A DNA stretch of 64,000 bases from Bradyrhizobium sp. SZCCT0148 (lineage in GTDB: Bacteria > Pseudomonadota > Alphaproteobacteria > Rhizobiales > Xanthobacteraceae): the NCBI RefSeq assembly GCF_018129985.1, contig NZ_JAFCKT010000004.1, positions 372,001-436,000 of the forward strand. The letters run 5' to 3'. The notes beneath the pieces are model-generated. The model saw only the letters and a program-made list of their open reading frames with translations, ran no database searches and had not been told where the DNA came from. Positions 1 to 64,000 of the stretch are shown here, piece after piece. Position 1 is the first letter of the stretch, and every line of letters starts with the position of its first letter. The position numbers were made by a program, and so were the translations under genes.

Positions 1-35
1 CAACTTGGTCAGTGCGGCAGCATCCCGCCCCCTGC

Positions 36-3000
36 TCAATGAAAATCCCGCGACGGCGGCAGGATGCGGACGTTGCGAGGATGGCGAATCTTCTGCGCGG
101 GCATGTCCGGAAGATCGCGACGATCGTCATTGAGCTCGCCCCCGGTCTCAAGCGGCATCGGATGTTTCCGGCTCAGCGCGTCGTTGGCGAGGCCAACCAG
201 ATCGTGCGAGCGGTCGATCAAGCGCTGGGCGATGAGATGCGTTACCTTCTCGGGGCTGCTCTGGATATAACCCTGAACCTCGATGAGGCGTGCGCCCATC
301 ACCTCTTTCCGGTACTGCTCCATGATCTTGGGCCAGACCACGACATTGGCGATGCCGGTTTCGTCCTCCAGCGTCATGAATACGACGCCGCTGGCACTGC
401 CCGGCCGTTGCCGCACCAGCACCACGCCGGCACAGCGGACGCGGCGCCGCTCGTTCTCGTGGCTGATCTCCCTGCAGGCGACGACGCGCTCGCGCGAAAA
501 CATCTCGCGCAGGAATTCCATCGGGTGGCCCTTCAGCGATAACCGGATGGTCTGGTAGTCCGCGACCACCTGCTCGGCGCGCGGCATTGCCGGCAGCGGC
601 TTGGCATGCTCGTCCGGCTGCTCGCGCGCAGTCGCGGCTTCGAACAGCGGCAACGGCACGTCGTCGGGCAGCCGCCGCACCTGCCACAGCGCCTCGCGGC
701 GGTCGAGCCCGAGCGAGCGGAACGCGTCGGCATCTGCCAGCAGGATCAGCGCGCGCTTGGGCAGGCCGGTATCGCGGGCGAAATCCTCGAGCGAGGTGAA
801 GGGCCGGCGGTTGCGCGCGGCAACGATGCGGTCGGCCCAGTCGGGCACCCTCTCCACATTGTCATTCCGGAGCGATGCGTCAGCATCTAACCCGGAATCC
901 ATTCCGCCCGGCATATGCTGCCTGATGGATTCCGGGTTCGCGCTTTTCGCGCCATGGAGTGACGACTGAGAGCGTTTCAACTGCTCTTCATCCTCGTCCA
1001 GCCAGTGGAAGCCGTCGATCTGGCGGAAACCGAGGCGCACGGCGCAATATTTGCCGTCCGTATTCTCCAGCGTGTTCTGCGCAAAGCTATAGGACACGTC
1101 GATGTCCCGCACTTTGACACCGTTCTTGCGGGCATCGCCGACGATTTGCGCCGGCGCATAAAACCCCATCGGCTGCGAGTTCAAGAGGCCGCAGCAGAAG
1201 GCGTCGGGATGATGGTATTTCAGCCATGACGAGATGTAGACGAGTTGCGCAAAGCTCGCGGCGTGGCTCTCCGGGAAACCGTAGGAGCCGAAACCCTTGA
1301 TCTGATCGAAGCAGTTTCGCGCGAATTGAGGATCATACCCTCTGCGGATCATATTGCCGATCATTTTCTCTTCGAAACTGCCAATGGTCCCAACATTGCG
1401 AAACGTCGCCATGGCACGCCGCAACCCATTGGCCTCCTCCGAAGAAAACTCTGCGGCCACGATCGCGATCCGCATCGCCTGCTCCTGAAACAGGGGCACG
1501 CCGAGCGTCTTGTGAAGGACCTCGCGAAGCTCGTTCTTGTTGCCACCCTTCGGATAGGGATACTCGATATCCTCCGGGTTCATCTTCCGCCGGCGCAAAT
1601 ACGGATGCACCATGTCGCCCTGGATCGGTCCGGGCCGCACGATCGCGACTTCGATGACCAGATCGTAGAAGGTTCGCGGCTTGAGGCGCGGCAGCATGTT
1701 CATCTGGGCGCGGCTCTCGACCTGGAACACGCCGAGCGACTCCCCGGCACACAGCATGTCGTAAACCTTCGGGTCGTCCTGCGGAACGCTCGCCAACGCA
1801 AGACGCTCGCCCTTGTGCTGGTCGATCAGATCGAAACATTTCCGGATGCAGGTCAGCATGCCCAGCGCGAGCACGTCGACCTTCATCATGTTGAGCGCGT
1901 CGACGTCGTCCTTGTCCCATTCGATGAAGGTGCGGTCGTCCATCGCGGCATTGCCGATCGGCACATAGGTGTCGAGCCGGTCCTGGGTCAGCACATAGCC
2001 GCCGACATGCTGGGAGAGATGACGGGGGAATTCGATCAGTTCGGTCGCAAGCTCGACCGCAAGATTGATCATGGGATTGCTGGGATCGAGCCCGGCCTGC
2101 CTGACCTGCATGTCGTTGAGGCCCTTGCCCCAACTGCCCCAGACGGTGTCGGCGAGCGCTGCGGTGACGTCCTCGGTCAGACCCAGCGCCTTGCCGACGT
2201 CGCGGATGGCGCTGCGCGGGCGATAGTGAATGACGGTCGCGATGATCGCGGCGCGGTGGCGGCCATAGCGGCGATAGACATATTGCATCACCTCCTCGCG
2301 CCGCGAATGCTCGAAATCGACGTCGATGTCAGGCGGCTCCAGCCGTTCCTTGGAGATGAAGCGCTCGAACAACAAATCGACCTTGGTCGGGTCGACCGAG
2401 GTGATGCCGAGCACGTAGCACACGGCCGAATTCGCCGCCGAGCCGCGCCCCTGGCACAAAATATTCTGGCTGCGCGCATAGTGCACGATGTCGTGCACGG
2501 TGAGGAAGTAATGCGCGTATTTCAGCTCGGCGATCAGCGCGAGCTCCTTATGCAAGGTGGCGCGCAGCTTCGCGTCAATGTTTTCGATGCCGCCGAAATA
2601 TTTGTCGACGCCCGCCCAGGTCAGATCCTCCAGATGTCCTTGCGCGGTCTTGCCCGGCGGCACCGGCTCGTCCGGATATTGGTATTTGAGCTGGTCGAGC
2701 GAGAAGTCGATCTTCCCCGCAAAACGCATGGTCTCCGCGATCGCCTCGGGAAAATCGCGGAACAGCCGCGCCATTTCACGCGGTGTCTTCATGAACCGCT
2801 CGGCATTGGCTTCCAGCTTCTTCCCGATCGCCTCGATCGTGGTCTTTTCCCGGATGCAGGTCAGCACGTCCTGAAGCGGACGGCGGCCGGGCTCGTGATA
2901 GAGCACCTCGTTGGTCGCGAGCAGCGGCACATTTGCTTTGGCCGCGAGATCATCGAGCCGCGCCAAGCGGCGGCGGTCGTCGCCGCGATAGATCAGGCTC

Positions 3001-3494
3001 GCCGCCAGCCACACGCCCCCGGCGCGGCTTGCCTTCAGCTTTGCAAGCACATCCAGCGCCTGCGCCGGCTCGAAGCGATGCTGCAACGTCAGGACCAGGA
3101 GCTGGCCTTGCGAAAACTCCAGGAGATCGGCGAAGGCGAGACGGCATTCGCCCTTCTCGATCCGCGTGATGTCGTCGCCACGCTTGCCCCGGGTCAGGAG
3201 CTGGCACAGCCGGCCATAGGCGGCGCGGTCGCGTGGATAGACCAGAATGTCGGGCGTACCGTCGCTGAAGACGATGCGCGTGCCGATCAGCAGTTTCGGC
3301 TTGTGCAGCACCTTGTCGTTATCGAGCTCATTCCAGGCCCGCACCACGCCGGCGAGCGTGTTGTGATCGGCGATGCCGATCGCGGGAAGGCCGAGCTCGC
3401 TGGCCTGATGCACATAGGCGCGCGGATCCGAGCCGCCACGCAGGAAGGAGAAGTTGGTGGTGATGCCGATTTCGGCATAAGCAGGCGTACTCAT
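36..3494 (-). CDS. dnaE2: Error-prone DNA polymerase DnaE2 (ImuC)
   Basis: C-family translesion polymerase, the catalytic member of the ImuA-ImuB-DnaE2 mutasome used in damage-induced mutagenesis. An N-terminal PHP domain (about residues 5-280) is followed by the polymerase palm, fingers and thumb, with the conserved PPDIDVDFEH aspartate motif, a helix-hairpin-helix part and a C-terminal OB fold (near GVVFMTLEDETG). I start it at ATG 3494, giving 1152 aa, because its ATG overlaps the imuB stop (ATGA) and the next residues match the family N-terminus; a reading open to 3893 is only the antisense extension through imuB. It is longer than typical DnaE2 (about 1,070-1,100 aa) because residues about 843-879 are encoded by an inserted palindromic repeat, described separately. 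Last gene of imuA-imuB-dnaE2, so probably under the LexA box at 5896-5910. Confidence 0.95.
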   Translation of the reverse strand: MSTPAYAEIGITTNFSFLRGGSDPRAYVHQASELGLPAIGIADHNTLAGVVRAWNELDNDKVLHKPKLLIGTRIVFSDGTPDILVYPRDRAAYGRLCQLLTRGKRGDDITRIEKGECRLAFADLLEFSQGQLLVLTLQHRFEPAQALDVLAKLKASRAGGVWLAASLIYRGDDRRRLARLDDLAAKANVPLLATNEVLYHEPGRRPLQDVLTCIREKTTIEAIGKKLEANAERFMKTPREMARLFRDFPEAIAETMRFAGKIDFSLDQLKYQYPDEPVPPGKTAQGHLEDLTWAGVDKYFGGIENIDAKLRATLHKELALIAELKYAHYFLTVHDIVHYARSQNILCQGRGSAANSAVCYVLGITSVDPTKVDLLFERFISKERLEPPDIDVDFEHSRREEVMQYVYRRYGRHRAAIIATVIHYRPRSAIRDVGKALGLTEDVTAALADTVWGSWGKGLNDMQVRQAGLDPSNPMINLAVELATELIEFPRHLSQHVGGYVLTQDRLDTYVPIGNAAMDDRTFIEWDKDDVDALNMMKVDVLALGMLTCIRKCFDLIDQHKGERLALASVPQDDPKVYDMLCAGESLGVFQVESRAQMNMLPRLKPRTFYDLVIEVAIVRPGPIQGDMVHPYLRRRKMNPEDIEYPYPKGGNKNELREVLHKTLGVPLFQEQAMRIAIVAAEFSSEEANGLRRAMATFRNVGTIGSFEEKMIGNMIRRGYDPQFARNCFDQIKGFGSYGFPESHAASFAQLVYISSWLKYHHPDAFCCGLLNSQPMGFYAPAQIVGDARKNGVKVRDIDVSYSFAQNTLENTDGKYCAVRLGFRQIDGFHWLDEDEEQLKRSQSSLHGAKSANPESIRQHMPGGMDSGLDADASLRNDNVERVPDWADRIVAARNRRPFTSLEDFARDTGLPKRALILLADADAFRSLGLDRREALWQVRRLPDDVPLPLFEAATAREQPDEHAKPLPAMPRAEQVVADYQTIRLSLKGHPMEFLREMFSRERVVACREISHENERRRVRCAGVVLVRQRPGSASGVVFMTLEDETGIANVVVWPKIMEQYRKEVMGARLIEVQGYIQSSPEKVTHLIAQRLIDRSHDLVGLANDALSRKHPMPLETGGELNDDRRDLPDMPAQKIRHPRNVRILPPSRDFH
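860..965. repeat. Palindromic (REP-like) repeat inserted in-frame in dnaE2
   Basis: A perfect 14-bp inverted repeat, aacccggaatccat at 889-902 and atggattccgggtt at 925-938, sits inside a longer imperfect palindrome that begins gtcattccgg and ends with a degraded copy of its complement (gagtgac). The GTCATTCCGG...AACCCGGAATC layout is that of dispersed intergenic repeats I know from Bradyrhizobium genomes. Here it is translated as part of DnaE2 without breaking the frame, adding roughly 35 residues between the conserved IDGF segment and the WADRIVAARN segment. The palindrome is seen directly; the repeat-family assignment is from memory. Confidence 0.75.
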
Positions 3495-5143
3495 GCGAAG
3501 AGGCCATGCACATACCAGCCGGGAGAAGCAGCCTCGCCGTCGCCGTCGAACACCTCCCCCTCGTAAAGTCCGTCGCGAAAGATCCAAAAGCGCAGGCCTT
3601 CGGCGTCCTCGATGCGAAAGTAATCCCGCGTCAGCTGCTTGCCGTCCTGCCGCCACCATTCCATCGCGATACGCTCGGGCCCCTCCACCCGCACCACGGC
3701 ATGCAGCGCGCGACGCCAGGTGAATTGATGCGGCGGTCCATCGGGCACGGCCGCGAACGGCACCTTGATCGGTTCCGGCTTGTCGAACAGCCGCAAGGGA
3801 CGCAGCGGCGGCTCGCTTTCGGTCCGCGCCGGCCATTCGGCCTGCATGGCAGCAGCGAGACGATGCTGCGCCGAGGCGGCCATCACGGCGCATTCGGGGA
3901 TATGGGTGTCCTCGGGCAGGTGCACGACGACACGTTTTCCGCCGATGCGCGCGGCGATGCGGTCGATCAGGGCGGAGAGCTCGTCATTGTCATGGACATG
4001 GGCATCGAGATCGCGCTGCTCCTGCACCACGATCTCGGTGCGGCTTGCCGACAGGCGCACCATGTCGAAGCCGAAACCGGGATCGAGGGGATCGGCGAGC
4101 GCGTCAAGGCGCTCGCGGAACAGCCGGTCGATGACCTTGCTTTGCGTCACCGGCCGCCCGGCCTCGACCATGATCGCGCGCACCACACCGTCGGTGCGGA
4201 AGAACGCGGCTTCCAGCCTGCGGGCGCCCTTGCCCTGCTTCTCCATCGACGCAATCAGCGTGTCCGCCAGCCGCGACAGCGTCATCGCGATCATAGTGTC
4301 GGTCGCGATCGGCTCGGCAAAGCGCTTCTCCACGATGTAATCGGGCAGTGGCTTGCGCGGGCTGATCGGCGCATCGCCCTGCCCCAGCGCATGCGCGAGC
4401 AGTGTGGAGAACCGCGCGCCGAACCGCGCCGTGATCTCGCTCGGCGAACGGGAGGCGACATCGCCGATGGTCTTTAGCCCGGCGCGGCGCAGGCCCGTGG
4501 TGATGGCCTCACCCGCACCGAGCGCGGACACCGGAAACCGGCGGATCGCCGCCGCCTCCCCGCCATCTGCAACGATGCTGCCCGCGGCCTGCCGCGTCAG
4601 CGTGCGCGCGCAGACCGAGGTGCCGGCGATCGCCGCGCTGACGGCAAAGCCTTGTCGGCCGAGCGCACGAACCAGCGTCTGCAACAACGCGGCCTCGCCG
4701 CCGAACAGATGCGCACAGCCGGTGATGTCGAGGAACAGCCCATGCGGCGGATCCAGCGCCACCAGCGGCGTGAAGCGATCGCACCAGTCGGCGATGTCGC
4801 TGAGCGTCTTCGCATCGGCAACGACATCGGCGTCGAACACCTTCAAGTCCGGACACATCGCCCGCGCATTGGCCAGGGGCTGACCGATATACAGCCCGAG
4901 GCGCTCGGCGGCCTCGTCCAGCGCATGGATGACCAGTGCATTGTTGTCCTTGATGACGACGATGCAGGGCTCGTCTTTTTGTTTTGACGCGCTTTCTTCA
5001 CGCGCACCGCGACCCACTTCGCTTGAAAACGCCCTGACTTTACCCAGCCCGACGCTGTCGAAGAAACGTTGAATTCTGTCGATCGGCAGGCGTGGCAGCC
5101 AAAGGCTGAGAATACGTCGACGGTTCACTGAACTGGCACTCAT
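3491..5143 (-). CDS. imuB: ImuB, catalytically inactive Y-family polymerase homologue
   Basis: Mutasome hub that connects the beta clamp, ImuA and DnaE2. The 550-aa protein has the Y-family fold (start RRILSLWLPRLPIDRI, then palm, fingers and little finger). In this family the catalytic carboxylates are missing, so it is a scaffold, not an enzyme. A clamp-binding-like pentapeptide PLRLF lies at residues 449-453, in the C-terminal third, as expected for ImuB. I chose ATG 5143 because the conserved core starts 8 residues later; 5206 is an antisense-compatible extension. This start lies 104 nt inside the end of imuA, an unusually long overlap suggesting translational coupling, and the stop overlaps the dnaE2 start by 4 nt (ATGA). 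Confidence 0.93.
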   Translation of the reverse strand: MSASSVNRRRILSLWLPRLPIDRIQRFFDSVGLGKVRAFSSEVGRGAREESASKQKDEPCIVVIKDNNALVIHALDEAAERLGLYIGQPLANARAMCPDLKVFDADVVADAKTLSDIADWCDRFTPLVALDPPHGLFLDITGCAHLFGGEAALLQTLVRALGRQGFAVSAAIAGTSVCARTLTRQAAGSIVADGGEAAAIRRFPVSALGAGEAITTGLRRAGLKTIGDVASRSPSEITARFGARFSTLLAHALGQGDAPISPRKPLPDYIVEKRFAEPIATDTMIAMTLSRLADTLIASMEKQGKGARRLEAAFFRTDGVVRAIMVEAGRPVTQSKVIDRLFRERLDALADPLDPGFGFDMVRLSASRTEIVVQEQRDLDAHVHDNDELSALIDRIAARIGGKRVVVHLPEDTHIPECAVMAASAQHRLAAAMQAEWPARTESEPPLRPLRLFDKPEPIKVPFAAVPDGPPHQFTWRRALHAVVRVEGPERIAMEWWRQDGKQLTRDYFRIEDAEGLRFWIFRDGLYEGEVFDGDGEAASPGWYVHGLFA

Positions 5144-5828
5144 CACAATTCCATTCCATGATCCACCGGCCGCACGGGCCATGACGATTACGCAACAGCT
5201 CGGCATCGAAGCGCGGCGCGCCCCAGGCGTCCCACACTGACCCCGGCGGAGAATGCGCCGCGCGCAGCATCCATCGTGTCTCTGCAGTCGAAGGCAGCGG
5301 TTGCGCCGCCATGCGCAGCATCAGGCCGGTGACGCCGGAGCCTTGCGCGGCCAGCGTCAGCTTGCGGCTCGCCACCAGATCGAACTGCCTGGTCTCGCCC
5401 CAGAGCTCGAGCACGACGGCGCCGAGCGCATCGCAGGCCAGCGCATCGGCCGAGCTGCGCAGCGCGCTCTCGACATCGGCAGCGCGCACCATCACCACAC
5501 GGCGTGGATCGAGGCCGAGCTCGGCGAGCCCGCTCATCGACAGTGCGCCCGCCTCTATCTCCGAGAAATCCTGCCGTATCCACAGCAGAGGCCGCTGCGC
5601 CGAGACGCGCCCGGCGAGGCCCATGACGAAGCCGGTGGCGGCCGTCCCCTGAGACCCAGCACAAAACACCTCGTGGATCGCCGCGCGCGCGAGGCCGCCC
5701 TTCAGTGCGCTATCGGCTTGGTTGTGGCCGAGCGCAACCCGATCGTGCGGATGCACGACCGCGGCCGTCTCGATGCGCTCGATCTGGCCGCGCAAGGTCG
5801 CAAGCGCGCTCATGCGTGCGCCGCTCAT
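5040..5828 (-). CDS. imuA: ImuA, RecA-like mutasome protein
   Basis: First gene of the SOS mutasome operon. ImuA is a RecA/SulA-related accessory protein needed for ImuB-DnaE2 mutagenesis. The 262-aa product has the family features: the early GGLARAAIHEVF segment, a GFVMGLAGR glycine-rich stretch about 70 residues in, LLWIRQDFSEIEAG after it, and the conserved C-terminal WNCDEC motif. The start at 5828 is favoured by a GGAG Shine-Dalgarno 8 nt upstream; a second ATG lies five codons later. Its last 104 nt overlap imuB. A LexA box is 68 nt upstream of the start codon, so damage-induced expression is expected. Confidence 0.9.
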   Translation of the reverse strand: MSGARMSALATLRGQIERIETAAVVHPHDRVALGHNQADSALKGGLARAAIHEVFCAGSQGTAATGFVMGLAGRVSAQRPLLWIRQDFSEIEAGALSMSGLAELGLDPRRVVMVRAADVESALRSSADALACDALGAVVLELWGETRQFDLVASRKLTLAAQGSGVTGLMLRMAAQPLPSTAETRWMLRAAHSPPGSVWDAWGAPRFDAELLRNRHGPCGRWIMEWNCDECQFSEPSTYSQPLAATPADRQNSTFLRQRRAG

Positions 5829-5895
5829 GCTCGCCGCTCCTTCAGGGGTGATTGCCGATGGCTCTTAAAAATAAGAACCAGCGGCTGGCTCATTT

Positions 5896-5910
5896 GTTCA
5901 TGATATGTTC
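5896..5910. promoter_or_regulatory. LexA (SOS) box between imuA and the rSAM-udgX genes
   Basis: GTTC at 5896-5899 and GTTC at 5907-5910 are separated by exactly seven bases (atgatat), an exact match to the alphaproteobacterial LexA operator GTTC-N7-GTTC. It lies in the divergent intergenic region, 68 nt from the imuA start and 83 nt from the radical SAM start, in AT-rich promoter-like sequence. It could repress both transcripts; control of the imu side is well established for this operon type, control of the other side is inference. Confidence 0.85.
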
Positions 5911-5992
5911 TAATATAAAGCTAACGGCGGCCGGGGAGTCAATCGAATTGGTGCTCCGTCAGATTCGTCAGTTGAATCAAAGGGATTTCAAG

Positions 5993-7228
5993 ATGGACGT
6001 GCAACGCAAGCTGGAAATTCTGGCAGACGCCGCCAAGTACGATGCGTCCTGCGCCTCCAGCGGGACCGAGAAGCGGGATTCCAGCGACCGCAAGGGCATG
6101 GGCTCGACCGCGCCGGGCATGGGCATCTGTCATTCCTATGCGCCGGACGGCCGCTGCATCTCGCTGCTCAAGGTGCTGCTGACCAACGCCTGCAATTACG
6201 ATTGCCTCTATTGCGTCAACCGCGCCTCCTCCAATGTGCCGCGGGCCCGCTTCACCGTCGAGGAGGTGGTCAAGCTGACGCTCGACTTCTACCGGCGTAA
6301 TTACATCGAAGGCCTGTTCCTCTCCTCCGGCATCATCCGCAGCCCCGACTACACGATGGAGCAGGTGGTGGGCGTCGCGCGAAAACTGCGCGAGGAGCAT
6401 CACTTCCGCGGTTACATCCATCTGAAGACCATTCCCGAGGCCGACGACGCGCTGATCACGGAGGCCGGCAAATATGCCGATCGTCTCTCCATCAACATCG
6501 AGATGCCCGAGGAGACAAGCCTGCAGCAATTCGCGCCGGAGAAGGACGTGCGCGCGATCCGCCGCACCATGGGCCGGCTGCGGCTGAAGCTGGACGAGGC
6601 TGAGGAGAACCGCGTAGCGAAGACGAAAGCCAGGCCGCAACGCTTCGCGCCGGCAGGCCAGAGCACGCAGATGATCGTCGGCGCCGATAGCGCCTCCGAC
6701 CATACCATTCTCCACACCAGCTCCAATCTCTACGGATCATACAAGTTAAGGCGCGTCTATTATTCCGCCTTCAGCCCGATTCCCGACGCCAGCCGCGCCT
6801 TGCCTTTGGTGCAACCGCCGCTGCTGCGCGAGCATCGGCTTTACCAGGCAGACTGGCTGATGCGGTACTACGGCTTCGATGTCGGCGAGATCGTCGACGA
6901 TAGCGCGATGCTGCCGCTCGACATCGATCCGAAGCTCGCCTGGGCGCTGCGCCATCGCGACCGCTTCCCGCTCGACATCAACCGCGCCAGCCGCGAGGAG
7001 CTGCTGCGCGTGCCGGGCTTCGGCACCAAGGCCGTCGAACGCATCATCGCGACACGGCGCACCACCACGATCCGCCTCGCCGATCTCGCCCGGCTGCACG
7101 TGCCCCGCAACAAGGCGCTGCCGTTCATCGTCCTCAGCGACCACCGCCCCTCGCCGCATCGCCTCGATGCCGCCGGGCTGATCGAGCGATTCAAGCCGAA
7201 GGCAACGCAATTGGGGTTTGGCTTCTGA
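5993..7228 (+). CDS. Putative DNA modification/repair radical SAM protein (UDG-linked)
   Basis: Radical SAM enzyme of the family that is genomically tied to a UDG-domain partner (TIGR03916 type, annotated as putative DNA modification/repair; reaction unknown). The SAM/4Fe-4S motif CNYDCLYC places cysteines at 67, 71 and 74. A helix-hairpin-helix module (DINRASREELLRVPGFG and following, about residues 326-365) near the C-terminus suggests DNA contact. I start at ATG 5993 (411 aa), preceded by AAAGGG 8 nt upstream; the frame is open back to 5852 but that stretch is intergenic promoter sequence with the LexA box. Its stop overlaps the next start by one base (TGATG), so it is co-translated with the glycosylase gene. 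Confidence 0.85.
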   Translation: MDVQRKLEILADAAKYDASCASSGTEKRDSSDRKGMGSTAPGMGICHSYAPDGRCISLLKVLLTNACNYDCLYCVNRASSNVPRARFTVEEVVKLTLDFYRRNYIEGLFLSSGIIRSPDYTMEQVVGVARKLREEHHFRGYIHLKTIPEADDALITEAGKYADRLSINIEMPEETSLQQFAPEKDVRAIRRTMGRLRLKLDEAEENRVAKTKARPQRFAPAGQSTQMIVGADSASDHTILHTSSNLYGSYKLRRVYYSAFSPIPDASRALPLVQPPLLREHRLYQADWLMRYYGFDVGEIVDDSAMLPLDIDPKLAWALRHRDRFPLDINRASREELLRVPGFGTKAVERIIATRRTTTIRLADLARLHVPRNKALPFIVLSDHRPSPHRLDAAGLIERFKPKATQLGFGF

Positions 7229-8670
7229 TGCAGTATATCACCCTCGACACCGAAACCGATTTCGATGGCTGGCGCAAAGCCGCGCGCAGCCTCGCGCTTC
7301 ATCATGTGCAGCCTGCCGACGTCGCCTGGACCGTGCAGGGCCGCGACGCGGACTTATTCGCGCCGCAAGCGCCGTCTCCGATCCTCGCGGTGAACGAGGG
7401 CACCTTCAACGTATCAGGCAAATTCGTCGATCTCGCCAGGACCGCGATCCTGCATCGCGATCCCGAGCGCTTTGCGATCCTCTATCGCCTGCTCTGGCGC
7501 CTGAAAGACAATCACGATCTCATGGACGTCGCGATCGATCCTGATGTCGCGCAGGTCGCGGCCATGGCGAAGGGAGTCCGCCGCGACGAGCACAAGATGC
7601 ATGCCTTCGTCCGCTTCCGCGAGATAGGACGCGAACGCGCAGCGCATTTCGTCGCCTGGTTCGAACCAGAGCATCACATCGTCGAGCTCGCCGCGCCATT
7701 CTTCGCCAAGCGGTTCGCCGATATGCCGTGGTCGATCCTGACGCCGGATCTCAGTGCGCATTGGGATGGCCTTGCGCTTTCGTTCACACCGGGGGTCAAC
7801 AAGAGCGAGGCGCCGAGCGAAGACCGGCTGGAGGAAACCTGGCGGCGCTACTATGCCAGCATCTTCAATCCGGCCCGATTGAAGGTAAAGGCGATGCAGA
7901 AAGAGATGCCGAAGAAATATTGGAGGAACCTGCCCGAGGCTTCGATCATTAGGCCCTTGATCGAGGATGCCGAACGCATGACCGGCGCCATGATCGCCAA
8001 TGCCGCAACCGATCCGCACAAGCCTCAGAAGCGACCGGAGGCTCCGATGATACACACGACTGCCGCCGACGATCTCGAAGCGCTCCGCGAAGAGACTGCG
8101 CATTGCCGCGCCTGCCCGCTGTACAAGGATGCGACCCAGACCGTGTTCGGCGAGGGCCCGAAGCACGCCAATATCATGCTGGTCGGCGAGCAGCCCGGCG
8201 ACAAGGAAGACCTTGCCGGCCATCCTTTCGTCGGCCCGGCCGGCCAGATGCTCGACCGTGCGCTTGAGGAAGCCGGTGTCGACCGCAAGAAGGTCTATGT
8301 CACCAACGCGGTGAAGCACTTCAAATTCGTCCCGCGCGGAAAGATCCGCCTGCATCAGAAGCCGAATACGCCGGAGATCAAGGCGTGCCGGCCATGGTTC
8401 GAACGGGAAGTCTCGGCAATCCAGCCCGGTCTGATCGTGGCGATGGGCGCGACCGCCGCGCAAAGCGTGTTCGGCAAGATCACCCCCATCGGCAAGACCC
8501 GCGGCCGGCTCATCGACCTTCCCGAGGGACGCAAAGCGTTGGTGACGGTGCACCCGTCTTATTTGCTGCGGCTGCCCGATCCGGAAGCCAAGGCGCTGGA
8601 ATATCAGCGCTTCGTCGACGATTTGAAGATCGCTGCCGGTTTGCAGAAGAAAGCCGCGCGGGCCGCCTAA
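7228..8670 (+). CDS. udgX: DUF4130-UdgX fusion: uracil-DNA glycosylase
   Basis: Two-domain 480-aa protein. Residues 1 to about 235 form a DUF4130/TIGR03915-type domain of unknown function; residues about 285-470 form an iron-sulfur uracil-DNA glycosylase of the UdgX type. Visible motifs are GEQPGDKEDLAG (320-331), CxxC cysteines 293 and 296 plus C387, HPSYLLR (442-448), and the loop RGKIRLHQKP with His376. In mycobacterial UdgX the matching loop (KRRIH) carries the histidine that bonds covalently to the abasic site after uracil removal; that histidine is kept here although the preceding residues differ. The fusion of the two domains, and pairing with the radical SAM gene, match known gene neighbourhoods. 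Expected role: uracil or damage recognition in DNA, possibly damage-induced. Confidence 0.88.
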   Translation: MQYITLDTETDFDGWRKAARSLALHHVQPADVAWTVQGRDADLFAPQAPSPILAVNEGTFNVSGKFVDLARTAILHRDPERFAILYRLLWRLKDNHDLMDVAIDPDVAQVAAMAKGVRRDEHKMHAFVRFREIGRERAAHFVAWFEPEHHIVELAAPFFAKRFADMPWSILTPDLSAHWDGLALSFTPGVNKSEAPSEDRLEETWRRYYASIFNPARLKVKAMQKEMPKKYWRNLPEASIIRPLIEDAERMTGAMIANAATDPHKPQKRPEAPMIHTTAADDLEALREETAHCRACPLYKDATQTVFGEGPKHANIMLVGEQPGDKEDLAGHPFVGPAGQMLDRALEEAGVDRKKVYVTNAVKHFKFVPRGKIRLHQKPNTPEIKACRPWFEREVSAIQPGLIVAMGATAAQSVFGKITPIGKTRGRLIDLPEGRKALVTVHPSYLLRLPDPEAKALEYQRFVDDLKIAAGLQKKAARAA

Positions 8671-8768
8671 ATACTGGCAGGAAAACGGCTTTCAACCGCC
8701 GCTTGTCATCCGGCCTTCAAATCCATCGCGGACAATACCCTGACTTCAAAGTTAAGGGGCGTCCAGAC

Positions 8769-10397
8769 ATGACCGATGTTGCATTCGACCGCGCGGTAGC
8801 CGATCCCGCACCGATCCAGCCGGCTTCGCGGCCGAATCTCGACAAGGGCTTCAATCCGCTGACGATGATCCTGTTCTTCGGCATCCTTGCCGCGGGCCTG
8901 CTGTTCGTCGCCTACAGCATCTATGTCGATGTCAACGCCACCGGCGCGCGGGTGACGACCTACCTGCCCTACATCCTCCTGTTCGTCGCGCTCCTGATCG
9001 CGCTCGGATTCGAATTCGTCAACGGCTTCCACGACACCGCCAATGCAGTGGCGACCGTGATCTACACACATTCTCTGCCGGCCGAAGTTGCCGTGATATG
9101 GTCGGGCTTCTTCAACTTCCTCGGCGTGCTCATGTCCTCCGGTGCGGTCGCCTTCGGCATCGTCTCGCTGCTGCCGGTCGAATTGATCCTGCAGGTCGGC
9201 TCCAGCGCCGGTTTCGCGATGGTGTTCGCGCTCTTGATCGCCGCGATCCTGTGGAATCTCGGCACCTGGTTCTTCGGCCTGCCCGCCTCCTCCTCGCACA
9301 CGCTGATCGGTTCGATCATCGGCGTCGGCGTTGCCAACGCCGTCATGCGCGGCCGCGACGGCACCTCGGGCGTCGACTGGAGCAAGGCCACCGAGATCGG
9401 CTATGCGCTGCTGCTGTCGCCGCTGTTCGGCTTCATCTGCGCTGCCGTGCTGTTGCTGCTGCTCAAGTTCATCGTGCGCAACCCGGCCCTGTATGCCGCG
9501 CCCGAAAGCAACAAGGCGCCGCCGCTCTGGATCCGCGGCCTGCTGATCGCGACCTGCACCGGCGTCAGCTTCGCTCACGGCTCGAACGACGGCCAGAAGG
9601 GCATGGGCCTGATCATGCTGATCCTGATCGGCACCGTGCCGACGGCCTACGCGCTCAACCGCGCGCTGCCGGAGTCCCAGGTCGCCCAGTTTCAGAAGGT
9701 CTCCGATGCGGCCTCTAAGGTGATCGCGGCCAAGGGCGCCGGCCACTCGATCATCGGCGACCCCCGTCCTGCGGTGACCCAGTACATCACCTCGCACCAC
9801 ATCAGCGAGGGAACCTACCCTTCGCTGTCGGTGCTGGTGAAGGATGTCGGCGACCAGGTCGCGAAATACGGCTCGCTCAACAAGGTACCGGCTGAAGCGG
9901 TCGGCAACACCCGTAACGACATGTACCTGGCCTCCGAAGCGATCCGCTACCTGATGAAGGACAAGGAAAACGACCTCAGCAAGGACGAGGTCGCGACCTT
10001 GAACGCCTACAAGGGCGGACTCGACAGCGCCACGAAGTTCATCCCGACCTGGGTGAAGGTTGCGGTTGCGATCGCGCTCGGCCTCGGCACCATGATCGGC
10101 TGGAAGCGCATCGTGATCACGGTCGGCGAGAAGATCGGCAAGAGCCATCTCACCTATGCACAGGGCGCTTCGGCCGAGCTGGTGGCCGCAGCGACGATCG
10201 GCGCCGCAGATGTGTTCGGCCTGCCCGTCTCCACCACCCACGTGCTGTCGTCCGGCGTCGCCGGCACGATGGCGGCCAACGGCTCGGGCCTGCAATGGTC
10301 GACCATCCGCAATTTGCTGATGGCCTGGGTGCTGACGCTGCCCTGCGCGATCATGCTGTCGGCCACGCTCTACGTGATCTTCTCGCGGATCTTCTGA
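8769..10397 (+). CDS. pit: PiT-family inorganic phosphate transporter
   Basis: Low-affinity, proton- or cation-coupled phosphate permease of the inner membrane (PF01384). The 542-aa protein shows the two PiT signature repeats: GFHDTANAVAT (86-96) with PASSSHTLIGS, and later FAHGSNDGQKG with GLPVSTTHVLSSG. About ten hydrophobic segments flank a soluble central insert of roughly 130 residues. ATG 8769 is chosen because AAGGGG lies 9 nt upstream; the frame stays open further upstream across the udgX 3' end, which is not credible coding. It has its own leader and a terminator at 10422-10450. Confidence 0.92.
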   Translation: MTDVAFDRAVADPAPIQPASRPNLDKGFNPLTMILFFGILAAGLLFVAYSIYVDVNATGARVTTYLPYILLFVALLIALGFEFVNGFHDTANAVATVIYTHSLPAEVAVIWSGFFNFLGVLMSSGAVAFGIVSLLPVELILQVGSSAGFAMVFALLIAAILWNLGTWFFGLPASSSHTLIGSIIGVGVANAVMRGRDGTSGVDWSKATEIGYALLLSPLFGFICAAVLLLLLKFIVRNPALYAAPESNKAPPLWIRGLLIATCTGVSFAHGSNDGQKGMGLIMLILIGTVPTAYALNRALPESQVAQFQKVSDAASKVIAAKGAGHSIIGDPRPAVTQYITSHHISEGTYPSLSVLVKDVGDQVAKYGSLNKVPAEAVGNTRNDMYLASEAIRYLMKDKENDLSKDEVATLNAYKGGLDSATKFIPTWVKVAVAIALGLGTMIGWKRIVITVGEKIGKSHLTYAQGASAELVAAATIGAADVFGLPVSTTHVLSSGVAGTMAANGSGLQWSTIRNLLMAWVLTLPCAIMLSATLYVIFSRIF

Positions 10398-10421
10398 AGC
10401 CGATTGGATCCCTCAAAACGA

Positions 10422-10450
10422 AGGGCCCATGCGGTGCACGGGCCCTTTTC
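10422..10450. terminator. Bidirectional rho-independent terminator
   Basis: Stem aagggccc (10422-10429) and gggccctt (10441-10448) with a T run on the plus strand; on the minus strand the stem is followed by a T-rich stretch as well. It lies between the convergent pit and M20 hydrolase genes and can serve both. Confidence 0.85.
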
Positions 10451-10472
10451 ATCATGTGCTTCCGGCTTGGCT

Positions 10473-11645
10473 TCAAGACGCCGCGAGCGATTCCTCGACC
10501 AGCTTCACCCAATACGACGTGCCGAACACGATCGCCTCGTCGTTGAAATTGTAGGCGGGGTGATGCAGCCCGGCGCTGTCGCCGTTGCCGCAGAAGATGA
10601 AGGCGCCGGGGCGCGCTTCCAGCATGTAGGCGAAATCCTCGCCGCCCATCAGCGGCGGCATCTCGTGCACATTGGCATCGCCCGCGACTTGCCTGGCAAT
10701 GCGCCGCGCCACCTCGGTCTCCGCAGCGTGGTTGTTCACGACGGGATAGTTGCGATGGTAGCGCAGGTCGATCTTGGCGCCGGTGATCTGCGCGACGCCC
10801 GCCACCACTTCATGCACGCGCTTCTCGACCAGCTTGCGCACCTCCGGCGACAGCGTGCGGATGGTCCCCTTCAGCGTCGCGGTCTGCGGAATGACGTTGC
10901 GGGCGTTGCCGGCGTGGAATTCGCAAATCGAGATCACCGCCGACTCCAGCGGATCGACACTGCGCGCGACGATCGACTGCAGCGCCGTGATCACCTGTGC
11001 GCCGACCAGCACGGAATCGATGCATTTGTGCGGACGCGCGGCATGGCCGCCGAGGCCCTCGATCATTATGTCGACCTCGTCGGTCGCCGCCATGATCGGG
11101 CCCGGCCGGATCGCGAACGAGCCGATCGGGATGCCCGGACCGTTGTGCATGCCGTAGACCTGCTCGATGCCGAAGCGCTCCATCAGGCCGTCCTTGACCA
11201 TGGCCGCGCCGCCGGCGCCGCCCTCCTCGGCGGGCTGGAAGATCACCACCGCATCTCCGGCGAAGTTGCGGGTTTCGGCGAGGTAGCGGGCGGCCCCGAG
11301 CAGCATCGCGGTGTGGCCGTCATGGCCGCAAGCGTGCATCTTGCCCGGAGTCTTGGAGGCGTAAGGCAGGTTGGTCTGCTCCTCGACAGGCAGCGCATCC
11401 ATGTCGGCGCGCAGGCCGATGGTCTTGAGCCCTTCGCCGGCCGGCTTGTTCCCCTTGATCACCCCGACCACGCCGGTCTGGCCGAGGCCGGTGACGACCT
11501 CATCGCAGCCGAATTCGCGCAGCCGGTCCGCGACGAATGCTGCAGTGCGGTGCACGTCATAGAGAAGCTCGGGGTGCTCATGGATGTCCCGGCGCCAGGC
11601 CTGAATATCGGGTTGAAGGTCGGCGACGCGGTTCACGATGGGCAT
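10473..11645 (-). CDS. M20 family metal-dependent amidohydrolase (hippurate hydrolase-like)
   Basis: Zinc-type amidohydrolase of the M20D group (hippurate hydrolase, N-acyl-amino-acid amidohydrolase, IAA-amino-acid hydrolase type). The 390-aa length is typical. Metal-site motifs are visible: LRADMDALPV, KMHACGHDGHTAML, FQPAEEGGAGG and, near the C-terminus, PLMGGEDFAYMLE, with a dimerisation domain between them. No signal peptide, so cytoplasmic. The exact acyl-amino acid substrate cannot be read from sequence. It stands alone, convergent with pit. Confidence 0.88.
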   Translation of the reverse strand: MPIVNRVADLQPDIQAWRRDIHEHPELLYDVHRTAAFVADRLREFGCDEVVTGLGQTGVVGVIKGNKPAGEGLKTIGLRADMDALPVEEQTNLPYASKTPGKMHACGHDGHTAMLLGAARYLAETRNFAGDAVVIFQPAEEGGAGGAAMVKDGLMERFGIEQVYGMHNGPGIPIGSFAIRPGPIMAATDEVDIMIEGLGGHAARPHKCIDSVLVGAQVITALQSIVARSVDPLESAVISICEFHAGNARNVIPQTATLKGTIRTLSPEVRKLVEKRVHEVVAGVAQITGAKIDLRYHRNYPVVNNHAAETEVARRIARQVAGDANVHEMPPLMGGEDFAYMLEARPGAFIFCGNGDSAGLHHPAYNFNDEAIVFGTSYWVKLVEESLAAS

Positions 11646-11740
11646 GGAGGGTCTCAGACGTTGTTGAAAATGCAGGACTGTCTAACATGCAAGCGCCAGT
11701 CCACCCAACTGCCGCGGGCCGAGGGTAACCCTGTCCTCTC

Positions 11741-11834
11741 GTCATGGCCGGGCTCGTAGCCGGCTTGTCTTGGCCATCCCCGTCTGACTATTAGATCGGA
11801 AAGGACGTGGATGCCTGGGATATGCCCGGACATG
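11741..11834. repeat. Degenerate palindromic (REP-like) repeat
   Basis: gtcatggccgggc (11741-11753) is matched by gcccggacatga (11823-11834), with inner arms ggccatccccgtc and gacgtggatgcc. This is a worn copy of the common Bradyrhizobium type gtcatggccgggc...ccatccacgtc. It lies just before the GMC oxidoreductase gene and contains upstream in-frame ATGs, an argument against using them as the start. Confidence 0.6.
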
Positions 11835-11858
11835 AAGCGCTTGTTGGGTGGAAGCAGG

Positions 11859-13478
11859 ATGCCGAGACGGCTCGAAGGTGAATTTGACTACATCGTCGTC
11901 GGCGCAGGTACGGCGGGCTGCATCGTCGCCAACCGCCTGTCGGCCGATCCCGGCAAACGCGTCCTGGTCCTCGAAGCAGGCGGCGATGATAACTGGATCT
12001 GGTTCCACATCCCCGTCGGCTATCTCTTCGCCATCGGCAATCCGCGCTCGGACTGGATGTTCAAGACCGAGGCCGAGCCCGGCCTGAACGGCCGGTCGCT
12101 GGCCTATCCCCGTGGCAAGGTGATCGGCGGCTGCTCGGCAATCAACGCCATGATCTCGATGCGCGGCCAGGCCGCCGACTATGATCATTGGCGCCAGCTC
12201 GGCATGACCGGCTGGGGCTATGAGGATGTGCTGCCGCTGTTCAGGCGGCTCGAAGATCACTTCCTGGGGGCGAGCGAGCATCACGGCGCGGGCGGCGGCT
12301 GGCGCATCGAGGCGCCACGATTGTCATGGGACGTTCTCGATGCCGTTGGGGATGCCGCCGAGCAGATGGGGATCAAGCGCATCCCTGATTTCAACACCGG
12401 CGACAACGAAGGCACCAGCTATTTCCACGTCAACCAGAAGCGCGGCCGGCGCTGGTCCTCGGCGCGCGGCTTCCTCAAGCCCGCCCTGAAGCGCCCGAAC
12501 CTGCGGCTCGAGAAGCATGTACTGGTCGACCGCCTGATCATCGAGCAGGGCCGCGCCGTCGGCGTGCGCTTCATCCAGAACGGCGAGATGATCGAAGCGC
12601 GTGCGAAACGCGAAGTGGTCCTCTCGGCAGGCTCGATCGGATCGGTGCAGGTGCTGCATCGCTCCGGCATCGGCCCGGCGGATTGGCTGTCGCCGCTCGG
12701 CATCGACATCGTCATGGACAAGCCCGGGGTGGGGCGCAATCTGCAGGACCACCTGCAGCAGCGCGCGATCTACAAGGTCGAGGGCGTGCGGACGCTCAAC
12801 GAGACCTATTACAATTTGGTCCGCCGCGGCCTGATGGGGCTCGACTACGCCTTCCGCCGCCGCGGCCCTCTGACGATGGCGCCATCGCAACTCGGCATCT
12901 TCACGCGCTCGGACGCGACCCGCGCGCGCGCCAACATCCAGTTCCATGTGCAGCCGCTGTCGCTCGACAAGTTCGGCGATCCCCTGCACCGCTTCCCCGC
13001 CATCACCGTCAGCGCCTGCAATCTGCAACCGACCTCGCGCGGCACCGTGCGGCTGCGCTCGGCGAGCCCCGACGAGAAGCCGATCATTGCGCCGAACTAC
13101 CTGTCGACCGACGACGACCGCCAGGTCGGCGCCGACGCCATCCGCACCACGCGACGCCTGATGCAGCAGAAGGCGCTGGCCAAATATCGCCCGAGCGAAT
13201 ATTTGCCGGGCCCCTCCGTCGGCGATGACGATGCCTCGCTCGCGAAAGCCGCCGGCGATATCGGCACCACGATCTTCCATCCCGTCGGCACCGCCAAGAT
13301 GGGCGCGGTGAACGATCCAATGGCGGTGGTCGACGAGCGCCTGCGCTTCTACGGGCTCGAAGGCCTGCGCATCGTCGATGCCTCGATCATGCCGACCATC
13401 ACCTCGGGCAACACCAACACGCCAACAGCGATGATCGCCGAGAAGGGCGCGACGATGATCCTGGAGGATGCGAAGTAG
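11859..13478 (+). CDS. GMC family FAD-dependent oxidoreductase
   Basis: Glucose-methanol-choline type flavoenzyme oxidising an alcohol, most like choline dehydrogenase/AlkJ-type alcohol dehydrogenases. The 539-aa protein has the ADP-binding motif VVGAGTAGCIVANRL near its N-terminus, the GMC signature PRGKVIGGCSAINAM, and the C-terminal catalytic block ending RIVDASIMPTITSGNTNTP. ATG 11859 is preceded by a GGTGGA-type ribosome site and opens directly into the dinucleotide fold; upstream ATGs at 11811 and 11832 lie in a REP-like repeat. The next gene, an alpha/beta hydrolase, follows after 12 nt, so a two-gene operon is likely. Substrate unknown. Confidence 0.88.
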   Translation: MPRRLEGEFDYIVVGAGTAGCIVANRLSADPGKRVLVLEAGGDDNWIWFHIPVGYLFAIGNPRSDWMFKTEAEPGLNGRSLAYPRGKVIGGCSAINAMISMRGQAADYDHWRQLGMTGWGYEDVLPLFRRLEDHFLGASEHHGAGGGWRIEAPRLSWDVLDAVGDAAEQMGIKRIPDFNTGDNEGTSYFHVNQKRGRRWSSARGFLKPALKRPNLRLEKHVLVDRLIIEQGRAVGVRFIQNGEMIEARAKREVVLSAGSIGSVQVLHRSGIGPADWLSPLGIDIVMDKPGVGRNLQDHLQQRAIYKVEGVRTLNETYYNLVRRGLMGLDYAFRRRGPLTMAPSQLGIFTRSDATRARANIQFHVQPLSLDKFGDPLHRFPAITVSACNLQPTSRGTVRLRSASPDEKPIIAPNYLSTDDDRQVGADAIRTTRRLMQQKALAKYRPSEYLPGPSVGDDDASLAKAAGDIGTTIFHPVGTAKMGAVNDPMAVVDERLRFYGLEGLRIVDASIMPTITSGNTNTPTAMIAEKGATMILEDAK

Positions 13479-13490
13479 CGGCCCGTCGAC

Positions 13491-14372
13491 ATGATCAGCC
13501 CTCGTCGTTTTTCCATCAGCTCCTCCAAGACTGAGATCGCCATGCTGCAATGGGGCGAGAGCGGCAAGCCGCCTGCCCTGCTCGTGCATGGCACCGGCTT
13601 CGTCGCTGCTGTTTGGGAAGATGTCGCGCGCGAGCTTGCATCAAGCTACACCGTCTATGCGCTCGACCGCCGCGGCCACGGTGCGAGTGACAAGCCCGGC
13701 GCCTATCACTTTCTGGACTATGCCGAGGATGTCTGCGGGGTGATCGACGCGCTCGATCTGCATGATGTCTACGGGATCGGTCACAGCGCCGGTGCGACGG
13801 ATCTGCTGCTCGCGGCAAACCTTGTGCCCGGGCGCTTCGCACGCCTGTTCGTGATGGAGCCGACGGTGATGGACCCGCGTGCCGCGCGTACCGGGGGATT
13901 GGACGACGAATCCGTCGCCCGTGTCCAAGGCACGTTGCGCCGGCGTGCTGAGTTCGAGAACGCCGACGCCGTGTTCGCGCGCTACCGCGCCGCGCCGTCC
14001 TTTGCGGATTGGACAGAGACCTCGCTGCAGGCATATGTGCGCCATGGCTTCACGACGCTTGACGATGGCCGGGTGCGGCTTTGCTGCACGCCTGAGATCG
14101 AGTCGGCGATCCTGCGTCCGATTTACGAGGCGATGGAGCAGGTTTACCTCGGCGACGCCCGCGGCAATCCGTTTACGAAGCTTGCCGAGATCGACTGCCC
14201 GGTCCGCGTCACGACGGCCGCGAAGTCGGGACCGATCTATAAGGAGATGGCAAGGCGCGCGGTCGCGCTGATTCCGCGGGTCAGCACGCTCGTCTTCGAC
14301 GACGCCGGGCACTGCGTAGCGCAGGAAGTGCCGGAGTGTGTGGTGAAAGCTGTGCGGGAATTCGCGAAGTAG
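13491..14372 (+). CDS. Alpha/beta hydrolase (serine type)
   Basis: A 293-aa hydrolase with the classical fold elements: oxyanion loop LVHGTGF (31-37), nucleophile elbow GHSAG with Ser99, and a C-terminal histidine in FDDAGHCVAQE. No signal peptide. It sits 12 nt behind the GMC oxidoreductase gene and is probably co-transcribed, which suggests ester or lactone hydrolysis next to alcohol oxidation; the substrate cannot be told. There is no clear Shine-Dalgarno, consistent with translational coupling. Confidence 0.8.
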   Translation: MISPRRFSISSSKTEIAMLQWGESGKPPALLVHGTGFVAAVWEDVARELASSYTVYALDRRGHGASDKPGAYHFLDYAEDVCGVIDALDLHDVYGIGHSAGATDLLLAANLVPGRFARLFVMEPTVMDPRAARTGGLDDESVARVQGTLRRRAEFENADAVFARYRAAPSFADWTETSLQAYVRHGFTTLDDGRVRLCCTPEIESAILRPIYEAMEQVYLGDARGNPFTKLAEIDCPVRVTTAAKSGPIYKEMARRAVALIPRVSTLVFDDAGHCVAQEVPECVVKAVREFAK

Positions 14373-14377
14373 ATCCC

Positions 14378-14504
14378 GTGCCCCGGACGCGCTGCAGCGT
14401 GCAAAGCTGCCGCGCTGAGCCGGGGCCAATCTTACCGCGTGCCGTTTAGCTCTATGGTCCCGGCTTTGCGCAGCAAACGCTACGCGGTGCAGCGCCTCCG
14501 GGAC
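14378..14504. repeat. Composite palindromic (REP-like) repeats
   Basis: Two imperfect palindromes fill the gap after the hydrolase: one bounded by ccccgg (14381-14386) and ccgggg (14420-14425), the second by gtcccgg (14458-14464) and ccgggac (14498-14504), both with cgctgcagcg / gcgcagca-type interiors. They look like dispersed Bradyrhizobium intergenic repeats and may also slow transcription. No gene is seen in 14373-14604. Confidence 0.5.
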
Positions 14505-14604
14505 ACGAGGCTACCTCACGAAAACGTCATCCCATCCGGGAATAAGCCTCCCATTCCGCCAATCACCTCCCCGAAGCCCAATTCCGGGCGAGGCGGAGGA
14601 TGCG

Positions 14605-15549
14605 ATGAGCGGACACGATCACGGGGAGAACGGCGTCAACCGCCGCAAGGTGCTGGAATGCATGACCTGGGCCGGCACCGGGGTGCTCTGGACCGTCACG
14701 GGCGGCGTGCCGCGCTCGCTCGGCATCATCGATTCCGCGCAGGCTGCGACCGCAGTGACGCCCGGCATGACGTTCCTGCAGATCAGCGACAGCCATGTCG
14801 GCTTCGACAAGCCGGCCAATCCCAACGCGCTCGGCACGCTGGAGGAGGCCGTCGGCAAGATCAACGCGATGCCGACAAAGCCGGCCTTTATGATCCACAC
14901 CGGCGACATCACCCATCTGTCGAAGGCCGCCGAGTTCGACAATGCCGATCGCATCATCTCGCAGAGCAAGCTCGACGTGCACTACGTGCCCGGCGAGCAT
15001 GACTTCCTGGATGAGGAGGTGAAATTCTATCGCGAACGCTATGGCCGTGGCAGCAAGGGCCAGGGCTGGTATTCCTTCGACGCCGGTGGCGTGCACTTCA
15101 TCGGCCTCGTCAACGTCGTCGATCTCAAGGCCGGAGGCCTCGGCAATCTCGGCGCCGAGCAGCTCGCCTGGCTCGAGGACGATCTGCGCGGCAAGTCGAA
15201 ATCGACGCCGATCGTGCTGTTCGCGCACATCCCGCTCTGGACCGTCTATCCGGAATGGGGCTGGGGCACCGAGGACGGTGGCCGTGCGCTCGAGCAGGTG
15301 AAAGGCTTCGGCTCGGTCACCGTGCTGAACGGGCACATCCACCAGGTGATGCAGAAGGTCGAGGGCAACGTCACCTTCCACACCGCGCGTTCGACCGCTT
15401 TCCCGCAGCCGGCGCCGGGAGCTGCCTCATCGCCGGGCCCGATGAAGGTCGAGGACGCAAAGCTGCGCTCCATGCTCGGCGTCGCCAGCATCAACTTCAA
15501 GCAGAACGAGCAGCGGCTGGCGATCATCGACACGCCGCTCCAGGGCTGA
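14605..15549 (+). CDS. Exported calcineurin-like metallophosphoesterase
   Basis: A 314-aa phosphoesterase with an N-terminal twin-arginine-like leader (NRRKVLECMTWAG, then a hydrophobic stretch ending SAQA), so probably periplasmic. Metal-site motifs appear in order: ISDSHVGF (DxH), HTGDITH (GD), PGEHDFL, FAHIPLW and NGHIHQ (GHxH). The third motif is normally GNHD; here the metal-ligand Asn is replaced by Glu (GEHD), which could alter metal choice or activity. An AGGCGGAGG ribosome site precedes ATG 14605. It heads a run of four same-strand genes: phosphoesterase, cupredoxin, ECF sigma, anti-sigma. The substrate is unknown. Confidence 0.82.
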   Translation: MSGHDHGENGVNRRKVLECMTWAGTGVLWTVTGGVPRSLGIIDSAQAATAVTPGMTFLQISDSHVGFDKPANPNALGTLEEAVGKINAMPTKPAFMIHTGDITHLSKAAEFDNADRIISQSKLDVHYVPGEHDFLDEEVKFYRERYGRGSKGQGWYSFDAGGVHFIGLVNVVDLKAGGLGNLGAEQLAWLEDDLRGKSKSTPIVLFAHIPLWTVYPEWGWGTEDGGRALEQVKGFGSVTVLNGHIHQVMQKVEGNVTFHTARSTAFPQPAPGAASSPGPMKVEDAKLRSMLGVASINFKQNEQRLAIIDTPLQG

Positions 15550-15561
15550 GTGGAGCTGACA

Positions 15562-15897
15562 ATGAAGATTCTCAACCGTCGCGACTTCAGTGTCGATTTC
15601 GGCCTGTCCCTGGCCGCGGCCATCCTGTTGCCCGCGACGACCGCCCGTGCCGACGACATGGAGGTCCATATCGACAATTTCGTCTTCCAGCCGGCCGAGC
15701 TCAAGATCAAGGCCGGCACCACCGTGACCTGGACCAACCGGGATGACATCCCGCACACCGTGGTGTCGGCCGGCAAGTTCAGGTCCAAGACCTTGGACAC
15801 CGACGACAAGTTCTCCTTCACGTTCACCAATGCGGGCGACTACAAATATTTTTGTTCGCTGCACCCGCACATGACGGGGATGATCAAGGTTGAGTAA
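15562..15897 (+). CDS. Periplasmic cupredoxin (amicyanin/plastocyanin-like)
   Basis: A 111-aa blue-copper-type protein with a signal peptide (hydrophobic LSLAAAILLPATTARA). Copper ligands fit the family: His in IPHTVVS and Cys-His-Met in YFCSLHPHMTG near the C-terminus. Cupredoxins shuttle electrons or hold copper in the periplasm. ATG 15562 has GGAG six nt upstream and lies 12 nt after the phosphoesterase stop, so the two exported proteins are made together; an in-frame GTG at 15550 is less likely. Confidence 0.88.
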   Translation: MKILNRRDFSVDFGLSLAAAILLPATTARADDMEVHIDNFVFQPAELKIKAGTTVTWTNRDDIPHTVVSAGKFRSKTLDTDDKFSFTFTNAGDYKYFCSLHPHMTGMIKVE

Positions 15898-15927
15898 CGT
15901 CTCCAACCCAGGCATCAACGTCCTGCC

Positions 15928-15951
15928 CGGCCGGTGGTCCCCCGCCGGCCG
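15928..15951. other. GC-rich hairpin between cupredoxin and sigma factor genes
   Basis: cggccggtgg (15928-15937) pairs with ccgccggccg (15942-15951) with one G-T pair. There is no T run, so it may be an attenuator, a processing site or simply chance in GC-rich DNA. Confidence 0.35.
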
Positions 15952-16000
15952 AACTCCTGCGTCTCCGGCGACAACAGGTGAAACGGCAAAGCGAGCGGCG

Positions 16001-16552
16001 ATGCCAGCGACAAGCGACGATCCAGACAAGGCGCGGCGTTTTCGGGAAGCGGCGCTGCCCCATCTCGACGATGTCTACACGCTCGCGCGCTACCTGCTGC
16101 GCGACGCCTCCGACGCGGAAGATGCGGTGCAGGAGTGCTATCTGCGCGCGCTGAAGCACTTCGACAGCTATCGCGGGCCCGCGATGAAGCCTTGGCTGTT
16201 CGCGATCCTGCGCAATGTCTGCAACGCCGAATACGCACGGCGCGCCCACAGGCCCAGCGCGCTCGAGGACATGCCCGGTGCCGCCGAGCAGACACCGATC
16301 TGGCAGGAGAGCGAGGCGAGCCCGGAGACTGAGGTGCTGCGCAGCCGCGATGCCGGCGCCATCCGCAAGCTGATCGACGCGCTCGCCGAACCTTTCAAGG
16401 AAACCTTCGTGCTGCGCGAGATCAACCATTTGTCCTATCGTGAAATCGCAGAGTCCGTCGGCGCGCCCATCGGCACCGTGATGTCCCGCCTCGCCCGTGC
16501 CCGCGCCATGTTGCGCGCGGCATGGACGGCGGAAGAGGAGCACTCCAGATGA
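16001..16552 (+). CDS. ECF sigma factor (RNA polymerase sigma-70 family)
   Basis: Extracytoplasmic-function sigma factor with regions sigma2 (HLDDVYTLARYLLRDASDAE, then DAVQECYLRAL) and sigma4 (LSYREIAESVGAPIGTVMSR). I use ATG 16001, giving 183 aa, the usual ECF length; the frame is open to a TTG at 15890, which would add 37 residues unlike the family and overlap the cupredoxin gene. Its stop overlaps the anti-sigma start (ATGA). In this family the downstream zinc-binding anti-sigma holds it inactive until a signal. Which promoters it reads is unknown; the exported phosphoesterase and cupredoxin upstream are candidates. Confidence 0.88.
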   Translation: MPATSDDPDKARRFREAALPHLDDVYTLARYLLRDASDAEDAVQECYLRALKHFDSYRGPAMKPWLFAILRNVCNAEYARRAHRPSALEDMPGAAEQTPIWQESEASPETEVLRSRDAGAIRKLIDALAEPFKETFVLREINHLSYREIAESVGAPIGTVMSRLARARAMLRAAWTAEEEHSR

Positions 16553-17313
16553 CTTGCGACGAAGCAAGGATCATGCTTCACGCGCTGCTCGACGGCGAAC
16601 TCGACGCTGGCCATGCGCGCGAGGTCGAAGCCCATATCGCCGGCTGCACGGCTTGCGCGGCTGAGTTTGCCGCACAGCGCGAGATGCAGCGCGTGCTCGC
16701 CGACACCAATCTGCGTTACACCGCGCCCGCCAGCCTGCGCGAGCGGATCGAGGCGTCATTGCCAGAGCCGCGACGCCAGCCGAGCCGCCGCTCCGTGCTG
16801 CGTGGCTTTGCGATGGGCTCGGCGGTCTCAGCGCTCGCCGCAACGGGCATCGTCGCCGTGGTGCTGCGCCAGGACGACCAGCAGCGTATCCTCTCGGAGG
16901 TCGTCTCGGCGCATCTGCGCTCGCTGCAGGCCGGCCATCTCATCGACGTGGTCTCGACCGACCGGCACACGGTCAAGCCGTGGTTCAACGGCAAGCTCGA
17001 CGTCGCTCCGCCCGTGATCGACCTCACCGCGCAAGGCTTCACGCTCATCGGCGGCCGGCTCGACTACATCGACGCCCGCGCCATCGGCGCCGTGGTCTAC
17101 AAGCGGCGCCAGCATGTGATCAACCTGTTCGTATCGCAGACCTCGAGCACCGAACACCGGCCGCCGAAGACGCAGACCATGCAGGGCTTCAACTGCCGCC
17201 GCTGGGGCGAGCGCGGCCTGAATTTCTGGGCCGTCAGCGATATCGGCGCCGACGAGCTCGCCGAGTTCGTCGACAAGTTCGAGGCGGCGATGAAGGCGAA
17301 TGTGGAGGGGTAG
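16549..17313 (+). CDS. Membrane anti-sigma factor with zinc-binding ZAS domain
   Basis: A 254-aa partner of the preceding ECF sigma factor. The N-terminus has the ZAS zinc motif H-x3-C-x2-C (His29, Cys33, Cys36 in EAHIAGCTAC), followed by a single membrane segment at about residues 86-106 and a periplasmic domain of about 145 residues that could sense the signal. GAGGAG lies upstream of ATG 16549, and the start overlaps the sigma stop by 4 nt, so the pair is translationally coupled. The signal is not evident from sequence. Confidence 0.85.
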   Translation: MTCDEARIMLHALLDGELDAGHAREVEAHIAGCTACAAEFAAQREMQRVLADTNLRYTAPASLRERIEASLPEPRRQPSRRSVLRGFAMGSAVSALAATGIVAVVLRQDDQQRILSEVVSAHLRSLQAGHLIDVVSTDRHTVKPWFNGKLDVAPPVIDLTAQGFTLIGGRLDYIDARAIGAVVYKRRQHVINLFVSQTSSTEHRPPKTQTMQGFNCRRWGERGLNFWAVSDIGADELAEFVDKFEAAMKANVEG

Positions 17314-17324
17314 CGGTCTCGGCT

Positions 17325-17399
17325 GTCATTGCGAGCGCAGCGAAGCAATCCAGAACGCCTCAGCGGGATACTGGATTGCTTTGCTGCGCTCGCAATGAC
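17325..17399. repeat. Palindromic (REP-like) repeat, 29-bp arms
   Basis: Arms at 17325-17353 (begins gtcattgcgagcgcagcgaa) and 17371-17399 (ends gctgcgctcgcaatgac) are inverted copies with a single mismatch around a 17-nt centre. This type, gtcattgcgagcgcagcgaagcaatcc, is frequent between Bradyrhizobium genes. It lies between the convergent anti-sigma and hpnO genes and may stop transcription from both. Confidence 0.8.
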
Positions 17400-17422
17400 G
17401 ATCGTTGAAACAGATCGGCGTC

Positions 17423-18814
17423 TTATGCCGACCGCCGCACCGCGTTGTCCACCAGCGTCTTGCCGAGCGACCAGATCGCGCCGGGGACCTTGTGGCTGCC
17501 GGCGATGACGTCGTCGAACGCCTTCTCGATCCAGCTACAATCTTCCTCGGTGATGGTGAGCGGCGGCAGCAGCTTGATGGTGTGGCTGCCGTGGCCGGCG
17601 ACCTGGGTCAGGATCTTGTGATCCTTGAACAGCGGAACGGTGATGAGCTGGCAGAACAGGCCCTTGTTGGCGGCTTCCAGCACGTTCCAGGAGGCACGCA
17701 GCCGCAGCGATTTCGGCGGACCGAACTCGACGCCGATCATCAGGCCCTTGCCGCGCACTTCCTTCATCAGCTCGTAGCCGGGCACCATGCGCGTCAGCGC
17801 GAGGCGAAGCTCGGCGCCACGCTTGGCCGCGGACTCGATCAGCTTCTCGGACTCCATGACGTCGAGCGTGGCAATGCCCGCGGCCATGGCGAGGTCATTT
17901 TTCGAGAAGGTCGAACCGTGCACCACGGCGCGATCCATCTGATTGAAAATCTTGTCGAAGATGGCCTTGCGCGTCAGCACCGCGCCGACCGGCACGTGGC
18001 CGCCGGACAGCGACTTCGACAGCAGCACCATGTCGGGCTCGACGTTCCAGTGCTCCACCGCGAGGAAGCGGCCGGTGCGGCCCATGCCGGTCTGGATTTC
18101 GTCGGCGACGAACAGCGTGCCGTATTTCTTGCAGAGCGCGGCGGCGCCCGGCAGGAACTCGTCGGTGGGCATGTTGACGCCCTTGCCCTGGATCGGCTCG
18201 ACAACGAAGGCCGCGACCTCGCGCGAGGCCAGCGCCTTTTCCAGCGCGGCCAGATCGTTGAACGGGATCGAGGTGCAGCCTGGCAGCAGCGGCTCGAAGC
18301 CGGTGCGGAAGTTCGAATCACCCGTCAGCGACAGCGCGCCATAGGTCAGACCGTGATAGCCGTGGGCGCAGTAGACGATACCGGGACGGCCGGTGGCGCC
18401 TCGCGCGAACTTGATCGCGGCTTCGACGCATTCGGCGCCGGAATTGGCGAAGAACACCTTGTCCAGATACGGGACATATTTCAGCAGCCGCTCGGCCAGC
18501 ACGCCGGCCAGCACCGAGACGTCGAACTGGACGAGGTTGGGCAGGTCGGCATCGAGCACGCTCTTGAGCGCATCGCGCATGACCGGATGATTGCGCCCGA
18601 TCGCGAACACGCCGAAGCCGGACAGCAGGTCGAGATAGCGCGCGCCGTCGCGATCGTACAGATATTGCCCCTGCCCCTTCTGGAAGCCGACATCGTAGCC
18701 GATGGTCTTGAGAACCCGAACGAACTGCTCGTTCAGATACCGATTATGCAGGGTGCTGCGCTGGGCCTGACGGTCCGCGAAAAGCTGAGACATGTCTGGA
18801 TTTGGGCTGTGCAT
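17423..18814 (-). CDS. hpnO: HpnO, aminobacteriohopanetriol-forming aminotransferase
   Basis: Class III PLP aminotransferase, close in form to ornithine/acetylornithine transaminases, assigned as HpnO by its place in the hopanoid cluster. HpnO is required to make aminobacteriohopanetriol, probably by aminating the side chain derived from ribosylhopane. The 463-aa protein shows FANSGAECVEAAIKFAR, the cofactor aspartate in VADEIQTG (Asp238) and the Schiff-base lysine in LLSKSLSGG (Lys267). The start at 18814 is uncertain: another ATG lies at 18793 and neither has a strong ribosome site. It is not next to the hpnC-D-E operon but shares direction with hpnN, with a small plus-strand gene in between. 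Confidence 0.88.
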   Translation of the reverse strand: MHSPNPDMSQLFADRQAQRSTLHNRYLNEQFVRVLKTIGYDVGFQKGQGQYLYDRDGARYLDLLSGFGVFAIGRNHPVMRDALKSVLDADLPNLVQFDVSVLAGVLAERLLKYVPYLDKVFFANSGAECVEAAIKFARGATGRPGIVYCAHGYHGLTYGALSLTGDSNFRTGFEPLLPGCTSIPFNDLAALEKALASREVAAFVVEPIQGKGVNMPTDEFLPGAAALCKKYGTLFVADEIQTGMGRTGRFLAVEHWNVEPDMVLLSKSLSGGHVPVGAVLTRKAIFDKIFNQMDRAVVHGSTFSKNDLAMAAGIATLDVMESEKLIESAAKRGAELRLALTRMVPGYELMKEVRGKGLMIGVEFGPPKSLRLRASWNVLEAANKGLFCQLITVPLFKDHKILTQVAGHGSHTIKLLPPLTITEEDCSWIEKAFDDVIAGSHKVPGAIWSLGKTLVDNAVRRSA

Positions 18815-18955
18815 CCGCTACATACTTCGCTTGAGGGCCGTCTCGTCAACAGAAAACGGACCGTGACAGAAAACGGTCTGTGCGGCCTTTTGCCCTTTTT
18901 CGGACCATCTTCGCAAGCACAGCTTTAGCCCATGTTGCACTGCCAAGGAACTATC

Positions 18956-19582
18956 ATGCGTTTAGCCCTTTACACCGGACTAATACTGGCTGGCGGTTAC
19001 ACCTGCCTGACACCGGCGCTCGCCGCCGATCCCACCGGCGACTGGCGGGTCGCCGACGGCGTTGCCAACATTCGCGTTGCCCAATGCAATGGCAGCATGT
19101 GGGGCGCCGTTTCTTGGGAAAAGCAGCCCGGCGGCCGCGACGAGAACAATCCTGATGCCTCGAAGAAGACCAGGCCCACGCTGGGCATGGTGACCTTGAT
19201 CGACATGAAGAAGAAGCCCGGCGCCGAGCAGTGGGAAGGGCAGGTCTACAACGCCAAGGACGGCCAGCTCTACAGCGCGACCATCACGCCGGCCGGAACC
19301 GACCAGCTCGAAATCAAGGGCTGCGTGATGGGGTTCCTCTGCGGCGGCGAAACCTGGACCCGGGTCGGCCCGCCGATCCCCTCAAGCACCGCCAACGCCA
19401 TGGCCAAGGGCGCGCCGAAGTCTGCCGGCGCGGCGCCGAAGGCCGCAGGTACGACGATTGCCGCCGCGCCTGCGCCCGCAGCCCCGAAACCCGCCGGCGC
19501 GGCCAAGCCCGGTCAGAAGGGCGCGGCCGATCCGGTCGGCGACATCTGCCTACTCCCTGAGATTGCGGGGTTTGCCCATTAG
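18956..19582 (+). CDS. Secreted DUF2147 family protein
   Basis: A 208-aa exported protein with a signal peptide (LALYTGLILAGG to the ALA-A cleavage region) and a DUF2147-like domain: DPTGDWRVADGVANIRVAQC, WEGQVYNAKDGQLYSATI, LEIKGCVMGFLCGGETW. DUF2147 is a lipocalin-like beta domain of unknown role. A Pro/Ala/Lys-rich tail of about 45 residues follows. AAGGA sits 6 nt before ATG 18956. Its 3' end overlaps the 3' end of hpnN on the other strand by 33 nt, so the last residues are encoded opposite the hpnN C-terminus. Confidence 0.8.
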   Translation: MRLALYTGLILAGGYTCLTPALAADPTGDWRVADGVANIRVAQCNGSMWGAVSWEKQPGGRDENNPDASKKTRPTLGMVTLIDMKKKPGAEQWEGQVYNAKDGQLYSATITPAGTDQLEIKGCVMGFLCGGETWTRVGPPIPSSTANAMAKGAPKSAGAAPKAAGTTIAAAPAPAAPKPAGAAKPGQKGAADPVGDICLLPEIAGFAH

Positions 19583-22138
19583 GGCGGGCTGAAACAGCAG
19601 CACGGCGGCAAGCGTCGTCACCAGCGAGAGTGCGAGCAGCTTGCCCATGCTGGACGTCCCGGGATGGCTCGACAGCCACAGGCTGCCGAACGCGGTCGCG
19701 GTCGTCAGCGCGCTGAAGAAGATCGCACGCGTCAGGCTGGTCTGCAGCAGGTTGGTCCTGCCTGAGCGCCAGGCCACGACGTAATAGATCTTGAAGGCGA
19801 CGCCGACGCCGAGCAGCAGCGGGAACGCGACGATATTGGCGAAGTTGAGCGGCAGGCCGACCAACACGCAGATCTCGAGCGTCACCGCGCCGGCAACCAG
19901 CAGCGGCACCAGAGTCATCAACACGTCGACGAAGCGGCGCAAGGTGATCCACAGCAGCAGGCCGATCACCAGCAGCGCGTAGATGCCGGCGTGGATGAAC
20001 GCCTTCACCACGGTGTCGCCGGATTTCAGGATCGAGACCGGCCCACCGATCGCGGTCGGCTCGGCGACCAGCACCGCCGCCGCAAATTTGCGCAGCGTGT
20101 CGTTGTCATTGGGATCGCCCTTGGGCAGCGCCTCGACCCGGATGATGCCGTCCTTGCTCTTCCAGCCGCTGACGAGATCGGGCGGCAGTGAATTGAGGGT
20201 GACCGGCCCGGCCTGCATCGCGTTCCTGAGCTGGTCGAATACGATCTTCATCGGCGCGACGAAGACGTTCTGCGCCTTGTTGCGCGTAGCCTCGTCGCCG
20301 TTGGCGAGCTTTTCGAGTGCGTCAGCCAGGCGACGCGAGGCGATGGCGCCCGGGCCCGTCGCCTCGCCCGCTGTCCGGCGCAGATTGTCGACTGAGGATT
20401 TCAGCGAATCGACGTTTTCCTTGTCGGTCGGCGCCGCATCGATCTGATCGGGGTTGAGTGCGGGATTCAACACCTTGGCGCCCTGCGCCAGCAGCTTCAG
20501 CTTCGGCGGCTGATCCTCCGGCACGAAGCTGTTGAGCGACATCACCCGCAGCACCTCAGGCACCTTTTCCAGCTTGGCCTCGACCTGCTTGGCCTGCTCC
20601 TCGGACGTGACCATCACGTTGATGGCGTTGGCGCCGGTGTTGGGGTCCTTGCGCAGGTCGAGAAAGGTCGCGATCGATTCGGCCTTCGGGTTGCGCAGGT
20701 TCATCGGGTTGAAGTCGAACTTCATGAAATAGAGCAGCGGCAGGCCGGCGACAGCCAGCAGCAGCGTGCCGCCCACCACCAGCACGCGATGCTTTTCCAG
20801 GAAGTGATCGACCGGCGCCAGGAAGGCGTAGCCGACCGGCTCCTTCTCGCCGGGCGGGTTGAGCAGTTTCAGCATGGCCGGCAGAATGGTGATCGAGGAG
20901 AGGAACGCCACCAGCATGCCGACGCCGGCAATCTGGCCGAGCTCTGCGATGCCTTTGTAATCGGTCGGCATGAAGCAGAGGAAGCCGGCCGCGGTCGCCA
21001 TCGCCGCGAGCGACAGCGGCACCGCCGAGCGCTTCGCGGCCAGCACCAGCGCGCCCGTGAGATCGTTGTGCTTGTAGCGCTCCGAGCGGTAGCGAACGCT
21101 GTACTGGATGCCGAAATCCACGCCGAGGCCGACGAACAGCACCGCAAACGCGATCGACAGCAGATTGAACGATCCGACCATCATCAGGCCGGCCGCGGTC
21201 GTCAGCGCGAGGCCGACGAAGAGATTGACGAAAACCGCGAAAATGATCTTCGACGAGTGCAGCGCCATCCAGAGGATGAGCAGCACGACGAGCACGGTGC
21301 CGATGCCGTTGACGACGGCGCCTTCCTGGACGGTGGCGTATTCCTCGTTGGCGATCGGGACCGGACCGGTCAGGCGCACCCGCGCCTGGTACTTGTCCGC
21401 GAAATCCAGATCGGCTGCGGCCTTGCGGATCGCGTTGGTGGCATCCTTGCCGGGCTCCAGCGCGTTGTAGTCGAGGATCGGCTTGAACTCGATGAAGGCG
21501 CGCTTGTCGGAATCCTTCAGCGGCTCGTCGCTGACGAGCTCGCGCCAGGAGAAGCTCGCATCGCCCTTGTTGAGCACGGTCTCGACGGTCTGCGCGATCA
21601 GGTTGAACGGACGCGCGGTGTTGTCGAGCTTGACCTGGCCGCGCTTGACGCCGGCAAGTCCGGTCTCCAGCGCGCCGGTCAGGCCGCGGATCGAGGGATC
21701 GCCGGCCATGATCTCGATCAGGGGCGCCGCGGACTCGAACTGGCTGGTGATCTTGCCGACCTCTTCGGTCGGCAGGAACAGCAGTCCGTTCTTCTCGAAG
21801 AACTCGCCGCTGCCGAGTTGCTGCAGGGACTGGAAGTTGGTCTTGTCATCCTTCAGCCGGGCATAGAGCGCGTCCGCCGCCGCACTCGTCATCTCCGGCG
21901 TGCGGGCCTCGACCACCGCGATGATCGTTTCGTTTTGATCGAACGCCTTGTCGAACTGCTGGTCGCGCTTGCGCCAGTCGAGATTCTGGGAAATCAGCGA
22001 GTTGATGTCAGTGTTGATGGCGAAGTGGCGCGCAGCGTAATAGCCCGCTCCCACCGACAGCAGGAGCCCGAGAACGACGACGAGGGAGGCAAACCGGGTG
22101 CAGGCCCTGACGATGGCAACGACTACGCTTTGCAGCAC
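19550..22138 (-). CDS. hpnN: HpnN, RND-family hopanoid transporter
   Basis: An 862-aa RND-superfamily (MMPL-like) inner-membrane transporter. HpnN carries hopanoids to the outer membrane in Rhodopseudomonas. One N-terminal membrane helix, a large periplasmic domain, a five-helix block (about 280-430 with sterol-sensing-like GLGVDFGIQYSVRYR), a second periplasmic domain and a final five-helix block give the twofold RND layout. The start is GTG 22138 after an AAGAAAAGAA purine run. It lies within the hopanoid region and is divergent from ispH-hpnH. Confidence 0.9.
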   Translation of the reverse strand: MLQSVVVAIVRACTRFASLVVVLGLLLSVGAGYYAARHFAINTDINSLISQNLDWRKRDQQFDKAFDQNETIIAVVEARTPEMTSAAADALYARLKDDKTNFQSLQQLGSGEFFEKNGLLFLPTEEVGKITSQFESAAPLIEIMAGDPSIRGLTGALETGLAGVKRGQVKLDNTARPFNLIAQTVETVLNKGDASFSWRELVSDEPLKDSDKRAFIEFKPILDYNALEPGKDATNAIRKAAADLDFADKYQARVRLTGPVPIANEEYATVQEGAVVNGIGTVLVVLLILWMALHSSKIIFAVFVNLFVGLALTTAAGLMMVGSFNLLSIAFAVLFVGLGVDFGIQYSVRYRSERYKHNDLTGALVLAAKRSAVPLSLAAMATAAGFLCFMPTDYKGIAELGQIAGVGMLVAFLSSITILPAMLKLLNPPGEKEPVGYAFLAPVDHFLEKHRVLVVGGTLLLAVAGLPLLYFMKFDFNPMNLRNPKAESIATFLDLRKDPNTGANAINVMVTSEEQAKQVEAKLEKVPEVLRVMSLNSFVPEDQPPKLKLLAQGAKVLNPALNPDQIDAAPTDKENVDSLKSSVDNLRRTAGEATGPGAIASRRLADALEKLANGDEATRNKAQNVFVAPMKIVFDQLRNAMQAGPVTLNSLPPDLVSGWKSKDGIIRVEALPKGDPNDNDTLRKFAAAVLVAEPTAIGGPVSILKSGDTVVKAFIHAGIYALLVIGLLLWITLRRFVDVLMTLVPLLVAGAVTLEICVLVGLPLNFANIVAFPLLLGVGVAFKIYYVVAWRSGRTNLLQTSLTRAIFFSALTTATAFGSLWLSSHPGTSSMGKLLALSLVTTLAAVLLFQPALMGKPRNLRE

Positions 22139-22587
22139 TTCTTTTCTTTCTGCGGTTAACAGCTTGCCGGAAACGCCCGCTGTTTATCGGAGTTCCCAGG
22201 CGAAACCTATTGCTGTTTTGAGTGGCACTCGCCGCCGGGAGGTTCGAGGTAAACGGCGGAAGACCGTGGCAAAATCATGCGGGGGGCCGGTATAGCCGGG
22301 GAGTTGAGGCGGGAAAGTGACGAAGGGCTTGTCACTGATGTCGCTGGGTTGCGCTAACCCATATCGCTACTATAATACCGCGAATTCAACCGCCTCGGGG
22401 AACTTGGAACATCGAGCTTTCCCCTCTGCCGATTTTTTGACACAAAGTATTGCGCCTCCATGCGCCGAGCCCCGGTGGGGGTGGTTGGCTACCGCGTGCG
22501 CGAACCAATGGTGCGGATATTGCAGCGCCTTGGTATCAAGGTCCGCCTTACGGAGTGGATGGGTGCAACTTGCGTGATGGACGTCCA
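22139..22587. other. Divergent hpnN / ispH intergenic region
   Basis: 449 nt holding the promoter at 22349-22376 and the ispH leader. A short frame beginning at ATG 22460 runs out of frame into ispH; it has no ribosome site and no recognisable product, so I do not call it a gene. Nothing clear marks the hpnN promoter on the other strand. Confidence 0.6.
22349..22376 (+). promoter_or_regulatory. Sigma-70-like promoter for ispH-hpnH
   Basis: TTGCGC (22349-22354) and a perfect TATAAT (22371-22376) are spaced 16 nt apart, a strong match to the vegetative consensus in an otherwise GC-rich genome. Transcription from about 22383 would leave a leader of about 205 nt before the ispH ATG. Confidence 0.7.
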
Positions 22588-23514
22588 ATGGAAGTTTATC
22601 TGGCGCAGCCGCGCGGCTTCTGCGCCGGCGTGGTGCGTGCGATCGAAATCGTGGAGCGAGCATTGGAGAAGTACGGGCCGCCCGTCTACGTGCGCCACGA
22701 GATCGTGCACAACAAGTACGTCGTCGAGAGCCTGAAGAACAAAGGGGCCATCTTCGTCGAGGAACTCTCCGAGGTGCCACCAAAAGCGGTGACCGTTTTC
22801 AGCGCCCATGGTGTCGCCCGCAGCGTCGAGGAAGAGGCCGCCGCGCGCGACCTTCCCGTGCTCAATGCCACCTGCCCGCTGGTCACGAAAGTTCACAATC
22901 AGGGGAAGCGCTACATCACGAGAGGCCGCACGTTGATCCTGATCGGCCATGCCGGCCACCCCGAGGTCGAGGGCACCATGGGCCAGGTTCCCGCCCCGGT
23001 GCTGCTCGTTCAAAGCGTCGAAGAGGTTAAGACCCTGAATTTGCCGGCAGATACGCCAGTGGCCTACATCACCCAGACCACCTTGTCGGTCGACGACACC
23101 AAAGATATCATTTCGGCCCTTCACGCCCGCTTTACAGATATTCAAGGCCCGGATATCCGGGATATCTGCTATGCGACACAGAACCGCCAATCTGCGGTAA
23201 GGGACTTGAGCAAGCTGGTCGACGTGATCTTGGTAGTGGGCGCTGCCAATAGCTCGAATTCGAACCGGCTTCGCGAAATCGGCACCGAGGCCCGCGTCGC
23301 GAGTTATTTGATTGCCGACGGCAGCGAGCTCAATCCGGAATGGTTGAAGAATGCGGAGAGCGTCGGCATCACGGCCGGTGCTTCGGCGCCCGAGGTACTC
23401 GTGGATGACGTGATCGAAGCGATGCGGCGAATCGGACCGGTGAAGGTCCAGGTGTTGCCGGGCCGCGAGGAAAACATCGAATTCCGGCTTCCGGCCCAAT
23501 TGGCTGCGAGCTGA
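22588..23514 (+). CDS. ispH: IspH, 4-hydroxy-3-methylbut-2-enyl diphosphate reductase
   Basis: Last enzyme of the MEP isoprenoid pathway, an iron-sulfur enzyme that reduces HMBPP to IPP and DMAPP. The 308-aa protein keeps the cluster cysteines Cys12 (PRGFCAGV), Cys96 (NATCPLVTK) and Cys194 ([10 protein letters not shown]), the catalytic glutamate Glu126 (HAGHPEVEG) and the substrate-binding SSNSNRL. Cys12, Cys96 and Glu126 have the same numbers as in E. coli, which supports ATG 22588 over the frame open to 22450. The gene lies 36 nt before hpnH under one promoter, so it supplies precursors together with hopanoid side-chain synthesis; a second housekeeping copy elsewhere in the genome is possible. 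Confidence 0.95.
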
Positions 23515-23550
23515 CCCACCCGAATTCAGAAGCCCAGAAAGAAACTTGTA

Positions 23551-24711
23551 ATGGCTATTCCGTTCTTCAAGGAAATGCGTATCGGCGCCTACTTGCTCAA
23601 GCAGAAGATGCTTGGCCGCAAACGCTACCCGCTCGTGCTGATGCTGGAGCCGCTGTTCCGCTGCAACCTCGCCTGCGTCGGCTGCGGCAAGATCGATTAT
23701 CCCGATGCGATCCTCAACCGCCGCATGACCGCGCAGGAGTGCTGGGACGCGGCCGACGAGTGCGGCGCACCGATGGTCGCCATTCCCGGCGGCGAGCCGC
23801 TGATCCACAAGGAGATCGGCGAGATCGTGCGCGGCCTCGTTGAGCGCAAGAAGTTCGTTTCGCTCTGCACCAACGCGCTGCTGCTCGAGAAGAAGCTCGA
23901 TCTGTTCGAGCCCTCCCCGTACCTGTTCTTCTCCGTCCATCTCGACGGCCTGAAGGATCACCACGACAAGGCGGTGTCGCAGAAGGGCGTGTTCGACCGC
24001 GCGGTGTCCGCGATCAAGGCGGCCAAGGCGCGCGGCTTCACCGTCAACGTCAACGCCACCATCTTCGACGGCCATCCGGCCGAGGAGATCGCGAAGTTCC
24101 TCGACCTCACCGTCGAGCTCGGTGTCGGCGTCTCGATGTCGCCGGGCTACGCCTATGAGCGCGCACCGGACCAGGAGCACTTCCTGAACCGCACCAAGAC
24201 CAAGAAGCTGTTCCGCGACGTCTTTGCGATGGGCAAGGGCAAGAAGTGGAATTTCATGCATTCCGGCCTGTTCCTGGACTTCCTCGCCGGCAACCAGGAA
24301 TACGAGTGCACGCCGTGGGGCATGCCCGCGCGCAACATCTTCGGTTGGCAGAAGCCCTGCTACCTGCTCGGTGAAGGCTACGCCAAGACCTTCAAGGAGC
24401 TGATGGAGACCACCGACTGGGACAGCTACGGCACCGGCCGTTACGAGAAGTGCGCCGACTGTATGGCCCATTGCGGCTACGAACCGACGGCGGCGACTGC
24501 GGCGCTCAACAACCCGCTGAAGGCGATGTGGGTCTCGCTGCGCGGCATCAGGACCACGGGTCCGATGGCGCCGGAGATCGACATGAGCAAGCAGCGCCCG
24601 GCGCAGTACATCTTCTCGTCGGAAGTGCAGAAGCGCCTGTCGGAGATCCGCAAGGACGAGGCCGAAGCCGCGCAGGCAAAGGCCGCGCGGAAGGCGTCGA
24701 CGGCGGCGTAA
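23551..24711 (+). CDS. hpnH: HpnH, adenosylhopane synthase (radical SAM)
   Basis: Radical SAM enzyme that joins the 5'-deoxyadenosyl group to hopene, giving adenosylhopane, the first step of side-chain extension. The 386-aa length is typical. The 4Fe-4S motif CNLACVGC has cysteines at 38, 42 and 45; a C-terminal cysteine group (KCADCMAHCGYEP) and the SPASM-like tail are present. It follows ispH by 36 nt, with AAGAAA-type purines before the ATG, and is closed by a terminator at 24737-24768. Confidence 0.96.
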   Translation: MAIPFFKEMRIGAYLLKQKMLGRKRYPLVLMLEPLFRCNLACVGCGKIDYPDAILNRRMTAQECWDAADECGAPMVAIPGGEPLIHKEIGEIVRGLVERKKFVSLCTNALLLEKKLDLFEPSPYLFFSVHLDGLKDHHDKAVSQKGVFDRAVSAIKAAKARGFTVNVNATIFDGHPAEEIAKFLDLTVELGVGVSMSPGYAYERAPDQEHFLNRTKTKKLFRDVFAMGKGKKWNFMHSGLFLDFLAGNQEYECTPWGMPARNIFGWQKPCYLLGEGYAKTFKELMETTDWDSYGTGRYEKCADCMAHCGYEPTAATAALNNPLKAMWVSLRGIRTTGPMAPEIDMSKQRPAQYIFSSEVQKRLSEIRKDEAEAAQAKAARKASTAA

Positions 24712-24736
24712 AGCGTCAATCATACGTACAAACGAC

Positions 24737-24768
24737 AAAGGCCCGGCCGCGAACGCGACCGGGCCTTT
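24737..24768 (+). terminator. Rho-independent terminator of ispH-hpnH
   Basis: aaaggcccgg (24737-24746) pairs with ccgggccttt (24759-24768), followed by further T residues. It is 25 nt after the hpnH stop. Confidence 0.88.
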
Positions 24769-25625
24769 TCCTTTGCGCCAGTCGCGTGAGACATCGAGGC
24801 ACGATGCTCACTCGCAATGACGGCGTATGCGGCAACGGCCCGCTTTCTCCATGAACGCTCTTCATCGCAGGCGCGCCTTCGCATCCCCGCGGCGCATTTC
24901 GCCCGAGTGTTGCTGATCGTTGCCGCCCTCAACTGGACCAGAGGGCGCAGGGAAGGCCGGGCGCCGGCGGCACCCGCGGTCCGCGTGCATCGAAAACGCA
25001 CACGGGGTGGATCACAGGTGTTGCCGGTCGCCCGGCCTTCCCTGCGCGGATGGTTTTAACGGTGTCCTTCGTGCTCTCCTCGGGGAGCGTTGCACTATTG
25101 CCCCCGTCGCCTCACGGCTGATCGATGCGCGCACCGGTTGGCGGCCACATCACCGCGAGCCTTGACGCCAGAACCCCGGGCGCCGGGACCACACGACTTC
25201 TCCGTCCGCGGACGGCCTCGCCGAAAGCATCGGACGCTCGCGTGTGCTCGCCCCCGATATCCAGCGCGGCCGCTGTTACGGCGCCGTGTCGTTCGCGTCG
25301 CGCATGACTCAACGGTCGCCCGTCCCTGTCATCGCCCTTCCGCGCCGGCGCTGCCGCGTCCACCGCTCCCCGGCCCGCATCTCGTGACGATCGCGAAGCG
25401 CCCCTCTGGCAGGGCCGGGATAAACGCTCTATGTCACAAATCCGAAATTCGGGAAAGTGGAATATTTTTGCGCGGAGGGATTGACGGGTGTTGGGGTGTT
25501 TTGCCCGACGGGTCATTTTGACCAGCCGCTTGGCGCGCTGAACTTCACAAGGAGACGCTTCGGTTGCTCTGGCATCCGTCGTCCATGACAAACGCCCAAT
25601 TCTGGTCTTGATGGCTTCTTGACGT
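24769..25625. other. Gene-poor region between hpnH and hpnG
   Basis: About 860 nt with no convincing gene. Frames open here on either strand (for example 25112-25831 minus) are Arg/Ala-rich, lack ribosome sites and match nothing I know. The long hairpin at 24945-25047 and several smaller GC palindromes (ccgggcgccggg near 25177, gtccgcggac near 25204) dominate. The stretch ending ttttgcccgacgggtca (about 25499-25516) is one I associate with dispersed repeats in this group. Confidence 0.5.
24945..25047. other. Long near-continuous hairpin; candidate structured RNA or dispersed repeat
   Basis: A perfect 19-bp inverted repeat, gcgcagggaaggccgggcg (24945-24963) and its complement at 25029-25047, encloses further pairing arms: ccggcggcacc (24964-24974) with ggtgttgccgg (25017-25027, two mismatches) and ccgcgtgc with gcacacgg around a small loop. 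The result is an interrupted stem of about 103 nt. A smaller hairpin, gccctc/gagggc (24925-24946), abuts it. The surrounding GC-rich sequence up to about 25550 resembles, from memory, an intergenic sequence repeated in Bradyrhizobium and Rhodopseudomonas genomes. Confidence 0.65.
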
Positions 25626-25787
25626 TCACAGGCTAGAAGTGAACAGCGCACGCACGTCGTCGACGGACAGATCCATTGCCGACGACTCTCCCAGATTGCA
25701 CCAGAGCCGAAATCCTGGACCGAGAAACTCGACGTAAAAGCCACTGACAGGGCCGACAAGTGAAATCCGCTGGTTTTCATATGCGCT
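25626..25787 (-). pseudogene. Possible remnant of a small protein gene
   Basis: A 53-codon open stretch between stop codons reads like ordinary protein (GFYVEFLGPGFRLWCNLGES near the middle, then MDLSVDDVRALFTSSL at the end) but has no start codon apart from an internal ATG that would leave 16 residues. It could be a decayed gene or a chance frame. I know no family for it. Confidence 0.22.
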
Positions 25788-25816
25788 CTATGGGTCAATC
25801 GCTCACGGCAAAACAA

Positions 25817-25842
25817 AAAGCCCAGTCGCAAGACCGGGCTTT
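25817..25842 (-). terminator. Rho-independent terminator of the hpnC-D-E-shc-hpnG operon
   Basis: aaagccc (25817-25823) pairs with gggcttt (25836-25842). Read on the minus strand the stem is followed by TTTTTGTTTT, 27 nt past the hpnG stop. Confidence 0.85.
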
Positions 25843-25868
25843 CCTTTATTCTCAGCTCGCTGCTCCGC

Positions 25869-26618
25869 TCACGCCGCCTTCGACACCAGCACTTCGCTCT
25901 CGATCAGCTCCGTCCCGATCAGATAATCGCGGCAGCCGCGCAGGCTCCGCAGCGCGCGGTTGAAGTCGATGCCGGTCGAGACCAGTCCATGTAGCGCGGC
26001 GGGATTGCGCACGATGCCGAACAGCACAGCGGCAAGGTCGATCTGGCCGTTCGGCTTGATCGCGGCGCGGGCGAGTGCCGGCAGGGCGCGATGGGCGGGA
26101 TCGCTGATGACGCGGACCGCGGCGAACGGCAAGCCGGCCTCGGCGGCGTAGGCGGCCGCGATGTGGCTTTCCATGTCAACGGCAGAGGCGCCGGTCTCCG
26201 AATGCAGCGCCGCCTTGCAGGCGCGCTTGGTGACCACTTCCTCGGCACCGGCCAGGCTGCCGCGCACCACGCGGCGGCGGCCCGAGGTCAGGCGGTCGAT
26301 CAAATCGTCGCCGAGCGAGAGCCCCGCGGCCCAGCGGGTATCCCCGGAGAGTACTTCGGTCGCGAGCACCACGTCGCCCGAGCGCAAGCTCGGGTCGAGC
26401 CCGCCGGCAACGCCGAACGAGATCACGCCGCGAATCGTCTGGGGATCCACCACGGTCAGCAGCGCCCGCAACTGGGTCGGGCTGCTGGACGAACAAATCA
26501 CGGCCATTCCCGGCCCGGCTGCGATGCGGGCCTCTTGAACCAGTCCGGTCACGATCAAGATCGGCCGCGGATCAATGGCGTTGCCCGCGGTGAAAAAGTC
26601 CCCCGTCCCCAAAGTCAC
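25869..26618 (-). CDS. hpnG: HpnG, adenosylhopane nucleoside phosphorylase
   Basis: Phosphorylase-fold enzyme that removes adenine from adenosylhopane, leading to ribosylhopane. The 249-aa protein shows the PNP/MTAN-type core: VTGLVQEARIA, GVISFGVAGGLDPSL, SAVDMESHIAAAYA and FAAVRVISDPAHRALP. I start it at GTG 26618, which overlaps the shc stop (GTGA); the frame continues upstream only inside shc. Last gene of the leftward operon, followed by a terminator. Confidence 0.9.
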   Translation of the reverse strand: MTLGTGDFFTAGNAIDPRPILIVTGLVQEARIAAGPGMAVICSSSSPTQLRALLTVVDPQTIRGVISFGVAGGLDPSLRSGDVVLATEVLSGDTRWAAGLSLGDDLIDRLTSGRRRVVRGSLAGAEEVVTKRACKAALHSETGASAVDMESHIAAAYAAEAGLPFAAVRVISDPAHRALPALARAAIKPNGQIDLAAVLFGIVRNPAALHGLVSTGIDFNRALRSLRGCRDYLIGTELIESEVLVSKAA

Positions 26619-28597
26619 ATCCCGACCCCTACCACCCTGCTGTTGGTGTTCCGCAAGTTCCGATACCGCGCCAGTGCCCACAACGGAAAGAACTTTGGGT
26701 AACCATGATACCGCAGATAGAACACGCGGGGGAAGCCTGTGGCAGTGTACCGCTGCTCGTCCCACAGTCCTTTTTTGTTTTGTGTTGCAATCAGGTACTC
26801 CACCCCGCGGGCGACGGCCGGGTGATCAACCTCGCCTGCCGCCATCAGGGCAAGCAAGGCCCATGCCGTTTGCGAGGCGGTCGAGGGGGCGGCCTCCCAA
26901 CCCTTGTAATCGAGCCGGTAGCTGACGGCGTCCTCGCCCCAGCCGCCATCCTTGTTCTGGATCGAGGCTAGCCAGGCCGCGGCCTTGCGAATCATGGGGT
27001 CGTCGTGGCGGACGCCCGCCATGTTGAGGGCGCAGAGCACCGACCAGGTTCCATAGATGAAGTTCATGCCCCAGCGGCCGTACCAGGAGCCCTCCGGGTG
27101 CTGGGTCTTCCTGAGATAGGCGACCCCGTCGGCCACGTGCTTGCTGGTCTGCGCGGTCTCGCCGAGCTGGGCCAGCATCGAGATGCAGCGCGCCGTGACA
27201 TCCTCGGTCGGCGGGTCGAGCAGCGCGCCGTGGTCGGAGAACGGGATGTTGTTCAGGTAATATTCGAGATTGTTGACGTCGAAGGCAGCCCAGCCGCCGT
27301 CGTCGCTCTGCATGCCCTCGATCCACTCCCGGCCACGGGCGATCGCGGCGTCGTAGCCGGTCGCACCATGCTCCCGGCGCATGCGGTCCATCGACATCAC
27401 CACCACGGCGGTGTCGTCGAGATCGGGGTAATGCGCATTGTTGTACTGGAAGGCCCAGCCGCCCGGACGCACGTCAGGCCGCTTCACCGCCCAGTCGCCC
27501 TTGACCTGAAGCTCCTGCTTGGGGATCAGCCAGTCGAGGCCCTGCCTTGCCGCAGGCACCGCCTTGTCGCCGCCGGCTTCCAGCAGCGCATGCGCGGTCA
27601 ACGTCGTATCCCACACCGGCGAGACGCAGGGCTGGCAATAGGCCTCGTCGTCCTTGATCACCAGCAGCTTGTCGATGCCCCGGCGCGTGATCGCGCGCGG
27701 CGGGAAGTTCTCGTCCTTGCCGAGCGCGTCGTACATCATGACGATGTTGGCCATGGGCGGGTAGATCGCGCCCATGCCGTCCTCGCCGTTGAGCCGCTCC
27801 TCGGTGAAGGCGAGCGCGGCATCTATCGCACGCTTGCGCAGGCTCTTCGGGAACATCGGCTCGATGACGCGCAGGATCGCGTCGAGCGAGCGGAACAGCA
27901 GGAACCAGGCCATGCTCTGGTGCGGCGCCTTCGCGGTCATGCCGATCGAGCGCGGATCCTGCAGGAACAGCTCGTCGATGCCGACCCCCTTCGGATTCTT
28001 CGCGCGCGGCTTGAGCGCGGCGATGACCATCAGCGGCACCATGGTGGTGCGCGCCCAGTAGGAGATCTTGTTGATGTGGAACGGCGACCAGAACGGCAGC
28101 AGCACGATCTCGATCGGCAGCACCGGCACCGCGCGCCAGGTCACCACGCCGAACATCGCCAGCATGAAGCGCGTGAAGACGTTGCTGTGAATGGCGCCGC
28201 CGCGCGCATGGATCGCCTCGCGCGCACGTACCATGTGCGGCGCGTCGATGGAATCGCCGATCATCTTCAGCGCGAAGTAAGCCTTCACGCTGGCGCTCAT
28301 GTCGAACTCGCCGTCATGCACCAGCGGCCAGCCGCCATGGGCGCCCTGGATGCGGCGCAGATAGTTGGCGATCTTGGCCTCGAGCACGGCATCGACCGGC
28401 TCGGCGAGGTAGTGGCGCAACAGGACGTATTCGGCGGGGATCGTGCAGTCGGCCTCGAGCTCGAACACCCAATGGCCGTCGGCCTGCTGGAAGCCGATGA
28501 CGCCCTCGGTCGCCGATGCAATGCTCGATTCCAGGACGCCCGGTTGCAAGATCCCTGGCTGAAGGCCTTCACGGCTGGTCGCGTTCACGGAATCCAT
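26615..28597 (-). CDS. shc: Squalene-hopene cyclase (HpnF)
   Basis: Converts squalene to hopene and diplopterol on the inner membrane. The 660-aa protein has the acid motif DLDD at residues 392-395 (DxDD; the central Asp starts cyclisation) and many QW-type repeats such as DGGWAAF, EGSWYGRWG and DGGWGEDAVSY near the C-terminus. Start ATG 28597 gives the usual length. It lies 64 nt after hpnE and overlaps hpnG by 4 nt. Confidence 0.97.
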   Translation of the reverse strand: MDSVNATSREGLQPGILQPGVLESSIASATEGVIGFQQADGHWVFELEADCTIPAEYVLLRHYLAEPVDAVLEAKIANYLRRIQGAHGGWPLVHDGEFDMSASVKAYFALKMIGDSIDAPHMVRAREAIHARGGAIHSNVFTRFMLAMFGVVTWRAVPVLPIEIVLLPFWSPFHINKISYWARTTMVPLMVIAALKPRAKNPKGVGIDELFLQDPRSIGMTAKAPHQSMAWFLLFRSLDAILRVIEPMFPKSLRKRAIDAALAFTEERLNGEDGMGAIYPPMANIVMMYDALGKDENFPPRAITRRGIDKLLVIKDDEAYCQPCVSPVWDTTLTAHALLEAGGDKAVPAARQGLDWLIPKQELQVKGDWAVKRPDVRPGGWAFQYNNAHYPDLDDTAVVVMSMDRMRREHGATGYDAAIARGREWIEGMQSDDGGWAAFDVNNLEYYLNNIPFSDHGALLDPPTEDVTARCISMLAQLGETAQTSKHVADGVAYLRKTQHPEGSWYGRWGMNFIYGTWSVLCALNMAGVRHDDPMIRKAAAWLASIQNKDGGWGEDAVSYRLDYKGWEAAPSTASQTAWALLALMAAGEVDHPAVARGVEYLIATQNKKGLWDEQRYTATGFPRVFYLRYHGYPKFFPLWALARYRNLRNTNSRVVGVGM

Positions 28598-28661
28598 CTC
28601 GCTCGATTGCTCCGATAGTCGATTGAAATTGGCCGGGACGTCTGCCCGTCAGGGCCGCCTT

Positions 28662-29918
28662 TCAGGTTCCTTTGGCGGCGATAACCAGATCTGCGGCGCG
28701 ATCACCCGACCGGACCGATCCCTCGATGGTTGCAGGCAATCCCGTAGCAGTCCAATCCCCGGCAAGGAACAGGTTTTTCAGCGCAGTGACCGGCCCCGGA
28801 CGCAGGGCATTCTGGGCCGGCGTCGCTGCAAATGTGGCACGGCGCTCACGTACGATCTGCCAGGGAGGCAGCTCGCCGGACACCCCGCCGGCCTTGCAGA
28901 CGTCGTTCCAGATCGCCTGCGCCAATTCCTCGCGCGGCATGTCGACCAGACGGTCGCCATTGCTGATGGTTACGGAGAGCCGGTTCGGGAACGCGAACAG
29001 CCATTCCACGACGCCGCCGATCACGCCGAGGATCGCCGCCGAGCCCGGAGGCGGTGTGATCCGGAAATGCGCGTTCACGATGGCGCGGAATTCGGTCGGG
29101 GTCTTCACGCCCGGCAGCAGGCTCGCAGCAGCCCGCGGCGGCACCGCCATCACGACGACATCGCCCTTACCCAGCTGGATCACATCCTCGCCGCCGAAAT
29201 TCAGCGCACTGGCCTTGCCGTCGGTGCTGGTGAACGACCGCAGCTCATGGCCGAGCTGAACCGTGTGGCCACGGTCGCCCAAGAACTTCACGGCCGGCTC
29301 GATCAGCACGGTGCTGAGACCGTCGCGCGCGATCAAGGGACGGCAGGCCTGTCCGCCGGCAAGCAGCGTCTCGCGCACGATGGCGCCGGCAAGTCCGGCC
29401 GAGCCCTCGGGCGGATCGACGTTGAGCGCCGCCAGCAGCAGCGGCTGCACCAGGCGCTGATAGAGCACGCCTTCACAGGGGATCGACTTGCCGACCAGCG
29501 TGTCCTCGGAGGCCCAGATCAGCGGCGCGAGCTTCAGATAATCGGTGAGTCCGGTGTCGGGCACGCGGCGGCTCTCGTCGAGCACCCAGGTCGGCAGCCG
29601 GCCGGTGCCGAGATCGATCTGCCAGCGCTGCCCGGTCGTGAGGTCGACGAAGGGAAATTGCGCGCTCTCGGGGCCGACAAGGCCCGCCTCGGTGCCGATC
29701 GCGCGCGCATAGGCACGGGCATGACTGTTGCCCGACAGCAGCAGATGATTGCCGTTGTCGATGGTGAGATTGGTGGCGCCGTCGAAATAGGAACGGCAGC
29801 GGCCGCCGGCCTGCTGCGTCGCCTCGTGCACGGCGACCTTGAAGCCGGCGTTGGCAAGCCGCACGGCGGCGGAGAGGCCGGAAATTCCAGCACCGATGAT
29901 GTGAGCTGTGTTTTGCAT
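28662..29918 (-). CDS. hpnE: HpnE, hydroxysqualene dehydroxylase (FAD-dependent)
   Basis: Third enzyme of the HpnD-HpnC-HpnE route to squalene; a flavoprotein that reduces hydroxysqualene to squalene. The 418-aa protein begins with the dinucleotide motif HIIGAGISGLSAAVRLANAG and ends with an amine-oxidase-like FLAGDWTATGLPATIEGSVR. ATG 29918 overlaps the hpnD stop by one base (TGATG); the frame open further upstream is antisense-like passage through hpnD. Confidence 0.93.
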   Translation of the reverse strand: MQNTAHIIGAGISGLSAAVRLANAGFKVAVHEATQQAGGRCRSYFDGATNLTIDNGNHLLLSGNSHARAYARAIGTEAGLVGPESAQFPFVDLTTGQRWQIDLGTGRLPTWVLDESRRVPDTGLTDYLKLAPLIWASEDTLVGKSIPCEGVLYQRLVQPLLLAALNVDPPEGSAGLAGAIVRETLLAGGQACRPLIARDGLSTVLIEPAVKFLGDRGHTVQLGHELRSFTSTDGKASALNFGGEDVIQLGKGDVVVMAVPPRAAASLLPGVKTPTEFRAIVNAHFRITPPPGSAAILGVIGGVVEWLFAFPNRLSVTISNGDRLVDMPREELAQAIWNDVCKAGGVSGELPPWQIVRERRATFAATPAQNALRPGPVTALKNLFLAGDWTATGLPATIEGSVRSGDRAADLVIAAKGT

Positions 29919-30757
29919 CAGATGAAAGCGTAGCGAAGCAGGATCAGGATGCGCGTGATCTTCGACACACGCACCGGCTGGCGCGGCGCGGTGAAGCCGC
30001 GCGCGATCAGCAGATCCAGAATGGAATGATAATATTTCGACATGATCCGCGGCGCGCGCACCGTGCGGCGCTTGTTGCGGTTCATGATCTCGTCCGACTT
30101 CTCGAAATAGGCCTTGGCGCGCTGCGCCAGCGGCAGGCAGACCTTCGGCAGCGCGCGCTCGGTGATCACGCGGTTCGGGTCGTCGGAGGTGATGCCGGCA
30201 TGCAGCAGCGCCTCGCGCGGCAGATAGAGCCGGCCGAGGCCGGCGTCCTCGTCGATGTCGCGCAGGATGTTGGTGAGCTGGAGCGCGCGGCCAAGATGGT
30301 GCGCGAGTTCGATGCCGTCCGCTTCCGGCAGGCCGAACACCCGCACCGACAGCCGTCCCACGGCGCTGGCGACGCGATCGCAATACAGATCCAGCGTCGC
30401 CATGTCGGGCGCGCGGATGTCCTGCGGCACGTCCATCTCCATGCCGTCGACGATGGCGATGAAGTCCTCGCGCTTGAGGCCGAAGGTTTTCACCGAAGCG
30501 ACGTAGTCCTTCAGCCGCGGCGGCGGATTGCCCTGGTACAGCGCGTCGATGTCGTCGCGCCACTGCTGAAGCGCAGCGAGCCGCTCCGCGCGCGGGCCGT
30601 CGGAATCGGCGATGTCGTCGACCTGGCGGCAGAAGCTGTAGATCTGGAACATCGCTTCGCGCTGGTCATGCGGCAGGATGCGCATCGCGGCGTAGAACGA
30701 GCTACCGGATGCGCTCGAGCCATAATCGGCACCAGGCGCGGTCGCCTCAAGCGTCAT
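29918..30757 (-). CDS. hpnD: HpnD, presqualene diphosphate synthase
   Basis: Trans-isoprenyl diphosphate synthase of the squalene/phytoene class; joins two farnesyl diphosphates to presqualene diphosphate. The 279-aa protein has both aspartate-rich motifs, QVDDIADSD (Asp47-Asp51) and ILRDIDEDAG (Asp167-Asp171), and YCDRVASAVG and LQLTNILRD typical of the family. Its start overlaps the hpnC 3' end by 11 nt, so the two related enzymes are coupled. Confidence 0.94.
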   Translation of the reverse strand: MTLEATAPGADYGSSASGSSFYAAMRILPHDQREAMFQIYSFCRQVDDIADSDGPRAERLAALQQWRDDIDALYQGNPPPRLKDYVASVKTFGLKREDFIAIVDGMEMDVPQDIRAPDMATLDLYCDRVASAVGRLSVRVFGLPEADGIELAHHLGRALQLTNILRDIDEDAGLGRLYLPREALLHAGITSDDPNRVITERALPKVCLPLAQRAKAYFEKSDEIMNRNKRRTVRAPRIMSKYYHSILDLLIARGFTAPRQPVRVSKITRILILLRYAFI

Positions 30758-31631
30758 GTGCGGCCCCCGGTCTGGTCATGGCCTTGCGTCCCATCGCGCG
30801 GCGCCCGGCTTCGCTGAGCATTCCGGCAAGGCTGAACACGAGCAGCTCGAACTTGTTCAGGTGCACCCGCTCGCGCAGGGGATCGCGCACCTTCAACAGG
30901 CGCACGATGCGGTCGGCATAGGCCTGGATCACCGCGACGTCGACGCCGAGACGGAAATCCCGGATCTCCCCGGCGAGCGCCCTGCCCTCGCCGAGCAGCG
31001 CTTCGTTGCGAACGGCAAGCCCCTGCAGGCAGGCCAGCATCGCCGGCGGCGACTGCGACAGCCCGAGCTGCTCGACCGAGGCGCCATGTGCCGCCAGCGC
31101 GTCGCGCGGCAGATAGACGCGATTGAGCTCGCGGAAATCCTTGCCGCAATCCTGCAGGTGATTGTTGATCTGCAGGCCTGCGCAGAGCGCATCGGATGCG
31201 GCCCAGGTCGAGGTGCTCTCGCCGTGGACATCGAGCATGAAGCGGCCGACCGGCATCGCCGAGTAACGGCAATAGTGGATGACCTCGTCCCAATTCTCGT
31301 AGCGCAGCTTGGTCACGTCCATGCGGAACGCGATCAGCACATCGAGGGCGTGGCGCGGCGCCATGCCGCGCTCGGCCATTGCACGGCGCAAGATGACGGC
31401 TTCAGCCTGGGTGTCGCCCTTGCCGAGCAATTCCGCCTCGAGCAGGTCGAGATAGGCGAGCTTCTGATCGGGCGGCAGGGTCGCGTGATCGGCAATGTCG
31501 TCGGCGGTGCGGACGAAATTGTAGTACGCCAGGATCAGGGCGCGATGACGCGGATGAATGATCCAGGACGCGACGGGAAAATTCTCGTCGCGGTCACCCT
31601 TGCCGGATCGCAATTCGCTCGCAGAGGTCAT
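30747..31631 (-). CDS. hpnC: HpnC, hydroxysqualene synthase
   Basis: Squalene/phytoene-synthase-fold enzyme that turns presqualene diphosphate into hydroxysqualene. The 294-aa protein has the first aspartate motif TADDIADHA (Asp44-Asp48) and a modified second motif LQDCGKDFRE (Asp161, Asp165). First gene of hpnC-hpnD-hpnE-shc-hpnG; no strong Shine-Dalgarno precedes the ATG, and no clear promoter consensus is seen in the 190 nt upstream. Confidence 0.92.
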   Translation of the reverse strand: MTSASELRSGKGDRDENFPVASWIIHPRHRALILAYYNFVRTADDIADHATLPPDQKLAYLDLLEAELLGKGDTQAEAVILRRAMAERGMAPRHALDVLIAFRMDVTKLRYENWDEVIHYCRYSAMPVGRFMLDVHGESTSTWAASDALCAGLQINNHLQDCGKDFRELNRVYLPRDALAAHGASVEQLGLSQSPPAMLACLQGLAVRNEALLGEGRALAGEIRDFRLGVDVAVIQAYADRIVRLLKVRDPLRERVHLNKFELLVFSLAGMLSEAGRRAMGRKAMTRPGAAHDA

Positions 31632-31779
31632 CGAGGGCTGGTTTACAATCGTTTGGACAGGAGGGGCTTCTTCGCTCGCGCGGGCTCATGCCGGCGATCC
31701 GCCGCGGCCCCCATATAGGGGAATACGACCGCAAAACCAATCCTGTCTCTCGATGGCTGCCCCTCGCGGATCGAGCCCG

Positions 31780-31804
31780 AAAAGGCGGCCCGGGACCGCC
31801 TTTT
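31780..31804 (-). terminator. Terminator after the small Cys-rich protein gene
   Basis: aaaaggcgg (31780-31788) pairs with ccgcctttt (31796-31804). On the minus strand it ends in TTTT, 19 nt past the stop at 31823. Confidence 0.8.
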
Positions 31805-31822
31805 GTGGGCCAATGGCCGAGC

Positions 31823-32056
31823 TTATTGGTTGTGGTTCTTCAGGACTTGGTCGCAGGCCTGCGAAATCTTGGCCCGGTTCTCCTTGAGGCAGGCCAGGAT
31901 GGTGAAATCGCCCTGATCGATGACCGGACGGCAGAACTTCTGCACGTCGCGCGTGCAGGCCTTTTGCTCGGAATCCGTGCCGCGCCCTGCCTGGGCGAAC
32001 GCCGCAGTCGAAAGGGAAGCCGACAGCAGGGTGAGAGCGACGAGAAGCTTACGCAT
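31823..32056 (-). CDS. Small secreted cysteine-rich repeat protein
   Basis: A 77-aa protein with a signal peptide (LLVALTLLSASLSTAAFA-Q) and one Cys-rich unit of mature sequence: four cysteines spaced ACTRDVQKFC, then ILACLKENRAKISQAC. The pattern is like a single GLG1/Cys_rich_FGFR-type repeat (PF00839), seen in small exported proteins of Bradyrhizobium; function unknown. GAAGGA lies 6 nt before the ATG, and a terminator follows. Confidence 0.8.
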   Translation of the reverse strand: MRKLLVALTLLSASLSTAAFAQAGRGTDSEQKACTRDVQKFCRPVIDQGDFTILACLKENRAKISQACDQVLKNHNQ

Positions 32057-32516
32057 TGTATTCCTTCATTCTGACGGCAGAATCGCACCGGACCCGGACT
32101 GCACAGGGCGGATGACCGGAGCGGATTGTTCTGATGGCAAGTCGCCGCGGATCAGCGGCCTCAGGGAAGGCACAAGCGCTGGCAAATGCGGCCAAATTGG
32201 CGCCGCGCCCACCAAATCAGGTCTTCCCCGCGCCTTCCTTGGCAAATGCAAGAGCTTGATACTACGTCATAATTCGGAAGCTCTGCGTTTTACTGCAGAC
32301 CTGTTGCAGAGCTGCATCTGTCCACCCCGCCTTTCCAAGCAGAAACATGCCGAAACGAGTCAAATCGGGGGATCCAGGCATCGCGGGAGGCGTTGTGAAC
32401 CGCCGTCTCTGGCAGCCTTGCTTTGAACCTGACACCGGCTCGGAGCACTAAACTTTCGATGTGGCGAGACGTTATCGCGCGCAAGCGGACGTCGTTCCAA
32501 AACGGGATATTTTGAG
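32057..32516. other. Intergenic region without a gene
   Basis: 460 nt between two divergent small secreted-protein genes. Open frames inside it are short, lack ribosome sites and do not read like proteins. It presumably carries the two promoters; I see no clear consensus. Confidence 0.5.
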
Positions 32517-33014
32517 ATGAAATTCTTTGGGCGATCTGGACTGGCAATCAAGACGGCCGGCATCGGCGCGGCGCTGCTCTTCTCGGTTTCGGCAGGCCAC
32601 GCTCAGTCGGCCAGCCCCTTTGCCGGTTTCGACGGCGCGTGGACCGGCACCGGCACGGTGTCGCTGTCAGACGGCTCCACCGAGCGCATTCGCTGCAAGG
32701 CCGACTACAAGGTCGCCGGCAGCGGCCTCAATCTGAAGCAGGCCCTGCACTGCGCCTCCGACAGCTACAAGTTCGACCTCACCAGCGACGTGACGAGCCA
32801 GGGCGAGCGCATCTCCGGAAACTGGAGCGAGTCCAGCCGCAACATCTTCGGCAATCTGCAGGGCACCGCCGGCGGCGGCCAGATCGACGTGTTCGTCGAG
32901 GCCAACGGCTTTGCCGCCAACCTCTCGCTGCGCACCAACGGGACCAAGCAGACGGTGCAGATCTCTTCCAAGGGCGAGATCCGCGGCGTCAACATCACCA
33001 TGACGAAGAGCTGA
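32517..33014 (+). CDS. Secreted protein of unknown function
   Basis: A 165-aa exported protein: a signal peptide ends near SAGHAQ, then a beta-rich domain (FDGAWTGTGTVSLSDGSTER, with two cysteines in RIRCKADYK and ALHCASDSY, and ISGNWSESSRNIFGN). The layout suggests a small periplasmic beta-barrel or lipocalin-like fold. I do not recognise a characterised family. It is closed by a terminator and sits between hopanoid genes, but nothing in the sequence shows a link to hopanoids. Confidence 0.75.
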   Translation: MKFFGRSGLAIKTAGIGAALLFSVSAGHAQSASPFAGFDGAWTGTGTVSLSDGSTERIRCKADYKVAGSGLNLKQALHCASDSYKFDLTSDVTSQGERISGNWSESSRNIFGNLQGTAGGGQIDVFVEANGFAANLSLRTNGTKQTVQISSKGEIRGVNITMTKS

Positions 33015-33057
33015 CGCCTTCACCCTTCGACGCTTCAAACAAAACGCTCAAATCAAA

Positions 33058-33088
33058 AACCCCTGGCTCTCTCGAGCCAAGGGTTTTT
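33058..33088. terminator. Bidirectional terminator
   Basis: aaacccctggctc (33058-33070) pairs with gagccaagggttt (33074-33086), with T runs on both strands. It separates the convergent genes ending at 33014 and 33125. Confidence 0.88.
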
Positions 33089-33124
33089 CGTGTCTCAGGG
33101 CAAGGTCGCCCGTCGCGATCAGAT

Positions 33125-35491
33125 TCAGATCGCCGGCTTGTCGGTCCCCTGCAGCCTGGCGTGCAGGTTGATCAGCCACATCGCCGTCGGCCTGAGGATG
33201 AAGAGGTCGGCGACCAGCGCCATGATCATCGAGAAGGCGCCGAGCCAGCCGAACAGCCGCAGCGACGGCAGATCGGAGAACACGGTGACGACGAGGCCGC
33301 AGGCCAGCACCACCGTGGTCAGGATCAGCGCCGGGCCGACCAGCACGGTCGCGCGCTCCACCGCAAGCGCCGAGCCCACGCCCGGTTTGCTCTCCAGCCG
33401 GAGACGGTTGAGGAAGTGGATGGTGGCGCTCAGGCCGAGGCCGAACGAGACGGTGAGCGCAACGACGCTGGCGAATTGCAGCCCCTCGCCCATCGCCCAC
33501 AGCACCGTTCCCGACATCACCACCGGGAAGATGCCCGGCAGGATGCAGGCCAGCATCACGACCCAGGAACGGAACGCCAATCCGATGAAGATCGCGACGA
33601 GCGCGAATTCGATGGTGAGGCCGTGGTTCAGCTTCTCGATCATGCTGGCCGAGTTGCGCGCTGCGATGGCGGCGAGACCGGTCACCGCGATCTCATAACC
33701 GGGATGCTTCTTGCGGACGGCGTCGAGCTCGGCATCGAGCTTGTCGACGATCGGCAGGAGCTGGCTGGAATCCTTGTCCGGCACGCGGCCGGCGACCAGC
33801 ACGGCATCCTGCTGGGCGTCGATGAAGCGTCGCACCAGATGTTCGGGAATGACGCTGACATACTCCTTCAGCGTCGCGACGTCGGCGCTGCCGGCCTTCT
33901 CCGCGAGCCAGCGGCGCAGGGTCTCGACCGACCAGACATTGCCGACGCCGGCCGCTTTCTCCACGGTCGAATGCACGTCCGCGATGGTCTGCAGCGTCTC
34001 CGGTGAATACAGCGATTCGTTCTTGGGGAACTGGATCAGCACGTTGACCGGGTTGGCGCCAGTGAGCTTGGCGTCGAGCCGGTCGCTGGCGGCAACGGCC
34101 TGGCGCTTGTCCGGCACTTGGTCGGCGAGCCGATAGCGCGGCTCCAGATTGGCGTAGACGATGCCGAGACTGCCGACGAACAGCAGCGCGATCAGGCTGA
34201 ACAGGCCGGGACGGCCGACCATGCGCACCGCGATCCAGTAGCAGAAATTGCGCAGCGCCTGGACGCCGGCATCCGCGCTCTGGAACTTGACGGCGAACAG
34301 CTTCTCGTTTCGCACCAACAGCACGCCGAACACCGGCACCAGCGACAGCACCGCGACCAGCGCGATGATTGTGGCGGCGAGGCCCGCTTCGCCGAACTTG
34401 CGGATCAGATCGGAGTCGGAGAATTGCAGCGCGATGAAGGAAATGCCGGCGGTGCCGTGCGTCAGCACGCAGGCCGGGCCCACCACCAGCACCGCGTTCT
34501 TGAACGCGGTGTACTTGTCCTGGCCTGCGATCAGCCGGTCGCGCGCCGCGAAAGTGAGCTGCATCGAGTCCGAGAAGCTGATCACCATGATGAGCGGCGT
34601 CATCACGTTCAGGAACATGTTGAGATTGAAGTTGGCCCAGCCGAGCGCGCCGAGCGCCAGCAGGATCGCGATCATCGGCGGGAACGCCGCCGCGACCATG
34701 AAGGAGATCTTGCGGAAGAAGATGATCGCGATGATGCAGCCGGCGAGAATGCCGAGGATGTTGTAGGTCAGGCCGTCGCGCTCGACCGCGTTGCGGATCT
34801 CCAGCTGCATCACCGGCACGCCGGAGAGCTGCACGTTCAGCCCGGTCTCGCTGAGGTCTTCCTTCATCAACGCGCGAATGTCGGCGACGGTCTTGGTCAG
34901 CTTGTTGGAGCCGACGATTTCCGGATCGAGCGAGAGCACGATCAGCGCCAGCGTGCCGTCTTCGGACAGCAGCTTGCCGCGGATGATCTCGTTGTTCTTC
35001 ACGGTCTGGATGAACTGGTCGTAGGCCTCGCCCTCGGGCAGCTCGGCCGGGAACAGCGCCGCGGGCAGCTTGCCCGGCGCCGGCGCCTGGCGTGCCGAGA
35101 ACAGCGAGACCAGCCCGCGCGTGCCCTCGACCAGCTGCAAATCGGTGACGAAGTCGCGCAGCTTCTCGAGATTGTTGCGCGCCAGCAGATTCTTGCCCTC
35201 GACCACGACGAGAACGTCGAATTCCTCGGCCGGGAACTTCTTGGTCACCTCTTCGTACTGCTTGAACTCGCGGGTATCGGAGCGAAACAGCTGCGAAAGC
35301 GAATCGTCGATCTTGATCCGGTGGATGCCGAACACGGCACCGACGATCAGGACGAGCAGGACGATGCAGGAGACGATCGGCGCCCGAACGGCGATCAGCC
35401 CGATGCGCTCCAGCCCGAAGGCGATCGAGGACGTAGGCCCCTGCTCGATCTTGTCGACATGAACCTCATTCTCGCTGTGCTTTTCGAGCAT
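33125..35491 (-). CDS. RND superfamily (MMPL-type) exporter
   Basis: A 788-aa inner-membrane protein with the twofold RND plan: an N-terminal helix (IVSCIVLLVLIVGAVFGIH), a periplasmic domain, a helix block (NILGILAGCIIAIIFF and following), a second periplasmic domain and a final helix block with GLGLSATIHFLNRLR. It is distinct from HpnN but of the same type, so it may move lipids, sterol-like or hydrophobic compounds. Its position between hopanoid genes suggests a second lipid exporter; that is inference. Start ATG 35491. Confidence 0.82.
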   Translation of the reverse strand: MLEKHSENEVHVDKIEQGPTSSIAFGLERIGLIAVRAPIVSCIVLLVLIVGAVFGIHRIKIDDSLSQLFRSDTREFKQYEEVTKKFPAEEFDVLVVVEGKNLLARNNLEKLRDFVTDLQLVEGTRGLVSLFSARQAPAPGKLPAALFPAELPEGEAYDQFIQTVKNNEIIRGKLLSEDGTLALIVLSLDPEIVGSNKLTKTVADIRALMKEDLSETGLNVQLSGVPVMQLEIRNAVERDGLTYNILGILAGCIIAIIFFRKISFMVAAAFPPMIAILLALGALGWANFNLNMFLNVMTPLIMVISFSDSMQLTFAARDRLIAGQDKYTAFKNAVLVVGPACVLTHGTAGISFIALQFSDSDLIRKFGEAGLAATIIALVAVLSLVPVFGVLLVRNEKLFAVKFQSADAGVQALRNFCYWIAVRMVGRPGLFSLIALLFVGSLGIVYANLEPRYRLADQVPDKRQAVAASDRLDAKLTGANPVNVLIQFPKNESLYSPETLQTIADVHSTVEKAAGVGNVWSVETLRRWLAEKAGSADVATLKEYVSVIPEHLVRRFIDAQQDAVLVAGRVPDKDSSQLLPIVDKLDAELDAVRKKHPGYEIAVTGLAAIAARNSASMIEKLNHGLTIEFALVAIFIGLAFRSWVVMLACILPGIFPVVMSGTVLWAMGEGLQFASVVALTVSFGLGLSATIHFLNRLRLESKPGVGSALAVERATVLVGPALILTTVVLACGLVVTVFSDLPSLRLFGWLGAFSMIMALVADLFILRPTAMWLINLHARLQGTDKPAI

Positions 35492-35698
35492 GCCTTATCC
35501 AGTTCCTAATCGGCTCGGTCTGAGAGCATATTGCGCGCCCCGCGAACGGCTTGAAAACGCCATACCAATGGGAGGCTTGCCCTTTGAAAATGCGCGGGAA
35601 TTCGACGCGAGGGGTTTAGCAGGTGAAGCGGTCTTTTCGCAAGCAGGCGAAGTGTGGCCGAATCGATCAAGAAGTGGCGATTTGGGCCGATGCGCCGG

Positions 35699-36484
35699 TC
35701 ATTCGGGCTGCGCCGTGCCAATTCGGCGCGGCGCGCGGTCCGCGCTCTCGTCCTTCAGCGCCACGCCGCTGATCTGCCGCGCCAGCCCCTCGCGAACCAG
35801 CCAGGCGATCTTGAAGGCGGCCTCGTCATAGCTCAACCCGGCGCGGTGGATGTTCGAGACGCAATTGCGCTCGGCGTCGCTGCGGCCCGGCTTCGGGGCG
35901 AAGGTCAGATAGGCGCCGAGGCTGTCGGGCGCGGACAGGCCCGGCCGCTCGCCGATCAGCATCAGGGCCATGCGCGCGCCGAGAAGGGCGCCAATCTCGT
36001 CGCCGAGCGCAACGCGCGCGCCTGAGGCGACGACGGCTTGGTCGATCGCGACGTCGCTGCCTCCCGCAAGCAGCGGCAGCAGACGACACACCAGGGCTGC
36101 CGCATGGGCGTGGACCGCCGCGGCGGACAGGCCGTCGCCGATCACGAGCGCGAGCCGGCACGGGGTCGAGGCTGCTTGCGCCAAAACCTCGACCGAGCCG
36201 GGGGCGAGCCGCCGTCCCAGATCCGGCCGCCGCAAATAGTCCTTGCGGTCGACGGCCTGGCTCCTCACCTCGGTGACGGCAAGGCTCATCGCGCCGAGAT
36301 CGGCGGCGAGACGCGGCGCATCGAAGGCGGCATGCACGGCATCGCGGGCGCGGGCATGATCGAGCGTGAAATCGAGCAGCGCCTTGGTCGGCACGCTCGC
36401 GCCGCTGCGGCCGATCGCGACGCGCGCGGGCGTGAACGCCCGCAGATCGAGGGTCGGACGGCGCGGCAGGGCCGGATCAGACAT
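35699..36484 (-). CDS. eutC: EutC, ethanolamine ammonia-lyase small subunit
   Basis: Small subunit of the B12-dependent lyase that splits ethanolamine to acetaldehyde and ammonia. The 261-aa protein matches the family through [17 protein letters not shown] near the N-terminus, [37 protein letters not shown] and [13 protein letters not shown]. It lies only 6 nt behind hpnP, so it is probably co-transcribed with it, while its partner eutB is on the other side of hpnP. Confidence 0.93.
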
Positions 36485-36490
36485 GTCGCG

Positions 36491-38077
36491 TCATTCGGCG
36501 GGAACGGCGGCCTCGCGCAGCCGGATCGAGTAGTTCGAGGCGTTCTGCTTGCCGCTGGAGGCCGCGCGCGCAAAGGTGATGAGGTGGTGCGCGATCAGGG
36601 TGCATCCGATCAGGCCTTCGATGTCGCCGCGCTTGATGCGCCCCAAGGCGAACTTCCAGAACACGCGCTTGTAGTCGCCGAGCACGCCGACCTTCCAGAA
36701 GATGTTGCGCAGCATGACGAGGCCACGCCTGATGTTGGGCCAGGTCTTCATTTCATCCGGTACCGGCATCTTCAGACGGCGCACATAGACATTGTCGCAT
36801 TGATGCTGGTAGCGCGCATAGACCTTCTCGGGCGCATAGGCGACCGCCATCGCATGCTTCCAGGACGCGACGACCTCGTCGTAGGGCAACAGGAAATCGA
36901 CGTTGGAATCGCGGCCGTCGTCGTGGACGAGGCGCCCCTCGCGCTCCAGCCGGTCCCATAGCGGCGTCTTCGGCAGCGCCTGAAGCAAATTGATCGTGAG
37001 CAGCGGAATCCGGGACTCCTCGACAAAACCGAGCAGCGCCTCCGCCGTATTCGGCTTGTCGGTGTCGAGCCCCATGATGATGCCGGACACGACCTCCATG
37101 CCGTAGGAATTGATGGTGCGCACACCCTCCAGGATCGGGACCATCATGTTGTGGTCCTTCTGCATCGCCTTCAGCGCGTCGGGATCCGGCGTCTCGATGC
37201 CGCAGAAGATGGTGACGAAATAGGCCTCGCGCATCTTCTCAAGGATTTCGGGCCGCTTGGCGATGTTGAGCGTCGCCTCGCAGGCCAAGCGCACCACGTA
37301 GCCGGTCCGCTTCTGCCATTCGATCAGATGCGGCAGCAGATCCAGCGCCGCCTTGCGGTTGCCGATGAAATTGTCATCGACGAAATAGACCGTGTCGGTC
37401 ATGCCGCATTCGCGCAGGCGGTCGAGCTCGGCGATGATCTGCTCCGGCGACTTGATGCGCGGATTGCGGCCGTAGAGGCCGGGGATGTCGCAGAACTCGC
37501 ACTGATAGGGACAGCCGCTGGAATACTGGATGCTGCCGAGGAAATATCTCTTCACGTCGGCAAGTTCGTAGGCCGGGATCGGAAACTCCGTCATCGGCAC
37601 GCGATCCTTGGTGGTCAGCACCACCTGGGCCTCGGGACGCGAGGTGTCGCGCGACAGGATCTCGATCAGCTGGTTGGTGGCATCGCCGAGCTCGCCGACG
37701 TGAAGATAGTCGAAGGACGGATAATAGTCGGGACAGGCGCTGACGGACGGACCGCCGAGCGCGACCGGCAGATCGAATTCATGCGCGCGGCGGCAGATGT
37801 CGTTCATCTGCTGGCGCTGGATGTGCATGCCGCTGACGAAGACGGCTTCCGCCCATTCGAACTCTTCCCTGGTCGCACGACGCAGGTTCTCGTCGACGAA
37901 TTTGACCTGCCATTCCTGCGGAAGATAGGCCGCGAGCAGCAAAAGCCCTTGCGGCGGCATGAAGGCACGGACGCCATCGGTCAGGGGATAGGAATGCTCG
38001 AACGTACCGAACGACGATGTATAGCGCGGAAACACACAGAGAATCCGCCGGGACGTTCCGTTACTTTCAGCTCGCAT
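36491..38077 (-). CDS. hpnP: HpnP, hopanoid C-2 methylase (B12-binding radical SAM)
   Basis: Methylates hopanoids at C-2, giving 2-methylhopanoids. The 528-aa protein has an N-terminal cobalamin-binding-type domain (ILCVFPRYTSSFGTFEHSYP, ALGGPSVSACPDYY, DYLHVGELGD), a radical SAM core with GCPYQCEFC (Cys189, Cys193, Cys196) and a DUF4070-type C-terminal part. HpnJ, another cluster radical SAM protein, starts differently (LNPPSFxGFDGG), so I prefer HpnP. ATG 38077 has GGGGGAG 5 nt upstream; the frame open to 38131 has none. It stands between eutB and eutC. In Rhodopseudomonas hpnP is controlled by the general stress sigma factor EcfG; I see only a partial EcfG-like site upstream. Confidence 0.88.
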   Translation of the reverse strand: MRAESNGTSRRILCVFPRYTSSFGTFEHSYPLTDGVRAFMPPQGLLLLAAYLPQEWQVKFVDENLRRATREEFEWAEAVFVSGMHIQRQQMNDICRRAHEFDLPVALGGPSVSACPDYYPSFDYLHVGELGDATNQLIEILSRDTSRPEAQVVLTTKDRVPMTEFPIPAYELADVKRYFLGSIQYSSGCPYQCEFCDIPGLYGRNPRIKSPEQIIAELDRLRECGMTDTVYFVDDNFIGNRKAALDLLPHLIEWQKRTGYVVRLACEATLNIAKRPEILEKMREAYFVTIFCGIETPDPDALKAMQKDHNMMVPILEGVRTINSYGMEVVSGIIMGLDTDKPNTAEALLGFVEESRIPLLTINLLQALPKTPLWDRLEREGRLVHDDGRDSNVDFLLPYDEVVASWKHAMAVAYAPEKVYARYQHQCDNVYVRRLKMPVPDEMKTWPNIRRGLVMLRNIFWKVGVLGDYKRVFWKFALGRIKRGDIEGLIGCTLIAHHLITFARAASSGKQNASNYSIRLREAAVPAE

Positions 38078-38221
38078 CAAAGCTCCCCCGCCACACTCGA
38101 TCTGGTTGCGGAAATTGCCAGCCAGACACATAGCGTAATGCTGTCGCTGGAATTTCTCAATATTGTGGCGTGACCATAATTCCGGGAGGCGCAGATAGTT
38201 TCCCGAGAAGAATTTTGCGCA

Positions 38222-39604
38222 TCAGGCGATCAGCCGCGCGGCAAAATCGGGCAGCAGGCCTGCATCTCCGGCAAGACGCAGATCGGCGCCAGCGATGCCC
38301 GACCGCACCAGCCAGTCGTCGAATTCCGGAGCACGGCGCAGACCGAAGACGTCTCGGACATAGAGCGCGTCGTGAAAGGACGTCGACTGGTAGTTCAGCA
38401 TGACGTCGTCGGCACCAGGGACGCCCATGATGAAGGTGACGCCGGCGGCGGCGAGCAGCGTCAGCAGATTGTCCATGTCGTCCTGGTCCGCCTCGGCGTG
38501 ATTGGTGTAGCAGATGTCGATTCCGAGCGGCAGGCCGAGCAATTTGCCGCAGAAATGGTCTTCCAGCCCGGCGCGGATGATTTCCTTGCCGTCATAGAGA
38601 TATTCCGGGCCGATGAAGCCGACCACGCTGTTGACCAGCAGCGGGGCGAAGGCGCGGGCGACCGCATAGGCGCGCGCCTCGCAGGTCTGCTGGTCGACGC
38701 CGTGATGGGCGCCCGCCGACAGCGCCGAGCCCTGCCCGGTCTCGAAATACATCACGTTCTGCCCGACGGTGCCGCGCCGCTGCGACAGCCCGGCCTCATG
38801 CGCCTCCTTCAGCAGCGCCAGATCGACGCCAAAACTGCGGTTGGCGGCCTCGGTGCCCGCGACCGACTGGAAGACGAGATCGACCGGCACGCCCTGCCCG
38901 ATCAGCGACAGCGTCGTCGTGACGTGGGTCAGCACGCAGCCCTGCGTCGGGATCTTGAGCCGCGTGATGATCTCGTCGAGCAGCCGCAACAATTGCGCGA
39001 TGACGGCCGGATCGTCACTGGCCGGGTTGATGCCGATGCAGGCATCGCCGGCACCCAGCAGGAGGCCGTCGAGGATCGAGGCGGTGATGCCCCTCGCATC
39101 GTCGGACGGATGGTTGGGCTGCAGCCGCGTGCTCATCCGGCCCTTCAGGCCGATGGTGTTGCGGAAGGCCGTGACGACCTCGCATTTTCGCGCCGCCAGG
39201 ATCAGATCCTGGTTGCGCATCAGCTTCGACACCGCGGCCGCCATCTCCGGGGTGATGCCGGCCGCCAGCTTGCGCAGGACGTCCGGCGTGGCGGCATCCG
39301 ACAGCAGCCAGTCGCGGAAGCCGCCGACCGTCAGGGATGCCACCGGCGCGAAGGCCCTGGCGTCGTGACTGTCGATGACGAGGCGGGTGACCTCGTCGGC
39401 CTCATAGGGGATCACGGCTTCCTGCAGGAACTGGCCGAGCGGAACGTCGGCCAGCGCCATCCGCGCCGCGATCATCTGCTCGGCGGTGTCGGCGGCGATC
39501 CCGGCCAGCCGGTCGCCGGAGCGCGGCGGCGTCGCCTTGGCCAGGAGATCGCGCAGGTCCGGGAAGGTGTGGGTCGTGGCGTCGATGGTGTGGCGGTAGA
39601 CCAA
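38222..39604 (-). CDS. eutB: EutB, ethanolamine ammonia-lyase large subunit
   Basis: Catalytic, adenosylcobalamin-binding subunit of ethanolamine ammonia-lyase. The family start YRHTID...FPDLRDLLAKATP is clear, with GIAADTAEQMIAAR, NPASDD, FVHT-type VLTHVTTTLSLIGQG and the C-terminal FIMGVPGADDVMLNYQSTSF. I use TTG 39604 (460 aa; E. coli EutB is 453) because GGAGAGG lies just before it and the protein begins LVYRHTI like relatives; an upstream TTG at 39643 has no ribosome site. eutC is separated from it by hpnP. Confidence 0.93.
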   Translation of the reverse strand: MVYRHTIDATTHTFPDLRDLLAKATPPRSGDRLAGIAADTAEQMIAARMALADVPLGQFLQEAVIPYEADEVTRLVIDSHDARAFAPVASLTVGGFRDWLLSDAATPDVLRKLAAGITPEMAAAVSKLMRNQDLILAARKCEVVTAFRNTIGLKGRMSTRLQPNHPSDDARGITASILDGLLLGAGDACIGINPASDDPAVIAQLLRLLDEIITRLKIPTQGCVLTHVTTTLSLIGQGVPVDLVFQSVAGTEAANRSFGVDLALLKEAHEAGLSQRRGTVGQNVMYFETGQGSALSAGAHHGVDQQTCEARAYAVARAFAPLLVNSVVGFIGPEYLYDGKEIIRAGLEDHFCGKLLGLPLGIDICYTNHAEADQDDMDNLLTLLAAAGVTFIMGVPGADDVMLNYQSTSFHDALYVRDVFGLRRAPEFDDWLVRSGIAGADLRLAGDAGLLPDFAARLIA

Positions 39605-39920
39605 GGGCCTCTCCGGGGTGCGTCGGCCGGTGGCCGAGTCCAAAGCGATCTGAAGGCGATCCCGATCTCAGGAATACGCGCTTGGCGGCCGGCATGCACG
39701 CCGACGTTTGGGGTACCCCCGCGAAATGACGGGGCGATCTGCGGGACACCGATCAGACACGGGCAACCAGCTGAATTGGTTGGTTATTCTGCCGAACCGG
39801 CGTCTCTTCGCGCGGCTCCGGCGTTAACGCCGCGTCCATCTTCGTTCTGCATAGTTTTGCATTAAATTCGAACGACCCCGCTCACCGGCCGTTTCTGGCC
39901 ATTCCGGGCCCTTGAACATC
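39605..39920. other. Divergent eutB / chemoreceptor intergenic region
   Basis: 316 nt with no gene seen. It must hold promoters for eutB (left) and the chemoreceptor (right); I find no strong consensus or operator. Confidence 0.45.
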
Positions 39921-41660
39921 ATGACATCAGACCGATCTGGGAATGCCGCCAAGCTGGCCGGCCGTTTCACGCTTGCCGCCAAGCTCTATGCGATCTTCGC
40001 GCTGTTCGCGCTGCTCACGGCGGCGATCGCGATGCTGTCCGACTACAACAGCCGCCGCGGCGCCGACCTGACCAACGCGATCGAGACGGCGAACGCGGCC
40101 GCGCTGAACGTCGAGCGCGTCAACTCGCTGGTCTACGCGGTCGTGATGGAATCGCGCGGCGTCTACATGTCGACCGAGCCCGCGGTGGTGAAGAAATACG
40201 GCGACGGCCTGCTCAAGTTCAACGAGCAGATCCTCGATGTCGTGAAGCGCTGGGAGACCATCGTCAAGGCCGACGATGCCGAGCAGTTCGCCATCTTCAA
40301 GAAGCGCATCGAGCAGTTCGTCGAATTCCGCAAGGAACTGGTGCGGCGCGGCGTCGAGATCAACGCCGCCGCGGGCCGCGAATGGGGCGACAACGAGGCC
40401 AACCGCGCGGTGCGCTCGGCGCTGAACAAGGATCTCGAGGTGCTGTCCAAGGTCTATGCCGGGCGTGCCAAGCAGATCGCGCTCGAGACCGAGACCAATC
40501 GCACCCTGTCCTTCGTGCTGACCTGCCTCGGCGGCGTGGCGCTGGCCCTGGTCGTGATCGGAATCGTCATCATCGCTCGCTCGGTGGCCCGGCCGCTCGC
40601 CGCGATCACCGCAACCATCAAGCAGGTCGCCGACGGCGCCGAGAATGTCGTGGTGCCGCACTCCGACCGCGCCGACGAGATCGGCGCGCTCGCCCGCGCG
40701 ATCCAGGTGTTCCAGGAGGCGATGGGCCGCAACCGCAATCTCGCCTCGGAGGTCTCGCAGGGCTCCGCCGCGCGCGAGGAGCGCGCGCGTCATATCGAAC
40801 AGTCCGTCGAGCAGTTTCGCGGAGCGATCGGCGCCATCATGCGCGGCCTCAGCGACAACGCCGCCACCATGCGCGAGACCGCGCAGACCATCACCCGCGT
40901 CACCGCCGATGCGAGCAGCCGCGCCGACACGGCGGCGAACGCCACCGAGCAGGCCTCGCACAACGTCACGGCCGTGGCAGGCGCGGCCGAGGAACTGTCG
41001 GCCTCGGTGGTGGAGATCGGCCGCCAGGTGCGGCAGAGCGCCGGCGCGGTCGAGCAGACCGGCCAGCGCACCGAGAAGTCGATCTCCGAGATCGAGAGCC
41101 TCGCCGCAGCCACGCAGCGCATCGACGGCGTGCTCAACCTGATCCAGGCCATCGCCGAGCAGACCAATCTGCTGGCGCTCAACGCCACCATCGAAGCCGC
41201 GCGCGCCGGCGAAGCCGGTCGCGGCTTTGCCGTGGTCGCCCACGAAGTGAAAGCGCTCGCGGGCCAGACCGCCAAGGCCACCGCGGAGATCAGCGAGAAC
41301 GTCGCGATGATCCAAGCCTCAACCCGCAACGCGGTCGATGCCGTGCGCGAGATCGGCGGCGCGGTGCGCGAGATCAACGAGGTCACCTCCGCGATCGCCG
41401 GCGCCATCGGCCAGCAGGACGCCGCCACGCGCGAGATCTCATCCAACGCGCAAAGTGCCGCGCAAGGCAACGAGACGCTGGTCGCCAACATCACCTCGCT
41501 GCGCGACGCCATCGGCGAGACCGATTCCGCCGCATCCTCGGTGCTGACGGCGGCGGGCAGCCTGACCGAAACCGCGGACACGCTGTCGCGCGAGGTGGAG
41601 AAGTTCTTCCAGAACCTGCGCTCGGGCGCGGCGGACGGACGTATCGCAAAGGCGGGGTAA
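39921..41660 (+). CDS. Methyl-accepting chemotaxis protein
   Basis: A 579-aa inner-membrane chemoreceptor. A first membrane segment ([18 protein letters not shown], about 21-39) and a second ([20 protein letters not shown], about 197-216) bracket a helical periplasmic sensor of about 155 residues; a HAMP domain and a signalling coiled coil follow, with the conserved hairpin tip [16 protein letters not shown]. The signal is unknown. I start at ATG 39921 in place of the TTG three codons earlier. No chemotaxis kinase genes are nearby, so it is an orphan receptor. Confidence 0.92.
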
Positions 41661-41823
41661 CGGCGCGGAGGCGGCGAGGAACTGCGCGCCGCGTTCAAAC
41701 CGCTTCGGCCTGCGATCCGACGCACTCCTGCGCTTTGGCAACGCACGATGCAGCGGGCGACCAGCGTCTGCTCACATCATCGCAGCACGGCTGAACCGAC
41801 GAGAGGGGCCAACCAGCTCGCTC

Positions 41824-42786
41824 TCATTTCCCGTCGAGGAACGCGCGCACCTTGCTCACGGTCTGCGCCGGCTGCTCCTCCATGATCCAATGTCCGGAGC
41901 CGGTGATGATGCCGCCGTCGACCTTGGTGCCGACCTCGCGGATGACCGCAGCTTGCTGATCGCCGAAGGACTTTTCGGCGCCGAGGGCGAGGATCGGCAT
42001 GGTCAGCTTGGTCGCGGCGAAAGCCTTGTTGTCGGTCGCGTCCTTCGCGAACGCCGCGAACTGCTCGAAGGCGTAATGCATGTTGCCGGGCCGGGCGTAG
42101 AGCTTTGCGTAATGATTACGCGTCGCCTCGTCGATGGCCTTGGGATCGGCCGACAGGTCGTTGTAGAAGCGATCGAGATAGATGCGCTCGCGGCCCTTGA
42201 CCAGGCGATCAACGTCGGGGCCGCGGAAATTGAAATGCCACAGCATGGGGCTCTTCAGGATTTCGTCCCAGGGCCCGATGCCCGGCAGCGGTGCGTCGAT
42301 GACGACCCATTTGGTGATGCGATCGGAATATTGCGCCGCCAGCGCATAGCCCACCATGTTGCCGATGTCGTGCGTGACCAGATCGGCCTTCTGGACGTTG
42401 AGCTTGTCCATGACCATGGCGATGTCGACGCCCTGGTTTTTCTTGTCGTAGCCGCTGGCGGGTTGCGACGACAGCCCCATGCCGCGCAGATCCGGGACGA
42501 TCACCGTGTGGTCCTTGTAGAGCACCTTGGCGAGCGGCGCCCACATGTCGCCGGTATCGCCGAAGCCGTGCAGGAGCACGACCGCCGGACCCTTGCCGCC
42601 GACGCGGACATGTAGGGTCGCTCCGTTGACCGAGATGCGCTCGATCCTGAAGGCTGAGGGAAAGGGCTCGACTGCTGCAAAGGCCGATGAACCGCTACAA
42701 ATGAGCAACAGGATCAGGAGAGAGGCAAAAATAGCCGCAATGGGTCGCACGCCGGACGACCGGCCGGCTTGGGCAGAACTGTGCAT
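41824..42786 (-). CDS. Exported alpha/beta hydrolase, epoxide hydrolase/dehalogenase type
   Basis: A 320-aa hydrolase with a signal peptide (IFASLLILLLICSG to SSAFAA). The oxyanion motif is LLHGFGDTG and the nucleophile elbow is VTHDIGNMVG, with Asp140 in place of Ser; the C-terminal histidine is in GSGHWIMEEQP. An Asp nucleophile points to epoxide hydrolase or haloalkane/haloacetate dehalogenase chemistry. Export to the periplasm is notable for this class. It stands alone; substrate unknown. Confidence 0.83.
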   Translation of the reverse strand: MHSSAQAGRSSGVRPIAAIFASLLILLLICSGSSAFAAVEPFPSAFRIERISVNGATLHVRVGGKGPAVVLLHGFGDTGDMWAPLAKVLYKDHTVIVPDLRGMGLSSQPASGYDKKNQGVDIAMVMDKLNVQKADLVTHDIGNMVGYALAAQYSDRITKWVVIDAPLPGIGPWDEILKSPMLWHFNFRGPDVDRLVKGRERIYLDRFYNDLSADPKAIDEATRNHYAKLYARPGNMHYAFEQFAAFAKDATDNKAFAATKLTMPILALGAEKSFGDQQAAVIREVGTKVDGGIITGSGHWIMEEQPAQTVSKVRAFLDGK

Positions 42787-42967
42787 TGTCGCGTTGCTCG
42801 CTGATATGCCGAGCGCAACGACGTCGGCAGTGCCTGCATCACATTATTCGCGGCACCATAAAGCACCATGCTACCTTTAAGCAACTGCTGCTGATGCTTC
42901 AGCTCTCGAGCTCGTTCTCTTTTGCGGATGGGGAGCGCCTGCATCGAGGATGATGCAGGAGACCGCC

Positions 42968-43360
42968 TCATTCGTGAGGCGGCGGCGCCTGGTTGAGGAG
43001 CTGCGACACGGCTGTCACGAGCTGCGCCGGTGCGAAAGGCTTCTGCAAGAGCAGGCTGCTCGGCACACCGTGCGAAGGCCATTGATCGGCCCCTGCTCCG
43101 CTCATGTAGATCACCGGAAGGTCGGGATTGAGTTCTCTGGCGCGTTTCGCAACATCCCATCCCGTGAGCGCGCCCTGCAGATGAATGTCCGTGACCAGCG
43201 CACGGTAATTGTTCTGGTCGCCCAGGAGCAGGGTCACAGCCTCTTCCCCCGATGAGGTCACCTCGCTTTCAAAGCCGCCCTCGGAAAGCGCGCCCTGGAC
43301 CATATCCTGAATGAGGAAGTCGTCCTCGACGACGAGAATCACCACGACCGAACCCTGCAC
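42968..43360 (-). CDS. Single-domain response regulator (REC)
   Basis: A 130-aa stand-alone receiver domain, CheY/CpdR-like. Acidic pocket residues Asp13 and Asp14 (VVEDDFLI), phosphorylation site Asp58 (LVTDIHL) and the conserved Lys107 (LLQKPFAP) are all in place. No output domain, so it works by protein contact. No histidine kinase is adjacent. The start (GTG 43360) is uncertain, as GTG codons a few residues later could also be used. Confidence 0.85.
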   Translation of the reverse strand: MQGSVVVILVVEDDFLIQDMVQGALSEGGFESEVTSSGEEAVTLLLGDQNNYRALVTDIHLQGALTGWDVAKRARELNPDLPVIYMSGAGADQWPSHGVPSSLLLQKPFAPAQLVTAVSQLLNQAPPPHE

Positions 43361-43618
43361 GCCCTATCCCCCAACCCACATCAAGCAGGCTTAAGTCCAA
43401 AAGTGAACATTTGTTCCCTTGGAGCCGAGCGCGCTTGGCCAGCCCGAACGAGTTCGCCACAACCGCAATGCCATATTGGCGGCTCTTTCAATCAAGAGGT
43501 GACGATACGCTGCTCTACGCGCGGAGACAGTGCAGCCTCGACGCTGCGGTTCGCGCCGCCACGGCGCGCGGCATGCGTCTCATGCACAGGCAAGCACAGA
43601 CGGCGGACGCTGACGTCT

Positions 43619-44833
43619 CTATCCTGCCACCCCGCCCCGCTTGATCAGCTCCTTGCCGACCGCAGCCAGATGCACCTGGTCCGGTCCGTCGCCGATGCGG
43701 ATGAAACGGGCGTAGACGTAAGCACGCGCCAGGAACGTATCCTGCGAGACGCCGGCGGCGCCGTGGATCTGGATGGCGCGGTCGATGACGCGCGCAGCCA
43801 TGCCGGGCACCACGATCTTGGCCGCCGCGATCAGATCGCGCGCGGCCTTGTTGCCCCCGCGGTCCATCTTGTCGGCGGCCTGGAGCGTGAGCAAGCGTGC
43901 CTGCGCAATCTCGCAGAAGGAGTTGGCGATGTCCTCGCGCACCGAGCCCTGCTCGGCGAGCGGCCTGCCGAAGGCGACGCGGGAGACGGCGCGCCGGCAC
44001 ATCAATTCGAGCGCGCGCTGGGCGCAGCCGATCAGCCGCATGCAATGGTGGATGCGGCCGGGGCCGAGCCGGCCTTGTGCGATCTCGAAGCCGCGTCCTT
44101 CGCCGAGCAGGATGTTCTCGGCGGGCACGCGGACGTTCTCGTAGACGATTTCGGGATGGCCGCTGGGGGCGTCGTCGTAGCCATAGGTGAGCATGTCTCT
44201 GATGATGCGGACGCCCGGCGTATTTCGGGGCACCAGGATCATGGATTGCTGGCGGTGGCGGTCGGGATCGTCGGGCGCGGTCTTGCCCATCACGATCAGG
44301 ATCTCGCAATCCTCGTTCATCGCGCCTGACGTGAACCACTTGCGGCCGTTGATGACGTAGTCGTCCCCGTCGCGCGTGATGGCGCACTCGATGTTGGTGG
44401 CATCGCTGGAGGCGACTTGCGGCTCGGTCATCGAGAAGCCGGAGCGGATCCGCCCCTCCAGCAGCGGCTTCAGCCAACGCTCCTGCTGCGCCTTGGTGGC
44501 GTAGTTGGCGAGCACCTCCATGTTGCCGACGTCGGGCGCGGAACAGTTGAAGACCTCGGGCGCCCACAGGATGCGGCCCATGATCTCCTTTACAGGCGCG
44601 TATTCGAGATTGGTCAGCCCCGGTCCGTGCTCGCCGGACAGGAACAGGTTCCACAGCCCCTGCTCACGCGCCAGCCGCTTCAGGTCCTGCAGCACCGGCG
44701 GCGTCCTGTAGCGCGAAGCGTCCGGCTTCACCTGCTCGCAATAGAGCTCCTCGACCGGCTCGACATGGGTGCGCATGAACTGCCGGACGCGGTCCTGCAG
44801 TTCGAGCGAACGGGCGGAGTGCTGGAAGTCCAT
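43619..44833 (-). CDS. Acyl-CoA dehydrogenase
   Basis: FAD-dependent acyl-CoA dehydrogenase, 404 aa, most like the ACAD10/11-type group found in fatty or aromatic acid catabolism. Family motifs are visible: [51 protein letters not shown] and [22 protein letters not shown] 44833 follows AGGGGAT; the frame upstream to 44854 has no support. The upstream gene on the same strand encodes a branched-chain amino acid-type binding protein, separated by a hairpin. Confidence 0.9.
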
Positions 44834-44861
44834 GGGATCCCCTGTTCGCAACATCTGAGGT

Positions 44862-44892
44862 CGTCATGCCCGGGCCTTTCCCGGGCATGACG
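44862..44892. repeat. Short palindrome, possible REP or terminator
   Basis: cgtcatgcccggg (44862-44874) and cccgggcatgacg (44880-44892) form a perfect 13-bp hairpin with a 5-nt loop. There is no T run, and the sequence matches the Bradyrhizobium repeat type gtcatgcccgggc. It separates the binding-protein and dehydrogenase genes. Confidence 0.7.
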
Positions 44893-44936
44893 ATGTGGAA
44901 ACAACGACATCCCCGAAGCGGGCGTTCCGCCGCGTC

Positions 44937-46148
44937 TCACGTCCCGCGCAACAGCTCGCTTGCGACCACCCAGTCGTTGCCGTCGAATTGCAGCATGTAG
45001 CCGTCCTTGATCGGACGAAAATCCTGCGGCGTGGTGTTGAGCGTGATGCCCGGCATCAGCAGCGACAGCGGCACGTTCTTCAAATTCGCGGCCTGTGCCA
45101 TGATGTTCTCGCGCGTCAGATTGTCCTTGCACTGCTTCAGCAGCACCACCAGCGCCTCGGCGACGGTGTAGCCGTAGAGGCCGGCCACGTTGTTGACGTC
45201 GGCATTGGGCAGCCGCTTCTTCATGAAGTCGATATAGGCCGTCATCGCGGGGTCGTCCTTCGGCTGCTCGACGAAGGGCTTGAGCGAGCCGAGCGAGAGC
45301 ACGCCCTTGCCGGCCTCAAGTCCCGCCGGCACCATCACGGTCGCCTTGTTGGCGCAGCCGCTGGCGAGGAAGCGCGTCGGTTGCCAGCCGACCTCGTGGG
45401 CTTTCCGGATTGCCTGCGCACAGGCGCGCGGCGTCACCGAATAGATCATGAAGACGTCGGCCTTGGTGTTCGCCAGCGTCAGCACCTGGGAATCGACCGT
45501 GGGATCGGCGACCTCGAAGCTCGAGGCCATCGCGATCGCCTTGTCGGCGTCGGCACCGAGCGCTTCCTTGACCCCGCGAAGATATTCCTTGCCGGCGTCA
45601 TCGTTCTGGTAGAGCACCGCGAAGCGCGCGTTCGGGTTCTTGGCGCGGGCATAGGCGACGTCGATGGCGGCCTCGCTGGTGTAATTCGGCGCCCAGGGCA
45701 GCGCCATCGACCACGGCATGTTGGCGGGGTCGTTCCATTTCGAGGCCGAGCTGATCAGGAACAGCTGCGGCACCTTGTTGCTGTTGAGATATTTTGCGAT
45801 CGCCGAGCTCGGCGCCGTGCCCATGGTCGCGAAGATGAAGGCGACGCCGTCGCCTTCGACGAGGCGCCGCGCGGCCTCCATGGTCTTGGGCGGCGAGAAC
45901 GCGTCGTCCAGCGAGATCAGATTGAGCTTGCGGCCGCCAACCCCGCCCTTCTCGTTGACCTCGTCGAAATAGGCCGCGATCACCCGGCCCGTGATGCTGA
46001 GCGGCGAGGCCGGCCCGCTATAGGGCATGGTGTTGCCGATCTTGATCTCGGTATCGCTCACGCCGGGACCGTAGGATTTCTGCGCGGAGACTGGCGTGGA
46101 CAGGCAGGCGGCAGCGAGCGCTGCCGCCAGGGCCAAGGCGGCTTTCAT
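44937..46148 (-). CDS. ABC transporter substrate-binding protein (LivK/branched-chain amino acid type)
   Basis: A 403-aa periplasmic binding protein of the Leu/Ile/Val-binding family (PF13458): a signal peptide ending near VSA-Q, then TEIKIGNTMPYSGPASPLSI, FAVLYQNDDAGKEYLRGVKE and a C-terminal lobe. In this family many members bind aromatic or other carboxylates. No permease or ATPase gene is nearby, so it is an orphan binding protein or works with a transporter elsewhere. Confidence 0.88.
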   Translation of the reverse strand: MKAALALAAALAAACLSTPVSAQKSYGPGVSDTEIKIGNTMPYSGPASPLSITGRVIAAYFDEVNEKGGVGGRKLNLISLDDAFSPPKTMEAARRLVEGDGVAFIFATMGTAPSSAIAKYLNSNKVPQLFLISSASKWNDPANMPWSMALPWAPNYTSEAAIDVAYARAKNPNARFAVLYQNDDAGKEYLRGVKEALGADADKAIAMASSFEVADPTVDSQVLTLANTKADVFMIYSVTPRACAQAIRKAHEVGWQPTRFLASGCANKATVMVPAGLEAGKGVLSLGSLKPFVEQPKDDPAMTAYIDFMKKRLPNADVNNVAGLYGYTVAEALVVLLKQCKDNLTRENIMAQAANLKNVPLSLLMPGITLNTTPQDFRPIKDGYMLQFDGNDWVVASELLRGT

Positions 46149-46275
46149 GGTTTCTCCCCGGTGATCATCGCCGGCACGAGGCGGCCGCGCGGCGTGCTGC
46201 TTTTTGTCAGCACGTCAGCTCAGCGGACTTCCGCAAGATGGTCTTGCGTCGAGTTGCTGATGGCGCTGCGGCCTC

Positions 46276-47175
46276 TCAGCGTGGGGGCGACGCCGCCTTG
46301 TGCACGTCGAGCACCGCCTGCGCCCATTCGGCCGGGCGCTCCTGCGGCAAATTATGACCGGCATTCGTGAAGACACGCCGCTCGAACGGGCCCTCAAACT
46401 TGCGCGCGTGATGGCCGGTGCCGGGATTGACGCCGTCGCTGTCGCCGTCGATCGCGATGGTCGGAACGCGGATCGGCGGCTGGCTTGCGAGCTTCGCCTC
46501 GATTCCCGCATAGGCGGGGTCGCCTTCGACCAGCGCGTAGCGATGGCGGTAGGAGTGGATCACGACGTCGACGAAATCGGGGTTGTCGAACGACACCGCG
46601 CTTCTCTCGAACGTCGCGTCGTCGAACGTCCATGTCGGCGACCACATCGCCCAGAGCTGGCGGGCAAAGCCGCGCCGGTTGCGCTCCAGCGCGCGGCGGC
46701 CACGCTCGTTGTGAAAGAGATATTGATACCAGAGCGCAGCCTCCTCCGGCGGCGAGGCCGGCTCCATGGCGCGGGCGATGTTCTGAATGTTGTAGGAATT
46801 GCCGGAGACGAGCCCGATCACGCGCTCCGGATGGAGCGCCGAGACCACGCAGGCCGCGCGGCCGCCCCAATCATAGCCGCCGACGACGGCACGCTCGATG
46901 CCGAGCGCGTCCATGAAGGCCAGCAGATCGGCCCCGAGCGCCGCCTGCTCGCCGGAGCGCGGCGTGTCCGGGAAGCGAAATCGCGTCGGCCCGTAGCCGC
47001 GCAGCCAGGGCACCAGAACGCGCGCGCCGGCCTCCGCCATGATCGGCGCGGTCTCCGCATAGGCGTTCACGTCATAGGGAAAGCCGTGACCCATGATGCA
47101 GGGCCAGCCGTCGGGCGCGCCGTATTCGCGATAGGTGATGTCGAGGACATCCGTGGTCACTGACTTTTGTCGCAT
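46276..47175 (-). CDS. Alpha/beta hydrolase, Asp-nucleophile (epoxide hydrolase-like)
   Basis: A 299-aa cytoplasmic hydrolase. The oxyanion segment is MGHGFPYDVNAY, the nucleophile elbow VVGGYDWGGR carries Asp102, and the C-terminal histidine is in TNAGHNLPQERP. These are epoxide hydrolase/haloacetate dehalogenase features. It is oriented away from the photolyase-like gene; substrate unknown. Confidence 0.82.
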   Translation of the reverse strand: MRQKSVTTDVLDITYREYGAPDGWPCIMGHGFPYDVNAYAETAPIMAEAGARVLVPWLRGYGPTRFRFPDTPRSGEQAALGADLLAFMDALGIERAVVGGYDWGGRAACVVSALHPERVIGLVSGNSYNIQNIARAMEPASPPEEAALWYQYLFHNERGRRALERNRRGFARQLWAMWSPTWTFDDATFERSAVSFDNPDFVDVVIHSYRHRYALVEGDPAYAGIEAKLASQPPIRVPTIAIDGDSDGVNPGTGHHARKFEGPFERRVFTNAGHNLPQERPAEWAQAVLDVHKAASPPR

Positions 47176-47363
47176 GTCGCACCTTTTTGCTCAGCATAAA
47201 CCCGCCGCCGCGAATGATCCAATCTCCCTTTTGCTTGACCGCTGTCTCAGGGTCCATGATCCAACGTGTGGCAATGATCGTTTCCACTGACGGAAGCTGC
47301 AACCATGCGCCATAGCTGCCGTTGACCTCGACGTTGCGCTACAATTTCGGCCCCGGAGCACTT

Positions 47364-48896
47364 GTGGAACAAGGCACGACAAAGGACATCAGGCATCTCG
47401 TGATCGTCTTCGGCGATCAACTCGATGCCGACAGTGCGGCATTCGATGGGTTCGATCCGGACCACGATGTCGTGCTGCAGATGGAGGTGATGGAGGAAGC
47501 GTCATACATCCCCCAGCACAAGAAACGCATCGCCTACTTCCTCGCCTCGATGCGCCACTTCAGGCACGAACTCGTCGCCCGCGGTCGCCGCGTGCACTAT
47601 GTCGAGATCGACGATCCCTCGAATACCGGGCAATTCGAGACCGAGATTGCCAGGGCCCAGCGCGCGTTCAGGCCGCAGCGAACCGTCGCGCTCGAACCCG
47701 GCGACTGGCGTGTCGCCGAGATGCTGCGCCGCTTGCCCGAAACACCCGAAATACGCACCGACCGTCATTTCCTGTGCTCGAGGGAAGAGTTCGCACGCTT
47801 CTCCGAGCAGCATCCCCGCCCGGTGCTGGAGACATTCTATCGCGCCATGCGGCGCAAGACCGGCCTGCTGATGGACCGCGCGGGCCGACCCGTCGGCGGT
47901 GCGTGGAATTTCGACCGGGAGAACCGCAAGGCCTTTGGCAAGATCGGCCCACCGATCCCGCCGCGCCCGACCTGTGCTCCGGACCGGATCACGACCGACG
48001 TCCTGCGATTGGTCGAACAGCGCTTCGCCGACAGTCCCGGCAAGATCGGCGATTTCGACCTTCCGGTCACGCGGGAACAGGGGCTGGCGCAGCTCGACGA
48101 TTTCGTCAGCGAACGGCTTCCGCTGTTCGGGACCTACCAGGACGCCATGCGGTCCGGCGAACCCTTCCTCTTTCACTCCGTTCTGTCTGGGCCGTTGAAT
48201 CTCCACCGACTGCGCCCGCTCGAAGTCGTCGAAGCCGCGCTGCGCAACACGAGCGCGCCGTTGAACGCCCTCGAGGGCTTCACGCGCCAGATCATCGGAT
48301 GGCGGGAGTTCGTGCGCGGCATCTATTGGCAGCGCATGCCGCACTATGCCGAGGAGAACGCGCTCGATGCCGACCTGCCGATGCCCAAATTCTACTGGAC
48401 CGGCCAGACGGACATGCGCTGTCTCGCCGAAGCGATCGGCCACACCATCGACCATGCCTATGCGCACCATATCGAACGGCTGATGGTGCTTGGGCTGTTC
48501 GCCCTGCTCCTGGGAGTTCGGCCCTACGACGTACATCGGTGGCACATGTCGATGTTCTGGGACGCCATCGATTGGGTCTCGCTGCCCAACACCCTCGGCA
48601 TGAGCCAGCATGGCGACGGCGGGATCGTCGGCACGAAGCCCTACGCGGCCTCCGGCAATTACATCAATCGCATGAGCGACCACTGCCGGCACTGCCGTTT
48701 CGATCCCAAGCTGTCCGTCGGAGAGTACGCCTGCCCCTTCACGACGCTGTACTGGAACTTCCTGGACAAGTACCGACGGCGGTTCGCGTCCAACATCCGG
48801 ATGAAGAATCAGTACAGCAATCTGGCGCGCAAGGACGGCGCAGAGCTGCGTGCGATCCGGCGCCAGGCGGACACGATCACCGAAAGCGTGACGTAA
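47364..48896 (+). CDS. phrB: Iron-sulfur (6-4) photolyase/cryptochrome (PhrB/FeS-BCP type)
   Basis: Bacterial photolyase-related protein, 510 aa, of the class whose Agrobacterium member PhrB repairs (6-4) photoproducts with blue light, using FAD, a lumazine antenna and a 4Fe-4S cluster. The four cluster cysteines are present at Cys353, Cys441, Cys444 (DHCRHCRFDP) and Cys457 (EYACPF), each three positions after PhrB Cys350/438/441/454. FAD-site residues around LNALEGFTRQIIGWREFVRG and the N-terminal VIVFGDQLD fit too. I choose GTG 47364, with GGAG 5 nt upstream; a TTG at 47322 is possible. Confidence 0.92.
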   Translation: MEQGTTKDIRHLVIVFGDQLDADSAAFDGFDPDHDVVLQMEVMEEASYIPQHKKRIAYFLASMRHFRHELVARGRRVHYVEIDDPSNTGQFETEIARAQRAFRPQRTVALEPGDWRVAEMLRRLPETPEIRTDRHFLCSREEFARFSEQHPRPVLETFYRAMRRKTGLLMDRAGRPVGGAWNFDRENRKAFGKIGPPIPPRPTCAPDRITTDVLRLVEQRFADSPGKIGDFDLPVTREQGLAQLDDFVSERLPLFGTYQDAMRSGEPFLFHSVLSGPLNLHRLRPLEVVEAALRNTSAPLNALEGFTRQIIGWREFVRGIYWQRMPHYAEENALDADLPMPKFYWTGQTDMRCLAEAIGHTIDHAYAHHIERLMVLGLFALLLGVRPYDVHRWHMSMFWDAIDWVSLPNTLGMSQHGDGGIVGTKPYAASGNYINRMSDHCRHCRFDPKLSVGEYACPFTTLYWNFLDKYRRRFASNIRMKNQYSNLARKDGAELRAIRRQADTITESVT

Positions 48897-48954
48897 GCCA
48901 TTTTGCGAGACATGGGATCGACAGCTTTCGCCCAACGCCCCGACGCGAAGGGAC

Positions 48955-49782
48955 CTACCGCTGCGGTCCCGAGAGCGAGATGTCGCGCTCGGCGCGGAAC
49001 ACGTTGCTGTAGAGATTGGCGATCCATTGCCGGCCGATCTCGGTCTTGTTGAGATAGCCGATCTCGGTCTGGATGTGCGGTGCGACGCTATTCCAATAGA
49101 ATTGTGGATAGCGGTTCACGATGTCGGCCGGCGAATCGTAGCCGAGCTGGCGGTTGATGCCGACCTCCTCGAACTCGTAATAAAGCGCGTTGGCCTTGCG
49201 GAGATAGTTGGGATCGCCGAGCTGTCCGATGAAATCGGCGGCGCGCAGGATCGAGGCTTCGTCGTCATAGTCCTGCCCTTCGCGGGCCGGAAACCGCGTG
49301 CCTTCGATGGCGCGGGCGATCCGCTCCGGATCGAGCCCGGGGATATGCCGCAACCGCCGCGTCACGTACAGCTTCGAGCGATCGACGTGATACATCATCA
49401 GGCTGGCGTCCGATGCGCCGCGCGGCAGCGACACCTTGGTGTTGGCCGCGTCGATCACGAAGCCGTCGGCGTCGTCCTCCTCGAACAGCCCGCGCACATA
49501 GCCGATGTCGTGGGCGAGGCAGGCGATCAGGACGTGGACGTAATCCTCGGCCGACAGATGGGTATGGAGACTCCGCCCGCGAAGGATGGCCTGGGCCGCC
49601 AGCGTCACCAGCATCGTATGCTCGATGTTGTGGTAGAGCGCATCGCTGTTGCCGATGCATTCCATCGCGGTGCGGGTCGCGCTCGCGACGATGCTGGCAG
49701 AAGACTCGTCGTACCGGCGACGCATGAACTTGCCGAGGAAATCCTCCAGGGATTCAGCCGCCAGTCTCGGCAACGTCATCAT
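48955..49782 (-). CDS. HD-domain metal-dependent phosphohydrolase
   Basis: A 275-aa HD-superfamily hydrolase. Metal-binding motifs are YHNIEHTMLV (H...HD-type first ligands) and the doublet CLAHDIGYVRG about 45 residues later, with more His/Asp residues in MMYHVDRS. The arrangement resembles cyclic-nucleotide phosphodiesterase-like HD proteins, but the substrate is not known. It faces the photolyase gene tail to tail, leaving a gap of 58 nt. Confidence 0.78.
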   Translation of the reverse strand: MMTLPRLAAESLEDFLGKFMRRRYDESSASIVASATRTAMECIGNSDALYHNIEHTMLVTLAAQAILRGRSLHTHLSAEDYVHVLIACLAHDIGYVRGLFEEDDADGFVIDAANTKVSLPRGASDASLMMYHVDRSKLYVTRRLRHIPGLDPERIARAIEGTRFPAREGQDYDDEASILRAADFIGQLGDPNYLRKANALYYEFEEVGINRQLGYDSPADIVNRYPQFYWNSVAPHIQTEIGYLNKTEIGRQWIANLYSNVFRAERDISLSGPQR

Positions 49783-50003
49783 GGATGCGGCCCCGTCCGT
49801 CGGTGGTGTCCCATGGCTCCTCCCGCCGTCTCATTCTTGTCCTCGACGCAACGGGAAGCATAGCCCATCTTGGGCCGGCTGACCAAATTTCGGAGCAAAA
49901 ATTCGCAAAATTGTAGCATCTCGCTGCGCAGCATGCCGGTTGCAGCAAAGGACCGTCACACCTTTAAGGAAACGGCACAACGAGGGCCACCGGCCCGGCC
50001 GCT

Positions 50004-50903
50004 TCACGGGGCGGACAGGATGTCGGCACCGGCCGCCGAGCGCGACAGACTTCTGGCCAGATAGAACAGCTCGACCAGCTTGCCGCGTTTGCCCGCCAAC
50101 GAGAAGATGTATTCGGGCGTTTCCGCCTCGATTTCCGCGATCGCCACCTTGGCGATGCGATCGATACGGCTCGAGCCGTGCTCCCAGACGAAGCCGACAC
50201 CGAGCCGGTTGGCCACAGCCTCCAGCATTCCCTCGCGCGTGTTGACGACGATCGCCGGAGTGGCGCGCAGATTGACGGCGCGAAACGCCCTGTCCACGAC
50301 GCGCTGGGTCGCGGAATCCCGGGTCCGAAACACCAGCGGATATTGCATCAGGCTGAGGGCGGACACGCGCGACTCCCGGCTGAGGTCGTGAAAGGGATGG
50401 CAGATCGCGACGACGCGCTGCTGCACGCAGGCCTCGCGACGGAAGCGGTTGTCCTGCGGCACTTCCGGCAGCACGGCAACGTCGACGCGCTGGTCGACCA
50501 CCGCTGCCATGATGGCCGACCAGCTGCCGATCTCGATGTTGATCTGGATTTTCGGATACAGATTGCGGAACGCCGCGATCAGAGCCATGCCCGGCATGGC
50601 GTTGCCGAGCCCGATGCGAATTTCGCCCCCCGTCAGCTCGTCACGCTGCGACAGGATGGCCATCGCATCGGCCTCGATCGCCTGCATGCGGCTCGTTGCA
50701 GCATAGAGCCTCCTGCACAACGGCGTCGCGATCAGGCTCTGTCCGTGCCGATCGAACAGGGCAACACCGAACTCGGCCTCGAGGTCGCGCACCAGTTGCG
50801 CAACGGCGGGCTGCGACACACCCAACTTCCTGGCTGCGGCGGCAAAGCTGCCGGTGTCGAACACCGCATTGACCGCCCGGACACGCGACGACGTCAACGC
50901 CAC
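50004..50903 (-). CDS. LysR-family transcriptional regulator
   Basis: A 299-aa LTTR with an N-terminal winged helix-turn-helix (AVFDTGSFAAAARKLGVSQP, then AVAQLVRDLEAEFG, residues 14-46) and a periplasmic-binding-like effector domain (ELTGGEIRIGLGNAMPGMAL onward). It is divergent from the ABC importer operon, with 151 nt between the start codons, so it most likely controls that operon in response to its substrate. Confidence 0.88.
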   Translation of the reverse strand: MALTSSRVRAVNAVFDTGSFAAAARKLGVSQPAVAQLVRDLEAEFGVALFDRHGQSLIATPLCRRLYAATSRMQAIEADAMAILSQRDELTGGEIRIGLGNAMPGMALIAAFRNLYPKIQINIEIGSWSAIMAAVVDQRVDVAVLPEVPQDNRFRREACVQQRVVAICHPFHDLSRESRVSALSLMQYPLVFRTRDSATQRVVDRAFRAVNLRATPAIVVNTREGMLEAVANRLGVGFVWEHGSSRIDRIAKVAIAEIEAETPEYIFSLAGKRGKLVELFYLARSLSRSAAGADILSAP

Positions 50904-51054
50904 GACGACAACTCCACGACCGATATGCCGGCCTCACGGGCCCGCAAAAGCAAAACCTGGGATCAGCATAGGCAATGCCATTGACCGTTATGTGAATGTC
51001 AGATGCCGTCCCTACTCCTCGCGCGCCGCAACAGGCAGCAGGGGACCAGCGCGA

Positions 51055-52206
51055 ATGGCGCAGATCGAGCTTTCCGCAATCCGCAAATCCTTCGACGGGA
51101 CCGACGTCCTGAACGGCATCGATTTCCGGATCGGGGACGGCGAGTTCATCTCGCTGGTCGGTCCGTCCGGCTGCGGCAAGTCGACCCTGCTCCGCATCAT
51201 CGCCGGGCTCGAGCCACAGAATTCCGGGCAAATCCACATCGACGGCCGCCCCGTGGACGGCATTCGCCCGAGCGCGCGCAATCTGGCGATGGTATTCCAG
51301 TCCTATGCGCTCTATCCGCATTTGAGTACCTTCGACAACATTGCGGTGCCGTTGCGGATGCGGCGCCTCTCCGCGATCGAACGGCTGCCGCTGCTCGGCC
51401 CGCTGCTGCCGGGCCGGCGCGCCAAGGAGCGGGGCATCCGCGCCGACATCGAGACCATCGCCGAGCAGCTCGACATCGCGCCGTTGCTGCGGCGCAAGCC
51501 CGGGCAACTGTCCGGCGGACAGCGCCAACGCGTCGCGGTCGGACGCGCCATGGTGCGCGAACCGCTCGCCTTCCTGTTCGACGAACCGCTCTCCAATCTC
51601 GATGCGAAGCTGCGCGTCCACATGCGCGCCGAACTCGCCGAGCTGCATCGCCGTCTCAAGGCGACGTTCGTCTACGTCACGCACGACCAGGCCGAGGCGA
51701 TGACCATGTCGAGCCGGATCGCCGTCATGATGGGCGGAGAACTGATCCAGGCCGGCACGCCCGCGGAGATCTACAACGACCCCGGCGATATCCGTGTCGC
51801 CGAATTCATCGGCAGCCCGAAGATCAACATCCTGCCCGGCCGCATCCGGAAGGACGGCGGCATCGACGTGCTGGGGACCGCCTTGCGGCTTGCGTGCGGC
51901 GCGACCGCGGGCGAATGCCGAGTCGGCGTGCGCCCGGAGCGGATCGACCTCGGCACGGGGCCGTTCTCGGGAAGCGTCGTCCATCTCGAAAACCTGGGCG
52001 CGGAGGCCTTCGTGCACCTTGCGATCGGCGACGCCGGGCTGCGCCTGATCGCGCGGCTCGCCGACGTCAGGCACTTGCCCGCGATGGGCAGTCCCGTCGC
52101 CTTCGGCTTCGCGTCCGACGCCGTGCGGGCTTTCGATCCGGCCGGAAAGCGCATTCCGCTGCGAGCGGAGCAGTCCGAGCGCATCCGAGAGCCCGCCCAT
52201 GTCTGA
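51055..52206 (+). CDS. ABC transporter ATP-binding protein (UgpC/MalK type)
   Basis: Energising subunit of a carbohydrate-type importer, 383 aa. Walker A GPSGCGKST (36-44), Q-loop MVFQSYALYP, signature LSGGQ (152-156), Walker B FLFDEP (173-178) and His210 switch are intact; a TOBE-type regulatory tail follows. Between the Q-loop and the signature it carries about 15 extra residues (LSAIERLPLLGPLLPGRRAK) compared with MalK. ATG 51055 has AGGGGA upstream; the frame open to 50854 is intergenic. It overlaps the next gene by 8 nt. An ATPase gene leading the operon is unusual but not rare. Confidence 0.92.
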   Translation: MAQIELSAIRKSFDGTDVLNGIDFRIGDGEFISLVGPSGCGKSTLLRIIAGLEPQNSGQIHIDGRPVDGIRPSARNLAMVFQSYALYPHLSTFDNIAVPLRMRRLSAIERLPLLGPLLPGRRAKERGIRADIETIAEQLDIAPLLRRKPGQLSGGQRQRVAVGRAMVREPLAFLFDEPLSNLDAKLRVHMRAELAELHRRLKATFVYVTHDQAEAMTMSSRIAVMMGGELIQAGTPAEIYNDPGDIRVAEFIGSPKINILPGRIRKDGGIDVLGTALRLACGATAGECRVGVRPERIDLGTGPFSGSVVHLENLGAEAFVHLAIGDAGLRLIARLADVRHLPAMGSPVAFGFASDAVRAFDPAGKRIPLRAEQSERIREPAHV

Positions 52207-53146
52207 CGGCGCGATAACCATCGACGCGGCTGTCGTCCCCGCCCGCACCGCACGGCGCAGCCTGCCGGCTCATGGCAGCAGGCGCACATACGCCGCCTAC
52301 GCCCTTGTGGCGCCGGGCGCAGCCCTCATGCTGATCATGTTGCTCGGTCCGCTCGCCGGCGTGATCGCCCTCTCCTTCACCGACTATCAGCTCGGCGCGC
52401 CGCATTTCTCCTGGATCGGGCTCGCCAACTACCAGGACCTGTTCGCCGACAGGGTGTTCTGGACGGCACTGCGCAACACGCTGACCTATGTCGTGGTCGT
52501 GGTGCCCGGCGCCGTGATCGCAGGCCTTGCGATCGCGCTGCTGATCCAGAGCGGCACGAGCCTGCGCAGCCTCTATCGCACGATCTATTTTCTGCCAGTG
52601 ATGGCGACCCTGATCGCCATGGCGGTGGTGTGGGAGTTCATGCTGCATCCACAATTCGGCCTGGTGAACGGGCTGTTGCGCAATGCGGGCCTGCCGGCCT
52701 TCGCGTGGTTGCAGGACCGCAGCACCGCCCTCTATGCGCTGTGCGCGATCGGCATCTGGCAGGCGGTCGGCTTCAACATGGTGCTATTCCTCGCCGGCCT
52801 CGTCTCGATCCCCAAGCAGCTCTACGAAGCCGCCGAAATCGACGGCGCGTCGAGCGGCTGGGCTCGCTTCCGCCTCGTGACATGGCCGATGCTCGGGCCG
52901 GTCACGACCTTCGTCGTCGTCATCTCCGGCATCCGCTCCTTCCAGGTGTTCGACACTGTGCACGTGCTGACCAAGGGCGGCCCGTCGAAATCCACCGAGG
53001 TGCTGATCCACACCATGTACACGGAAGGCTTCGAGTTCTTCCGTTCCGGCTACGCCGCCGCGATCACGGTCGTCTTCCTGGTCTTCGTTCTCGCCCTCAC
53101 GCTGATTAAGTCGAGGCTCGCCGATCGCGGCGTGCATTACACATGA
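52199..53146 (+). CDS. ABC transporter permease (UgpA/MalF type)
   Basis: First membrane subunit, 315 aa, with about six helices and the EAA loop that contacts the ATPase: YEAAEIDGASSGWARFRLV (about residues 210-228). Start ATG 52199 overlaps the ATPase gene; the stop overlaps the next permease (ATGA). Sugar-type permease families 1 and 2 are paired here. Confidence 0.93.
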   Translation: MSDGAITIDAAVVPARTARRSLPAHGSRRTYAAYALVAPGAALMLIMLLGPLAGVIALSFTDYQLGAPHFSWIGLANYQDLFADRVFWTALRNTLTYVVVVVPGAVIAGLAIALLIQSGTSLRSLYRTIYFLPVMATLIAMAVVWEFMLHPQFGLVNGLLRNAGLPAFAWLQDRSTALYALCAIGIWQAVGFNMVLFLAGLVSIPKQLYEAAEIDGASSGWARFRLVTWPMLGPVTTFVVVISGIRSFQVFDTVHVLTKGGPSKSTEVLIHTMYTEGFEFFRSGYAAAITVVFLVFVLALTLIKSRLADRGVHYT

Positions 53147-53979
53147 ACAACGCGCATCCCATCCCGGTCCGGGCGATCCTTCGCCATTTCCTGCTGATCG
53201 CAGGCGCCGCGGTCATGCTCGCGCCTTTCATCTGGATGATCTCGACCGCGTCGAAGCCGCAGACCGAGATCTTCTCCAGCGAGCTGCACCTGATCCCGCA
53301 CCAGTTCGCGCTGCGGGACAATTTGCGCGAAGCGTTCGCCAAGGCCAATCTGCTGCGCTTCCTGCTCAACGGCGTGATCGTCACGGTCTCGATCTTCGTG
53401 CTGCAGGTGATGGTGGCGCTGCCGGCGGCCTACGCACTCGCAAAACTCCGTTTCCTCGGCCGCGAGACGCTGTTTGCGCTGGTGCTGTTCGGGATCCTGA
53501 TCCCGCCGCAGGCGACCGCGATCCCCGTCTTCTTGCTGCTGCACGAGGCCGGTCTGCTCGACAGCTATGCCGCGCTCGTCCTGCCCTTCACGATCTCGGT
53601 GTTCGGCATCTTCCTGATGCGCCAGTTCTTCAAGACCGTGCCGGACGATCTCGTCGATGCCGCGCGCATGGACGGCATCTCCGAATTCGGCATCGTCTGG
53701 CAGGTGATGCTGCCGGCCGCGATCCCGGCCGTCACCGCATTCGGCATCTTCTCCGTGGTTGCGCACTGGAACGACTATTTCTGGCCGCTGATCGTGCTCA
53801 ACAGCGAGCAATTGCGCACGCCGCCGCTTGCGGTCGCCCATTTCCGCAACAACGAGGCCGGCACCAGCTACGGACCGCTGATGGCCGCGGCGATGGTGAT
53901 CATTGCCCCGCTCGTGATCGCTTTCCTCTTTGCCCAGCGCCGCTTCATCGAGGGCATCACCCTCACCGGGATCAAGTAA
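53143..53979 (+). CDS. ABC transporter permease (UgpE/MalG type)
   Basis: Second membrane subunit, 278 aa, six predicted helices, with the EAA-type loop DDLVDAARMDGISEFGIVWQ (about residues 166-185). It overlaps the first permease by 4 nt and is followed 29 nt later by the binding-protein gene with an AGGAG site. Confidence 0.93.
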   Translation: MNNAHPIPVRAILRHFLLIAGAAVMLAPFIWMISTASKPQTEIFSSELHLIPHQFALRDNLREAFAKANLLRFLLNGVIVTVSIFVLQVMVALPAAYALAKLRFLGRETLFALVLFGILIPPQATAIPVFLLLHEAGLLDSYAALVLPFTISVFGIFLMRQFFKTVPDDLVDAARMDGISEFGIVWQVMLPAAIPAVTAFGIFSVVAHWNDYFWPLIVLNSEQLRTPPLAVAHFRNNEAGTSYGPLMAAAMVIIAPLVIAFLFAQRRFIEGITLTGIK

Positions 53980-54008
53980 CCGAAACCACCTCAAACAGGA
54001 GACTATCC

Positions 54009-55289
54009 ATGCTGAAGTCGATCATCGCCGCGGCGGCTCTGTCGCTCGCGGCCGGCTCTGCGCTCGCGCAGACCAAGACCGAGATCGTGATGCAGTATCC
54101 CTATCCGGAGCTGTTCACCGAGACCCACAAGCGCATCGCCGAGGAGTTCGCCAAGGTGCACCCGGAGATCAAGGTCACCATGCGCGCGCCTTACGAATCC
54201 TACGAGGACGCCACCCAGAAGGTGCTGCGCGAGGCCGTCACCAATCAGATGCCCGACGTGTCCTTCCAGGGCCTGAACCGCATCCGCGTGCTGGTCGACA
54301 AGAACATCCCGGCCGAGCTCGGCGGCTACATCGCCGCCGAAAAGGATTTCGACAAGCAGGGCTTCCACCAGGCGATGTATGACATCGGCACCGCCGGCGG
54401 CAAGGTCTACGCCCTTCCGTTCGCGATCTCCCTGCCGATCGTCTACGTCAATCTCGACCTCGTGAAGCAGGCCGGCGGCGACGTGGACAATCTGCCCAAG
54501 AGCTGGGACGAACTGATCGCGCTCGCCAGGAAGATCAAGGCGCTCGGCAACGACACCAACGGCGTCACCTATGCCTGGGACATCACCGGCAACTGGCTGT
54601 GGCAAGCCCCGGTCTTCGCGCGCGGCGGCACCATGCTCAATGCCGACGAGACCAAGGTCGCCTTCGACGGGCCGGAAGGCAAGTTCGCCATCAACACGAT
54701 AGCGCGGCTCGTCAACGAGGGCGGCATGCCCAATCTCGACCAGCCGTCGATGCGCGCGGCGTTCGCGGCCGGCAAGACCGGCTTTCACATCACCTCGACT
54801 TCCGACCTCAACAAGGTCACCCAGATGACGGGCGGCAAGTTCGCGTTGAAGACGATCCCGTTCCCGGACGTGGCTTCCCCGAACGGCAGGCTGCCGGCCG
54901 GCGGCAATGTCGTGCTGATCCTCGCCAAGGACAAGGCCAAGCGCGACGCCGCCTGGGAAGCGGTGAAGTTTTGGACCGGCGCCAAGGGCGCCGCGATCAT
55001 GGCGGAGACCACCGGCTACATGCCGCCCAACAAGGTCGCCAACGAGGTCTATCTGAAGGACTTCTACGTCAAGAACCCCAACAACTACACCGCGGTCGGC
55101 CAGCTCCCGCTGCTCACCAAATGGTACGCCTTCCCCGGCGACAACGGCCTGAAGATCACCGACGTGATCAAGGATCACCTCAATTCGATCGTCTCGGGCG
55201 CCCGCGCCAGGGAGCCCGAGGCCGTCCTCGCCGACATGACCGCGGATGTGCAGAAGCTGCTGCCGAAGACCACCGGCGCCGCGCGCTGA
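54009..55289 (+). CDS. ABC transporter extracellular binding protein (UgpB type)
   Basis: Periplasmic solute receptor of the importer, 426 aa, cluster of sugar and glycerol-3-phosphate binding proteins. Signal peptide MLKSIIAAAALSLAAGSALA, then IVMQYPYPELFTETHKRIAE; ligand-domain landmarks PDVSFQGLNRIRVLVD, LPKSWDELIALARKIK and ITGNWLWQAPVF. Position with an UgpC-type ATPase and a phosphodiesterase suggests a glycerophospho-compound ligand, but the ligand is not proven. The stop codon lies inside a 48-bp tandem duplication. Confidence 0.9.
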   Translation: MLKSIIAAAALSLAAGSALAQTKTEIVMQYPYPELFTETHKRIAEEFAKVHPEIKVTMRAPYESYEDATQKVLREAVTNQMPDVSFQGLNRIRVLVDKNIPAELGGYIAAEKDFDKQGFHQAMYDIGTAGGKVYALPFAISLPIVYVNLDLVKQAGGDVDNLPKSWDELIALARKIKALGNDTNGVTYAWDITGNWLWQAPVFARGGTMLNADETKVAFDGPEGKFAINTIARLVNEGGMPNLDQPSMRAAFAAGKTGFHITSTSDLNKVTQMTGGKFALKTIPFPDVASPNGRLPAGGNVVLILAKDKAKRDAAWEAVKFWTGAKGAAIMAETTGYMPPNKVANEVYLKDFYVKNPNNYTAVGQLPLLTKWYAFPGDNGLKITDVIKDHLNSIVSGARAREPEAVLADMTADVQKLLPKTTGAAR

Positions 55290-55376
55290 GCCCACAACGC
55301 CTGCCAATCACGGGGCGCCACCGGCGCCGCGCGCTGAGCCCACAACGCCTGCCAATCACGGGGCGCCACCGGCGCC
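55270..55376. repeat. 48-bp tandem duplication at the end of the binding-protein gene
   Basis: The unit beginning ccaccggcgccgcgcgctga occurs at 55270-55317 and again, identically, at 55318-55365, with a partial third start at 55366-55376. It includes the stop codon of the upstream gene and the left arm of the terminator at 55357-55381, so the copy lies after the coding end and does not alter the protein. Confidence 0.92.
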
Positions 55377-55381
55377 CCGTG
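55357..55381. terminator. GC-rich hairpin downstream of the binding-protein gene
   Basis: cacggggcgcc (55357-55367) and ggcgccccgtg (55371-55381) form a perfect 11-bp stem with a 3-nt loop. There is no T run, so it may reduce read-through into the phosphodiesterase gene or stabilise the upstream mRNA, as often happens after binding-protein genes. Confidence 0.6.
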
Positions 55382-55402
55382 CCGCAGGAACGGGAAAGAA
55401 CG

Positions 55403-56227
55403 ATGAAGCTGATTCACTTGAGCGACATTCACCTGACGGCGCCCGGCGCAACCATCGGCGGGCGCGATCCGCGCGCCAATTTCGAACGGGCGCTGGCGCA
55501 TGCCCTGAAGGATCACCACGACGCCGAGTTGATGGTGATCACCGGTGATCTCTCGGATTGGGGCGATGCCGCCGACTATCACTGGCTGAAGCAACAGCTC
55601 GACGAATATCCGCTGCCGGTCCGGCTGTGCATCGGCAACCATGACCGGCGCGCTGCCTTCCTGAGCGTCTTCCCCGACCTCGCCGACGACAACGGCTTCG
55701 TCCAGGGCATCCACGACACCGTCGCCGGTCGCTGCCTGTTCCTCGACACCGCTCATCCGGACACGCATGCCGGCCGCTATTGCGACGAGCGCCTCGGCTG
55801 GCTCGAGGCACGGCTTGCCGAGCATGGCGGGCCATTCCTGCTGTTCATGCATCACAACCCGATGCCGGTGCATCTGGCGCCGCTCGACCAGATCCGCCTG
55901 CTCGACGACGCACCGTTCCGGCGTCTCGTCGGCCGCAACCGGTCGAAGATCCGTCACGTCTTCTTCGGGCATTGTCATCTGCCGCTGGCCGGTTCGGTCG
56001 CTGGCGTGCCCGTCTCGTCGCTGCGCGGCACCAATCATGCAAGCTATCCCCTGTTCTCGGAGACCAAGCTGCTGAGCGCGTCCGACCTGCCGCAATCCTA
56101 TGGCGTGGTGTTTTTCGGAGAAGACTATGTGACCGTGCACATGGTGGAGTACGGCTACGATGGTCCGATCCGCATCGAAGGCTCGCCCGACTATCAGGCC
56201 TGGGATCGCGAGACCATGGTGCGGTGA
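55403..56227 (+). CDS. Metallophosphodiesterase (GpdQ-like, calcineurin superfamily)
   Basis: A 274-aa cytoplasmic phosphodiesterase with the complete metal set: LSDIHL (DxH), ITGDLSDWGD, CIGNHDRR (GNHD), FMHHNPMP and FFGHCHLPL (GHxH). It is most like the GpdQ/cyclic-nucleotide phosphodiesterase group, which hydrolyses glycerophosphodiesters and related diesters. ATG 55403 follows purine-rich GGGAAAGAA; frames further upstream run through the binding-protein gene. Being last in the importer operon, it likely cleaves what the importer brings in. Confidence 0.85.
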   Translation: MKLIHLSDIHLTAPGATIGGRDPRANFERALAHALKDHHDAELMVITGDLSDWGDAADYHWLKQQLDEYPLPVRLCIGNHDRRAAFLSVFPDLADDNGFVQGIHDTVAGRCLFLDTAHPDTHAGRYCDERLGWLEARLAEHGGPFLLFMHHNPMPVHLAPLDQIRLLDDAPFRRLVGRNRSKIRHVFFGHCHLPLAGSVAGVPVSSLRGTNHASYPLFSETKLLSASDLPQSYGVVFFGEDYVTVHMVEYGYDGPIRIEGSPDYQAWDRETMVR

Positions 56228-56589
56228 CCGGCGAGCGCCGCCGGACGCTCTGGGCCGTCAAAAGTCAGCAAGACAGACCGCCGCCACGGGGGCTGGGGGG
56301 TGGGTGGCGGCGGTCCTGCAAACGGTGACAAAGTAGGCATGCGGACAACCACTCTGTACGCCGTCGGCTCAGGGACCATATCAAATCGTGTTCAGCCGGC
56401 GCACTCGTATAAACGTGCTAGTCCATGTGCACCTTGTGCCGCGTGTTTGTAGGAGCGGCGTCACTCCCTCACGGACGCCGCATCCACCGCACGACGGCAT
56501 TCCCGCCAGGGGTCACAAGCCGCCGACCCCATTCGAGATGACAGACTTCCGCTGTGCGCTGGCAAGCCCGGCGCTTATGAGGACACGCC
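56228..56589. other. Intergenic region without a gene, with one hairpin
   Basis: 362 nt after the phosphodiesterase gene and convergent with the transglutaminase gene. The only clear element is the hairpin gaccgccgccac (56276-56287) / gtggcggcggtc (56304-56315), a perfect 12-bp stem around a G-rich loop (gggggctggggggtgg). No T run follows. It could terminate transcription. Confidence 0.6.
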
Positions 56590-57468
56590 CTACTCCAACA
56601 ACAGCACGTCGACGGCGACGCCGAGCTTCTGCTTCGGCGAGCCGACGATGATGCCGTCGACCGGCGAGACGTCGGAGAAGTCTCGCCCGACCGCAAGCAC
56701 GATATGGTCGTTGGCGATCAAGAGATCGTTGGTCGGATCGAAATCGACCCAGCCAAGCTCCGCCCCGCACCACAGCGACACCCAGGCATGCGTGGCATCG
56801 GCGCCTTGCAGGCGCGGCTGGCCGGCCGGCGGAATCGTGCGCAGATATCCGCTGACATAGGCCGCCGGCAGGCCCAGCCCGCGCAGCCCTGCGATCATCA
56901 CATGGGCAAAGTCCTGGCAGACGCCGTGTCGCTTGTCGAAAACCTCGTCCAGCGGCGTCGAGATCACCGTGGCCTTGGGATCATAGCGAAACTCGGTGTG
57001 GATGCGATGCATGAGATCGACCGCACCCTCGAGGACGCCCGCGCCCGGTGCGAAGCTCGTCGCCGCATAGGCGCTGACGGGACGCAGCATCGGCACGAGT
57101 GGACTCGCGAAGACATAACCGACCGGCGAGGACGGCCCGAGGCTGGTGGCCTCGAAGGCGATGTCGCGGATGCTCTCCCAGGACGGGCTGACGGCGTCGC
57201 GCGCCTGCGGCTTACGCGACACCGAGACACGCGAACGCGAGTCGATGCGCAAATTGCGATGCGCGGCCTCGATCACGATGCTCTCCGTCAGCGTGCCGAA
57301 GAAGTCGCGGCGGACGTTGCGCTCGGAGGGCCTCGGACGGATCTCGACCTTGTGCGAGATCAGTTCCTGGCCGCCGCCGCTCCGCGGCTCCAGCCGCAGC
57401 GTGCAGCGGGCGAAGCTGACGGCATTCTCGTACTCGTAGGTGGTGACGTGCCTGATGTCGTAGATCAC
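56590..57468 (-). CDS. Transglutaminase-like cysteine protease-fold protein (small)
   Basis: A 292-aa protein with the bacterial transglutaminase N-terminal domain (IYDIRHVTTYEYENAVSFAR) and a transglutaminase-like core with the triad Cys184 (HGVCQDFAHV), His227 (DATHAWVSLW) and Asp in WVDFDPTND (about 242-244). It overlaps the ATP-grasp gene by 4 nt and is the last gene of a three-gene operon. In this family the core may act as a peptidase or amidase, or in cross-linking; the substrate is unknown. Confidence 0.88.
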   Translation of the reverse strand: MIYDIRHVTTYEYENAVSFARCTLRLEPRSGGGQELISHKVEIRPRPSERNVRRDFFGTLTESIVIEAAHRNLRIDSRSRVSVSRKPQARDAVSPSWESIRDIAFEATSLGPSSPVGYVFASPLVPMLRPVSAYAATSFAPGAGVLEGAVDLMHRIHTEFRYDPKATVISTPLDEVFDKRHGVCQDFAHVMIAGLRGLGLPAAYVSGYLRTIPPAGQPRLQGADATHAWVSLWCGAELGWVDFDPTNDLLIANDHIVLAVGRDFSDVSPVDGIIVGSPKQKLGVAVDVLLLE

Positions 57469-59987
57469 GCCAGCCCCGTCAGCTTTTCCGGCCGGCTGGC
57501 ATTGGTTCCGTGCGGGAAGTAATGCAGCCCGATCGCGTCGGCGAGGCTGAGCAGATCCTGCTCCAGCGCGAACAGGGTCCTGACTTCGAGTGTCTCGGCT
57601 TCGGCGGTGGTCAGCATCGCCCGAACCGCCAGCGCAAGCCGCTGCGGCCGCTCGATCAGGCCATGCTCCTTCAGGCTGGGCAATGCTGCGATATGCTCGT
57701 TCAGCGTCGTCACCTGGAATGCCACCGAGCGCGGATTGTAGGGATCGAGCACCGCGAGGTCGCGCACCGGGGCCAGGATCGGCGCCAGCAGATAGCGCGA
57801 GCGATAGGTGATTTGGGAATCCACCAGCGTCAGCAGGATGTCGAGATCCTCGTCCCCGGCCTCGTCATAGGCGAACTGCCGGGCGAAGCGCGTCGTGTTG
57901 ATGGCGCGCTCGGCGCGGCGGCCGACATCGAGGAAACGCCAGCCGGCAGCGCGATTCATGTTTTCCTGCGCAAGACCCGCGAAGCTCGCAAGCTCCTGCA
58001 AGGTCAGCTCGGCCACACTCAGCACGCTGTCGTCGTCTTCGACCTCGTAGGAGAGCCGGTCGGCCATTTCGGTGATGACCTGCCAGGCATCGGGCGACAG
58101 CCGCTCGCGCAAGGAGGTCGCCGTGCGCTGAGCCGCACGCACCAGCGACAACGCCGAGCCCGGCTGCTCCGTGCTCTGCAACGCCTCGGCGGCAATGCGC
58201 CCGGGTGTCGCGCGGGAGGCTTGCGAGATCGCGCCCCAGGCCACGAGCAGGCGCTGGATTCGTTCGGCCGATTGCAGTGAGGCCGCGGTGCCCTTGTTCG
58301 GGCCGCTTGGCGAGCCCACCGCCCGCACCAGCCGCAGCGTCGCCTCGGCGCGCTCGAGATAGCGGCCGAGCCAGAACAGATTGTCGGCGGCACGGCTCGG
58401 CAGAACGCCGGCGATGCGGCGGATCCGCACCTTGTCGGTCGCCGGCAGCAGCGACGCGGTCGAGACCTTCTTCTCCGAGACCACCCAGACATCGGCGGCG
58501 CGTGCGCCGTCGCCCATCGACACGGCGCGCGCATCCGGCTGCTCGGCGATCCGGCAGAAGCCGCCGGGCATGATGGCCCAGCCGTCCGGCGTCGCGGCGG
58601 CAAACACGCGCAGCACGAAGGGACGTGGCGTGAGCTGCCCGTGCTCCCACACCGGCATGGTGGAGAGACGCACCACCTCCTGGCCGACATAATCCATGCC
58701 GCGCGCGCTGATGGCATCGATCAGGCGCTGACGCCCGGCGGCGTCGAGCTCGCTGGCAAGCACCGGGCCGTTGCTGTCGAAGCCGGTCACGCCGCGCCGG
58801 TAGGCGCCTTCGATCGCGACCTCGTCGAGCCGCGACAACACCTCGTCACGCGCGGATTTCTGACCGCACCACCAGGTCGCGATGTGCGGCATCTTCAGCT
58901 CTTCGCCAAGCAGGCGGCGGCTGAGCGCCGGCAGGAAGCCGAGCAGCGCCCGCGCCTCCAGCACGCCCGAGCCCGGCATGTTGGCGACGACGACACCGTC
59001 CTTGCGCAGCACGTCGATCAGGCCGGGCACGCCGAGGTGGGAGGAGGCATCGAGCTCGAGCGGATCGAGCGAATTGGAATCGACCCGGCGCAGCAGTACG
59101 TCGAGCCGCTTCAGCCCCGCGACCGTGCGGATGTGGATGCGATTGTCGCTGACCGCCAGATCGTCGCCCTCGACCAGCAGGAAGCCGAGATAGCGCGCCA
59201 GCGTCGCGTGCTCGAAATAGGTCTCGCTGAAACTGCCCGGCGTGAGCACGCCGATCCGCGGCTCGTCGCGATCGGCGCGGGCGCGAAGACTGTCGCGGAA
59301 CGCCTCGAAGAACGGCGCGACGCGCGGCACGTTCATCGACTTGTAGAGGTCGGAGAAGGCGCGCGACAGCACCAGGCGGTTTTCCAGCGCATAGCCCGCG
59401 CCCGACGGCGCCTGCGTGCGGTCGCCGAGCACCCACCAGCGGCCGTCGGGCCCGCGCCCGACATCCGCGGCATAGAGCGAGAGGTAGCGCCCGCCCGGCG
59501 GCGGCACGCCACAGACGGGACGGAGATATTCGGGGCTGCCGGCGATCGCGCCCGCAGGCAGCGCGCCTTCGGCGACCAGCCGTCCCTCGCCGTAGATGTC
59601 GCGCAGCACGCGCTCGAGCAGCTCGGCGCGCTGGGTAATGCCGGCGCAGAGCTGCTTCCAGTCGGCCTCGTCGATCAGGAGCGGCAGATGACTGAGCGAC
59701 CACGGTCGGTCGGCGCTGTCGCCGGGCGCGCGGTAGGTGACGCCGGCCTCGCGGAGGTGGCGGTCGGCCATGCCGAAGCGCCGCTCGACCTCATCGGTCG
59801 CAAGCGCACCGAAGGCCTCGAAGAAGCGGTTCCAGACCGGTCGCGGGACGCCGTCGGCGGCCAGGAATTCGTCAGGAATGCCGGGCAGGCGGCGATAGTC
59901 GCGAACCCATTGCGCGAGCCGGCGCTGGCCCTCACGCTGGCTTTGCGCCTTACTCGCCTTGTCCTGTTCGGCTGCGCCCTCGCCCAT
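57465..59987 (-). CDS. Circularly permuted ATP-grasp / alpha-E fusion protein
   Basis: An 840-aa fusion. The N-terminal part, to about residue 490, is a circularly permuted ATP-grasp domain (landmarks YGEGRLVAEGALP, ADVGRGPDGRWWVLGDRTQA, LTPGSFSETYFEHATLARYLG, DNRIHIRTVAGLKRLDVLLR); the rest is the helical alpha-E domain (ADNLFWLGRYLERAEATLRL onward). ATP-grasp enzymes ligate amides to carboxylates, so comparative work proposed this set makes or modifies a peptide. Here both domains are fused into one gene; in many genomes they are separate. Same operon as both transglutaminase genes. Confidence 0.9.
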   Translation of the reverse strand: MGEGAAEQDKASKAQSQREGQRRLAQWVRDYRRLPGIPDEFLAADGVPRPVWNRFFEAFGALATDEVERRFGMADRHLREAGVTYRAPGDSADRPWSLSHLPLLIDEADWKQLCAGITQRAELLERVLRDIYGEGRLVAEGALPAGAIAGSPEYLRPVCGVPPPGGRYLSLYAADVGRGPDGRWWVLGDRTQAPSGAGYALENRLVLSRAFSDLYKSMNVPRVAPFFEAFRDSLRARADRDEPRIGVLTPGSFSETYFEHATLARYLGFLLVEGDDLAVSDNRIHIRTVAGLKRLDVLLRRVDSNSLDPLELDASSHLGVPGLIDVLRKDGVVVANMPGSGVLEARALLGFLPALSRRLLGEELKMPHIATWWCGQKSARDEVLSRLDEVAIEGAYRRGVTGFDSNGPVLASELDAAGRQRLIDAISARGMDYVGQEVVRLSTMPVWEHGQLTPRPFVLRVFAAATPDGWAIMPGGFCRIAEQPDARAVSMGDGARAADVWVVSEKKVSTASLLPATDKVRIRRIAGVLPSRAADNLFWLGRYLERAEATLRLVRAVGSPSGPNKGTAASLQSAERIQRLLVAWGAISQASRATPGRIAAEALQSTEQPGSALSLVRAAQRTATSLRERLSPDAWQVITEMADRLSYEVEDDDSVLSVAELTLQELASFAGLAQENMNRAAGWRFLDVGRRAERAINTTRFARQFAYDEAGDEDLDILLTLVDSQITYRSRYLLAPILAPVRDLAVLDPYNPRSVAFQVTTLNEHIAALPSLKEHGLIERPQRLALAVRAMLTTAEAETLEVRTLFALEQDLLSLADAIGLHYFPHGTNASRPEKLTGLA

Positions 59988-60014
59988 GCGCCTCTCCCTG
60001 CCCCACCATCATAC

Positions 60015-63000
60015 TCATTGCAGGAGCGGGGTCCGCAAGTCGAGGGTCAGCGGAAACTCATTTGTGCGTTCCTCGGGCGGCGGCTGCATTGGCCCCGGCG
60101 TGTGGCCGTGGTCCTGGAAGCGCGCCAGCCGCCGCGCCTCGGCCTCATAGGTGTTGACCGGCTTGGTGTCGTAGTTGCGCCCGCCGGGATGGGCGACGTG
60201 GTAGACGCAGCCGCCGAGCGAGCGGCCGTTCCAGGTATCGATGAGATCAAAGGTCAGGGGCGCGTGCACCGGAATGGTCGGGTGCAGGCCGGAGGCCGGC
60301 TGCCAGGCCTTGAAGCGGACCCCGGCCACGGCCTCGGCGGAGCGGCCGGTCGAGGTCATCGGCAGGCGGCGGCCGTTGCAGGTGACGATGTGACGGCCCT
60401 CGACGAAGCCTTCCGCCTTGACCTGGAGCCGCTCGACCGAGCTATCGACATAACGCACGGTGCCGCCGGCCGAGCCCTCCTCGCCGAGCACGTGCCAAGG
60501 CTCCAGCGCCTGGCGCAATTCGAGCGTCACGCCGCCCTGATGGACACGGCCGAAGGCGGGAAAGCGGAATTCAAGCTGGGCCAGATACCATTCCGGCTCG
60601 AACGGATAGCCGGAGCTCTTGAGCTCCGAGAGCACGTCCTGAAAATCTTCCCAGATGAAATGCGGCAGCATGAAGCGGTCGTGCAGCGCGGTGCCCCAGC
60701 GCACGAACTTGCCCTGCTGAGGCTCGCGCCAGAATTTTGCGATCAGCGCGCGGATCAGGAGCTGCTGCGCCAGCGACATGCGCGGATCCGGCGGCATTTC
60801 GAGCGCGCGGAATTCGACCAGGCCAAGGCGGCCGGTGGGACCATCCGGCGAATAGAGCTTGTCGATGCAGATCTCGGCGCGGTGAGTGTTGCCGGTGATG
60901 TCGACGAGCAAATGCCGGAACAGCCGGTCAACCAGCCACAGCGGCACCTGGTAGCCCGGCGGCGGCACGTGCGAGAGCGCGATCTCGAGCTCGTACATGC
61001 TGTCGTGCCGGGCCTCGTCGAGGCGCGGCGCCTGGCTGGTCGGACCGATGAACAGGCCGGAGAAGAAATAGGACAGCGACGGATGCCGCTGCCAGTACAG
61101 CACGAGGCTCTTGAGCAGATCGGGCCGGCGCAGGAACGGCGAGTCCTGCGGGCTCGAGCCGCCGATCACGACGTGATTGCCGCCACCGGTGCCGGTGTGG
61201 CGGCCGTCGACCAGGAAGCGGTTGGCGCCGAGCCGCACCTTGCCGGCATCCTCATAGAGGCCGGTGGTGATCTCGACCGCCTCGCGCCAGCTTGACGCCG
61301 GCTGGATGTTGATCTCGAGGACGCCGGGATCCGGCGTGACCTTGATGACCTCGATGCGCGGATCGAACGGCGGCGCATAGCCCTCGACATGGACCTGGAG
61401 CTGCATCTCCTCGGCCGTGGCCTCGACCGCCGCGATCATCTCGAGATAATCCTCGATACGCTCGACCGGCGGCATGAAGGCGCAGATCACGCCATCGCGG
61501 ACCTCGATCGACAGCGCAGTGCGGACGGGGACGGTCGTGTTGAGCTTCTCGGACGCGACGCGCGGCGGTGCCTTCGGGCGCTCCGGCAGCGTGAACACCG
61601 GCAGCTTGCCGCGCGCCTCCATCGGATCCTGCTCGACGATGTAGGGATATTCGCTCGGCGGAACGTAGCCGAGCGAATTGATCGGCAAGCGCAGGCCGAG
61701 CGGGGAATCGCCCGGCACCAGGAACAGATGGTTGCGCCGGAGTTGCCAGCGTTCGCTGCGCCAGCGTGGCGGCGCGTTCCAGCGCTGCACCGGCAGCACG
61801 AAGCCGCGCGGCGCGCGGAGGCCCTGATCGAACACCCGCGCCATGCGCGCGCGTTCCTCCGGATTGGACAATTTGGAATCGGAGGGATCGACGTTGAGAG
61901 GAAGCTCGGCCTCCTTCAGCAGCCAATAGGCGGTGTCCTCATAGGCCGGAATGATGTAGCCGGGATCGAGCCCGAGCCGGGCCGCCGTGCCCTCCATGAA
62001 ATCCTCGGCGTCCTCGACCTGGGCGCGCCGTGGATTCTCGATGCTGGCGATGAGGTCTGCGTTCTTCCAGACCGGCACGCCGTCCTTGCGCCAATAAAGG
62101 CCGAAGGCCCAGCGCGGCAGGCTCTCGCCCGGATACCATTTGCCCTGACCGTAGTGCAGTAGCCCACCCGCTCCGAAGCGTGTGCGCAGACGGCGGATCA
62201 GATCGTCGGCGAGCGCGCGCTTGGTGGGACCGACGGCCTCGGTATTCCATTCGGCAGCTTCGAGATCGTCGACCGAGACGAAGGTGGGTTCACCGCCCAT
62301 GGTGAGCCGCACGTCCTGCGCGGCGAGATCGCCATCCACCAGCTCACCGAGATCGTTGAGCCGCGTCCAGGAATCATCCGAAAACGGCTTGGTGATGCGC
62401 GGCGCCTCGCGGATGCGCTTGACGCTCATGTCGAAATCGAACTCGACCTCGGCAAAGCCGGCACCGCCGGAGATCGGCGCGGCGGAGCGATAATGCGGCG
62501 TGGCGGCAACCGGGATGTGTCCCTCCCCCGCGAGCATGCCGGAGGTCGCGTCGAACCCAATCCAGCCCGCGCCCGGCAGGTAGACCTCGGCCCAGGCATG
62601 CAGATCGGTGAAATCGTTCTCGACCTCGGGCGGCCCCTCGATCGGATCGATGTCGGGACGGATCTGGATCAGATAGCCGGAGACGAAGCGCGCGGCGAGA
62701 CCGAGATGACGGAAGGTCTGGATCAGGAGCCACGCGGAGTCGCGGCACGAGCCGGCCGCGGAGGTGAGCGTCTCCTCCGGCGTCTGCACGCCCGGCTCCA
62801 TGCGGATGACGTAGCTGATCTTCTGCTGCAACTGCCTGTTGAGATCGACCAGGAAATTGACCGTGTTCGGGGCTTCGCGCGGGATCGAGGCGAGATACTT
62901 TGCGAAGGCAGGATCGGGCTTGATGGTCTCCAGATAAGGCGCCAGCTCCGTTTTCAGATCCTTCGGATAGTCGAACGGAAAGCTGTCGGCGTAAGGCTCG

Positions 63001-63284
63001 ACGAAGAAGTCGAACGGATTGACCGTGGTCATCTGCGCCGTGAAGTCGACCTCGAATTTCAGCTCGGTCGTCTTCTCCGGAAAGACGTAGCGGGCGAGCC
63101 AGTTGCCTTGCGGGTCCTGCTGCCAGTTCACGAAATGATTGGATGGCGTGACCTTGAGCGAATAACTCAGGATCGGCGTCCGCGTATGCGGCGCCGGGCG
63201 CAGGCGGATGGTCTGCGGGCCGAGATCGATCGGTCGGTCGTATTTGTAGTGGGTGACGTGGTGTAATGCGACGTAGATCGACAC
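60015..63284 (-). CDS. Transglutaminase-DUF2126 protein (large)
   Basis: A 1089-aa protein. N-terminal transglutaminase-like domain ([20 protein letters not shown]) with the triad Cys180 ([13 protein letters not shown]), His229 ([12 protein letters not shown]) and Asp245 (WIGFDATSG). From about residue 300 a DUF2126 domain follows, with [20 protein letters not shown] and the [12 protein letters not shown] glycine segment. I start it at GTG 63284 because homologues begin MSI(H/Y)VALHHVTHY; the frame is open to 63341. It heads the operon; the ATP-grasp gene follows after 27 nt. Confidence 0.92.
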
Positions 63285-63448
63285 GGGGTGCAATGCTCCA
63301 GCAGCTTTTTTGAGCAGAACACCTGATGTCAGCGCGATCAAGCACTAACAACGGGCAGAGAGTGCCTAGGTAAAGTGCGGGTTGACCGTCTTCTTCCTTC
63401 TTCCTTTGCGGGAGAGGGAAAGGAGGCATCGTCCTGCCGGCGAGAGCC

Positions 63449-64000
63449 CTAGGCCGCCGAGGTCAGCCGCTGCAGGAACTGCGTCACCTCGCGGCGAAGC
63501 GTCTCGACTTCGCCGTGGACGCGTTCGGAGGCGCTGTTGACGCGGGCAGCGACGCGGCCGGTGTCGGCGGCGGCCTCACTGATGCCTGACACGTTGGAGG
63601 ACACCTGCGAGGTGCCGGCGGAGGCTTCCTGGACGCTGCGCGCGATCTCGCGTGTCGCGGAACCCTGCTGCTCGATCGAGGCCGCAATGCTTGCCGTGAT
63701 GCCGTCGATCTCCGCGATGGTCTGCGCGATGGCCTCGACGGCCGCGACCGAGTTGCTGGTCGATTGCTGCATCTCGCTGACCTTGGCGCTGATCTCCTCG
63801 GTCGCCTTCGCGGTCTGATTGGCGAGGCTCTTGACCTCGGACGCCACCACGGCAAAGCCGCGGCCGGCCTCACCCGCCCGCGCCGCCTCGATCGTGGCGT
63901 TGAGCGCCAGCAGGTTGGTCTGCGAGGCGATTTCGCTGATCAGCTTGACGACGTCGCCGATCCGCATCGCGGCCTCCGCGAGGCTGCGAATCTCGCTGCC
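63449..64000 (-). CDS. Methyl-accepting chemotaxis protein, C-terminal part (cut by window edge)
   Basis: The last 172 or more residues of a chemoreceptor signalling domain. The conserved hairpin tip ([20 protein letters not shown], then [15 protein letters not shown]) and the following coiled coil are present up to the stop; the N-terminal sensor, membrane and HAMP parts lie beyond 64000. An ATG at 63967 is internal and not the start. Related to but distinct from the receptor at 39921-41660. Confidence 0.88.

Follow-up and report, generated by a model that had tools for sequence, protein, structure and literature searches.

Introduction

Bradyrhizobium is a genus known for soybean nitrogen fixation. 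Two Bradyrhizobium repeats, Br-REP1 and Br-REP2, have been described with consensus sequences of 20-40 nt (Hahn et al. 2016, PMC5082802), and the accessible part of that paper states that Br-REP2 lies in a larger element, for which data are not shown there. Among structured motifs regarded as mobile or repeat candidates, one has dozens of copies per genome, according to the accessible part of its description (PMC11109978). The group II intron RmInt1 is described, again in the part of the source available, as inserting at the lagging-strand template (PMC8914252).

The locus considered here is the gap between hpnH and hpnG in a stretch of 64,000 nucleotides of Bradyrhizobium sp. SZCCT0148 (hereafter the window, whose positions are used throughout). 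A hairpin noticed in this gap is one domain of a dispersed unit of 646 bp (24867-25512), the functional strand of which is the minus strand. On the best reading, the unit represents a new family of large predicted structured non-coding RNA units, mobile or amplified, which is set apart by the Rfam search and by the literature searched. To our knowledge, bacterial RNAs of comparable size and complexity are few. Every one of the 12 complete Bradyrhizobium genomes tested contains the unit, at 16-43 copies each, yet no Rfam family accounts for it, and its fold, strand and predicted start are now specific enough for experiment.

The hpnH-hpnG gap and the extent of the unit

The genes flanking the gap are convergent: hpnH (23551-24711, plus strand) contains Radical_SAM and DUF3463 domains, and hpnG (25869-26765, minus strand) a PNP_UDP_1 domain. 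The gene names are those of the original prediction, with which the domains found are compatible. This prediction, made from the sequence, described a long hairpin at 24945-25047 with a perfect 19-bp inverted repeat, and the hairpin is indeed real, with the repeat located at 24945-24963 and 25029-25047. RNA folding of the 146 nt from 24925 to 25070 gave -95.9 kcal/mol (z = -8.0), a stability reached by none of 200 shuffled sequences. A protein-coding gene was rejected, as had been expected, since five open reading frames of the gap gave no Pfam or NCBIfam match near the cut-off (the weak Pfam matches, with E values of 0.066-0.28, remained below it).

In alignments of 86 and 185 distinct copies, conservation begins sharply at GCAGACACGCC and stops equally sharply at GTGTTTTGCCCGACGGG. 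The coordinates first proposed therefore did contain a hairpin, but they cover a single domain, approximately one-sixth of the conserved 646 bp. According to the copy alignments, the left end of the unit (24867-24877) is the conserved 3' end in the RNA sense, GYGTYTGC, and its conserved right end is GTGTTTTGCCCGACGGG on the plus strand (25496-25512). The statement that sequence with the end TTTTGCCCGACGGGTC recurs in this bacterial group proved accurate, this being the conserved right end in many copies of the unit; TTTGACCCGTCGGGCAAAACA is present also inside a different sequence that follows hpnH in relatives (L122, L126, L143).

Several other repeats have settled in the hpnH-hpnG gap of relatives (L135, L139, L122, L126, L138, L143), namely paired CCGGATGGAGCGC..., GTCATTGCGAGCG...CGCAATGACG and one with AAAAAGTGAAAAACAACCCCATGCACAGTAGAA. 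In the window, CGCAATGACG, a piece of another Bradyrhizobium repeat, lies at 24806-24823, approx. 45 bp outside the unit, and occurs again at 17391.

Copy number, taxonomic spread and subfamilies

The original prediction proposed a BLASTN search with 24900-25560, and this search did reveal other copies. In the genome of origin (42 contigs), it returned the query and seven other matches of 519-608 bp with 77-84% identity, as well as many shorter ones. This genome has 84 contig ends, at least 20 of which (13 starts and 7 ends) lie inside the repeat, and the unit seems to break short-read assemblies. Across the genus, 192 of 195 genomes gave a match, with a query that included flanks. Copies were counted with a covariance model, R1, which was built from 34 sequences and represents the 140 nt of the conserved core; it detected 37 copies in the complete genome G163, all with E values of at most 4.5e-16 (limit 0.01). 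The counts in the 12 complete genomes of the genus were 16, 17, 19, 22, 23, 25, 26, 30, 31, 35, 37 and 43.

Outside the genus, 40 of 149 genomes drawn from the GTDB family matched by BLAST, 33 of which belong to other genera; the matches included colinear homologues, many of full length. When R1 was applied to 20 other-genus genomes, chosen from those with and without BLAST matches, 16 contained 1-19 copies (many of them weak) and 4 contained none. Draws from the order and the class (for the latter, 11 candidates were scored per genome) gave only chance-like matches outside the GTDB family, and no match came from the collections of plasmids and phages. In named genomes, a pattern scan found at least 118 stretches; among the matches listed, nearly all were from Bradyrhizobium, the others including Afipia, Rhodopseudomonas pseudopalustris and some metagenome-assembled genomes, whereas records named Frankia, Reyranella and Acidiferrales may reflect contamination or misnaming. 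The scan of viral contigs found three, of which two match the unit over about half its length and one had no profile match. The two IMG/VR contigs that carry about half a unit (L319 and L320) are perhaps prophage edges.

The G163 copies fall into three subfamilies: A, which resembles the window copy; B, with a shorter middle; and C, consisting of 11 copies that are 90-99% alike and four more divergent ones (L085, L091, L092 and L093). On one side, many subfamily C copies (within L079-L092) are flanked by the same repeat, CCGTAGGGTGGGCAAAGGCGC..., and on the other side several have CCGTAGCCCGGATGAGCG... in common. Because these flanking repeats are shared, the amplified unit is not always the same.

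A fold conserved on one strand

Compensatory base changes, which had been suggested as a check among the copies, proved plentiful. The alignment comprised 185 distinct copies (duplicates with the same core, copies containing runs of N and those short of nearly full length were dropped), and candidate helices were ranked by how often compensatory changes had arisen independently on a tree built from the copies, with slid registers as a control. The 15 best of 1528 candidates form one fold and one local alternative within the long hairpin, and each of them exceeds all 300 null replicates, as do two lower-ranked candidates outside the model (303-306/413-416 and 487-490/507-510); this null is rough, as the probability that pairing survives a coincident change is set at one in three. 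The resulting 16-helix model of 101 pairs (one column being claimed twice) has 203 compensatory events and 93.6% standard pairs, a score obtained on the same alignment from which the structure was chosen; slid by 1-3 columns, the same model has 6-26 events and 40-49% standard pairs. A first test, which compared a pairwise covariation statistic with a tree-simulated null, gave no pair at E < 0.05, and such pairwise statistics are dominated by the splits between subfamilies. Gene conversion among copies could inflate the counts for local helices, and less so for strands that are approx. 450 nt apart.

Read on the minus strand, the pairing cells contain 9.4% G-U and 1.9% A-C combinations, which marks the minus strand as the functional one. 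The feature by which a structured non-coding RNA is recognised, namely helices that covary on a single strand, was thus found, and the proposal of a plain DNA-bending palindrome is disfavoured by this strand-specific covariation.

All parts of the fold are given here on the minus strand, in the 5' to 3' direction of the predicted RNA. The first helix (25412-25419/25369-25376, 20 events) delimits a region, 25369-25419, that is the core of R1, and its loop carries the 5' strand of a pseudoknot (25398-25409, GCGCCCCTCTGG on the plus strand), as indicated by copy-by-copy pairing and by compensatory events. A second domain, 25281-25351, contains the helices 25346-25351/25281-25286 (15 events), 25341-25344/approx. 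25294-25297 (5), 25328-25331/25305-25308 (21) and 25320-25324/25311-25315 (8). It is followed by a multi-branch domain (25069-25196) that is closed by 25191-25196/25069-25074 (12 events) and encloses the helices 25180-25185/25163-25168 (17), 25153-25160/25110-25117 (17), 25146-25151/25124-25129 (12), approx. 25139-25142/25133-25136 (15) and 25101-25106/25081-25086 (13). Next comes the hairpin from which the analysis started (24945-25047), with helices of 19 and 5 bp (15 and 8 events, in addition to its folding energy), then the 3' strand of the pseudoknot (24938-24948, CCAGAGGGCGC on the plus strand, partner 25398-25409, 15 events) and, finally, a 3' terminal hairpin of two stacked 4-bp helices (24886-24907, 9 and 1 events).

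The pseudoknot pairs 25402-25409 with 24938-24945, strands approx. 450 nt apart, and crosses the first helix; base 24945 is claimed twice in the model, by the long hairpin and by the pseudoknot. Its strands covary in step (CCAAAG/CTTTGG, GAGACAAGG/CCTTGTCTC and CAACGAGGG/CCCTCGTTG). Among copies from outside the model, the 3' strand was found in the same place in all 11 copies of G455 and in the single copy of G508, with 2-6 further pairs past the common core and one new compensated pair, ATCCAA/TTGGAT; eight divergent G459 copies of the same set showed no clear pseudoknot partner. In addition, 24925-24930 can pair with 24941-24946, that is, the 3' strand of the pseudoknot with its own 3' neighbour in the RNA, which is exclusive of the pseudoknot. 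The two exclusive pairings at 24925-24948 possibly constitute a switch.

Within this context, the unit might be regarded as an ordinary palindromic DNA repeat of the REP, ERIC or MITE kind, in which the pairing merely reflects DNA inverted repeats. It is dispersed and intergenic, as such repeats are, it adjoins other short palindromic repeats, and its ends, GCAGACACGCC and (GG)GCAAAACACC, are weakly similar by eye, a resemblance that is weak at most; no clear terminal inverted repeat and no clean target duplication were seen. However, neither the asymmetry between G-U and A-C nor a covarying pair that crosses a helix over such a distance would be expected of DNA palindromes; the length of 646 bp is also against this explanation, which we consider highly improbable.

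Comparison with Rfam (4227 families) brought no family to threshold, either for the window copy (E limit 5) or for six diverse copies (E limit 0.5), all matches being sub-threshold, and a known RNA family was thus rejected. Group II intron families are included in Rfam, and a group II intron was rejected as well, there being no match on the window copy or on the six diverse copies. The same applies to HEARO or omega-RNA of IS200/IS605, which gave no Rfam match; moreover, no unit split by an insertion the size of an open reading frame was seen among the loci examined.

A promoter-like region inside the unit

In other genera, a sigma70-like promoter lies directly before the first helix. By eye, TTGAC is present at the expected position in 25 of 31 loci (14 of the 18 that represent several genera, all 11 of G455 and neither of the remaining two). 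Under a strict two-box rule, 9 of 25 other-genus loci pass, compared with none of 25 in a control interval farther upstream and 0.8 expected by shuffling. The -10 box is frequently inside a palindrome, for example AGGATTATATTCCT. In Bradyrhizobium, the same place has CTTTACC, 17 nt and boxes such as TATGTG or CATAGA, with the palindrome CCGAAATTCGG in the spacer, and the number of loci that pass the strict rule (7 of 171 vs. 3.1 by shuffling) is near chance. The window copy, the promoter-like region of which (25428-25456, minus strand) occupies the place of TTGACA-N16-18-TATAWT in other genera, has TTTCCC (25456-25451), 17 nt and CATAGA (25433-25428), with CCGAAATTCGG (25442-25452) in the spacer; its boxes are weak and fail the strict two-box rule.

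Indirect support for transcription of the predicted RNA comes from the fixed position of this promoter, which is strong in other genera; judging from the sequence, the RNA would start near 25421 and be approx. 550 nt long. No intrinsic terminator is evident at its predicted 3' end. In the alignment of 185 copies, no conserved promoter was found upstream of the right end of the unit, the promoter-like region being inside it.

Genomic placement and presence at individual loci

According to simple calling of open reading frames, the 37 copies in G163 are intergenic (two were flagged as possibly overlapping a reading frame): 11 lie between divergent genes, 7 between convergent genes, and 10 and 9 between tandem genes that run in the RNA sense and opposite to it, respectively. 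Judged by positions, gene identities not being used, no constant neighbour gene was seen among them.

This distribution bears on the simplest explanation of the hairpin, that of a transcription terminator between hpnH and hpnG, for which a strong hairpin in a convergent gap would speak. Nonetheless, the original prediction had rightly pointed out that both neighbours have terminators of their own, as terminator-like hairpins precede the repeat on either side (24737-24768 for hpnH and, by eye, approx. 25815-25845 for hpnG), and that the hairpin is more than a plain terminator, which the 11 copies between divergent genes and the 7 between convergent ones support. A scan of 24700-25900 found no terminator at the long hairpin (with a loop limit of 8, which excludes the full hairpin), no T run follows it by eye, and in two relatives that lack the unit only approx. 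80-90 bp separate the two genes. An intrinsic terminator was rejected on the basis of the missing T run and of the 7 of 37 convergent placements. Local effects on readthrough are possible, but as an account of the unit a terminator is barely credible.

At the hpnH locus, the unit is present, whole or in part, in 16 of 30 cases (the window included), and none is found within 1500 bp in the other 14. At a second locus, five genomes have full units, others have remnants and some have none; where the unit is missing, the sequence resembles a deletion more than a clean empty site. A sharply bounded unit is thus present at one locus in some genomes and absent from it in others, as would be looked for in a mobile element, and the absence may be due to deletion. 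Orthologous copies also persist between species, which counts against mobility to the extent that a recent mobile burst would not need them. At the second locus, an orthologous pair is 89% identical, whereas a paralogue within the same genome is 99% identical, which points to homogenisation among the copies of a genome.

Observations of this kind could also be expected from a multi-copy family of host non-coding RNA genes, comparable to rRNA operons, in which gene conversion keeps the copies alike and nothing is selfish. Such a family would account for the promoter before the fold, for paralogues that are more alike than orthologues, and for orthologous copies in several species together with the presence of the unit in 12 of 12 complete genomes. 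Less easily reconciled with it are the variable copy number (16-43 in the genus, 1-19 in other-genus carriers and zero in 4 of the 20), the coming and going of copies at given loci, where remnants are left, and the absence of a constant neighbour gene (by positions). It is the main rival to the reading favoured below, and we regard it as a tentative possibility that is rather less than likely.

Orientation relative to replication

The origin of G163 was approximated by gidA (0.21 Mb) and the terminus was put at 3.8 Mb; among samples of GC skew, 8 of 9 at 0.8-3.6 Mb are positive and all 8 at 3.95-6.4 Mb are negative. Of its 37 copies, 28 are co-directional with replication (p = 0.0026), compared with 40 of 74 neighbouring genes, and the share differs by subfamily: 15 of 15 for C (11 of 11 for the set that is 90-99% alike) and 13 of 22 for A and B together. 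Across the 12 complete genomes, 103 of 155 matches are co-directional, these matches being all 37 of G163 and 118 of 287 in the other 11 genomes, with orthologous loci counted repeatedly and hence non-independent. By distance from gidA, in fractions of genome length (rounded lengths for G076, G142 and G021), co-directional matches number 54 of 60 within 0.3, 34 of 45 at 0.3-0.4 and 15 of 50 at 0.4-0.5. Thus, copies near the terminus in the 12 genomes are mostly opposite to replication, the reverse of the remaining chromosome. Genomes also differ in this respect (8 of 17 in G062 and 7 of 14 in G125).

Under the host-gene explanation, co-directionality would result from selection on transcription-replication conflict and on inversions. 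The bias outside the terminus would also suit a folded single-stranded DNA site for transposition or priming, as the strand that folds coincides with the lagging-strand template wherever a copy is co-directional. Because G-T wobble is tolerated in single-stranded DNA as G-U is in RNA, the strand asymmetry does not separate the two. Nonetheless, the promoter that other genera have at a constant distance from the first helix speaks against a DNA site, long folds with a pseudoknot are more typical of RNA, and unpaired columns contain, in the RNA sense, 24.5% A and 18.5% T, a weak sign in the same direction. A DNA site, third in our ranking, therefore seems quite unlikely.

A mobile element offers a further reading of the bias, since insertion at the lagging-strand template, as described for RmInt1 in the accessible part of the source (PMC8914252), would give co-directional copies. 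In its most specific form, the unit would be a bacterial SINE-like retroelement, a pseudoknotted RNA with its own promoter that is transcribed, then reverse-transcribed in trans by a helper enzyme and inserted at the lagging-strand template. If true, this would account for the co-directional copies, including all 15 in the most uniform subfamily, for sharp ends that include the promoter, and for selection that acts on the fold of an RNA and not on a protein. The search for an intron family, a helper gene or a target site found none. We consider this form speculative and unlikely.

Conclusions and comparison with known systems

Both the non-coding RNA and the mobile non-autonomous repeat that the original prediction had listed among its options are supported, and they are seemingly one thing, a dispersed unit that conserves an RNA-like fold. 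A selected fold, sharp bounds, dispersal, polymorphism and a promoter in related genera are together best explained by a non-autonomous mobile RNA element, which ranks first among the readings considered. To the broader statement, that the unit is a dispersed, non-autonomous mobile or amplified family of non-coding RNA of approx. 550 nt, we give an even chance, transcription and mobility being presumed. In its favour are the dispersed, intergenic copies with sharp ends, compensatory pairing on one strand, presence or absence at given loci and the co-directional bias outside the terminus; against it stand the near-chance promoter in Bradyrhizobium, the lack of an evident terminator at the 3' end of the RNA, the deletion-like loci without a unit, the 15 of 50 co-directional matches near the terminus, the shared flanks of subfamily C and the null result of the first pairwise covariation test.

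If this mobile RNA element is real, each unit would consist of a promoter-like region and an RNA of approx. 550 nt, read here from the minus strand. The RNA would fold into several domains tied together by the pseudoknot, in which the loop of the first helix pairs with the stretch immediately 3' of the long hairpin, and it would be both made and itself the target of selection. The family might spread as a non-autonomous, selfish-like element, with its fold used by a putative helper that acts perhaps on the lagging-strand template while this is single-stranded. Homogenisation also seems to occur among the copies of one genome. No helper gene was found, and in the loci examined a reverse transcriptase is neither part of the unit nor attached to it.

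The literature searched, in which coverage of subscription papers was thin, held no description of the unit, and its nearest relatives must be sought among systems that share some of its properties. RmInt1 is a mobile RNA with a structured fold and, as far as its description is available, makes use of the lagging-strand template (PMC8914252), from which co-directional copies would follow; unlike RmInt1, the unit matches no intron model and neither contains nor adjoins a reverse transcriptase. GOLLD, ROOL and OLE, in the accessible account (PMC12286853), are large structured bacterial RNAs with a role that is unknown or partly known, much like the predicted RNA, but the unit reaches threshold for no Rfam family and occurs in tens of copies per genome. 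Br-REP1 and Br-REP2 resemble it in being dispersed, intergenic, present in Bradyrhizobium and relatives and able to form RNA stem-loops, although they are short, with a consensus of 20-40 nt against 646 bp (PMC5082802, accessible part). With the consensus given there, Br-REP1 and the searched part of Br-REP2 are absent from the window above chance, the best match of the consensus pieces inside the unit having 6-8 mismatches in 17-20 positions; a link to the larger element of Br-REP2 is possible. The mobile or repeat candidates of PMC11109978 are, in the part available, also multi-copy structured motifs and were judged to be selfish nucleic acid elements. The example described there consists of one long stem carrying a UYCCGG repeat, whereas the present unit has many domains, a pseudoknot and a promoter-like region.
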